The position numbers were made by a program, and so were the translations under genes. Below the pieces are notes generated by a model that was given only the letters and a program-made list of their open reading frames with translations, did not search any database and was not told the origin of the DNA. 36,926 nucleotides of DNA, from the IMG/VR virus record IMGVR_UViG_3300037847_001424, positions 1 through 36,926 of that record. The stretch is one strand, 5' to 3'. Source of the stretch: a virus. Every line of letters starts with the position of its first letter. Within the stretch, counting starts at the first letter, position 1. This document shows positions 1 through 36,926 of this stretch, in pieces.

Positions 1-158
1 TAATTGCCATTGTTATTTCAAAGGTATGATTGATTCTAGTTTAGGTGAAAATTTAGGATCACTTAGATCGTTTCCGTTTTTATCCTTAAATTTATTTCCG
101 TTTTTTCTGATGAAATCTTCAAATGATCTTTTTTCATAATCGTTAATTATTTTTCCTA
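1..158. repeat. Terminal overlap, left copy
   Basis: The first 158 bases recur at 36769-36926 with two differences: T at 78 versus C at 36846, and T at 95 versus C at 36863. The repeat covers the last codons of the gp16-like gene and the 12 bases in front of its stop codon, which in the circular map lead into the tail fibre start. True T7-type terminal repeats are normally non-coding and lie next to the terminase and early genes, so this is best read as an assembly overlap of a circular map rather than the packaged end. Confidence 0.9.
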
Positions 159-3100
159 GTCTAACAGTTATAGAGTCTCCACTTTCAGAGTTTACTGGGA
201 GTCCTCCCCTAACCTTTCCTTCTTTAAGTCCATACAGTTTGATAGCATCAGTTATTGATTTCCTAATTGTTTTGTTACCTATTTTATATTTCTCAAGGTG
301 ACCGAGCCAAGCATCAAACAAGTCTTGACCTTTATCGTTTCTATACTTTCTGGTATCAAACATTTCTTTTCCGATAGTACGATTGTATCTACCTTTCATT
401 CCGAAGTCTGTATTCATTCCAGATAAAACCTCTAAGGTAAAGTCTTCCTTGCGTTTGCTGATATAAGCAGGAGAAAACCATTCAACAAAACCTGTTCTAG
501 CTCGTTTAGCTATTTCTTTTTCACCGAAGATATTTCTGTAGTATCCACTACTACTCCCTCCAAATGTTCTTTCCTTTAGTTGATTTTGTATACCTTCTAC
601 ACGTTTTGCGTAGGGATCAAGAATATCTTGTAGGTCTTTTACAAAAGCTGGACTATAACTGCCAACATAACCAGCAATAACCCTATTTATGCCTTTAGCT
701 AGTTTACCTTTTTCAACTCTACCTGCTTCATCGTATGCAGAAAACAAATCTCCAATAGGTCTAAGGAAAGCTTTGTTATTAATCATTTCCATAAAACCTG
801 CCATTGTTGTCATAACTAAATCCTTTTTAAGTTCGTCGGTAAATCCTGCATCCTCGTATTGTTCTTCTCTTCTCCAAAATGCAAAGGTATCTGATGCTAT
901 ACTTAGAAAGCTTACGATAGGTTCAAACCTGTCATAGGACATTTCTATTCCACCGATTCTAATTACGTTAGGTTTCCATCCAGCTTGCATTGCTCTGATC
1001 TTTTCAGCTTCAGTCATGTGGTTACCATTACCAGTAATTCGACTTGAAGCAGCAGCACCGAACAGAGCAAAAGTCCAAGTAAAACCTAGGATACCATCTG
1101 CCATTCTATCTGCTTCAGCTTTTACCTTTTTATCCCTTAGTATTTTTATTTCACTATCTAGCTGCTGTTGCCTTAATCCCGTTGCTTTATCTCGTTTGAT
1201 TTTTAATTCATCTATAGCTTTATCATACTCAACTTTTGTTAAATACTTTTGAATAAAACCACTAGAAGGAAAGTTATTAACCATCCATTGTCCTATTGCA
1301 GCAGGAGTTTTAGCGTATGGAAGAACAAAAGTTCTTACCAACCATTTACCTATACTATCATTTTTATAGTCTCTTGAATATTTAGCTGCTTTTTCTATCA
1401 TTTTTGAAAACACTTGGTCAGCATAATCAGCTTGATATGTTATAGATAAACCTAGTTGCTCAACTTCCTCAAATTCCTCTAACATATTCCATTTGAGCAT
1501 ACTAACCTTCTTGTCTCCACCAAATCCAAAAGCTTCTTTACTGGATACAATTTCTCTACTGGTTGCTTTCTCAACGTATTCTTTAAGGAATTTTTCTAGT
1601 TCATTACCTTTGATTCCTTGTTCTATAGCTTTTTGTAAAGCCTCACTTCTTAATGCTCTCATAGTACCCATAGTTCGATAAACATCGTCTACAGTTCCCA
1701 TTGCTCTGAAAGATATAGATGTAAATAAATCAAAGAACTTCGCTAATGCTCCTGCGTCATCTAGTCTGTCTACTTCATCTATAAAATTATTTAACAGTAT
1801 TCTCCCCCTTTGATTATCTGTTCCGTATAACTTAACTATTTGAGATAGTCTATTAGCTTGATCAGGAGTCATTTTGGTCATTACGTCAATGCCTACAATA
1901 TCCTCTATGTCGGTAATACCTTCATCCTTTGCTAAATTATAAACATCCTGTTGATATCTTGATCTAAGTCTGGGATTAAAAGCTGATCTACCTCTTTTAA
2001 AACTGCTTAGTCCATTCTTTACAGCATCCCAAAAGCTAGAAAAGTTAACCATTGTTTTGATCTCAGCCATAGCATACTGAAGCTCATCAACGTTATCTAG
2101 GTTAGAGTTTATACCTTCTTTCTTAGAACCTTTAATATAAAACAAAGCTCTTATAGCTCTTCGTATCGGTTGATCTATCATGTGTATCATACCCGAAACA
2201 ACACCAGATAGTATAATGTCAGGACGAAATAGCATCATACTTTGACGAAAGCGATCACTAGCTACTTTAAACTTTGTCCAACGAGTTGGTATTTCTCCAG
2301 TTGTTCTACTATTTAAATCGTTTAGTTTGTTAAATAGACTTTCAATCAACTCCTCTTTGTTTTTTATGTTCCTAACTTTATTGCTTAAATCTCTTTTTGC
2401 ATTTCTAAGCTCTTCTTGTAAGGGAGTTATTTTCTTCTTATCTTTTAGCCTAGCTTCAAAGAACTCAACAATAGCATTATCATCACCAGAAAGTAAAACA
2501 TCACGGATTGCATTGATTTCAGATTCCATTTCTTCTTCTTTAAGAACTTTGGAAACCAACTTACTGTTAGCTATTTTAGCTTTTTGAGACTCTACTAGCT
2601 CTTCTAAATCTCTTTTTAAATTAGGTTCTAAGTCTAATCTAGCTAATATATCGTACCTTTGTTCCTTAATTATTACACTAGCTAGGTTATCCAACTTACT
2701 ACTAAAGTATGAATTAAATTCTTCTTGTGAAATTATTTTTGATCTTTGTAACCTCCTAATTAAATCTTCTATCTTTGCAGGGTTTTTTGCTAAGTTAGCT
2801 AAGTCATTGAGTTCATTTATAGATCGTTGTAGATTTTGTTCGTCCTTTAAAGCTTTCTCTTTGGCTTTTTGTTTTGTTGATTTTTTAGCCTCCTTTGCTT
2901 GTTCTATAGCCCCTTGCAAACGTTTTTCGAGTGTTCTACTTAAAGCCTGTAAAACAGGTACTCTTCTTTTAACAAGCTTTTGTTTTCCGTATTTAGCCTT
3001 TAGATTGCGTACTATAGAATCCTCATACTTATCCCAAAGAGTTTTCTTAGACTTCATCCCTAAAGCCTTTACAACATTCTTCATTATCCTAGGTAAGGCT

Positions 3101-4677
3101 TTACCACTATCGACTTCTTCTACAGCTTTAAGTAAAGCATCACCCTCTAGATCACCTACAAAAGACTTTAAGTATTCTGGGTCGTTTACATCTTTTCTTT
3201 TACCAATGAACTCTAGTAGTGAATCTATCTTATCTAACCTGTCAGCAACCTCTTCGCTAAAGTTTACATCTCTATTAAAGTTTCCTTTATTTAGGTCATC
3301 TAATATAGATTGTTTGTTTGTGTTCTTTAAAAGTGTTTTACCTTCTTTTCTGATTTTTTCTAAATCTTTTCTTGCGTATTTTCTTCCAGTTAATCTAAGT
3401 GCTTGAAGAGTTTTACCTGCCATAGTACCAGCTTTTGCTCTCAGAATTGTAGCACTCCTAAAGTAAAGTAAATCAACTTCTAGTTCTTTAATTATATTTT
3501 CTATTTCAGTATATTCAACCGCTTTAGTACTTGGTGATCTTCCTAAACTTTTTATGCGTGTACTTAAATCTGCTACGTGCTTCATTAATCCGAAGTTAGC
3601 AGTTTCTACGTCTAGGTTTAGTTTAAGTAGTAAAGAGGGTAAATCCTTGGACTTTATAAAGTTATCTATTAAGTCATCATTTATAGCTTCTTTAGCTTCC
3701 TCACTACTTTTACCTTTAACCTTATCTAGTGTTTCATTGATTTTTGCTCCGTAATCTTCACGTACTTTAATAACGTTAGTTTGTTGCGCTATCTCGAAAT
3801 TTACATCCTTACTTACTGAAGCTAGGTCTTCACTAACATTTTCGACTAGTTCGTCGTGTAGTTTTACAGCTATCTCTTCAGCTTTTTCTGGTCTAATGTT
3901 TCCGTCTTCGTCAAAAGCATCTTTAGCTAGGGTTTTAACTTCTTTTAATGTACTCGTAAATTTATCAACAGTAGATTCTAGTGATCCTCGCTCTTCAGTT
4001 TTATTAAGTTTTTTAGCTCTTCTTTTTCTTCTGAACTGTTTAAACCTACGAAGTCCAATGTTAATACCTGCTCCTAATGCTGCACCTATGTAAACATCAT
4101 GCGCCCTATGTGCTATACGCTCTAGTATTGTATCTTCATCCTTTACGTCAGCTATAAAGAAATCAACCATAGCACCCTTAACCATGCCATCGGATGCAAT
4201 TTTAGATATTAATGCTGTTCGCCTTGCGGTATTTGTAGATATACGACCAGACTTAACTAATCCATCTACAGTACTTTTGAATGCTGTTTGAGCTTTTACT
4301 GCTGGCTTGCTTTTATTGATTAAGTCTAAACCTTTCTTTACCTTTGATGTTTTTGCTAATACACTTAAAACACCAAATCCTACAGCAAAAGTTCCAAGTT
4401 CTGTTACTAAATTTGATCCAAATCCTTGTTCAGAATCTTCACCGAAAACTATAGATTCAGAATCGAACTCAGCCTTTTTAACAACTCCACCTGTTAGATC
4501 GTGTGCTGTATTTCTAAAGTCATCCATAAAACGCAAAGGAACTCTTCCTAAAGTTGAAGCTGCTTTAGAGTGCCAAGGCTGTTTGTACTTGCTACTTTCT
4601 ATGAGTTCATTAACTCGCTCCTCATCATAAGTTAAAGGTCTAAGGTTTCGATTGGAAGAAAAAGTATTAAATGACAT
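13..4677 (-). CDS. Large internal virion protein (T7 gp16-like ejection protein)
   Basis: This encodes 1554 residues, the longest protein in the window, in the T7 gene 16 position between the gp15-like gene and the tail fibre. In T7, gp16 is ejected into the cell and forms part of the channel that carries DNA across the envelope. The sequence is rich in Lys/Glu helices, with long stretches of predicted coiled coil over about residues 200-800. The C-terminal half has a segment reading FVLPYAKTPAAIGQWM, of a kind often seen in large phage virion proteins. The N-terminal lytic transglycosylase domain of T7 gp16 is not recognisable. It starts at an ATG six bases after the gp15-like stop. The function is assigned from position, size and composition more than from motifs. 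Confidence 0.75.
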   Translation of the reverse strand: MSFNTFSSNRNLRPLTYDEERVNELIESSKYKQPWHSKAASTLGRVPLRFMDDFRNTAHDLTGGVVKKAEFDSESIVFGEDSEQGFGSNLVTELGTFAVGFGVLSVLAKTSKVKKGLDLINKSKPAVKAQTAFKSTVDGLVKSGRISTNTARRTALISKIASDGMVKGAMVDFFIADVKDEDTILERIAHRAHDVYIGAALGAGINIGLRRFKQFRRKRRAKKLNKTEERGSLESTVDKFTSTLKEVKTLAKDAFDEDGNIRPEKAEEIAVKLHDELVENVSEDLASVSKDVNFEIAQQTNVIKVREDYGAKINETLDKVKGKSSEEAKEAINDDLIDNFIKSKDLPSLLLKLNLDVETANFGLMKHVADLSTRIKSLGRSPSTKAVEYTEIENIIKELEVDLLYFRSATILRAKAGTMAGKTLQALRLTGRKYARKDLEKIRKEGKTLLKNTNKQSILDDLNKGNFNRDVNFSEEVADRLDKIDSLLEFIGKRKDVNDPEYLKSFVGDLEGDALLKAVEEVDSGKALPRIMKNVVKALGMKSKKTLWDKYEDSIVRNLKAKYGKQKLVKRRVPVLQALSRTLEKRLQGAIEQAKEAKKSTKQKAKEKALKDEQNLQRSINELNDLANLAKNPAKIEDLIRRLQRSKIISQEEFNSYFSSKLDNLASVIIKEQRYDILARLDLEPNLKRDLEELVESQKAKIANSKLVSKVLKEEEMESEINAIRDVLLSGDDNAIVEFFEARLKDKKKITPLQEELRNAKRDLSNKVRNIKNKEELIESLFNKLNDLNSRTTGEIPTRWTKFKVASDRFRQSMMLFRPDIILSGVVSGMIHMIDQPIRRAIRALFYIKGSKKEGINSNLDNVDELQYAMAEIKTMVNFSSFWDAVKNGLSSFKRGRSAFNPRLRSRYQQDVYNLAKDEGITDIEDIVGIDVMTKMTPDQANRLSQIVKLYGTDNQRGRILLNNFIDEVDRLDDAGALAKFFDLFTSISFRAMGTVDDVYRTMGTMRALRSEALQKAIEQGIKGNELEKFLKEYVEKATSREIVSSKEAFGFGGDKKVSMLKWNMLEEFEEVEQLGLSITYQADYADQVFSKMIEKAAKYSRDYKNDSIGKWLVRTFVLPYAKTPAAIGQWMVNNFPSSGFIQKYLTKVEYDKAIDELKIKRDKATGLRQQQLDSEIKILRDKKVKAEADRMADGILGFTWTFALFGAAASSRITGNGNHMTEAEKIRAMQAGWKPNVIRIGGIEMSYDRFEPIVSFLSIASDTFAFWRREEQYEDAGFTDELKKDLVMTTMAGFMEMINNKAFLRPIGDLFSAYDEAGRVEKGKLAKGINRVIAGYVGSYSPAFVKDLQDILDPYAKRVEGIQNQLKERTFGGSSSGYYRNIFGEKEIAKRARTGFVEWFSPAYISKRKEDFTLEVLSGMNTDFGMKGRYNRTIGKEMFDTRKYRNDKGQDLFDAWLGHLEKYKIGNKTIRKSITDAIKLYGLKEGKVRGGLPVNSESGDSITVRLGKIINDYEKRSFEDFIRKNGNKFKDKNGNDLSDPKFSPKLESIIPLK

Positions 4678-4683
4678 AGTGTT

Positions 4684-7242
4684 TTAAAATGTTATTGGCA
4701 AAAATTCTTCTTCCTTTATCTTTTCAATAACAGGAAGTTTCTTTTGACCCCCATCATACCAATTTGCACCTCCTAAAGGTTTGAGGTATGATTTAATTTT
4801 ATCCGCATTATCTTTAAATGCTTGGATTTTTGTACTTTTAAATTCATCATTTAAAGACGTTTCTAATATACTTTTGATATTACCTCGTTCTTCGGTTAAA
4901 TCGTAAGCATTAGTCAACGCTTGTTGAGCGGATAGGAAATCTAAGTATTCATCTAGGTTTTTTATTCCAAGATTTTTGTAAAACCATTCAGCTTGTGGAT
5001 GCGTTATAGACTTAGAAACATCTGAATTTTCGTTTTCTAAATCTTCAAACTCTTTTTGAGTTTCTCTTAAAATATTATAAACATTAGGGTCTTCGTTATC
5101 GTAATCCCAAGAGCTTCCTTTTACTATACTATTATCAAATAAAGGAACTGTAAAAGGATCAATGTTTTGTAATTCATTTTCTGGAATGTGATTCGGACTC
5201 ATGTAACCTATACTTCTGCGATCACCTTCTTTTTCTGCTCCTTTTTTGGTTTTAAACATATTAAAGGAAAGTCCAATTAATTGATCCCTCCTGCTAAGTT
5301 GGGAAGGATTCTTTTTACCTTTATTAAAAGTTTGTATAGGTTCAAACTGCTCTAAGTAGGTTACAGAGTTTTCTAGCAATGTTTCTGAGTCAATATTTGT
5401 TCCAGAAATAACAGGAACTCTTTTTATAATGCTGTCAGTAAGGGCTTTAAATTTTAGTTTAGATTCCTCTTCTATAGCGTTAAAGGCGTTATTTTGTATT
5501 GTCAGTAATTCGTCACCCTCTGGAAGTTTTCCAGTTTTTCTAAAATATCCGTTAACTCCTGCTCTTATGTTATCGTCTAATGACTTTCTAAATTCGTTTT
5601 CTAATATTACTGCTTCAGCTGCGAATTCTCTAGTAATCTCAGACACCATGTGTTTTTTAATCTCATCGTCTTTACCCTTATATTCGTCAAGTTGTTCTAA
5701 TAGGCCAAGCGCACTTGTTAATCCCCTTCCTCTTAAAGCTTTTATTTCCCTTGCGAGATTTAAACTACTTTCGTTATTTTCTTTATCAAGGGTTGTACCT
5801 AGTGAATCCCTTTTTCCTCTTTTATGTTCTCCAACAAAAAATACTCTATCCTTGTTTGTTAGTTGATTTATATCATACCCATAATCGCTGAGTATAATTT
5901 GTAATCCCATTCTGTTTCCTTGTTGTCCGTTTTTAAAAACGATTTTAGCTATATCCTCTCTAATTCCAGAGTCCAAGTCTTGCTGTAACTCTTCAATGCT
6001 TTGATCAAAAAGATCGTTACCTAAAGCTTTTCTGTAGGCTTTTTCGTAGACTTTATTATTTGGTAAAACCTTTTTAATAAAAGCTTCAATGTTTGGATCT
6101 CTTTGCCTATAAGCATTTAAAAGATTTTCAATATCTGCTTTTTGATTTTCATTAAGGGAATCTTGACCTCCTAAATCTTTTATAAAATCCTCAAGCTCAG
6201 AAATCTGACTATCATCAGTTAATGCCATTTGAATCATTTCGGGCAATGCCGTTAGATTAATGTCAGCATCTCTAGAATCTATTTCTGTTTTTTGTTTTAG
6301 GTTAGCTTCGTAACGACTTTGTGCTGAAGATAAAGTAAAGTATTTATCAGGACTTATAACGCTTAAAGAGTTTGATCCTTTTGCTCCTTTAGTAATTTCA
6401 AACAATCTTAACAGGTCTTTGATTCTTTCATTTTTTTCAAACGATGGTTCTCCACCCATTAAAGATCGAATGGTATTTTCTAACGTTTTAATCTGTAGCT
6501 CTTCGTTTTTAATTTCATCAGGATGAAGATTACTAAATGTATTTACAGCTTCACCCATAGTTTCTTGAGTAGCAGATATTAACGATGCGGAAGCATGATT
6601 AATAGCCTCTTTGTTTTGTAATGCTACTATATTATTATTCCTAGCTGAAATAGTACTGGCATAAAATTCGTTATTTTTGCTTCGTACTACTTTATTAAAT
6701 GCTGCTAACCCTAGGGAATTATTTTCAAACTGAGACGCATACTCTTGATAGACTTCGTCTGTTATTCTTTTAATGTATGCTTCTGGATCACTACCATCAC
6801 TTAGGTCATTTGTAATAGCATCTTGTATTCTACTTCTTAATTTATTTCCATATTCATCACCTATTCTTGATCCCATTGTTTGGGTAAAACCCATACGAAA
6901 CGCAACACTTTGACTTTCGTTTAACTTACCTTCTTTAATTAGTTTATCTTGTATTTCTACGAGAGAGTTTAACGATGCTTGTTCTTCTGCGTCTGCTGCT
7001 AACTTACCTAGCTTTTGTCCTCTTTCTGTTTGAACTGCTTTTACTCCAAGAAGACTGTTGGATATATTTATACTTGAGTCCATCGTTTCAGCGAAACTCA
7101 AGAAAGAATTTTTAGGAGCAGCTTTGGTTACTACTGTACCACCTCTTCCAGAACCCTGTGAAATAGCTGCTTGAACTACTGGTGCTTGACCATAAGGTAG
7201 TGGAACTTGCGCTCTATTTTCGTATGTTTTACGTGTTGACAT
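4684..7242 (-). CDS. Internal virion protein (T7 gp15-like)
   Basis: This is an 852-residue, largely helical, acidic protein with an early low-complexity segment (Gln/Gly-rich, residues 15-45). It lies between the gp14-like and gp16-like genes, exactly where T7 encodes gp15 (747 residues), an ejected core protein. Its ATG overlaps the upstream stop by one base (TAATG), which implies translational coupling. No enzymatic motif is visible. The call depends mainly on gene order and on size and composition. Confidence 0.72.
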   Translation of the reverse strand: MSTRKTYENRAQVPLPYGQAPVVQAAISQGSGRGGTVVTKAAPKNSFLSFAETMDSSINISNSLLGVKAVQTERGQKLGKLAADAEEQASLNSLVEIQDKLIKEGKLNESQSVAFRMGFTQTMGSRIGDEYGNKLRSRIQDAITNDLSDGSDPEAYIKRITDEVYQEYASQFENNSLGLAAFNKVVRSKNNEFYASTISARNNNIVALQNKEAINHASASLISATQETMGEAVNTFSNLHPDEIKNEELQIKTLENTIRSLMGGEPSFEKNERIKDLLRLFEITKGAKGSNSLSVISPDKYFTLSSAQSRYEANLKQKTEIDSRDADINLTALPEMIQMALTDDSQISELEDFIKDLGGQDSLNENQKADIENLLNAYRQRDPNIEAFIKKVLPNNKVYEKAYRKALGNDLFDQSIEELQQDLDSGIREDIAKIVFKNGQQGNRMGLQIILSDYGYDINQLTNKDRVFFVGEHKRGKRDSLGTTLDKENNESSLNLAREIKALRGRGLTSALGLLEQLDEYKGKDDEIKKHMVSEITREFAAEAVILENEFRKSLDDNIRAGVNGYFRKTGKLPEGDELLTIQNNAFNAIEEESKLKFKALTDSIIKRVPVISGTNIDSETLLENSVTYLEQFEPIQTFNKGKKNPSQLSRRDQLIGLSFNMFKTKKGAEKEGDRRSIGYMSPNHIPENELQNIDPFTVPLFDNSIVKGSSWDYDNEDPNVYNILRETQKEFEDLENENSDVSKSITHPQAEWFYKNLGIKNLDEYLDFLSAQQALTNAYDLTEERGNIKSILETSLNDEFKSTKIQAFKDNADKIKSYLKPLGGANWYDGGQKKLPVIEKIKEEEFLPITF

Positions 7243-7862
7243 TAGGATTTTTCTAAGGATGGAGGGTTAGCTATATCGTAGTACTGTTGTCCACGGGCAT
7301 AGGCAGTAGCACCTTTCTCAGCAGCTTGAAAAGCGGAGGTAATAAAGTTAGGACTATCAATAGGTCTGTTCAATGCTGTAATATTACTTTCAGACATTAA
7401 GCCTATATCACCAAGTTGAATATCTAAATTAACTGCTTGAAATTGTTGTTGTTGTTCAAGTGCTGCAAGGTATCTACCTTCTTGTCTTGAAAACTCATCT
7501 AGTACAGCTTGAGTTGATTGTCCACCTACACCAGCTTCTCCAGCAGATACTAAAGCTTTTGCCATAGCCTGTCTACTTTCTTCAGCTATGCGTTGCTTTT
7601 GTTGTAATGCTGATATGTTTTCTTGAGCTTCCCTTTGCCTTGCTACTAGCATTTGTCGTTCGGCACGTTCTCTTTCCTGCTGCATAGCAATAGCTTGATT
7701 ACGTTCCATTGCTCTGGCTTGCTTACGTTGACCGATAAATCCTAGCGCACTTGATCCTATACTAAGCGTTGCTAGTCCTGCTGAGTATGCTGCTGCTGAA
7801 GTTGCTGCTGCTGTACCTCCCAACATTGTTGCACCTAAAGCTCCTATAACTGGTGGACACAT
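7242..7862 (-). CDS. Internal virion protein (T7 gp14-like)
   Basis: This encodes 206 residues with an Ala/Gly-rich hydrophobic N-terminus (about residues 6-45, small-residue helices). A strongly charged Gln/Arg/Glu helix follows (about 47-100) and then an Ala-rich C-terminal part. This hydrophobic-then-coiled-coil pattern and the place before gp15 match T7 gp14 (196 residues), the ejected protein that forms the outer-membrane part of the DNA channel. The TAA stop shares its last base with the ATG of the next gene. Confidence 0.8.
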   Translation of the reverse strand: MCPPVIGALGATMLGGTAAATSAAAYSAGLATLSIGSSALGFIGQRKQARAMERNQAIAMQQERERAERQMLVARQREAQENISALQQKQRIAEESRQAMAKALVSAGEAGVGGQSTQAVLDEFSRQEGRYLAALEQQQQFQAVNLDIQLGDIGLMSESNITALNRPIDSPNFITSAFQAAEKGATAYARGQQYYDIANPPSLEKS

Positions 7863-7873
7863 AATATTTAATT

Positions 7874-8341
7874 CTATTTGTGGATTATAAATTCCTTATA
7901 TCCTTGGGGTTCCTCATTTAAAAACTCAGCACCTACCCACTCTAACCATCTCATTGATATAGTGTTGGCAGTACCTACTACATTTACTAAAGCCTTTTTA
8001 TTTCCCATCAACTTATCTATCCATTCTCTGGAATGTCTTAGGAATGTATTTCTAATGTTCTTTATTCGATCAGTTCCCAATAACCATATAACTCCTATAT
8101 CTTCGATATGAGAATCACATACACCGAAACAGGCTGTTACATGACCTCCTGATACAATTGTGTATGCTTTGGTAGAGTTATCAAAAGAACTTTCGATTGC
8201 TTTATACGGATGAAATCCTAAACCAATAACCTCCAGTATATCTGCAATGCGAAGTTGTTCGTGAAGTTTCCACATATCCAAAGCTGGAATAGAAACTCTT
8301 ATATAGCAATCTTTATAAGTTACTCTCTTATCCTGATCCAT
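7874..8341 (-). CDS. gp13-like protein with a GNAT-type fold
   Basis: This 155-residue protein aligns by eye with T7 gp13. The C-terminal segment GTANTISMRWLEWVGAEF parallels the GNTSHIRFLKTIGAVF region of gp13, which is the acetyltransferase-like helix-strand found in phage proteins of this type. T7 gp13 is needed for assembly of the internal core, although its presence in the finished virion is uncertain. The gene starts inside the end of tail tubular protein B (14-base overlap) and precedes gp14, as in T7. No acetyl-CoA-binding loop is clearly visible, so enzymatic activity should not be assumed. Confidence 0.75.
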   Translation of the reverse strand: MDQDKRVTYKDCYIRVSIPALDMWKLHEQLRIADILEVIGLGFHPYKAIESSFDNSTKAYTIVSGGHVTACFGVCDSHIEDIGVIWLLGTDRIKNIRNTFLRHSREWIDKLMGNKKALVNVVGTANTISMRWLEWVGAEFLNEEPQGYKEFIIHK

Positions 8342-10952
8342 ATCTTCTTGATCTAGGTGCTATAAAGCTTTCAAACTCCGCAGACAATAATTTAGCTGGT
8401 AGAGCAGAACTAGATTTAATTTTAATCTTTACTTTATCTGGTTGTGCGTGAACAGGAACTCTAAACATTCCACTATCTAATGCTATTTTTCCTATTTTAA
8501 AATCCGCTCCAAGTTGTGTAGAGTTAAACGAATATGTAAAGGTATCGCTATATTCTGGGGTTACTTCTATGGAAAAGAATCCAGTATCGGAATACTCTAC
8601 AGCTAGGTTTCTTATTATTTGATGAACAAAGTCACTAATAGACCTGCCTCCTCTTTCGCTTGGTTGTTTTAGAGGAAGAGTTGAAAACTCATATTCCATT
8701 TCATATTCGTGACCTAAGTAAAGCCTATGACCTGCAAAGTTTGCACCAGACACTTTAACAGTTGTTCCGTTTACCTTAGTGGTTTCATATCTGGTTCCGT
8801 CTTCCGTATAGACTACAGTATCTCCCATAGGATCGTAGCTTATGTTTGATATAGTACTTTCTTTAGTACCCGAATCGTAGCTAACATCGGAAGACCCAAT
8901 ACCATATTCGATTCTATTATCCAATAAAATGGCATGGTTTGTAGTTATACTCGATTCCGTTAGTCCACTCTCAAAAGGTATTACACTTAAAAATGATCTC
9001 CTAGTTCCACTACTTACTACGTATTCGGATTGAACTATGTATAGTTTACTATCAATAAAATTGCATCCTATGATCTGATTGCGAAACCTAAACTTACTCC
9101 AAGAGCTTTGAAGTTTTTCTTTATTTTTTCTAAAGTATTTATAAACGTATAGGTCTTGTTGATCTGCTGATGATGTACATACTATAATATTTTCAGCAGT
9201 ACTTCCCCTCATTTCCCTAATGTCGGCTGGAATATACTTAGGTACGTGTTCTGTTATCTCAAAGGCATCATAAGTGCTTGATAAGTCATCAATAGTAAAT
9301 TCACGTATTCCTTGATAGTCTCCCCTTGAAAAAGGAAAGTATACAAATCCACCTAGGGATAGAGGGTCTATTGTAGAGTCAGATGTGAATTGAGTTGCTG
9401 GATTTATGTTTACTGTAGATGGTGTTAATATATCGTTGCCTCGTAAAATAAACTGAGCAGTAGGAGACATTAATAAAAGCTTTTCTTGAAACGCTACAGC
9501 AGCTTGTAAATCACTAACATTTGGATGAGCTACAGATACATCAATAAGAGCTGAGTCTAGTAAGCTAGTTGTAGTAGTCCTAAAGAAGTTGAAAAAGTTT
9601 CCAGCCTCACTCATTACTACATTATCTTTAGTTAGAACTCCTAATCTATTTTTGAAAAAGAATATATCATTAATTTTTTGACGAACAAAAGAAGGAAACG
9701 GATTAGTATTATCATCTCCTACAGTTCTATGATCTAACACACATTGAAGCAGCTTGTAGTTGCTACCAGTAGTTTCGGGTACGAGTTTTAAAGGAAAAGT
9801 TGCAGTATCAATTCTTAAATGTAAGTTTTGACCATCTGATTCAAAGGTTCTTGTTCCATCGGGATCGCTATTCGCTTGAAAACCAGTAGTTTCAACCCAA
9901 GAACCCTCTCCAAAATCTTCTCCATTTTTCGTTACAAATTTAACATAGTAATCATCTTCACCTATTTCCGTATCTCCTTTAACTTTAATTTCAAAGTCTT
10001 CAAAGGCTTTAGCAGGTAAGTCTGTTATAGATGATACTTCTTTATAGGCTAATCCTAATCCTTGATCATTTAAATCATCGGATACACTTAGTTCATGCGC
10101 TCCAGTAAAGGGTTGATTTACAGTTGTTCCTGTCTGCTTGAGTCTTAACCTCATTACGTTACCGAAAATGTGAGACTCTATTGTGTATCCTCCAGAATTA
10201 AACTCACCTATGCCATCAGAAGTTTCGGTTCCGTTTTTTTCAAATGTTTCCTTATTAGGATCAAAGTTCGGTGAAAACTGTTGTCCACTTACTAAGTCAT
10301 ACCCCTGCTGAACATTATTTCCATATTTAAGTACTGGAAGTATTCTATTACTTTTTACAAGTTCGTCTTCGTTTGGTGAATATGCATACGTTACTCCACT
10401 ACTTCCTTTTCCTAAGCTTATTTTATATTCTTTACCTTTAGCGGCTTGCTTAACAAACACTAAAGCTTCATGTGCGAAAGCAGGTTTAGTTAATGCATTG
10501 TTTGTATCTTCTGTTACTTCTTTAGACCTGTTAAGTATAAAAGTAGTATCTGCAATAGTGACTATTTTTAAGTCTTTTCTTGGGTTTGATGTTTGAAGAT
10601 ATTGATTTGTTGCTCCATTAGTAATTGAAATAGAATTGTACGTATTATTTTCTTCATCGATTTTCCACATTTGTACAGTACCACCAAGCGATGTATTTAC
10701 TTGAGGTTCTACAACTACTAAATATCTTTCAGTTTCTGACCCTCTATCTATAATATCGACAAAAGTGTTCGGAGAAAGAAGACCTGCCTTTAATTCTTTT
10801 AAAATTCTAGTATTAGGTCGTTTAGTTAGACCTTCGATAACACTACTTAAAGCGTTTACTTGTGTCTCAGCCTGTCCAGAAAACCTAAGATTTGTTGGTT
10901 GCTGAGATACACCCTGTGTAAGGTTAGGTACGCTAGTGTTTATTAATCCCAT
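8328..10952 (-). CDS. Tail tubular protein B (T7 gp12-like nozzle)
   Basis: This encodes 874 residues, close to T7 gp12 (794). The N-terminus MGLINTSVPNLTQGVSQQP is characteristic of the family and is followed by AETQVNALSSVIEGLTKRP. The protein is beta-rich and low in Cys. gp12 forms the nozzle of the short tail below the gp11 ring and contacts the fibres. The gene begins with a TAATG overlap with the gp11-like gene and ends 14 bases inside gp13. This is one of the firmest identifications in the window. Confidence 0.93.
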   Translation of the reverse strand: MGLINTSVPNLTQGVSQQPTNLRFSGQAETQVNALSSVIEGLTKRPNTRILKELKAGLLSPNTFVDIIDRGSETERYLVVVEPQVNTSLGGTVQMWKIDEENNTYNSISITNGATNQYLQTSNPRKDLKIVTIADTTFILNRSKEVTEDTNNALTKPAFAHEALVFVKQAAKGKEYKISLGKGSSGVTYAYSPNEDELVKSNRILPVLKYGNNVQQGYDLVSGQQFSPNFDPNKETFEKNGTETSDGIGEFNSGGYTIESHIFGNVMRLRLKQTGTTVNQPFTGAHELSVSDDLNDQGLGLAYKEVSSITDLPAKAFEDFEIKVKGDTEIGEDDYYVKFVTKNGEDFGEGSWVETTGFQANSDPDGTRTFESDGQNLHLRIDTATFPLKLVPETTGSNYKLLQCVLDHRTVGDDNTNPFPSFVRQKINDIFFFKNRLGVLTKDNVVMSEAGNFFNFFRTTTTSLLDSALIDVSVAHPNVSDLQAAVAFQEKLLLMSPTAQFILRGNDILTPSTVNINPATQFTSDSTIDPLSLGGFVYFPFSRGDYQGIREFTIDDLSSTYDAFEITEHVPKYIPADIREMRGSTAENIIVCTSSADQQDLYVYKYFRKNKEKLQSSWSKFRFRNQIIGCNFIDSKLYIVQSEYVVSSGTRRSFLSVIPFESGLTESSITTNHAILLDNRIEYGIGSSDVSYDSGTKESTISNISYDPMGDTVVYTEDGTRYETTKVNGTTVKVSGANFAGHRLYLGHEYEMEYEFSTLPLKQPSERGGRSISDFVHQIIRNLAVEYSDTGFFSIEVTPEYSDTFTYSFNSTQLGADFKIGKIALDSGMFRVPVHAQPDKVKIKIKSSSALPAKLLSAEFESFIAPRSRRYGSG

Positions 10953-11560
10953 TAGAATTCTATTTTAATTGAACCTGTTCGATTTATGACCCGATAGGTA
11001 TCATGGTTATCAAATATATTTAGGTCTGCTGTTTCGTTATCACTATCTAATGCTCTTGCCCTAGCTTCGATTTCATCTCTGATCGTAAGACTTTGTATTT
11101 CTGAGCTTGAGAGATATCTACTAGCAAACTTCCTAGCTGCTCGTATAGAAGCGTAGTGCCTAAACTGTTCTGGCATTTCGTCAAAGTCTAACAGGAAAAC
11201 AATGGATACTTCTATATCATTATCGAACTGGTCGGTATGGTTTTTCCTGTCATAAAGCTTTGTGCCTCTTTGTACTATATCAATATCATTATACTTACCT
11301 ACTACAGTATCAATCCTGAGTGTATTTAATGGTAGTATGATTTGATTGGTTACGGCATCCTTACTTAAATTGTATTCGTGTTCGGTGTTAAAATGCCATC
11401 CGTCACTTTGTATTTCTTTCGTAGTTTCGTCTAGCACGTTTTCGGCTAAGACTACGTTTGCGGATCGTGCTGATCCAGTACCCAAAGAGTTAACAGGCAT
11501 TTCCCCGATAACCCCTAACATTGTATTTACTGCTTCTAGTTTTGTCGTGAGATTTGCCAT
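10952..11560 (-). CDS. Tail tubular protein A (T7 gp11-like adaptor)
   Basis: This encodes 202 residues (T7 gp11 has 196). The N-terminal LTTKLEAVNTMLGVIGEMPV is typical of the gatekeeper/adaptor ring that connects the portal to the nozzle. The later segment FRHYASIRAARKFASRYL is also a family signature. It lies between the major capsid and gp12-like genes, as in T7. Its ATG lies about 11 bases after the base of a long hairpin (11572-11639) and no Shine-Dalgarno sequence is obvious, so folding of that hairpin may influence its translation or its separation from the capsid mRNA. Confidence 0.92.
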   Translation of the reverse strand: MANLTTKLEAVNTMLGVIGEMPVNSLGTGSARSANVVLAENVLDETTKEIQSDGWHFNTEHEYNLSKDAVTNQIILPLNTLRIDTVVGKYNDIDIVQRGTKLYDRKNHTDQFDNDIEVSIVFLLDFDEMPEQFRHYASIRAARKFASRYLSSSEIQSLTIRDEIEARARALDSDNETADLNIFDNHDTYRVINRTGSIKIEF

Positions 11561-11571
11561 GATAATAAATT

Positions 11572-11639
11572 GTTGTCAAGGAGGGGACTCTTGCAAGACC
11601 GACGAGAACCAAACAAGAAGAGTCCCCTCACAAGACAAC
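11572..11639 (-). terminator. Long hairpin between capsid and gp11 genes
   Basis: A perfect 12-bp stem (11581-11592 with 11618-11629, arm GAGGGGACTCTT) encloses 25 nt. It is extended by a second 6-bp stem (GTTGTC at 11572-11577 with GACAAC at 11634-11639) across a small internal loop. It lies directly after the capsid stop, where T7 has its late terminator Tphi. On the minus strand the 3' side continues CAATTTATT, which is not a real U-tract. It could be a leaky terminator, an RNase III site or a 3' stabiliser of capsid mRNA. Confidence 0.7.
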
Positions 11640-11655
11640 GATAGAGGGAAGTTAA

Positions 11656-12711
11656 TTACTTAACCAATTCGATAGCACACTCAGGACGGAGAACTCCGTG
11701 ACCCATTGCATACTTAGCGACAAAGAGAGTTCCTTGACGTTCGATTTGGTATTCAGATTCAGTAGCTAGATCAAGCAGCTTAACTGTACCAACAGCAGCA
11801 GAATGACCAACGAAACCGATAGTATTGGAGAAGTCTCCGTTGTAACCAGTACCAGCACCACCGAATACATCATTAACAGCACCACCATCACCAGAAGTTG
11901 TACTAGATAGGTCGGTGCTTGGAATATGAGTACTTTTGTACAGTTGGATACCAGCAATAGAAGCAATTGATCCGCTTGATACACTACCAGAACCACCTAC
12001 ATCAGTATTAACAGGAGAGGTAAGTGAGAATGCGTTATTAGAGTCAGCACCAGTAATCAGCTTGTAGTATTGCTCTGGAGGAAGAACGCAAAAGCGACCA
12101 TCGGATGGTACGTCATTTTCGTCTAGCTTTTGAGCAGCACTAAACAAGGCAGCAACAAGAGCAGCACCAGTAATTGCAGTAGAAGCTGAGTCAGCGGAAT
12201 ATCCACTAACACTTGTGAATTTATTTTGGGTAACATCAAGACTACCTCCAGTTTTTCCACCAGTAATAGCAGCACTAGAGCGAGCTGTAGCAATAAACGT
12301 TTTAATAACAGCAGTATCAAAACGATTAGCAAGTTCTTTACCTAACTCTGATGAATATACACTACGAACATCATAGTGATTCATTAGGTCATCAATGTTA
12401 GCAAGGAACGTAGCAGCTACTAACTGTTGATCAATGCTGATCTCACGCTCTCCGTGTCTAATGCTAGACAGATAACTTGAATTTGAAGCAAGACTCTCAC
12501 CTGGGGTGTGGTATTTAGAAGTAGCAACTCCTGTTACAGGAAACTGAGCAGACTTTCCGTCACTAATAGTGCGAACTGTGTGCAAAGGTTTCATGATGTT
12601 TTGTTGCTCAAAAGTCGTAAGGATTTCTCCACTAAACTTTTTAAGAAACAATGCAGTTTTGTCGGAGCCTTGATTATTAGCACCAACTCTATTTGGGGTC
12701 GTATTAGACAT
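11656..12711 (-). CDS. Major capsid protein (T7 gp10-like)
   Basis: This encodes 351 residues (T7 gp10A has 344). The N-terminal region with DKTALFLKKFSGEILTTFEQ and TVRTISDGKSAQFPVTG is typical of T7-family capsid proteins of the HK97 fold. A Ser/Gly/Thr-rich insertion spans about residues 225-290. The gene follows the scaffold and a small-gene cassette and precedes gp11. A leader of nearly 200 nt with an intrinsic terminator lies upstream, and a hairpin follows the stop, so capsid mRNA may be a separate unit. No slippery site or downstream open frame for a T7-like 10B frameshift product was seen; only 95 nt separate it from gp11. Confidence 0.93.
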   Translation of the reverse strand: MSNTTPNRVGANNQGSDKTALFLKKFSGEILTTFEQQNIMKPLHTVRTISDGKSAQFPVTGVATSKYHTPGESLASNSSYLSSIRHGEREISIDQQLVAATFLANIDDLMNHYDVRSVYSSELGKELANRFDTAVIKTFIATARSSAAITGGKTGGSLDVTQNKFTSVSGYSADSASTAITGAALVAALFSAAQKLDENDVPSDGRFCVLPPEQYYKLITGADSNNAFSLTSPVNTDVGGSGSVSSGSIASIAGIQLYKSTHIPSTDLSSTTSGDGGAVNDVFGGAGTGYNGDFSNTIGFVGHSAAVGTVKLLDLATESEYQIERQGTLFVAKYAMGHGVLRPECAIELVK

Positions 12712-12814
12712 GATAATTAATAATTAATGTTTATTTAGTTTGGATTGCATTCCTATTAGCGTTTGAAAGTTATCCATCGCAATGGGCTTTTACTACTTAA
12801 CTTAGGTTTGCTGT
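12712..12814 (-). promoter_or_regulatory. Capsid gene leader downstream of the terminator
   Basis: About 100 nt lie between the terminator U-tract and the capsid ATG. The stretch is AT-rich, especially just before the start (ATTAATTATTAATTATC), and lacks a clear Shine-Dalgarno motif. Because a strong terminator lies immediately upstream, a phage RNA polymerase promoter is expected here or just above the hairpin, but no T7-consensus promoter could be recognised. A 17-codon ORF begins at the ATG following CCATTGCG; it has no ribosome binding site and is not called. Confidence 0.4.
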
Positions 12815-12874
12815 TAAAAAAAAATCGCCCCCAACCAAAGGAAAGAAAGAAGTAAGAAAACTTTGGTTGAGGGC
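12815..12874 (-). terminator. Intrinsic terminator upstream of the capsid gene
   Basis: In the minus-strand RNA, GCCCUCAACCAAAG (12874-12861) pairs along all 14 positions with CUUUGGUUGGGGGC (12840-12827), with one G-U pair and a 20-nt purine/pyrimidine-skewed loop. It is followed, after GA, by nine U residues (12824-12816). On the plus strand the same arms have a C-A mismatch and no U-tract, so the direction is clearly minus. It lies between the lipoprotein gene (stop at 12910) and the capsid gene. T7 places its late terminator after the capsid gene instead. Confidence 0.9.
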
Positions 12875-12909
12875 TATGGGTAACAATGCAATGTATAATA
12901 ACCAGTAAA

Positions 12910-13170
12910 TTATTCTTTTTCTTCTTCTGGGTCAAGTCCTGCTACAAAATGTCCTTCATTGTATTCAATCTTGTTAGCAGATAATTCCCATTCTTCTCCG
13001 TTCCAAAAGTAAGCTTTACCCTTAACGTTTGGTCCCACTCTTATCATTTGACTTTGGGAGTCTATGAAAACTACCCTCGTGCTGCCGCATCCGCTCAAGA
13101 AAACGCTCACGATCAGGACTGACAGGAGCATCTTTAGCTTTAACAGGTTTTTTAACTTCACGTATAACAT
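12910..13170 (-). CDS. Small phage lipoprotein, possible Rz1-like o-spanin
   Basis: This encodes 86 residues. A basic N-terminus (residues 1-13) is followed by a hydrophobic segment and a lipobox, FLSGC, with the lipid-attachment Cys at 28, so it should be exported and acylated. The mature part carries the motif KGKAYFWNGEEWELS and an acidic tail. Its first 149 bases lie inside the preceding gene in another frame, as Rz1 lies inside Rz in many phages. The mature part is not Pro-rich like classical Rz1, so the spanin role is an inference from topology and position. An alternative start at Met14 (13131) would lose the positive n-region. No strong Shine-Dalgarno motif precedes either start. Confidence 0.7.
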   Translation of the reverse strand: MLYVKLKNLLKLKMLLSVLIVSVFLSGCGSTRVVFIDSQSQMIRVGPNVKGKAYFWNGEEWELSANKIEYNEGHFVAGLDPEEEKE

Positions 13171-13222
13171 TTTTAAAGAGTGCGTTTAAAATAGAAGTAA
13201 GTATACCTAAGAGTATTTTCAC
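13022..13222 (-). CDS. Small protein with hydrophobic N-terminus, overlaps the lipoprotein gene
   Basis: This encodes 66 residues. Residues 2-20 form a hydrophobic or amphipathic helix (ILLGILTSILNALFKNVI), followed by a very basic, Arg/Lys-rich hydrophilic tail. It starts at GTG, which overlaps the preceding stop as GTGA, with an AAGGA motif just upstream, so it is probably translationally coupled. More than two thirds of it overlaps the lipoprotein gene in a different frame. The architecture (anchored N-terminus, soluble tail, embedded lipoprotein gene) suggests an inner-membrane spanin, but it is much shorter than a normal Rz and lacks a long coiled coil. The function is not established. 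Confidence 0.6.
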   Translation of the reverse strand: MKILLGILTSILNALFKNVIREVKKPVKAKDAPVSPDRERFLERMRQHEGSFHRLPKSNDKSGTKR

Positions 13223-13395
13223 TTATCCTTGGCCTTGCCAACGTTAATAGCTAGAAGGTCGATAAACTTGTACGCTTTTTTAACAAGTGAATCATCTTTA
13301 GGTGTAGGAGTAACAGCAGCAATTGCAGAAGCAAGAGCTACTGCTGACGTTAGAATGAGGAGTAAACCCTCCCAGTTTTGTTGTATGTATTCCAT
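13219..13395 (-). CDS. Small one-span membrane protein, holin-like
   Basis: A 58-codon ORF fills the space between the scaffold gene and the GTG-initiated gene. A short polar N-terminus ending NWEG is followed by one hydrophobic segment (about residues 10-29, LLLILTSAVALASAIAAV), the motif TPTPKDDSLVKKAYKFID and a Lys-rich C-terminus. Small proteins with this pattern recur in marine phages and are often considered holin candidates; this is recalled by eye, not searched. It starts two bases after the scaffold stop and ends with a GTGA overlap, which supports a real, coupled gene. Confidence 0.7.
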   Translation of the reverse strand: MEYIQQNWEGLLLILTSAVALASAIAAVTPTPKDDSLVKKAYKFIDLLAINVGKAKDK

Positions 13396-13397
13396 GA

Positions 13398-14135
13398 TTA
13401 TAAATTTGAACTAACGGCAATTCGCCTTTCCACTTCTTCATGGTAGGCTTTTTCTCCGTTTTTGTAACGTGGATCGGACATAGCTCTTTGAACTTCTTTC
13501 CAATCACTAAAAGGCATAGTGGATGAACCTGATGTATCTCCCATAGTTAGGTTAGGAGCAGATGGATTGTTACTTGCATAGCGAGCATACATTCCACTAA
13601 CTGCCATTTTTGCAGCATTAATATCTCCACCTTCTACAACAGAGTTAAAGGCATCTATTTCTGCCTGACTGAGGTTATCTGATGCCCATTGTCCCATCTC
13701 TTCGTACTTGCCGTTAGCAGCAGCTTTTATTTCTGAGTCACGTTGTGCTGTTAAAGCTTTCTGTCCTTCGATGTAGGCATTTACAATGTCTTTACTAATT
13801 CCAAACTCTTGTAATGTTTCATACGTTTGTTCAGATAGTTGACCTTGATCCACAAACTCTTCTGAGGCATAGGTAAGAACCTCTGATGTATTTACTTCTA
13901 CAACCTCTTCGGTTTGTTCAGAATTATCTGATTCATTAGAACTTAATTTATTCTCTAACTCTCCATAGGCTTTTGCCATTTCTTCTGGAGAACTAAACTT
14001 TTCGGGCAACCACTCAGGTCGATCTTCCGAAGGAGGTTCTGGCACTTGTTCAGCTTGTGGCTGTTCTACTTGTGCTTCTTCTGTTGTAGGTTCTACTTCA
14101 CCCTCTGTAGGATTATTTATCGTTACGGATTCCAT
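13398..14135 (-). CDS. Scaffold/capsid assembly protein (T7 gp9-like)
   Basis: This encodes 245 residues, very acidic with few aromatic residues. A Glu/Pro/Gln-rich N-terminus (about 8-40) is followed by RPEWLPEKFSSPEEMAKAYGELE, the usual start of T7-type scaffolding proteins. The C-terminus contains MPFSDWKEVQRAMSDPRYKNG. The scaffold guides procapsid assembly and then leaves the shell. The gene lies directly after the portal (two bases between stop and ATG), in the T7 order. Confidence 0.9.
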   Translation of the reverse strand: MESVTINNPTEGEVEPTTEEAQVEQPQAEQVPEPPSEDRPEWLPEKFSSPEEMAKAYGELENKLSSNESDNSEQTEEVVEVNTSEVLTYASEEFVDQGQLSEQTYETLQEFGISKDIVNAYIEGQKALTAQRDSEIKAAANGKYEEMGQWASDNLSQAEIDAFNSVVEGGDINAAKMAVSGMYARYASNNPSAPNLTMGDTSGSSTMPFSDWKEVQRAMSDPRYKNGEKAYHEEVERRIAVSSNL

Positions 14136-14137
14136 CG

Positions 14138-15682
14138 TTATTCTTGTTGTTCTTCCTCTGTTTGTTGAGCTTGGTTACCCAAAGCATTTATTGCTGGACC
14201 TCCAAGTTGTGATGCTAAAGCTTGCAGTTGTGCTTGCTGAGTGGCTTGAGCTACTTCTTCTTCTGTTTTTATTAGACCCTCTGTTTCTATACCTAGAGAA
14301 GTTGCTCGTCTAGTAAAATAGTCACTAACATTTAGATACTGTTGTACAGCTTGAGGACCAACTATTTGGTTAGCACCAGCAATAAACATATCTAATTTAT
14401 TTAAATCATTACCTCTACCTAACGCTTCAACGCCAGTAGTAATTGTAGGTTTAACAATGTTCTTGGGTAGTTTAGGTAGTTTACCTTTGCTGGTCATACG
14501 AGTCATAAGACGTTCGACCATAGGCATTTGAAACTCTTGGCTAAGAATACTGTACAATCCACCAAGAGCAGTTTCCAGTTCCTGACTAAGCATACGAATC
14601 TCTTCAGCAGTTACTCGTTCAGCCTGTCTAACTACACTACTGTTTAACAAGAAGGCATTTGATAAACGTTCTTGTATTCCTCTCATGGTTTCTTGAGCTA
14701 CTCTAAAGTCGTTAAACTTTTGTAGTTGTAGGACACTTACGTCACCAGCATTACCTTGTACGATAGCACCATTAGAAGATTCAGATAGTGTACGTGCTTT
14801 GGTAGTTCCGTTAGGATTAACTAGGAATAAAACTTTAGCAGCAGCAGCAGAACCCTCTACGATAGCTTGTGTAAGACTTTCTAAGGACTTGAGATCACCT
14901 AAGTATTCTTCTACAAATCCACGACCATAATCTTCACCATCAATCCTAGTATATCTAAGAGGAATAAATGGTGATTGACCTAATGGATAACTACCTGAGT
15001 TTTCTTCTATACGAATGCCTTTAACATCTTGGAAGACTTCAAACTTATCTTCTTTTCTGCATATAGCTGTATAAAGATCACAAGTATTTTCTTTGCTATC
15101 ACTATAAGCAGCATTACGTACCGACTCAGGTAACATCATAGGAGATATAGATTCCTTGATAGCTATGTGAGTTACGTTACCCATTGGATCACGCTTAACA
15201 ACATAACGATCTAACCTAAACACTCTCATTCCTCCTTGATCTGGAAGATAGATAAGAGAGTTACCAGTAACAATAAGTTGCTTTAAAGCCTCGAAAGCAC
15301 CAACACGAAACGCCTGTGACTCTATCTCCTGCATTATACTACGTTCGTGAGTAGCAAGAGCTTTGTCTAGTTTTGTTTTTATTTGTTCCGTTTGCGCCTG
15401 ACCTAGTTCTTCTTGAGCCTTTTGCAATTCGCTTCCATCTATAGACAGTCGAAAGAATGGCGCATTAGGTGGAAGAAGTGCTAACAGAAGTTTACTCGCT
15501 AGATTGTTTACTCCTCTTGCTCCTATGCCTTGATACGGAGTGTAGTAGGTAGTAGAAGCAGAGTGTCCATCTGGAGGTAGAACGTAAGGAATAGTTAATT
15601 CAGATGCGTCTCTACCTCGTCTAAGAAAGGAATGCTTGTTTCCCTCTAGCTGAGTATAAATCTGTTGAGCAGTTTCGTACAT
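14138..15682 (-). CDS. Portal protein (T7 gp8-like head-tail connector)
   Basis: This encodes 514 residues (T7 gp8 has 536). The N-terminal RRGRDASELTIPYVLPPDG and the segment GARGVNNLASKLLLALLPPN are clear signatures of the podoviral portal family, as is YGRGFVEEYLGDLKSLESL in the middle. The C-terminus is Gln/Glu-rich. The portal dodecamer occupies one vertex of the head and is the docking site for the terminase. Its ATG overlaps the upstream stop by one base. Confidence 0.94.
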   Translation of the reverse strand: MYETAQQIYTQLEGNKHSFLRRGRDASELTIPYVLPPDGHSASTTYYTPYQGIGARGVNNLASKLLLALLPPNAPFFRLSIDGSELQKAQEELGQAQTEQIKTKLDKALATHERSIMQEIESQAFRVGAFEALKQLIVTGNSLIYLPDQGGMRVFRLDRYVVKRDPMGNVTHIAIKESISPMMLPESVRNAAYSDSKENTCDLYTAICRKEDKFEVFQDVKGIRIEENSGSYPLGQSPFIPLRYTRIDGEDYGRGFVEEYLGDLKSLESLTQAIVEGSAAAAKVLFLVNPNGTTKARTLSESSNGAIVQGNAGDVSVLQLQKFNDFRVAQETMRGIQERLSNAFLLNSSVVRQAERVTAEEIRMLSQELETALGGLYSILSQEFQMPMVERLMTRMTSKGKLPKLPKNIVKPTITTGVEALGRGNDLNKLDMFIAGANQIVGPQAVQQYLNVSDYFTRRATSLGIETEGLIKTEEEVAQATQQAQLQALASQLGGPAINALGNQAQQTEEEQQE

Positions 15683-16179
15683 TATCCTAATTGTTGAACT
15701 ACATAACTACCACTACCTAATGACATAATCATTACTGGTTTCCACTTGGTAGTTGTTGAGTATTGTGCAGTTCCTCCATTTCGAGTAGCACTTCCAGACA
15801 CACTTACTTGAAGTTGATTGGTTCCGTCTACTAAAACTAAATAACAAATGAATCCAGCCTTTAAAGTAGCATCGTTCATCTGAAAGTTTACAGCACCCCC
15901 AGTAGTATCTACTTTAAATATAGAACCTTGATCTGCTTGCGTTAGAGTTTTGGTAGAGTCTGAGCTAGTAACGTTTGCCGATACTGGGTTTATAGTTTGT
16001 ACCTGCTGAAACGTAGCATCTGAAGACCCTGCTGTACTCGTAGCAATAGCTAACCTGTTAGTGTCTGTAGCAAAAGCAAACTCTCCTTCAACACAATCCT
16101 TTACAAACTTAGTAGACAGATCGGCATCCGCTCCAGTTCGTACTTTAATGCGGAAGTTTTTGTTATTTAGTTTGTTCAT
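15682..16179 (-). CDS. Putative virion/fibre-associated protein
   Basis: This 165-residue protein is beta-rich and Ser/Thr/Gly-rich. It begins with NFRIKVRTGADADLSTKFVKDCVEGEFAFATDTNRLAIAT, a phrasing common at the start of phage fibre and appendage proteins (value or attribute of data followed by display). It ends in a strand-rich module (WKPVMIMSLGSGSYVV). It is flanked by a beta-helix protein and the portal. A minor structural or fibre-tip role is likely from composition and neighbours; the exact role is unknown. Confidence 0.6.
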   Translation of the reverse strand: MNKLNNKNFRIKVRTGADADLSTKFVKDCVEGEFAFATDTNRLAIATSTAGSSDATFQQVQTINPVSANVTSSDSTKTLTQADQGSIFKVDTTGGAVNFQMNDATLKAGFICYLVLVDGTNQLQVSVSGSATRNGGTAQYSTTTKWKPVMIMSLGSGSYVVQQLG

Positions 16180-16934
16180 TAATCTATAGCTTTGTTAAGA
16201 CAAGGTGAGTTGGGTCGCAAAGAAAGATCACCATTAGCAGCATCAACAAATAAAGGATCAGAGTCATCACCGATACCTGTTAAAGCCCAGTTATGAAACC
16301 AGTTATTAACATTTGAGGACGATTGCCCAACAAACCAATCCATGTCGCCACTTTGATTATTTGTGGAAACGCAAGAAAATATGCAGTTCTTAGCGTAAAT
16401 TGTTTGATTGTTTCCGTTTAGCCTAGAAACAGTAGGTTGATAAACAGAACAATTATATAGCTTTATCTTTTGGGCAGTTATCTGAAAATGCACTCCATAA
16501 GGAAACGTGCATCTATTCATGGTTTGAATGCCTTCGTCTGCTGCCATAGTAGTAGGTTTATTAGTCCACGTACAATCGTTAAAGGTAACATCCTGACAGC
16601 TTGATCCTGCTGCTACGTTTGTATTTACTGATCCACTAATCCTTATTTTATTTACTTTAACGTGTCCGTCACCATTTAAGGTTCCATTTGAGAATGCCAT
16701 TCCAGTAGCTAGAGGAACTTGAAAGTTTTTAGCTTCCCATGTAATGTCATCGGTAGTTCCTCCTATGCTTCTGAAGTTGGTGTATGTTCCATCAAGCATA
16801 ATTATCTTACCACCTTCTCCAGCAGCAGTTTCGGCAGCAGCAATGTCGCTAGGCCAATGATAAGGGTTAGATTCTTGACCTAAGTTGGAACCACTAGCTG
16901 CTCCAGAGTCTACTTCAATATATACAGTTGCCAT
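16179..16934 (-). CDS. Right-handed beta-helix protein, putative adhesin/tailspike-like
   Basis: This encodes 251 residues with repeated short strands and Asn/Cys-containing turns (DVTFNDCTW, TMNRCTF, IKLYNCSV, IYAKNCIFSC), typical of pectate-lyase-like beta-helices. It ends with DPLFVDAANGDLSLRPNSPC, a motif often found near the end of such helices. No catalytic residues of a particular polysaccharide lyase or hydrolase can be assigned. Its place among fibre-type genes suggests host surface binding. It ends with a one-base overlap into the next gene. Confidence 0.75.
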   Translation of the reverse strand: MATVYIEVDSGAASGSNLGQESNPYHWPSDIAAAETAAGEGGKIIMLDGTYTNFRSIGGTTDDITWEAKNFQVPLATGMAFSNGTLNGDGHVKVNKIRISGSVNTNVAAGSSCQDVTFNDCTWTNKPTTMAADEGIQTMNRCTFPYGVHFQITAQKIKLYNCSVYQPTVSRLNGNNQTIYAKNCIFSCVSTNNQSGDMDWFVGQSSSNVNNWFHNWALTGIGDDSDPLFVDAANGDLSLRPNSPCLNKAID

Positions 16935-16953
16935 AATTAATTTAAGTTAAGTG

Positions 16954-18015
16954 TTAAAATGTTCCTCCGTCTATTAGAAGATGATGACCATGTCCTCCTA
17001 GAGGTGCTTGTAGTTGTTGGTAAAGTGGAAGACCATTGGAACTAGACATATCACTATCCCCACTAAAAGCAGATGCTCTTCTTGTTGTGTTAGGTAGGAT
17101 AAACTCAATATCAGGTTCTTCTGGATCGTTGTAAGGAACTATACCTACAGAAATTGTAGTTGTGCTTGTTTTTCCAATGACCTGCAAGACATCGTCTTTA
17201 ACCCTAACGAGTGCGCTAAAGTCTGAATCAACTCCTCTAAATGGTTGGTCGGGAAACGCACCTAAATGTTTATTGTCAGTTCCCCTATTGTACTTACTAA
17301 CCGCACTTTCGATTTGAGAGGTTGGAACACTAATACTTGTTAATTGCGATCCGTCAACTGCTGGTATTTTACCATTACTATCTAGTTGTAAAACTCTGTT
17401 TGCTACAGTACCTACATCTAAAACTGCTGAATCACCCAAACCTAAGTTAGTTCTGGATGCACTAGCATTTGGTAAGTCAGATAGGTTACTATTTTTATTT
17501 AATGCACTTGTAATTCTAGAGTCATCTCCAGCAGCAACAGTACCAGAAGCTGTACCAGTATCTTTTGTAGCTGCTGTACCTAATCCTAATGTAGTCCTTT
17601 GAGCAGCAGCATCTGCATCGTCTAATAAAGCTTTACCAGCAGTAGTTAGATCGTAAGTAGCTGCTGTACCTGATCCAGTAAACTGTATGCCTTTATTTGC
17701 TGCTGAAGTTAGTCCTGCAATCGCTGATAGTTCAGCATCTTGAGCTTGTACATCTGTACCTATTGCCAAGCCTAAGTTGTTTCTTGCCGCACTAGCTGTA
17801 CTTGCACCTGTTCCTCCATCAGCTACAGCTAAGTCAGTAATCCCAGAAACAGAACCACCAGTAATATTTACATCTGTTTGATCTCCCTTTAATAGGTTAG
17901 CTACTGTAATCCTTTTTGTTGTGATTGGACTCGTTGCGTCAACAACAGGTAAATAATCCGCTGAAGCTGGTTTGGCATTTAGCTCAGTAAGTTGTGATAT
18001 TTTTCTATCAGGCAT
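16954..18015 (-). CDS. Tail fibre-type protein with repeats
   Basis: This encodes 353 residues. The N-terminus [26 protein letters not shown] is the usual start of a phage fibre or appendage subunit. Repeats of the kind [18 protein letters not shown] follow (around residues 65-82), with related units near [14 protein letters not shown] and [14 protein letters not shown]. The C-terminus is Gly/His-rich ([14 protein letters not shown]), which may be a metal-binding tip. It is probably a trimeric fibre. Unlike the gp17-type fibre at the other end of the structural block, it lacks the T7 N-terminal attachment domain. Confidence 0.8.
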
Positions 18016-18021
18016 TTTATG

Positions 18022-18219
18022 TTATTCCCAAATTAAATAATTATTATCTTCTGTTAAAATAAGGTTGTTAGATTCTGTTAGTAGTCCGTTTTCTGGGCCT
18101 ATACTACCACCACCTGGACTTACGGCATCAGGTCTACCAACGTAATCTACTGATTCTAGGTCAAGAAACTTATTAGGAAGTCTGCCTAGTACAGTAACCT
18201 TGTTGGGATTGTCTAACAT
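18022..18219 (-). CDS. Small protein of unknown function in the fibre cluster
   Basis: This encodes 65 residues, starting MLDNPNKVTVLGRLPNKFLDLE and ending with a repetitive NNLILTEDNNYLIWE segment with two similar beta units. Its ATG overlaps the preceding stop by one base and its stop is six bases before the fibre gene. The composition suits a small virion or fibre accessory protein; no domain was recognised. Confidence 0.6.
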   Translation of the reverse strand: MLDNPNKVTVLGRLPNKFLDLESVDYVGRPDAVSPGGGSIGPENGLLTESNNLILTEDNNYLIWE

Positions 18220-18530
18220 TATAAACCTATCTTAGAACCTACGGCATATGCACTAAAGTTTCCACTAGTCCTTGCTGTTAGGTTGGCACGAACTTTGTCG
18301 TATGCTCCGTTGTTTTGATATAAAACCTTTGTACCTGCACCTCCGAAAATTTCTTCATGCAAATCAAACCATTCACCTCCAACGTAAGCTTGGATTTTTA
18401 ATGTTCCAGCACCAGTAGCTTTTAAGAAAAACGTAAGACCTTTTAAAGAACTTACATTAAAAGAACCTCCATCACCTGTTGAAGTTGCGTCAGCTAATAG
18501 CTGTATTTCGGTAATTGATTGTATTGCCAT
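18219..18530 (-). CDS. Putative small structural protein
   Basis: This 103-residue protein is Gly/Ala/Thr-rich and beta-stranded, with AYVGGEWFDLHEEIFGGAG in the middle and a Ser/Ala/Gly C-terminus. It lies in the run of small genes leading to the fibre cluster and overlaps the next ATG by one base. Jelly-roll-like minor virion proteins have similar composition. The function is unknown. Confidence 0.6.
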   Translation of the reverse strand: MAIQSITEIQLLADATSTGDGGSFNVSSLKGLTFFLKATGAGTLKIQAYVGGEWFDLHEEIFGGAGTKVLYQNNGAYDKVRANLTARTSGNFSAYAVGSKIGL

Positions 18531-18535
18531 GATTA

Positions 18536-18751
18536 TTAATAGTTTACGCCCGAACCTTTTGGTCCTGCTTGTGTTCCAGTACTTCCGATACGCAAGGATG
18601 AAAGACCTTTACGCTTTCTTTTTACCTTAGCTGCTGTAGTACCTTTGCTTCCACTTCCTTTTGCCATCCGTAAAGATGCCATCTCAAGAGGTGGAGGTGG
18701 AGGTTCTGCTGGAGGAGGGGGTGGAGGTGGAGTTCTGCCGCCAAAACACAT
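18536..18751 (-). CDS. Pro-rich small protein, possibly T7 gp7.3-like
   Basis: This encodes 71 residues. MCFGGR is followed by two polyproline runs (residues 8-22), then a basic Lys/Arg segment, ending KGLSSLRIGSTGTQAGPKG followed by SGVNY. The C-terminus resembles the end of T7 gp7.3 (a tail assembly/host range protein ending in SLSVARSSGGGINI), and the gene lies upstream of the portal as gene 7.3 does. MCFGG plus polyproline proteins at this place are common in podoviruses. The gp7.3 link is an inference from the tail sequence and position. Confidence 0.65.
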   Translation of the reverse strand: MCFGGRTPPPPPPPAEPPPPPLEMASLRMAKGSGSKGTTAAKVKRKRKGLSSLRIGSTGTQAGPKGSGVNY

Positions 18752-18753
18752 AA

Positions 18754-18942
18754 TTAATCCTTTTGAAGAGTGGTTAGATTTTGATCATTATATTTAGATT
18801 CAATAAAGTCAACAAGACTACGTTTACCTGCTTCAAACCAAATTTTCCTTTCGGTCCATTCGATCTCAGGAAACCTTTGTGGAACAAGCTCATTGAGCCT
18901 GTCCACAAGGTCTTTTGAAATGTCTGGGAAATCAGAAGGCAT
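18754..18942 (-). CDS. Small conserved-type protein of unknown function
   Basis: This encodes 62 residues beginning MPSDFPDISKDLVDRLNELV. It has the segment RKIWFEAGKRSLVDFIESKY, a helix pair often seen in short podoviral proteins between the exonuclease and structural genes. ATG at 18942 is preferred over an in-frame TTG two codons upstream; an AGGA motif lies about ten bases before the ATG. It overlaps the end of the exonuclease gene by 11 bases. The function is unknown. Confidence 0.65.
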   Translation of the reverse strand: MPSDFPDISKDLVDRLNELVPQRFPEIEWTERKIWFEAGKRSLVDFIESKYNDQNLTTLQKD

Positions 18943-19750
18943 CTTCAATTTTTCCTGTTACAGTCTTAGTTATCTTTGCGTACCTTTCCTTTTGTTCTGG
19001 AGTGTACGATCTAGGTAACCATAGTCTTTCTATTTCTTTCTTTTCTATGTTATACTCATCGACTCTAAGAAGTCGTGCCATCCAGCCTGTCATTATTGCA
19101 TAATCTTCTGTCAAGCCTTTTGATTCATATAGTTGACTTACTGTTTTCCATGAGTAACCAAACTTGTCAAGATGCTTTTTAGCTGTCTTAACTCCCCATC
19201 CTTCTATTCCTTTGTATCCGTCAATCGAATCTCCAGCTATACATTGGATAAGGTGAAAGCGTTCAGCATCTAGTATATCTCTAGTAACGTACTCTTGCTT
19301 TCTGTAGTTGTACCAGTCAACAGGAACTCCATTGAAGTCCTTATCTATACTGACAATTATCTTAACTTCATCCTTATCTGTTTTATCTGTAGCTAGAATA
19401 GATAATACATCATCTGCTTCAAGGTAATCCCAACAATGACTCTCCCACTTTTCGGACATCCATTCCTTGAGTGGTTTAAGTAGGATAGGTCTAAAGCCTC
19501 CCTTCCTGTTAGACTTGTAGTCTGGGTTTAGAATCTTTCGGAAGTTCTGAGAGTGACTAAAAGCTAGGACTGTCTTGTCTGCCTTTAGTACCTTCTGTAT
19601 CTCTGCGATCTTGTTAGACAGATGTGTCTTAGCTAGAGCAGAGTCACCATGTACAGTCCATAGTTCATCGTCCCATTGTATTACCTCCTGTCCTACGAAT
19701 GCAGCTTCAAAGGCTAATACATCTCCGTCAATTAATATTGTTGTTTTCAT
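18932..19750 (-). CDS. 5'-3' exonuclease (T7 gp6-like, FEN family)
   Basis: This 272-residue protein carries the FEN/5'-nuclease signatures. They are the N-terminal acidic pair in LIDGDVLAF, the NPDYKSNR basic motif, LEADDVL with metal-binding acids, VSIDKDF, and GDSIDGYKGIEGWGVKTA, which is the helix-hairpin-helix DNA-binding part. T7 gp6 removes RNA primers and degrades host DNA to nucleotides. The start overlaps the DNA polymerase stop by one base (TAATG), so the two replication genes are coupled. Confidence 0.93.
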   Translation of the reverse strand: MKTTILIDGDVLAFEAAFVGQEVIQWDDELWTVHGDSALAKTHLSNKIAEIQKVLKADKTVLAFSHSQNFRKILNPDYKSNRKGGFRPILLKPLKEWMSEKWESHCWDYLEADDVLSILATDKTDKDEVKIIVSIDKDFNGVPVDWYNYRKQEYVTRDILDAERFHLIQCIAGDSIDGYKGIEGWGVKTAKKHLDKFGYSWKTVSQLYESKGLTEDYAIMTGWMARLLRVDEYNIEKKEIERLWLPRSYTPEQKERYAKITKTVTGKIEDAF

Positions 19751-21675
19751 TAGTGTGTTTCTTTCCAGTTGTTACCGATTATACAAAGTCCATCTAGTGG
19801 ACACTTCATTCCCAATTCCCCTCCTGCATCTACAATAGCTTGTACTGATCTATGTTTATACACTTCAGCTAACTCAGGTTTGATCTCTGCTTGGAACTCA
19901 TCGTGTATGTTAGCTACAAAAGCCCACTCTCTACCAAGAACCCAACCAAGGCTGGATAAGCTACGATATAGGTTGATGAGTGCGGTCTTCATAACAACAG
20001 CCCCACAAGATTGAAGGAGTGTGTTGAGAGCTGCGTGTTCACTACGGATAGGCAAGCGTCTACCATCAATACCCCTAAGTACACCTGTCTTCTTTACTCT
20101 TACTTCTATCTGTTGCTTGAGTCGTTTGAGTGCAGGTATGCTGTTGAGGAAACGTTCTTTGAGTTCTCTACCTTCAGACGCTGATCCATTAACAATGTTA
20201 CCAATCTTAGCATCACCAGCACCATAAAGGAATGCATAGATAAATGTCTTGGCTTGATCTCTATCGTTTAGTCCAGCAGCTTCTTGGTTGATGGTATGTA
20301 TGTCACCTTGTACAAGTTGATGAGCGTAGTCACCTCCGTCATAGTAGGATAGGTAGTGTGCAAGACAACGTAGTTCTAAGCCACTTGCATCTGTACCAGC
20401 TAGGACGTAACCATCTCCAGCCTTGAACAACTCCCTACACTCTGCTCCATACTCAGCACGAACAGCAGGGACTTGAGCAATGTTAGGATGACTGTGAGTA
20501 CAACGTCCAGTAACAGCACCATTGGTATTAACCTTACCATGTATACGTCCATCCTTTACGTTGTTTATCCATCCCTGTTTACCTTCAGCTAGATGACCTA
20601 ATCGTTTGGTAACCAGTAGATACTCAAGCAGTTTTTCAGCACAAGGATGTTTAATCTCTTTTAGTATGGGTTCATCAATCTTAGGAGTTACTCCATCAGA
20701 ATGAAACATCTTAGGTTTCCATCCTAACTGCATCAAACGTTCTGCGATCTGTTGTCTTGAGCTAGGATTGAATGGTATTATCTTTTGTTTGTTACCTGTC
20801 TTTTCAGCAGAGTTAACAAGAACCTGCTTCATGCCATTGTCCTTGAGGAGCAACTTGAGCTTGGCTTTTGTCTCTGCCTCTAACTCAAGTTCTTTACCAT
20901 CCTTATCTTTGACTTGTATTTTCCATCCAGCAGCACTCTTCATGTTCTCAACAGTAGGCTTGAACAAGGATTGTAATTCATCCTTTATCTTACCTCGTTT
21001 AGACATGAGCTTTGCGATCAGTTGTTCTGCTTTACGTTCGTCGAATGCAAAACCTCTCATCTCTTGTTGACGGATCAGGTTGGCGAATGCGTGTTCAATC
21101 CATCGTACTTCATCTGGTATGGAGCATTCCTCATGCAAGAACATCCACAACGCAAAGGTAACCATGACATCTAGTTCGCAGTAGTTACGCATATCGTCGT
21201 TGAACGAATCCCATGCTCCATCTTCCTTTCCATACTCACCTTTGAATACGCCTAGTCTGTAACCCCAAGCTTCAAGAGAGTGACTACCATATAAACGTTT
21301 TGGTGTTGGTAGTATTTCATCAGGATTATCTGGATCAGATTCTTTGTTGTGATACTTATTATCACGAAGATCATCTGCCATTATGTCTGGGCATTCTACC
21401 CTTGCCATCACCAGAGTGTCATAGACCTTTCCTCTAGGGGCAAACTTGTACAACTTTTTGAGAACTGGAATATCAAAACCAATAACATTGTGTCCGATAA
21501 TCTCGTCAGCTTGCTCAAGCTTTTGTATTCCCCTGTTGAGTGAGTCACCAGTAAACGTATACATTGATGGTTTCTCAGGATCATACATACTTATGCAATG
21601 AACCTTGATATCATCAGACAGTCTTGCGAAGTCTGTGATCTCTGTTGTTTCTATGTCGAAGAATAATCTAGTCAT
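19750..21675 (-). CDS. DNA polymerase, family A (T7 gp5-like)
   Basis: This encodes 641 residues (T7 gp5 has 704). The N-terminal 3'-5' exonuclease domain shows FDIETTE (Asp7, Glu9) and HNVIGFDIP. The polymerase domain has motif A TDASGLELR (Asp429), motif B RDQAKTFIYAFLYGAG (472 onward) with Lys476 and Tyr480, and motif C HDEFQ (Asp592). Tyr480 corresponds to T7 Tyr526, the position that governs dideoxynucleotide discrimination. The thumb region that holds the thioredoxin-binding loop in T7 (around 240-330 here) is hard to align, so the processivity factor is uncertain. It overlaps the upstream MazG-like gene by eight bases. Confidence 0.97.
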   Translation of the reverse strand: MTRLFFDIETTEITDFARLSDDIKVHCISMYDPEKPSMYTFTGDSLNRGIQKLEQADEIIGHNVIGFDIPVLKKLYKFAPRGKVYDTLVMARVECPDIMADDLRDNKYHNKESDPDNPDEILPTPKRLYGSHSLEAWGYRLGVFKGEYGKEDGAWDSFNDDMRNYCELDVMVTFALWMFLHEECSIPDEVRWIEHAFANLIRQQEMRGFAFDERKAEQLIAKLMSKRGKIKDELQSLFKPTVENMKSAAGWKIQVKDKDGKELELEAETKAKLKLLLKDNGMKQVLVNSAEKTGNKQKIIPFNPSSRQQIAERLMQLGWKPKMFHSDGVTPKIDEPILKEIKHPCAEKLLEYLLVTKRLGHLAEGKQGWINNVKDGRIHGKVNTNGAVTGRCTHSHPNIAQVPAVRAEYGAECRELFKAGDGYVLAGTDASGLELRCLAHYLSYYDGGDYAHQLVQGDIHTINQEAAGLNDRDQAKTFIYAFLYGAGDAKIGNIVNGSASEGRELKERFLNSIPALKRLKQQIEVRVKKTGVLRGIDGRRLPIRSEHAALNTLLQSCGAVVMKTALINLYRSLSSLGWVLGREWAFVANIHDEFQAEIKPELAEVYKHRSVQAIVDAGGELGMKCPLDGLCIIGNNWKETH

Positions 21676-22021
21676 TTAGCTGCTCCTCCTCTGGGCTTAA
21701 CCATGCATTTTCGTGAAGTAGCTGACCAATGATCCCGTAGTTGGCAAGATCGATCCAGCTATCTAGTATGGACTCATGGTTGGGTTCTCCTTCGTTCTTG
21801 AGAAACAGGTTCATCAAACGATTGACCTTATCTCCTGCTCTGAATGCGACCCCAAGTTGTGGGTGAGGATTACCGCAGATGTTGTAAGGCCCATAGTCCT
21901 GCTGCTTCTTATCAAACACTTTTATATTCTCCATGAATACTTGAAGTGCCATGTGTGCTTGATATGTCTTTAGTTCTTTTATCTTTATTTCGTTTACGTG
22001 TTTTAGGTTTAGTTCTTTCAT
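21668..22021 (-). CDS. MazG/DUF1599-like nucleotide-metabolism protein
   Basis: This encodes 117 residues, all-helical. The segments KKQQDYGPYNI, GVAFRAGDKVNRLMNLF and ESILDSWIDLANYGIIG match the conserved stretches of the DUF1599 (nucleotide modification associated) group, related to MazG and dUTPase-type pyrophosphatases. It is located between primase-helicase and DNA polymerase, so a role in adjusting nucleotide pools or modified nucleotides is reasonable. The substrate is not known. Confidence 0.75.
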   Translation of the reverse strand: MKELNLKHVNEIKIKELKTYQAHMALQVFMENIKVFDKKQQDYGPYNICGNPHPQLGVAFRAGDKVNRLMNLFLKNEGEPNHESILDSWIDLANYGIIGQLLHENAWLSPEEEQLND

Positions 22022-22033
22022 TTGTTTTGTGGG

Positions 22034-23632
22034 TTAGAATGGGTTGTCTAGTTCTTCTGGTTCGTCTTCTGGTTCATTGTAATCATTAAGTCTACCTGTC
22101 TCTTTATCGAATAGGAGTGAACCAGCTAAACCAGTTTCTCCACTAAACCTATTCTTGAGTACACGTATCCTTGATATGTTTGCGTTCTCCTCATCCTGTT
22201 GGTTGCGCTCCATACTGATAACGAAGTCAGACAACTGAGCTATACCAGCAGAACCTCTGAGTTGACTAAGGGATGTTGTTCCACCTTCTTCATGTCCTCT
22301 ACCTTCTGGTCTACGTAGATGACTGACTACAATCATACCACATCCTGTCTCCTCAACTAAGGTACGTAGTCTAGTCATGGTGTTGTCAATGATCCTTCTT
22401 TCATTACCATCTTCAAAACCACTAACAACAATTGACAGGTGATCAAGTATAATCCAGTTACAATCGTAACCTTTACACAAGTACTTGATCTTACCTAGCA
22501 GATTGTCGGAGTCTGTTGACCCGAAGTGATCGTAAGTGTAGAACCTACCATTGCCTATCGTCTCATCGAATGCGTCCTTCAAGGAGTCAAGCTCAACGTT
22601 CTCCTTCAGATGTAACTGCTCACCAACGTGCAGACCCATAATGCCTAGTCCAGTTCTGCGAACGCTTTCTTCAAGAGCTATGTAACCTACTGACTCTCCT
22701 TGTAGCAAAAGGTTCAAACAAATCTCCTTACATAACAGAGACTTACCGATACCACTACCTGCTGTAACTGTTACCAGTTCACCTAGTCTCATGCCTCTTG
22801 TCTTAGCATTGAGCTTGGCATACGGATAAGGTACGGACTTCTGCTTGGTGTTTTCTTTTAGCTTACTCCATAGATCATCTGATCCAAGTATGCCATCAGG
22901 TCTGAACTCTCTAGCATTCCAACTAGCTTGGATAAGTTCTTCGTTCCTGTTGGCAGTAAGCATATCGTTAGCATCCTTGAGAGGAAGTGTTGCGATCTTT
23001 GCCTTACCGATTGATAGGAGTGATGCACATTCCTTTGAAGCTTTCTTACCTACGTCATCACTATCAAACATGAAGACAACAGAATCGAAAGTCTCAAGCC
23101 AATCCAGATGCCTAGCTACAGACTTCTTTGCTCCTGCTGCTCCATTGGATACACTTACTACGGGCCACTTGTTATCCATTGCTTGGCTCATAGATAGAGC
23201 ATCGATCTCGCCTTCTGTAACGACTACTCGTTTGCCTCCTTCTTTCCAGAGGTGCATACCATAAAGACCTACGAGTTCACCTCTGATAGAGAATCGTTTA
23301 TCTTGGTATCGTATTTTCTGACCAACAAGTTTACCATCCACATCCTTGTAGTTGGCAATCTGTACTGGTTCTTTGTTTAGCATTGCTACTTGGTAGTTCC
23401 ACTTTTCGCAGGTATCCTGAGTTAATCCTCGCTTGGCAAGGGTCGCAGGTTTACCTTGTACGAATGATTGAGTCATTGTATTCTTCTTTCTTGGTTGGAG
23501 TTTTATTTCTTCTCTTTCTGATTTACTGTATGCCCGACAACTAAAGCAGTAAGAACTGCCATCATCATTTATTGATCTAGCGTCAGAACTCCCACAGTCG
23601 GGACATTGCTGGTGCGTTTTAATGAAACCCAT
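22034..23632 (-). CDS. Primase-helicase (T7 gp4-like)
   Basis: This encodes 532 residues. The zinc-binding domain has Cys10, Cys13, Cys29 and Cys32. The TOPRIM part shows VVTEGEIDALSM (about 137-148) and VVFMFDSDDVG. The helicase domain has Walker A AGSGIGKS (291-298) and Walker B WIILDHLSIVVSG. The acidic C-terminus ends in Phe, as in T7 gp4, where it contacts the polymerase. It overlaps endonuclease I by 64 bases. A possible internal start at Met53 (23476), with a good ribosome-binding leader, would give a zinc-free helicase form like T7 4B. Confidence 0.96.
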   Translation of the reverse strand: MGFIKTHQQCPDCGSSDARSINDDGSSYCFSCRAYSKSEREEIKLQPRKKNTMTQSFVQGKPATLAKRGLTQDTCEKWNYQVAMLNKEPVQIANYKDVDGKLVGQKIRYQDKRFSIRGELVGLYGMHLWKEGGKRVVVTEGEIDALSMSQAMDNKWPVVSVSNGAAGAKKSVARHLDWLETFDSVVFMFDSDDVGKKASKECASLLSIGKAKIATLPLKDANDMLTANRNEELIQASWNAREFRPDGILGSDDLWSKLKENTKQKSVPYPYAKLNAKTRGMRLGELVTVTAGSGIGKSLLCKEICLNLLLQGESVGYIALEESVRRTGLGIMGLHVGEQLHLKENVELDSLKDAFDETIGNGRFYTYDHFGSTDSDNLLGKIKYLCKGYDCNWIILDHLSIVVSGFEDGNERRIIDNTMTRLRTLVEETGCGMIVVSHLRRPEGRGHEEGGTTSLSQLRGSAGIAQLSDFVISMERNQQDEENANISRIRVLKNRFSGETGLAGSLLFDKETGRLNDYNEPEDEPEELDNPF

Positions 23633-24069
23633 GATTTAGGTATTACTTTGTCACACCACTTTATTCCTTTCTTGTCACACCACGCTGCATAGGTTGTCTT
23701 TGATCCCTTTCTGATTTTGAGAAGAGGGTTCTGAAAGCACAATCTAATATCCAAATCAGGATGACACTTCCGCACAAGAAGATGTTTAGTCCTGTCTTCA
23801 GAATACCAGATTCCTTTTGCTTCGATGATGATTCCATTTGGTAGGATAAAGTCAGGTGTGTAGGTTGCTGGTTTAGTATATTCAATACGAAGGGATTCGA
23901 AGCTAAAGGCCGCCCCAACATTTTCCAGTTGCAAGGCGACCTTTGCTTCAAACCCAGAACGATATCGTCCTGTTCTTTTAGAAGTTGGCGAGTACGTCCT
24001 CCTCGACTTCTTCTTCCTCATCCTGTTCGTTGTCTTCTGATAGTTGCGAGTCGAATGTTTCTCCACCAT
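23569..24069 (-). CDS. Endonuclease I, Holliday junction resolvase (T7 gp3-like)
   Basis: The catalytic core matches T7 gp3: RSGFEAKV (Glu41), TYTPDFILPNG (Asp73) and IIIEAKG (Glu83, Lys85), followed by HLLVRKCHPDLDIRLCF and KGIKWCDKVIP. T7 gp3 cuts branched DNA and helps degrade host DNA. ATG at 24069 is chosen because AGAAGGA precedes it by about eight bases, giving 166 residues. The longest frame begins at 24111, and a later ATG at 24021 begins close to the T7 start. It overlaps SSB by 92 bases and the primase by 64. Confidence 0.9.
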   Translation of the reverse strand: MVEKHSTRNYQKTTNRMRKKKSRRTYSPTSKRTGRYRSGFEAKVALQLENVGAAFSFESLRIEYTKPATYTPDFILPNGIIIEAKGIWYSEDRTKHLLVRKCHPDLDIRLCFQNPLLKIRKGSKTTYAAWCDKKGIKWCDKVIPKSWVSLKRTSNVPTVGVLTLDQ

Positions 24070-24616
24070 GTACGTATCCTTCTTCTGCACTAAACCCATG
24101 ATCAATACCATTAGGTGTATAGTCTGCCATTTCTAGGACTTGTACAGCATGGAGTTGTAGAGTGCAACCAAAACCTAGGCTAGGTACGAACCAGAAGTTA
24201 GGTCTGATGCTCATCTTCAAGCGACTGCCTCCACCAATGATGGACATATCTGATGTCGGAATGCGTTGACCTGATGCGTCATACTTAGCTATCTGATTCT
24301 CTAGTTTGTTGCCCTCTCTATCGATCCATACAGCTTTACGTTTGCTCTTGACGATGTGGTTACCCTCACCATCTACATCAAACGGAAGCGGATGAATCTT
24401 TAGTTTCTTCTTACCCTGTTCTTGGCAATGGACCTTGTACTCAACATCGGCAATCTCTTGGATTGTTTTTTCGAGATGTTGGAAATCTTTTTTATCCAAG
24501 ATCAGGTTACATCTGTATTCTCCATCTGGATCGAACTTAGTATCAGGGGTGTTGACCCTTGGGTATTGAGCGATGCCAGCAGGAGTTACGATTAGTGGTT
24601 GTTTATCTCGTTTCAT
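23978..24616 (-). CDS. Single-stranded DNA-binding protein (T7 gp2.5-like)
   Basis: This encodes 212 residues (T7 gp2.5 has 232). It has an OB-fold type sequence with ITPAGIAQYPRV-like and EYRCNLILDK segments at the N-terminus, and IIGGGSRLKMSIRPNFWFV in the middle. The C-terminus is strongly acidic (EDNEQDEEEEVEED) and ends in Phe, the usual tail that contacts polymerase and helicase. An AAGAAAGA motif lies immediately before the ATG. It opens the replication operon after the RNA polymerase gene. Confidence 0.9.
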   Translation of the reverse strand: MKRDKQPLIVTPAGIAQYPRVNTPDTKFDPDGEYRCNLILDKKDFQHLEKTIQEIADVEYKVHCQEQGKKKLKIHPLPFDVDGEGNHIVKSKRKAVWIDREGNKLENQIAKYDASGQRIPTSDMSIIGGGSRLKMSIRPNFWFVPSLGFGCTLQLHAVQVLEMADYTPNGIDHGFSAEEGYVHGGETFDSQLSEDNEQDEEEEVEEDVLANF

Positions 24617-24637
24617 TCTTTCTTGTTTAGTTTGTGG

Positions 24638-27049
24638 TTAACTGAAGAAGTACAAGCTATCAAGTACATCTTCTATTTCTAAATCACCAAGTTTGAAGTC
24701 GCTTGGTAATTCATTTGAAAAGACTTTTAGTGACTCTTTAAAATCTGTCAAGAGGTTTCTTTGAAATATTTTTACAAAGACATATCGGAGGGTATCGGAT
24801 AACTGCTGACACTTGGTTGAGTGTGTTCCGTAGCTATCATGTACCATGCTCAGACTATCAAGTTTAAATCGTTTACATTCTATTGCAGTAAGGTGTACAG
24901 CAGCAGCATCAATAGCATGAACGAAGTTAGGACTGATGCCGTTTGTCTGTCTGTTCTTGTCAAGGTTGGGAGTGTCTTCTTTGTATGATATACCCACACT
25001 ACACTCAGTCAGTACAGTTCTAACCATGTGACTCTTGCCTCCTCTGTAGTGTTGCTTAACAGGTAAACCAGATGGACTCATCCACTCAGCGTGTTGGTTA
25101 ACTTCGTTTAGTTTCCTTACACATTTCTGTAGCCACTTCATTACCTGATCAGGTTTCTTGAGTATCTCATTCATGGATTCCCACACGATGTTACTCAGGT
25201 ATTGTGAAGCTAGGAATCTTTCTGTTGGAAATGGATCAGCTACATTCTCTTTGATTACCTTGTCATTGTACCATTCATCTATGTAAGCACGGCAACTGTA
25301 TCTTGTACCTCCATATGGTTTAACCATGACAGGTCGCTTGCAAGTCTTGCGATCAATGCCGAAGTCAAGCCAAGCTTTTGCAATGGGATCATTCTTTTGT
25401 TCTAACTTTTCTTTTACTCTGTTAGCTACATATCCATATAAATCTTCTGGTTTGTCAGTCGGTATTACGTTAGTAGCTTTTGCTCCTTCTTTATCTTTAG
25501 CTAGTAAACTTAATATCTGAATACCATTGTTTGATGCATCCATCTGGCAGGGTAGGTAGGTCTTGTATCCTCTTCCCCCTGCATCCATTAGTCCTCCCCA
25601 CTCAAAGCAGAAGGCAAGGAACTGCCAAGGATCATCCGCATCAGTCCACCAGACATTTGCATATGGGTCTTTGTAGACTTGGTATATCTCATTCTTGTTT
25701 TCGTTTACCCAATCTACTCTATGAGCCAGCGTTAGCTTATCCACTCCCCAGCAGTTTGCTCCATGTATTGCCAACCATTTTGCATCGTCAGCATTCCAGA
25801 TTGTTTCTGATTTAGAAAATAGAAGTAAGCTTTTACCCAAGTCTGTTCCTTGTGGAGTCAGGTAGTGTGGTATGGGATAGACTCTCCCTCTGAAATCTAA
25901 TTGTGATGGGAAGTATATACTAGGCTCATCCTTAAATTTCCTTGCAAGAGTAAGAGTCTTTACTACCTGCAATCGTTGACTCTGTAAGGATAGGTTCCTG
26001 TCATGTATCCTTGCTGCCTGTCTCTTCCAATCTTTCTTCTCTTCATCGTCACCATTCTCTGGATACTTCGGTATCGGGTAGTCCTCACGTTGAGGCATAT
26101 CACCTACCAGTATACTATCGTTCCAGAATGAATCCATCACATCAAGCACTCGTTTGTTTACCTTGAATGGAGTCTGCTGTATATGATTCAGACCTTCGAC
26201 CACATCCTTCATCTTCTCAAAGTCAAGTGATCTGAGGTAGTCCATGTCGTAGGTCTTCACGATGCTCTGAGGAGGTAGTCTCTGGTTTGTTCCTGTTGTA
26301 TATCCACCTCGCCACACTCCCTCCCAATCATTTGGTTTCTCCACCATCGGCATCCACATGGGAGTAAGGAGTTCTGAGCTTTCGTTGTAGTCGTTTATCC
26401 ACGTAAATAATTCCTCAGTAGGTTGTACGTAGTACTTGGTCTTACATCCTTCCGAAGCTCTTGCGAACTTGATCAAGTGGGTAGAGTTCCTAATCATTTC
26501 TAAGAACCAGCTTCCCATCAGAACCTTCGTCTTCCTACACCAGTTGGTCCATGCTTTGATGTTACCCTTCTCCACCTCACCATGCTCATGTCTAAGGTAG
26601 GTCTGCCAGTTCCTCTTGTACCCATGACCTGCTGACCTGTTACGTTTGACATCCCGATCAGCGTGTCTGAATACCTCTGGATAGTTGTCCTTCATCCATT
26701 GATACCGACACTCATCTTGGATCAGGTTGGAGATAGCAACAGCAGCTTTGAGCATGGTCTTCCTACTGCTGATAGAATCCAGAACAGACTTGAGTGCTAT
26801 GTAGGTTAACGTATCTATTGAATAGTCCCAGATGTTAGGCATCCAAGCAGGTACGGATTGACGATGCTTCTTATGGTAGTCAACACTACGTTTAACATCA
26901 TCGATCAACCTTGGTACAGTAGCTCTTAAAAGTCTTGCACCATAGGGAGCATCTGTTTCTTGTGACCTCTCTTTAGCTGACTGTACTTTACCTCGGTATC
27001 TAGCGATACCTCCCTCTACCATCTCACGATTCAGATCGTCTTGCCTCAT
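24638..27049 (-). CDS. Single-subunit phage RNA polymerase (T7 gp1-like)
   Basis: This encodes 803 residues (T7 has 883). The catalytic set is complete. CQMDASNNGI holds Asp504 (T7 Asp537); KRPVMVKPYGG holds Lys571 and Tyr579 (T7 Lys631, Tyr639); and MVHDSYG holds Asp738 (T7 Asp812). QLDFRGRVYPIP is the family motif near 383-394. The C-terminus ends in aromatic residues (FFS), comparable to the T7 FAFA foot. The N-terminal part is shorter than in T7. GAGGG lies about seven bases before the ATG. It drives middle and late transcription; no T7-consensus promoter was found, so its specificity is probably different. Confidence 0.97.
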   Translation of the reverse strand: MRQDDLNREMVEGGIARYRGKVQSAKERSQETDAPYGARLLRATVPRLIDDVKRSVDYHKKHRQSVPAWMPNIWDYSIDTLTYIALKSVLDSISSRKTMLKAAVAISNLIQDECRYQWMKDNYPEVFRHADRDVKRNRSAGHGYKRNWQTYLRHEHGEVEKGNIKAWTNWCRKTKVLMGSWFLEMIRNSTHLIKFARASEGCKTKYYVQPTEELFTWINDYNESSELLTPMWMPMVEKPNDWEGVWRGGYTTGTNQRLPPQSIVKTYDMDYLRSLDFEKMKDVVEGLNHIQQTPFKVNKRVLDVMDSFWNDSILVGDMPQREDYPIPKYPENGDDEEKKDWKRQAARIHDRNLSLQSQRLQVVKTLTLARKFKDEPSIYFPSQLDFRGRVYPIPHYLTPQGTDLGKSLLLFSKSETIWNADDAKWLAIHGANCWGVDKLTLAHRVDWVNENKNEIYQVYKDPYANVWWTDADDPWQFLAFCFEWGGLMDAGGRGYKTYLPCQMDASNNGIQILSLLAKDKEGAKATNVIPTDKPEDLYGYVANRVKEKLEQKNDPIAKAWLDFGIDRKTCKRPVMVKPYGGTRYSCRAYIDEWYNDKVIKENVADPFPTERFLASQYLSNIVWESMNEILKKPDQVMKWLQKCVRKLNEVNQHAEWMSPSGLPVKQHYRGGKSHMVRTVLTECSVGISYKEDTPNLDKNRQTNGISPNFVHAIDAAAVHLTAIECKRFKLDSLSMVHDSYGTHSTKCQQLSDTLRYVFVKIFQRNLLTDFKESLKVFSNELPSDFKLGDLEIEDVLDSLYFFS

Positions 27050-27191
27050 GTTGTTGTCCCTCTTGGATGTACTCTATGACTAGGTTCATGGTCAACAATA
27101 AAAATAATTTAACTTTTTTGGTTGACAGGGTTGAAGACCCTTTATAAAAGTCTTTTAAGAAGTTTGGTGATATATAATTATTATAATACAT
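27024..27191 (-). CDS. Possible 55-codon ORF in the nuclease-RNA polymerase gap
   Basis: The 159-base gap upstream of the RNA polymerase gene is open in one minus-strand frame from ATG 27191 to a stop 26 bases inside the RNA polymerase gene. The sequence is Asn/Tyr-rich at first, then Lys/Leu-rich, with a hydrophobic LFLLLTMNLVIEYI stretch. AAGGG lies only two bases before the ATG, which is too close for a good ribosome binding site. It may be a leader peptide or chance. The gap also has a 5-bp hairpin (27127-27141). Confidence 0.25.
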   Translation of the reverse strand: MYYNNYISPNFLKDFYKGSSTLSTKKVKLFLLLTMNLVIEYIQEGQQHEARRSES

Positions 27192-27196
27192 TACCC

Positions 27197-27212
27197 TTAA
27201 AAAGCTTTTTAA
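27197..27212. promoter_or_regulatory. 16-bp perfect palindrome at the end of the nuclease gene
   Basis: TTAAAAAGCTTTTTAA is its own reverse complement and covers the TAA stop of the PD-(D/E)XK gene. It is followed downstream on the minus strand by a very AT-rich stretch with a TATAAT sequence. It could be a protein-binding site or a weak bidirectional stem upstream of the RNA polymerase gene. In AT-rich DNA it could also be chance. Confidence 0.4.
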
Positions 27213-27604
27213 AAGAAGATGTCCCAGTTGTCCTTGTATCTTGTCCATTGGGAACGACTCCCCTCTTGAGGGTAGAAGGCAAAGGACTTTTGATTGCTGC
27301 ACTTTACCATAGGTAACAGATACCAACAGTCGATAGGCTGAAGATAAACTGCTAGGATATCAACGTCCTTCGCAGATAGTCTTTCCTTCTTCGGTCCAGT
27401 TCCAACAACAACCTTGAACCTATGTTCACCTCGTCGGACTGTTGTTGTTTTAACTTGGACTCTGAAGTGCTTACCTGCTGGATTCCCAATGAGAATATCC
27501 GTTGTACTGTAATCCCCGATAGGGGTGTAGACATCAAGACCCTTCTTCAATGCTTCAACAACAAAGCAATACTCACCTATCGTACCAGCTTTTTTGTTTA
27601 GCAT
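27209..27604 (-). CDS. PD-(D/E)XK superfamily nuclease-like protein
   Basis: This encodes 131 residues. Early KKAGTIGEYCFVVEALKKG gives Glu11. YSTTDILIG gives Asp36, and HFRVQVKTTT gives Gln50 and Lys52, fitting a core of the PD-(D/E)XK fold with Gln in the second acidic position. This arrangement resembles the small PDDEXK group found in intron endonucleases and mobile or phage proteins. It could degrade host DNA or process junctions; no substrate is visible. It overlaps the preceding small gene by seven bases and is separated from the RNA polymerase gene by an AT-rich gap. Confidence 0.75.
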   Translation of the reverse strand: MLNKKAGTIGEYCFVVEALKKGLDVYTPIGDYSTTDILIGNPAGKHFRVQVKTTTVRRGEHRFKVVVGTGPKKERLSAKDVDILAVYLQPIDCWYLLPMVKCSNQKSFAFYPQEGSRSQWTRYKDNWDIFF

Positions 27605-27804
27605 GACCCCAAAACGTGTGGATTGGCATACGATTTTTTCTTTCCAGCTCGCAACCTTTGTTTATATCTTTCTGGGTTTGTCTCTTTATGGTGCTTACCA
27701 GACCAGAAGTAGCTGTATCCTTCGTCAACATACTTCTTAGTTTCGATACACCATTTTAGTGAGTACCCTATGTCTTCACCTTGTTTTACTAAATCGTTTG
27801 GCAT
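27598..27804 (-). CDS. Small protein of unknown function
   Basis: This encodes 68 residues with a basic C-terminal half. The N-terminal region has SLKWCIETKKYVDEGYSYFW and then GKHHKETNPERYKQRLRAGK, so it could bind nucleic acid or zinc (Cys19, two His near 38, Cys68), but no family was recognised. It starts 29 bases inside a 42-codon ORF and ends in the nuclease gene start, in the typical overlapping style of the early operon. Confidence 0.6.
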   Translation of the reverse strand: MPNDLVKQGEDIGYSLKWCIETKKYVDEGYSYFWSGKHHKETNPERYKQRLRAGKKKSYANPHVLGSC

Positions 27805-27904
27805 TTTGTATAGCTCTCCTTAATTGTTTCTTTGCTTCTGGTGTTGGAATACTCTCAAGTTCCTTCTCCAGTTGCAGGATTAGTTGTTTTATTTCTTCTT
27901 TCAT
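27776..27904 (-). CDS. 42-residue helical, Lys-rich early protein
   Basis: The ORF runs from ATG 27904 and reads MKEEIKQLILQLEKELESIP, then a Lys/Arg-rich second helix. It is a strongly amphipathic helix. It begins by an ATGA overlap with the stop of the preceding 25-codon membrane peptide and ends 29 bases inside the next gene, so it closes an otherwise empty gap. The coupling and coding-like composition support it, although the ribosome binding site is weak. Confidence 0.5.
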   Translation of the reverse strand: MKEEIKQLILQLEKELESIPTPEAKKQLRRAIQNAKRFSKTR

Positions 27905-27978
27905 CTTGTTAAGTAGGCAACGGACATCAGCGTTAGGAAACTGATCATTGCCAATGCGTATATTGTTGTGATTTCCAT
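27901..27978 (-). CDS. 25-residue membrane micropeptide
   Basis: A short ORF starts MEITTIYALAMISFLTLMSV and ends with AYLTR, so nearly all of it is one hydrophobic segment with a basic end. It begins 13 bases after the stop of the zinc-ribbon gene and its TGA overlaps the ATG of the next small ORF (ATGA). It resembles in size and character two other micro-ORFs in this early region. The Shine-Dalgarno sequence is poor. Confidence 0.45.
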   Translation of the reverse strand: MEITTIYALAMISFLTLMSVAYLTR

Positions 27979-27991
27979 AGAACTTGGTACG

Positions 27992-28207
27992 TTAGAAAGC
28001 ATCATAGGTTTTGGTTTGTGGTTGGTAAACTTTAATAATCTTTTCAACAGTTATAAAACGACTGAAGCAGACAGGACACTTACGCATCCTGCCCACTTCA
28101 CCATCGTTTAGATCACGGACACAAGGATGACTCCGCTCAACGAACGAAGCATCCCTGCTATCCATAACCTTCGTCCTTGCGTTACACTTTGGACAATTCA
28201 CAACCAA
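27992..28207 (-). CDS. NrdR-type zinc-ribbon protein, stand-alone
   Basis: This encodes about 71 residues with two Cys pairs: CPKC, then TKVMDSRDAS, and CPVC followed by FSRFITVEKI. This pattern is very close to the N-terminal zinc ribbon of NrdR, the repressor of bacterial ribonucleotide reductase genes (CPFC, VIDSR, CxxC, RFTTYE). The ATP-cone domain of NrdR is missing. The frame begins at TTG; a GTG at 28201 gives MNCPKC and is equally possible. The gene follows the DUF932-like stop without a gap. A role in host transcription control is inferred. Confidence 0.75.
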   Translation of the reverse strand: MVVNCPKCNARTKVMDSRDASFVERSHPCVRDLNDGEVGRMRKCPVCFSRFITVEKIIKVYQPQTKTYDAF

Positions 28208-29071
28208 TTATGAATAAGATTCAATGATCTTGCTGAAGCTTACATCTTGTGGTTCAACTTCTGCATATCCCAAGTAAGAGGAGTAATTGTCCTCAATATG
28301 AGACTCAAAGGCGTTGTTAATATGCCTTGATCGGATTGCCTTTTGAGGATTTGAATCCGACTTGAGCAGTTCGGTGTAGGCATTATGTGCTGCCCATATA
28401 GTGTTGGCTGGGAACTCCTCATGTGGAGGCTCTTGGGTAAGCTTTACCAACTCCTCAAATTTATCTTTCGGAAGGACTGCCTCTTCGATTCTTGAGTTGA
28501 TATCGTACACCATAGAAGGTGCTTCATATCTTGTCACAGGTTGGCAAGCTTGTAGCATCTGGATAAACTTCTCAAGTTCAGCGAACTCCTCAAGGATATC
28601 TTGGAACTTCCAGAAGACAGATTTGTATAGGTCTTCCCCTATTTGCTTAGTGTGTTTTTTGGAAAACGGCTTAGTGTCTCCCTTGAATACCCCATTGGAG
28701 CAAACCATTAAGACAAGAGCAACGATGTACTGGAGGGAGAACCTCTGATCGTTGGAGTTGCGAATTCCAATCAAGCGTCGATGTCCTCCACTACCCTCAA
28801 GGGTTAGTTTCATGAGGCATTGGTCTACAACTTTCTTTCCACTCAAGCTATGCTGTACCCATATTTCCTCATTCGAGGTTTTTAAATTGTACATACCAAG
28901 CGTCCTTTGAATGACTTGGTATGCTTCGATATGAGGCAAACAATGATGCCGTGGTCCTTGCGGATCAGGCGTTACCATGTTAGCTAGTTGTTCGGTGTCC
29001 ACTTGTTGCCAAGGGACTCTGATCTTACGAGGTTTTGCGGTTGTTACTGATGTATGTGTTACTTCTGTCAT
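28208..29071 (-). CDS. DUF932-like protein
   Basis: This 287-residue protein resembles plasmid/phage DUF932 proteins, in particular the segment GIRNSNDQRFSLQYIVALVL followed by MVCSNGVFKGD, where family members have a 'SxDGS...CxN' pattern. The C-terminal half is helical. Family members are common on plasmids and phages but have no firmly known function. The ATG follows AAGAAAGAAAATACA, a leader almost identical to the one before Met53 of the primase-helicase. A 24-codon ORF lies immediately upstream. Confidence 0.65.
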   Translation of the reverse strand: MTEVTHTSVTTAKPRKIRVPWQQVDTEQLANMVTPDPQGPRHHCLPHIEAYQVIQRTLGMYNLKTSNEEIWVQHSLSGKKVVDQCLMKLTLEGSGGHRRLIGIRNSNDQRFSLQYIVALVLMVCSNGVFKGDTKPFSKKHTKQIGEDLYKSVFWKFQDILEEFAELEKFIQMLQACQPVTRYEAPSMVYDINSRIEEAVLPKDKFEELVKLTQEPPHEEFPANTIWAAHNAYTELLKSDSNPQKAIRSRHINNAFESHIEDNYSSYLGYAEVEPQDVSFSKIIESYS

Positions 29072-29084
29072 TGTATTTTCTTTC

Positions 29085-29159
29085 TTAGTTTTGGTTGTGT
29101 AGATAAAGAGAGATACCGATGGTAACTCCCCAGTAAAATATAATTCCTAGTTCTATCAT
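29085..29159 (-). CDS. 24-residue membrane micropeptide
   Basis: The ORF starts MIELGIIFYWGVTIGISLYL and ends HNQN. It has a strong Shine-Dalgarno sequence (AAGGAG seven bases before ATG) located in the last codons of the preceding gene, so translation is likely. Residues 4-20 are a membrane-span-length hydrophobic stretch. The WGVTIGISLYL segment resembles WGIVGITLTLL in the 20-residue ORF at 31076-31138. The role is unknown; small antiholin, membrane-disrupting or host-targeting peptides are possible. Confidence 0.6.
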   Translation of the reverse strand: MIELGIIFYWGVTIGISLYLHNQN

Positions 29160-29160
29160 T

Positions 29161-29781
29161 TTAATGCTCCTTGTATGTGACTGTTTCTCCCTTTGTCCAA
29201 CACTTTCTACAGTCTCCGCAACTGTTACCTTGATCAGGTGCTGGACAGTTGTATTCAGTTGTACTTACAGCACTCGTCTCAACCATTAACTTCTCTGCTA
29301 GGGAAGCTGGTCCATCGACGTTTACCTTATGTGCTGACAATCTTATTATTAAGTTATCGGGAATGATTCCCTTGTACTCTTGTACTGTTCTGTACTCTCT
29401 TGTTGGTAACCAAAATTTGATATGTGGTAGGTTACGTGCTATCTGGCATATCTTTTCTAAGTGTTCAACGTTCTGTAAGTCTCCGCTATCGTGCCATCTA
29501 AAGTATCCTGACTTCTCCTTTTTGTTTATGAGTTCTGTCATATCTTCTACCCAAGTTGGGCTATGCATAACAGCGTTGAATCTTTTCTCCATTGCTGCTT
29601 GCACATTCGGGAATACATATCTTCCCTTCAATGCATAGCAGTTAGAACATACAGTTCCTTTCCTCTTTGCTAGAATGCTACCTATCTTGCAATGAATAGC
29701 AGGTATCGAGTACCCATGACAAGGCATTTTTGAAGGATTGGAAAGAGTTCCTGTTCTCTCTTGTATTTGTTTTATTGTCAT
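29161..29781 (-). CDS. GP88-like Cys-rich protein
   Basis: This encodes 206 residues. The N-terminal SKMPCHGYSIPAIHC followed by GTVCSNCYALKGRY gives Cys21, Cys31, Cys45 and Cys48. Near the C-terminus another cluster, CPAPDQGNSCGDCRKCW, has a C-x8-C-x2-C-x2-C spacing suited to zinc or an iron-sulfur cluster. The middle has YFRWHDSGDLQNVEHLEKI. This arrangement resembles the 'gene product 88' family of mycobacteriophages and other phages, of unknown function. It begins by an ATGA overlap with the previous gene. Confidence 0.7.
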   Translation of the reverse strand: MTIKQIQERTGTLSNPSKMPCHGYSIPAIHCKIGSILAKRKGTVCSNCYALKGRYVFPNVQAAMEKRFNAVMHSPTWVEDMTELINKKEKSGYFRWHDSGDLQNVEHLEKICQIARNLPHIKFWLPTREYRTVQEYKGIIPDNLIIRLSAHKVNVDGPASLAEKLMVETSAVSTTEYNCPAPDQGNSCGDCRKCWTKGETVTYKEH

Positions 29782-30161
29782 AATCTTTTAGCTGAATTGT
29801 ACATTTCCATTGCTTGATCAATGCCAGATATATCATTGTACTTTACAATATATCCCATCTTTTTATTGGGGTTCCACTCCTTGGGTGAGGGCCAGATAAT
29901 AATGTGGCAAGGGACTGGTTCCGCAAGTTGAGGTAAGAGCATCTGCCCTATATATACACCAGTTCCACAAGGAGGATCATCTACCCATGTAGGGATATCA
30001 AACCCCATTAGTCTTTCAGCCTCTCCATGTACGTATAGTGTCACATCTGGATTATTGGGCCTAGGTTTCCCTAGTGATTTGTAGAATGGTCGATGGTTAG
30101 TTCCCTGACTGAGGATGTCCCCGTGATTTTGGTCTGAGAACCTGTATTTAGTTGGTTTCAT
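29778..30161 (-). CDS. Early protein of unknown function
   Basis: This encodes 127 residues, Pro-rich (KSLGKPRPNNPDVTLYVHG, PPCGTGVYIGQ, WPSPKEWNPNKK), with two Cys. No known domain is recognised. It is joined to the GP88-like gene by ATGA and starts 14 bases inside the preceding small gene, so the three form one coupled run. The constant pairing with a GP88-like gene could mean they work together; this is inference. Confidence 0.65.
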   Translation of the reverse strand: MKPTKYRFSDQNHGDILSQGTNHRPFYKSLGKPRPNNPDVTLYVHGEAERLMGFDIPTWVDDPPCGTGVYIGQMLLPQLAEPVPCHIIIWPSPKEWNPNKKMGYIVKYNDISGIDQAMEMYNSAKRL

Positions 30162-30321
30162 TTATCTTTTTCTCTTTCCTTTTTAGTATTATTTGTGCAT
30201 TAGTTATTCCTTTTTCTATACCGAAGGTATCGGTTAACCTCTTGAATGTACTCCAACTAATTGTGTTGGGCGGTATCTCTTCCTTCCATTGACGATATCT
30301 TTCTTTAGCTTTAGCGTCCAT
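30148..30321 (-). CDS. Small basic early protein of unknown function
   Basis: The start at ATG 30321 gives 57 residues beginning MDAKAKERYRQWKEEIPPNT and ending in a Lys-rich tail. It is favoured by GAAGGG about nine bases upstream and by an overlap of only 11 bases with the preceding gene. A longer frame from 30387 has no good ribosome binding site. The phrase SWSTFKRLTDTFGIEKGI suggests a helix-turn-helix-like region, but no family was recognised. Confidence 0.55.
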   Translation of the reverse strand: MDAKAKERYRQWKEEIPPNTISWSTFKRLTDTFGIEKGITNAQIILKRKEKKINETN

Positions 30322-30499
30322 ATAAACGATCCCTTCTTTTCCATGCTTTGTTTCCTCTACCTCTATACTCAGAAGTAAACTTGTCATTATAAATTGCAGA
30401 CTCTATGAGAGACGCAACTTCCATCTTCCCCTCTTTCCTATACCTGAGCATAAGATTGAGCCGCCAGAGGTAGTCATTGTATTCTATTTGTTTAGTCAT
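30311..30499 (-). CDS. Small early protein of unknown function
   Basis: This encodes 62 residues, highly charged (Arg/Lys/Glu/Tyr), beginning MTKQIEYNDYLWRLNLMLRY and ending NKAWKRRDRLYGR. It starts by an ATGA overlap with the previous gene and ends 11 bases inside the next. The frame is real by coupling; the function is unknown. A nucleic-acid- or host-protein-binding peptide is possible from the charge. Confidence 0.6.
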   Translation of the reverse strand: MTKQIEYNDYLWRLNLMLRYRKEGKMEVASLIESAIYNDKFTSEYRGRGNKAWKRRDRLYGR

Positions 30500-30837
30500 A
30501 TTTGGTTTCTCGCTTCCATTTTCTTCTTTACCAGTTTATCTTCCCATTCCTTTCCATACGCTTGGCAACGTATCATTACTGAAGATATTTCTCCTTTAGT
30601 TTGGAATGCTAGTACGTCATCGTATGCATTCAAAGGAACATAATCATTGTTGGGATTGAACAACGCACACTCAAACGTCTCTTTGAATGCTTCTCCGTAT
30701 GCCGTTCCTCTAGGATACTTTAAAGAGGTTACGACGGATATTTCATATCCATTTGCAAACTTTTGCCTAGCACTCAAGGTTTCCCCATCGTGTATGATCT
30801 TAAAGTTTAGATCGTTATAGTCGTATACCTTACTCAT
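30496..30837 (-). CDS. Early protein of unknown function
   Basis: The start at ATG 30837 (113 residues, MSKVYDYNDLNFKIIHDG) is preferred. GGAGG lies about nine bases upstream and the ATG overlaps the previous stop (ATGA). An upstream in-frame start at 30885 would add 16 Arg-rich residues within the preceding gene. The middle has RGTAYGEAFKETFECALFNP and DDVLAFQTKGEISSVM, so it is a mixed alpha/beta protein. No family was recognised. Confidence 0.65.
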   Translation of the reverse strand: MSKVYDYNDLNFKIIHDGETLSARQKFANGYEISVVTSLKYPRGTAYGEAFKETFECALFNPNNDYVPLNAYDDVLAFQTKGEISSVMIRCQAYGKEWEDKLVKKKMEARNQI

Positions 30838-31049
30838 CCTTTGAATCCTCCTTCTGCTTTGTAGTAAACGTCTTCGTCTGTCCAATCGTCCTTGTATATA
30901 GCTCCTATACTTTCAAGGTATTTTATTTCTGCTTTGTTATGATTAACAGTCCATGAATGTATCCACAAACCATGCTCTGAGTTGCGAATGGTATTTAGGA
31001 TGTCTTTTAGTAATGGGATGTGTTTTAGTAGTGTTTCGTCTTTTTCCAT
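30834..31049 (-). CDS. First gene of the main early operon, unknown function
   Basis: This encodes 71 residues, beginning MEKDETLLKHIPLLKDILNT and containing HGLWIHSWTVNHNKAEIKYL. It is acidic to neutral and probably helical, followed by a short beta part. AAAAGAAA precedes the ATG. It opens the run of coupled genes after the leader with the G-U-containing hairpin (31079-31116). No family was recognised. Confidence 0.6.
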   Translation of the reverse strand: MEKDETLLKHIPLLKDILNTIRNSEHGLWIHSWTVNHNKAEIKYLESIGAIYKDDWTDEDVYYKAEGGFKG

Positions 31050-31075
31050 TTTCTTTTATTAGTTAGGTGAAATTC

Positions 31076-31138
31076 TTAGGGACATAGCAGGGTCAATGTT
31101 ATTCCTACTATGCCCCAAGTTTGTATATCAACAGGCAT
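31076..31138 (-). CDS. Possible 20-residue membrane micropeptide
   Basis: The ORF MPVDIQTWGIVGITLTLLCP ends at TAA 27 bases before the next gene. The hydrophobic segment TWGIVGITLTLL resembles that of the 24-residue peptide at 29085-29159. AGG lies about ten bases upstream, so the ribosome binding site is modest. The same bases form the hairpin called at 31079-31116, so either the RNA structure or the peptide (or both) may be what is selected. Confidence 0.35.
   Translation of the reverse strand: MPVDIQTWGIVGITLTLLCP
31079..31116 (-). ncRNA. 13-bp hairpin in the early leader RNA
   Basis: In the minus-strand RNA, GGGGCAUAGUAGG (31116-31104) pairs at all 13 positions with CCUGCUAUGUCCC (31091-31079), with two G-U pairs and a 12-nt loop. 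In the plus-strand sense these two positions would be A-C mismatches, so the structure is only complete in the sense transcript. No U-tract follows. Possible roles are an RNase III processing site like those between T7 early genes, or protection of the 5' end of the early mRNA. Confidence 0.55.
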
Positions 31139-31220
31139 CTTATCACTACCTATTGATAGCGGTTGATCCGAACTAAAAAGAATCCTTTTCTATACGTGCT
31201 ATTGTATAGGGTAATATTAT

Positions 31221-31352
31221 TTATAGACAGGAAGAGATATCGTTATATACATCTATCGGTCTTGTGTACACAACCTTGATCGACACGCTCATTACCAGAG
31301 TTGCTTCTGTCTCATATATATGATCGAAACGAATTGAACGTTTGTCCTTCAT
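31221..31352 (-). CDS. Possible 43-codon early ORF
   Basis: The frame from ATG 31352 reads MKDKRSIRFDHIYETEATLV and continues with MSVSIKVVYTRPIDVYNDIS, ending SCL. The composition looks protein-like (charged start, alternating beta pattern), but there is no Shine-Dalgarno sequence; TATATAAAA lies about ten bases upstream. It may be a real small early gene or chance. Confidence 0.3.
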   Translation of the reverse strand: MKDKRSIRFDHIYETEATLVMSVSIKVVYTRPIDVYNDISSCL

Positions 31353-31832
31353 ATACGTTTTATATAGCGACACCCAGATGCATCTCCCGTATTCGCATTA
31401 TATGCCCGAAGGTTTTATTTCAGTTGACAGGGTGTCGCTTTGTACAAATCTCCCTCACGCTCACTTGCCAGCAAGCTTTGAAAAATTTGAACACAACTTT
31501 GCATACAGGTATACCCCTGCGCCTTGCTCCAGTTGTCGGAGGTTCGCAATATGACCCATGCCACAAGATCATTCAGACCGCATCCAACGTACTTTCAGAT
31601 CGTTACTCCTAGGCTACCTAGCGTCAACCAAGTCCCTGCTTTCTCTTTCTTACTATTTCCTAATGGGATTTCCGACTAGCGGATATGTGGATATCTTATG
31701 CTCTCTTCAAGCCCACTTGGATTTTTGGTCTGGCTATGTCAATAAAGTGTCTTCTTATCAGCTTAACGTTTGTCGCTTGTAAAGTCTCGCCCCTCCCTAC
31801 TTTAGTTCGGTGAATAACGGGGCTGAGATAAG
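31353..31832 (-). promoter_or_regulatory. Intergenic early region without a convincing gene
   Basis: This 480-nt stretch between the coiled-coil gene and the early small ORFs is visibly less AT-rich in its middle (about 31500-31640) than the genes around it. It contains a perfect minus-strand TATAAT at 31402-31397 with only a poor -35 match upstream. It also holds a 74-nt element closed by a 10-bp inverted repeat (31366-31439), a small CTAGG/CCTAG hairpin (31609-31621) and a GTTGACG sequence near 31620. A 32-codon ORF begins at the ATG antiparallel to 31557; it lacks a ribosome binding site. Host-type early promoters are expected here or upstream of 32238. Confidence 0.5.
31366..31439 (-). 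ncRNA. Candidate structured RNA closed by a 10-bp stem
   Basis: AGCGACACCC at one end pairs perfectly with GGGTGTCGCT at the other, enclosing 54 nt. Inside, on the minus strand, are CCTTCGGG (a UUCG-type loop), GCATATAATGC (4-bp stem) and GATGCATC, so a branched fold is possible. The size is tRNA-like but no T-loop motif or anticodon arm fits. It also contains the TATAAT box, so it may simply be a promoter region with dyad symmetry. The half-site AGCGACA occurs again near 31778. Confidence 0.35.
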
Positions 31833-32237
31833 TTAGATCTTTGCAAAGGTTTCGTTTACCTGTTGCTTTTTCCTGTTGTAGCTTCCCTCCACATTGGAGA
31901 ACCTCTTGCTCTTACGGAGTTCCGCACGTTGACCTTCTGGTAGGTTCGAGTAGCAAATCTCAATAAGTTGGTTGCAATGTTTCTTTTGCGTTGGGGTCAA
32001 GTTTGATTCGTCAAGTTCCCTATCAGTCTCTTCGAAGTTCAGAAAGCATTCCCCGTAGGTTGTAACAACAATATTAGTCCCATTAAGGAAAATCTGCATA
32101 TCTCCAAGCTTGAATTTGAGAGTCTTAATCGTCTTTTCGCAATCTTCAACTTGCTTGACGAGGTTTTTATTCTCACCTTGCAAGGTTGCAATAAATGCGA
32201 GAAGTTCAGACTTTGACATATTTTTAACGTTTTTCAT
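31833..32237 (-). CDS. Coiled-coil early protein of unknown function
   Basis: This encodes 134 residues. The N-terminal half (MSKSELLAFIATLQGENKNL and the following KQVEDCEKTIKTLKFKL) is a good coiled coil. The C-terminal half has LTPTQKKHCNQLIEICYSNL followed by a basic tail. It stands alone between two long intergenic regions and is the first gene after the probable left end of the genome, where T7-type phages encode host-takeover proteins. ATAAGAAAG precedes ATG 32237; Met7 (32219) is an alternative. No family was recognised. Confidence 0.65.
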   Translation of the reverse strand: MKNVKNMSKSELLAFIATLQGENKNLVKQVEDCEKTIKTLKFKLGDMQIFLNGTNIVVTTYGECFLNFEETDRELDESNLTPTQKKHCNQLIEICYSNLPEGQRAELRKSKRFSNVEGSYNRKKQQVNETFAKI

Positions 32238-32791
32238 TTTATTACTTTCTTATCTTTTGGGTTAGTGAATTGTGCAAGTTGCACGTTTCGAAAAATTTGA
32301 AAGCGATTTAAAAAACGTTAAGCTGATTGATTCCTTTCCAGTTGAAGTTAAAATTGAATAATCGAAACTTGCTGGAAAAGATTAAATCCGTCAACAATTA
32401 TTTTCAACTTTCTTCAAATTTGAGTCTATTAGTGGGCTGAGAGCTGAAAGTTTTTTCAAATCCCAGTAATAGATTCAAAGAGGTTTCAACGTAGGACCAA
32501 AAAACGATAGCAAACTCAATCGCATTGAATACATTTACTAGCATTTTCAAATCCCTACGAGAAAAGCCTTAAGCGAATAAGCCTAGCAAGATCATTCGGA
32601 AAAGATTTGGGTAAGCTCTCGACGAATTCGACTTTTTTGGGGACAGACCCTATTTCTTCCCTTAGATATTTCTTTAATGACAGGCCCACGCCTAACTTTC
32701 CAATAGCATAATAAAGTTACACGTGCGAAAGGGGGAAAATGTCGTCCTAGCTATATACGATCACCCCTTCAGAAATTTTTACCAAAACTTT
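32238..32791. promoter_or_regulatory. Long AT-rich intergenic region, probable genome-end/early promoter zone
   Basis: This 554-nt region separates the last late gene from the first early gene, which is where T7-type genomes have their terminal repeat and host promoters. It contains a 12-bp direct repeat TTTTCAAATCCC (32453-32464 and 32544-32555) and an odd-spaced dyad GTGCAAGTTGCAC (32272-32284) 35 bases before the first early gene. It also has TTTCCAG/CTGGAAA half-sites and TTGACG- and TTGAAA-type boxes on the minus strand without convincing -10 partners. The packaged ends cannot be placed from sequence alone. Confidence 0.5.
32404..32544 (-). CDS. Possible 46-codon ORF in the early intergenic region
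   Basis: The frame from ATG 32544 has GTAGGGA about seven bases upstream as a possible ribosome binding site. It encodes MLVNVFNAIEFAIVFWSYVE followed by TSLNLLLGFEKTF and a polar end, so it could be a membrane peptide. One copy of the 12-bp direct repeat supplies the ribosome-binding region and the other lies inside the frame. It may be chance. Confidence 0.3.
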   Translation of the reverse strand: MLVNVFNAIEFAIVFWSYVETSLNLLLGFEKTFSSQPTNRLKFEES

Positions 32792-32845
32792 TCAGTAAAG
32801 CTTTTTCTTTTTCTTTGTCGGTCTTTTGTAAGGCTTAGTCTTCAT
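32792..32845 (-). CDS. 17-codon Lys-rich ORF (MKTKPYKRPTKKKKKLY)
   Basis: It starts by an ATGA overlap with the stop of the upstream basic protein and encodes nine Lys/Arg plus aromatic residues in 17 positions. The composition continues that of the two preceding basic proteins, and the coupled start is the standard style of this genome, so translation is plausible. Its product might bind nucleic acid in the virion or during packaging. Its small size makes this uncertain. Confidence 0.4.
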   Translation of the reverse strand: MKTKPYKRPTKKKKKLY

Positions 32846-33237
32846 CGGTATCGTTTAGTAATCTTTGCGACAGATTTAGGTTGTTTAGAAAATTGTTTAC
32901 CCTTCTTGAGGTCTATTCGTTTCTTTGCAGAAGTAGCTTTGTACTGTCCACTTGATAAGGCTTTACGTGCTTTCTCTGGTAAGTATCTTTCACCTGTTGC
33001 CTTTGGACCTTGAGTAGAAGGTTTACCTGATTTAGTTCCCCACTTCTCTTTAGTCCATTTAGTAAGACTCTTTTGTTTTTTAGTCTTTGATCCAGTATAA
33101 CCACCTCCTGCTTTTTTATATGCTAGTGCTAATAGTTGTGCTTTTCTAGCTGACCATTGTCCAGCCTTACCACCTTTAGTTCCTGCCTTTATACGAGCAA
33201 GGAGACGTTTACGCATAGAACCTTTTGTATATGCCAT
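32842..33237 (-). CDS. Small basic protein (DUF5872-like) of unknown function
   Basis: This encodes 131 residues starting MAYTKGSMRKRLLARIKAGT, with GGKAGQWSARKAQLLALAYK and then TKEKWGTKSGKPSTQGPKAT, GERYLPEKARKAL, ending in KGKQFSKQPKSVAKITKRYR. The WGTKSGKPS/ATGERYLP pattern recurs in small basic proteins of marine phages and large DNA viruses (I recall it as DUF5872; not searched). ATG 33237 is chosen over an upstream start at 33321, because AAAGGAAG lies just before it and it begins one base after the previous stop. A nucleic-acid-binding role is inferred from the Lys content. Confidence 0.75.
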   Translation of the reverse strand: MAYTKGSMRKRLLARIKAGTKGGKAGQWSARKAQLLALAYKKAGGGYTGSKTKKQKSLTKWTKEKWGTKSGKPSTQGPKATGERYLPEKARKALSSGQYKATSAKKRIDLKKGKQFSKQPKSVAKITKRYR

Positions 33238-33238
33238 C

Positions 33239-33544
33239 TTAACTTCCTTTCTTCCACTTCTTGCTAGGTGATTTAGTTTTACTAGGTGACCACTTAGCTT
33301 TGTCTGCCCAATAAGCAGCACTCATCTTACCTTTGGCAATGTTCTTACGATGTCTACTTTTGAAAGCTTTACGTTGTCCTACTGTTTGATTGGTCTTTAC
33401 ACCTTGTTGACCGAATCGAATTGTCTTAACTTTACCACCTGATTTAGCTACTACAATGTGAGATTTGGTAGGATGGCTAGGAGTACGTTTAGTTTTGTTA
33501 TATCCACTTACTCCAGCACGTTTTAGTCTTGGGTCTGCTTTCAT
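33239..33544 (-). CDS. Small basic protein of unknown function
   Basis: This encodes 101 residues, very Lys/Arg/Ser-rich. It begins MKADPRLKRAGVSGYNKTKR and contains HPTKSHIVVAKSGGKVKTIR, FGQQGVK, and KSRHRKNIAKGKMSAAYWAD. Such proteins are found together with the WGTKSGKPS protein in marine phage genomes and probably bind DNA or RNA. It follows the large terminase by 27 bases and leads into the next basic gene with a single base between stop and ATG. Confidence 0.7.
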   Translation of the reverse strand: MKADPRLKRAGVSGYNKTKRTPSHPTKSHIVVAKSGGKVKTIRFGQQGVKTNQTVGQRKAFKSRHRKNIAKGKMSAAYWADKAKWSPSKTKSPSKKWKKGS

Positions 33545-33571
33545 AGTTTTAGATTCATATAGTTGGTTAAC

Positions 33572-35245
33572 TTACGTCCATTTCCACATATCTACTTTAT
33601 GAGGTATATTAAACGCAGCACGTTTGAACTTTTCAAGTTCTTCATCAATTAGTTCCTCTTTACGTTCGTTGATCTTCTGATCTACATCTTGACTCATTTG
33701 TTCTACCCAATAGTTAACAGCAATAGCAAGAGCATCTAGTCTGTCATCTTGTAGTAGAGCAGATCGATGATTAGTTATTCTGGATAATTGATAGATTAAC
33801 ATATACCTAGCTTGTCTTTCAGTTGGATAGGATAATGCTGATTGATAATCGTTACGAATAACCTTTGGGTCTATGATCAGTTTATGTTGGTTAAGGACAG
33901 GTTCTAGTGTGTCAACAATACGTTTTTCCTTTTGGATACTTTGTCTAACTTCTGAAATGGTACATGGATGTATTGTTCTTAGTATAGGTTTGAAGAGTTC
34001 AGCGAACATACCATCACCCATATTAGACTCTATAACTATTTCGTTAACCTTATAAGTCTTTGCAATGCTTGCTAGTTGTTTGAGTGTTTGTTCATCATAT
34101 CCACCTTTAAGTCCTCCAGAGTCAGGAACAAATAGTTGACCATTAAGCATCTTAACGACTGAGTAAGCTGTTTCATCCTTACCTCTACCAGATGGGTCAA
34201 TAGACATAACAGAACCAGTATAAGGAATCATGTCTCCTACAACTTGGAAAGGTCTAAAGAAACGATCTCCGTTAAAGCCTACGTTTGGTAAATCGGTTAT
34301 AGCTAAATCAGGAGATGATGCCCATACAAGTTTCTCAGGTGCTACATCTTTATCAATATCCATTACGATTAGATCGTTTAGTTTTAATGGATATCTATCT
34401 TCATCACTCAGTCTAGGATTCAACATGAACTGAAGAGAGTAACCAGAACGACCATAAGAAAGTTTCCTTTCCTCCAGATCATTCATACTAAACCTTGTAG
34501 GTTCTGTTGAACTTCCTATCAGTCCTTCGTTTTCAGATTCCTTACTAATGATTTCAGCTAGGTCGTTACCATATAGATCATTAGCTTGTTTTTCTGTTAC
34601 ATATTCACTAGGCCAAATTCTAGAACTATAACCTCTACCCCTTAGTTTATTATAGATAGAATCTTCACATTGAGGAGTACCTAGAAACAATACCTTTGAA
34701 GAGTCTAGAGGTTTTAGAATAGCTTCAAACTCTTTTACTTGTTCATCAAGTTTATCCCTCATTCCCTGAGTCTGAGAGTTGTTAGGTACTTCAATATCGT
34801 CAGCTACAATAACATCAGCACGACTACCTGTTAACTGAGATGTTATACCTAGACTCTTTACAGATGGTGCATGAGCAGGAGGAGCAAGACCTACATCAAA
34901 AGATACCTTACTAAACCTCTGACCATCTTTAGGAAGTAAACCATTTAACATAGGTATCTCACGAATAATCCTAAGAGTAAACGTTGAGAAGTCATCTGAT
35001 CTACTTTTAGAAGCTGAGACTACTAAGAAGTTTTTGGATGGGTCTAACAGAAGTTGATGAACTACAAAAGCAGAACATATCCAACTTTTACCTACTCCAC
35101 GAAATGCCATTACAATAGAGCGTTTAGGCCCATACTGCATATATTCGGCTATGTCGTATTGTATAGGTGTAGGGTTTGGTAGATTAAGATGCTTCCATAC
35201 TACAAAGAGAAAGTTACGGAAGTCTTTAAGTTGTTCATCTATCAT
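33572..35245 (-). CDS. Large terminase subunit (T7 gp19-like)
   Basis: This encodes 557 residues (T7 gp19 has 586). The ATPase part has Walker A FRGVGKS (48-54) and Walker B VIVADDIE (145-152), with LFLGTPQ as the coupling motif. The nuclease part has SIDPSGRGKDE (Asp350), VIESNMGDG (Glu406) and DDRLDALAIAV (Asp504). It translocates and cuts concatemeric DNA at the portal. The ATG overlaps the small terminase stop (ATGA). Confidence 0.95.
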   Translation of the reverse strand: MIDEQLKDFRNFLFVVWKHLNLPNPTPIQYDIAEYMQYGPKRSIVMAFRGVGKSWICSAFVVHQLLLDPSKNFLVVSASKSRSDDFSTFTLRIIREIPMLNGLLPKDGQRFSKVSFDVGLAPPAHAPSVKSLGITSQLTGSRADVIVADDIEVPNNSQTQGMRDKLDEQVKEFEAILKPLDSSKVLFLGTPQCEDSIYNKLRGRGYSSRIWPSEYVTEKQANDLYGNDLAEIISKESENEGLIGSSTEPTRFSMNDLEERKLSYGRSGYSLQFMLNPRLSDEDRYPLKLNDLIVMDIDKDVAPEKLVWASSPDLAITDLPNVGFNGDRFFRPFQVVGDMIPYTGSVMSIDPSGRGKDETAYSVVKMLNGQLFVPDSGGLKGGYDEQTLKQLASIAKTYKVNEIVIESNMGDGMFAELFKPILRTIHPCTISEVRQSIQKEKRIVDTLEPVLNQHKLIIDPKVIRNDYQSALSYPTERQARYMLIYQLSRITNHRSALLQDDRLDALAIAVNYWVEQMSQDVDQKINERKEELIDEELEKFKRAAFNIPHKVDMWKWT

Positions 35246-35478
35246 TGAGTTTGTCTAACAGCCTCTGGATCAGGGTCTTCAAATGGCAGTAGATCAGCAA
35301 GCTTTCCTAGTGGTGTACCTTGTTCTGTTAGACTGATAATATCGTTATCCTTCAGTAACTGCCTAGCACCATTTAGGATTGCAGCATTATACTCCCCAGT
35401 ATCGTTCATTTCACTTATAGCAGACGAATAAGTCTCCGTAACTTGAACTTGTAGTTTTTCTAGTTGTTCTCGTTTCAT
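35242..35478 (-). CDS. Small terminase subunit (T7 gp18-like)
   Basis: This 78-residue protein begins MKREQLEKLQVQVTETYSSA and is helical with an acidic C-terminus (LLPFEDPDPEAVRQ). It lies immediately before the large terminase, as T7 gp18 (89 residues) does, and recognises the DNA for packaging. ATG 35478 is used, one codon after an in-frame TTG, because GAGGA lies nine bases before it. It overlaps the preceding stop by one base and the next ATG as ATGA. Confidence 0.85.
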   Translation of the reverse strand: MKREQLEKLQVQVTETYSSAISEMNDTGEYNAAILNGARQLLKDNDIISLTEQGTPLGKLADLLPFEDPDPEAVRQTQ

Positions 35479-35744
35479 CAATTGTTATTCCTCATTATTA
35501 GTTCTAAAAGCCTATCAAGCTTATCGTTCATAGCTTCAAGCTTTTGTTCTAGACCATGCATACGTTTTTCAACGGATAGGTCACGTTCGTGTTGAGCAGC
35601 TAATTCGACTTCAATCTTTGTCAAACGCTTTTCATCGCTATCTAGTCGGTCGCTAAACTTCTTACCGATCCAACCGAATACCCCTAGAACAACAGCAAGA
35701 ATACTGTCAAGGAAGTGTGAGATTTGTTCTGCCATTGGTTCCAT
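35478..35744 (-). CDS. Holin-like membrane/coiled-coil protein (T7 gp17.5 position)
   Basis: This encodes 88 residues. A hydrophobic segment (about residues 11-28, LDSILAVVLGVFGWIGKKF) is followed by a long charged coiled coil (DSDEKRLTKIEVELAAQHER and onward) ending in Asn residues. It lies between the tail fibre and small terminase genes, exactly where T7 has the holin gp17.5. Holins with one N-terminal span and a coiled-coil tail exist, but a spanin-type role is also possible. It overlaps the fibre stop by one base. Confidence 0.7.
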   Translation of the reverse strand: MEPMAEQISHFLDSILAVVLGVFGWIGKKFSDRLDSDEKRLTKIEVELAAQHERDLSVEKRMHGLEQKLEAMNDKLDRLLELIMRNNN

Positions 35745-36778
35745 TATGATATTAGTACTCTTATGTATCCGTTTCCGTTTCCGTTAGTTAATCCTCCACT
35801 ACTTGCCCACGAATACATTCCACCTAGAGGTGAATTACTGGAGTGTTCCACAACTGTAGAAAAATCTCCAGTCCATAGTCTTAATACCCTAGTACTTTCT
35901 TTATAATTTATAAATACTCCTACAGTATTTGTATTAGAATCATCTCTACCACCAGCATTAATACCAATAGGTCTTACAATTTCCGCAAGAGATTCTCCAC
36001 TACTCGCATCTGTTCCGCTAGTAAACTTATGCCAAACATGAATTTTAAAAGGAAAATAACTTGCTATAGTAGTACTTAAAGTTGTCGTGTACAGTTTGTT
36101 AGAGTAAATAGAATAATTTTGACCAACTCCATCCCATAATTGATTGACCCATCCACTATCATAAACATAACGTTGAGTTACACTATCTACATATCCCTTG
36201 GTTGCTACATCTGTAGAACTAGTGGGACTTGATGAAAGACTTTCATTTTCCCATTTAGATGTACTTGAGTTATACCTAAGTATATCTGAATTAGAAAGCG
36301 AAGTTATATTAACATTTCCTAAATCGTCTATGTTATCTGTTTTACCATCTACGTAACCTTTGGTAACTAAATCCGTAGATAAGGTTGGAGTGCCAATAGT
36401 AATGTTGCCTTCTTTAGATTCCTGACAGGCAAACAGATTATGTTGATATGCGTTATCAAGTTGTTCTGCGGTTAACACACTACCATCTTGAAAGTCTACA
36501 AATTCTGTACCCTGCGGATATAAGTCATTATTTACTCCAGTACTTCTTCTAGTTATCCTAACTAATGTACCTTGCGAAACAGGAGTGTTTAATACAACAT
36601 TGTTTCCGCTTATGGTAAAGAAAGTAGGATTAGACAGTACTGTGTATTGATTGCCTCCTACACTAACAACAACGTGTTTACTTTCTAGATATGGAAAGGG
36701 TATGTTGTATTGTCCTGCTTGCGCCCCACCTGTTGCTTGAGCGGAACTTGTTGTGTGATCTACGTATGTAATTGCCAT
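35744..36778 (-). CDS. Tail fibre protein (T7 gp17-like N-terminal domain)
   Basis: This encodes 344 residues. Residues 1-125 match the T7 fibre attachment domain, with YNIPFPYLESKHVVVSVGG, LVRITRRSTGVNND and VDFQDGSVLTAEQLDNAYQH. Two units with the phrase ATKGYVD or VTKGYVD follow, and then a short C-terminal receptor-binding part. It is shorter than T7 gp17 (553 residues), so the distal part is probably small. In the circular map it starts two bases after the gp16-like stop. Confidence 0.92.
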   Translation of the reverse strand: MAITYVDHTTSSAQATGGAQAGQYNIPFPYLESKHVVVSVGGNQYTVLSNPTFFTISGNNVVLNTPVSQGTLVRITRRSTGVNNDLYPQGTEFVDFQDGSVLTAEQLDNAYQHNLFACQESKEGNITIGTPTLSTDLVTKGYVDGKTDNIDDLGNVNITSLSNSDILRYNSSTSKWENESLSSSPTSSTDVATKGYVDSVTQRYVYDSGWVNQLWDGVGQNYSIYSNKLYTTTLSTTIASYFPFKIHVWHKFTSGTDASSGESLAEIVRPIGINAGGRDDSNTNTVGVFINYKESTRVLRLWTGDFSTVVEHSSNSPLGGMYSWASSGGLTNGNGNGYIRVLIS

Positions 36779-36926
36779 TGTTATTTCAAAGGTATGATTG
36801 ATTCTAGTTTAGGTGAAAATTTAGGATCACTTAGATCGTTTCCGTCTTTATCCTTAAATTTACTTCCGTTTTTTCTGATGAAATCTTCAAATGATCTTTT
36901 TTCATAATCGTTAATTATTTTTCCTA
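36769..36926. repeat. Terminal overlap, right copy
   Basis: This near-identical copy of 1-158 includes the last 48 codons and stop (36781-36926) of the gp16-like gene. Relative to the left copy, C at 36846 changes an Asn codon (AAC) to Asp (GAC) and C at 36863 changes Asn (AAT) to Ser (AGT). It shows that the left end continues directly from here. Confidence 0.9.
36781..36926 (-). CDS. 3' end of the gp16-like gene (second copy, cut by the window)
   Basis: It encodes the last 48 residues of the large internal virion protein, with KDKDGNDL instead of KDKNGNDL and NGSKFK instead of NGNKFK in the left copy. It is not a separate gene; it marks where the circular sequence was opened. Confidence 0.85.
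   Translation of the reverse strand, partial: GKIINDYEKRSFEDFIRKNGSKFKDKDGNDLSDPKFSPKLESIIPLK

Follow-up and report, generated by a model that had tools for sequence, protein, structure and literature searches.

Two conserved small genes for predicted single-span membrane peptides in the early operon of a T7-like podovirus

We analysed a virus record of 36,926 bp (IMG/VR IMGVR_UViG_3300037847_001424, taken at full length and called the window), which belongs to a T7-like podovirus. Three very short hydrophobic open reading frames (ORFs) pointed out in a sequence-only reading of this DNA are all present, on the minus strand, and are named here A (MIELGIIFYWGVTIGISLYLHNQN), B (MLSNVPSSMEITTIYALAMISFLTLMSVAYLTR) and C (MPVDIQTWGIVGITLTLLCP). 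A and B are conserved in frame and position in two relatives and are constrained at the protein level. Judged from these sequences, they are genuine conserved small genes of a common but usually overlooked kind. The fuller proposal, that A and B are unrelated, genuinely encoded single-span inner-membrane microproteins made early in infection, is in our judgement evenly balanced, with translation, membrane insertion, topology and target all predicted from sequence. The outcome is two concrete candidate microproteins of a T7-like phage, both encoded in its early region, and a corrected picture of C.

The minus strand of the window carries T7-like genes for RNA polymerase, primase/helicase, DNA polymerase, capsid, connector, tail, internal virion proteins and terminase. 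Since the small ORFs lie just upstream of the T7-type RNA polymerase gene, their region is early, as the sequence-only reading had proposed. GenBank phages gave no DNA-level match to the peptide-bearing half of the window, except for a 39-bp scrap. Searches of IMG/VR with the polymerase, DUF932, Zn-ribbon and 68-aa genes found few relatives, and the early block is present in only two of them, L080 and L082, whose contigs extend into the region. The comparison set is thus the window, L080 and L082, all metagenomic contigs of uncultured phages. Both relatives have the gene orders GP88-A-DUF932 and Zn-ribbon-B followed by a gene of 43-45 aa. A and B keep these positions although the upstream early genes are wholly replaced. 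The window genes 5' of GP88 (29778-32237) have no counterpart in L080 or L082, which places A and B in the conserved half of the region and C in the replaced half.

Table 1 Coordinates of the features in the window and in related loci
Feature	Position	Strand	Evidence or remark
Peptide A, 24 aa, predicted single-span	29085..29159	-	Orthologues at the same position (L080:6933-7013, 63% identity; L082:5911-5985, 67%) and protein-level constraint
AAGGAG ribosome-binding site of A	29167..29172	-	Sequence; 7 nt before ATG
Peptide B, 33 aa, predicted single-span, corrected start	27901..28002	-	Orthologues at the same position (L080:8049-8153, L082:7030-7134) and protein-level constraint
42-aa gene directly 3' of B	27776..27904	-	Orthologues L080:8157-8294, L082:7139-7270
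ORF C, 20 aa	31076..31138	-	Probably not a gene
RNA hairpin, 16 pairs, GGGGCATAGTAGG ... CCCTGCTATGTCCC	31075..31119	-	-24.1 kcal/mol, z -4.0
GP88 family gene directly 5' of A	29161..29781	-	PF17338, E 7.9e-33
DUF932 gene directly 3' of A	28208..29071	-	PF06067; orthologues 42-45% identical
NrdR-type Zn-ribbon gene, 71 aa, between A and B	27992..28207	-	Pfam PF22811, E 3.5e-7; L080/L082 orthologues 63-67% identical
Hairpin 1 in Zn-ribbon gene, 27 consensus pairs	28110..28170	-	Fold and three-phage consensus
Hairpin 2 in Zn-ribbon gene, 19 consensus pairs, GUAA loop	28061..28102	-	Fold and three-phage consensus
Tandem hairpins in relatives	L080:7879-7990, L082:6859-6972		
T7-type RNA polymerase	24638..27049	-	phrog_414, E 2.6e-230
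Holin-like gene between tail-fibre and terminase genes	35478-35744		T7 gene 17.5 position
Lipoprotein	12910-13170		Weak Rz-like spanin match
Unrelated-clade loci with a GP88 follower	L002-L008, L011, L012, L014-L021, L023, L024, L059		

Prokaryote genome contigs searched with the RNA polymerase core gave no match, sigma-70 promoter and terminator scans gave counts not above those in shuffled sequence, and tRNA and Rfam searches matched no family. Two long gene-free gaps (31050-31832 and 32238-32841) lie where the early and terminase genes meet, and are possibly the genome ends with early promoters; L080 and L082 likewise have a long gap at this junction. A relative (L076:9-1618) has a pair of PDDEXK nuclease genes on either side of a 243-aa gene, with 73% and 50% identity to the only such gene of the window.

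Hydrophobicity alone is no proof of a gene, because membrane-like ORFs arise accidentally on both strands: 8 of 97 ATG-initiated ORFs of 18-40 aa on the plus strand and 7 of 68 on the minus strand are membrane-like. When the intergenic gaps were shuffled, none of 9000 trials with the gap of A yielded a membrane-like ORF; the rate was 0.5% for that of B and 2.4% for the 783-bp gap of C. By hydropathy only, all six A and B sequences contain one span of 17-22 uncharged residues, with a 17-residue hydrophobicity of 1.8-2.4. C reaches only 1.47, below the threshold passed by A and B, so the description of all three ORFs as almost purely membrane-length stretches holds for A and B and is weak for C.

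The coding evidence comes from the pattern of substitution. For each pair of genomes the observed substitutions were placed at random, leaving out the first codons that overlap neighbouring genes, and a stop then appeared in roughly half of these randomised frames or more. The real BLOSUM score of A was equalled in at most 6 of 20,000 randomisations (P <= 0.0003 for each pair) and that of B in none of 20,000 for each pair. In every pair, both peptides are thus far more alike in amino acids than the nucleotide changes would predict, and since randomised substitutions never or nearly never reach the real scores, A and B are protein-coding and constrained. RNA structure does not explain this conservation because neither mRNA stretch is unusually structured (z -0.6 for A and -0.4 for B). 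The sequence-only reading had made its case hinge on related genomes keeping the frames at the same positions, and A and B are so kept in both L080 and L082.

These data bear on two further explanations. All three ORFs could be accidental open frames in AT-rich sequence; that such ORFs arise on both strands speaks for it, and it is probably true of C, but the positional orthologues and codon-level constraint of A and B make it very improbable for the set. Alternatively, the short frames might act through translation itself, by coupling or spacing genes, with peptides that have no role. A and B do fill short gaps between genes, and the start of B overlaps the upstream gene. However, a coupling frame needs no conserved GxxxG or AYLTR and would not yield amino-acid similarity so far above the null, and we find this explanation hard to credit.

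A has the strong AAGGAG site reported in the sequence-only reading, which overlaps the last codons of the GP88 gene. In the MAFFT alignment the motif WG(V/I)xxGIS, which contains GxxxG, is invariant in all three A sequences. No relative of A was found in GenBank phages by tblastn up to E 10.

B had been given as 25 aa from a start at 27978. The relatives support the ATG at 28002 instead, and B therefore probably starts there, overlapping the end of the Zn-ribbon gene. In both relatives GAAAGGAT precedes the start; the window's B lacks the AAAGGA site present there. TIY and the C-terminal AYLTR are conserved in all three B sequences (MAFFT alignment). The ATGA overlap with the following small gene, also part of the sequence-only reading, exists in the window and is absent from the relatives. 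In GenBank, tblastn up to E 10 returned only matches with E >= 3, from Mycobacterium phages. A, B, two of their orthologues and the peptide of Limnohabitans phage DC31 (see below) were also compared with PHROG, and none had a match even at E 1, although the test is weak for queries this short.

C has no counterpart in L080 or L082 and no GenBank relative by tblastn up to E 10. Most of it is covered by an RNA hairpin (Table 1), which no shuffled sequence matched in stability. C is probably a chance reading of this hairpin, and with no relatives, a weak span and the overlapping hairpin we rejected it as a gene, with some room for error. The pattern that A and C were said to share is borderline: shuffled versions of C reach its score against A in 1% of cases (P 0.01), the alignment needs a gap, and C lacks the GxxxG spacing kept by all three A orthologues. 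A and B have no sequence similarity to each other, and the only orthologues of each are its counterparts at the same position. The idea of a single three-member family was therefore dropped, given the mismatch of A and B and the borderline likeness of C to A.

We propose that A and B would be translated from a polycistronic mRNA of the early region. Ribosomes would reach A through its own strong binding site, at the end of GP88, and would begin B at the start that overlaps the end of the Zn-ribbon gene. Their hydrophobicity suggests that, shortly after infection, both would enter the inner membrane of the host, with the C-terminal arginine of B on the inside. Through its GxxxG face, A may pair with a second copy of A or with a membrane protein of the host or the phage, and such pairing could alter a membrane-bound host process or superinfection.

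Pinholins are typically short single-span peptides with small-residue motifs, and A or B could likewise be part of lysis, as a pinholin, an antiholin or a lysis-timing peptide. A study of T7 deleted for its holin gene points to additional genes with holin activity (PMC8365609), which would leave room for such a part. Against this, A and B lie in the early operon, and the window has a holin-like gene at the T7 gene 17.5 position. Because this gene and the lipoprotein with a weak spanin match sit elsewhere, a lysis role is less likely, and we regard it as improbable. No sequence match of A or B to a described holin or pinholin family was found in PHROG, again a weak test for short queries.

A further explanation is that A and B serve the products of adjacent operon genes as membrane anchors or partners: A would tether or regulate GP88 (or DUF932), and B would tether the Zn-ribbon or 42-aa protein. 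The window's GP88 clearly belongs to its family (114.6 bits against a Pfam curated cut-off of 24.4, which the GP88 proteins of L080 and L082 also pass), and A stays between GP88 and DUF932 despite GP88 subfamilies just 17-18% alike between the window and the two relatives. We scanned downstream of every GP88 copy fetched. In an unrelated clade, with GP88 54-57% identical to that of the window, a hydrophobic ORF of 16-24 aa begins 1-11 nt after GP88 at 20 of 20 loci; under the same strict criterion only 1 of 257 non-GP88 genes at these loci has such a follower. The clade followers comprise 19 distinct peptides, and T occupies 64% of their second codon positions against 32% and 28% elsewhere, a signature of hydrophobic coding frames. 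Clustered at 60% identity, 4 of 30 GP88 clusters and 7 of 334 others have a membrane-peptide follower (Fisher P 0.008).

Other observations oppose the partnership. The enrichment test was post hoc and disappears with coarser clustering (0 of 9 clusters at 45% identity), 17 other GenBank GP88 phages have no membrane peptide after GP88, and the clade's peptides have no evident sequence similarity to A. Membrane-peptide followers are also not rare, since a looser criterion finds one behind 27 of 710 genes classed as non-GP88, among them the GP88 gene of phage DC31, which the filter for GP88 had failed to catch. Pairing with GP88 is thus weakened as a general rule by the 17 phages and by the dependence on the cut-off, and the link is a lead, not a result. 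Overall, we consider the neighbour partnership unlikely.

DC31, a GenBank phage, has an unannotated 39-aa membrane ORF 12 nt after GP88 (L108:1412-1531), and this ORF and the one after GP88 at L028 are longer than those of the clade. A more distant phage (L089:1-1799) has GP88 near DUF932, upstream of an RNA polymerase gene, with an ORF of about 90 codons and no membrane peptide between them. Phages of the clade (L012, L014, L018, L021, L024, L059 and others) carry one more small membrane ORF, 31-38 aa long (for example MEIFLTCVWAYFGLVFVQLIYALIRSIIERR), which comes after a different gene on the minus strand near 5.6 kb. Unannotated membrane ORFs of 16-45 aa thus closely follow genes in several phages, and gene callers therefore miss a class of phage products.

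The AlphaFold model of GP88 (pLDDT 89) resembles radical-SAM enzymes weakly. Such enzymes, namely QueE, viperin, lipoyl synthase, PFL activase, SuiB and EpeE, make up most of the top-ranked chains, with Z at most 6.5 in a second-look alignment against the tool's bar of 8, and Foldseek gave no match at E <= 0.001. No sequence relative was found among solved structures. The canonical radical-SAM CX3CX2C cluster motif is absent; the conserved cysteines are C31, C45 and C48 (C-x13-C-x2-C) and C179, C188, C191 and C194. It is conceivable, if a long shot, that GP88 is a divergent radical-SAM-like iron-sulphur enzyme with A as its dedicated partner or substrate, modifying or tethered by the membrane peptide of about 20 residues encoded directly after it, in a two-gene module that recurs with unrelated peptides in another clade.

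There is good support for selected RNA structure within the coding sequence of the Zn-ribbon gene. Two tandem hairpins are kept in all three phages; no other 66-nt stretch of L080 or L082 is as stable, and in the window they take ranks 1 and 4 on the minus strand. In each of the three phages the gene has a lower fold energy than synonymous-codon nulls (z -6.6 to -9.9), and in the window it ranks first among 272 coding tiles. Pairing survives substitutions in nearly all of the 46 consensus pairs, with two broken in one sequence each, and two pairs of hairpin 1 changed on both sides with pairing kept, three sequences being few for covariation. Consensus pairing and synonymous nulls together indicate selection on the RNA. 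The synonymous nulls reject the hairpins as a by-product of Zn-ribbon coding, which is also opposed by two Geobacillus-phage Zn ribbons that fold otherwise. Hairpin 2 was rejected as a terminator, the T-run being absent from both relatives. When 408 kb of loci were searched with a covariance model, no clear further copy emerged. Further very stable hairpins lie inside coding genes of the minus strand, at 23954-23889 (-35.3 kcal/mol) and 18926-18861 (-29.8).

As a first guess, by analogy with T7, the double hairpin may be an RNase III processing site, and the consensus stems of 27 and 19 pairs are long and double-stranded, as such a site requires. T7 has 10 RNase III processing sites, six of which share an intergenic region with a promoter (PMC9135205). 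The likeness is one of long hairpins in a T7-like transcript, whereas the two candidate sites described here lie within a protein-coding gene. The pair is thus a candidate element for RNA processing or regulation that sits inside a gene for a protein, and together with the GP88 lead it matters more than the peptides themselves.

A 2022 survey by Fremin et al. (Cell Rep 39:110984) reportedly predicted very short, mostly unannotated, conserved ORFs across phage genomes. A and B are likewise very short and conserved, and have no PHROG family match. The gene before A is a clear member of the GP88 family (PF17338), and most of the family's genes that we examined are not followed by a membrane peptide. 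We know of no sequence relation between A or B and DinQ of Escherichia coli. DinQ is a single-transmembrane peptide of the inner membrane that acts on the membrane (PMC3567139). A and B are similarly predicted to be single-span inner-membrane peptides; unlike them, DinQ is a chromosomal toxic peptide with antisense small RNAs (PMC3567139). Gp11 of the Staphylococcus aureus phage PhiNM1 is a small early membrane protein that blocks cell division (PMC11237401). A and B resemble it as small predicted membrane proteins from phage early genes, and differ in host and sequence and in that the division block of Gp11 has been demonstrated (PMC11237401). Thus, since small early or single-span membrane-active peptides such as DinQ and Gp11 have already been described, A and B would belong to a known kind.
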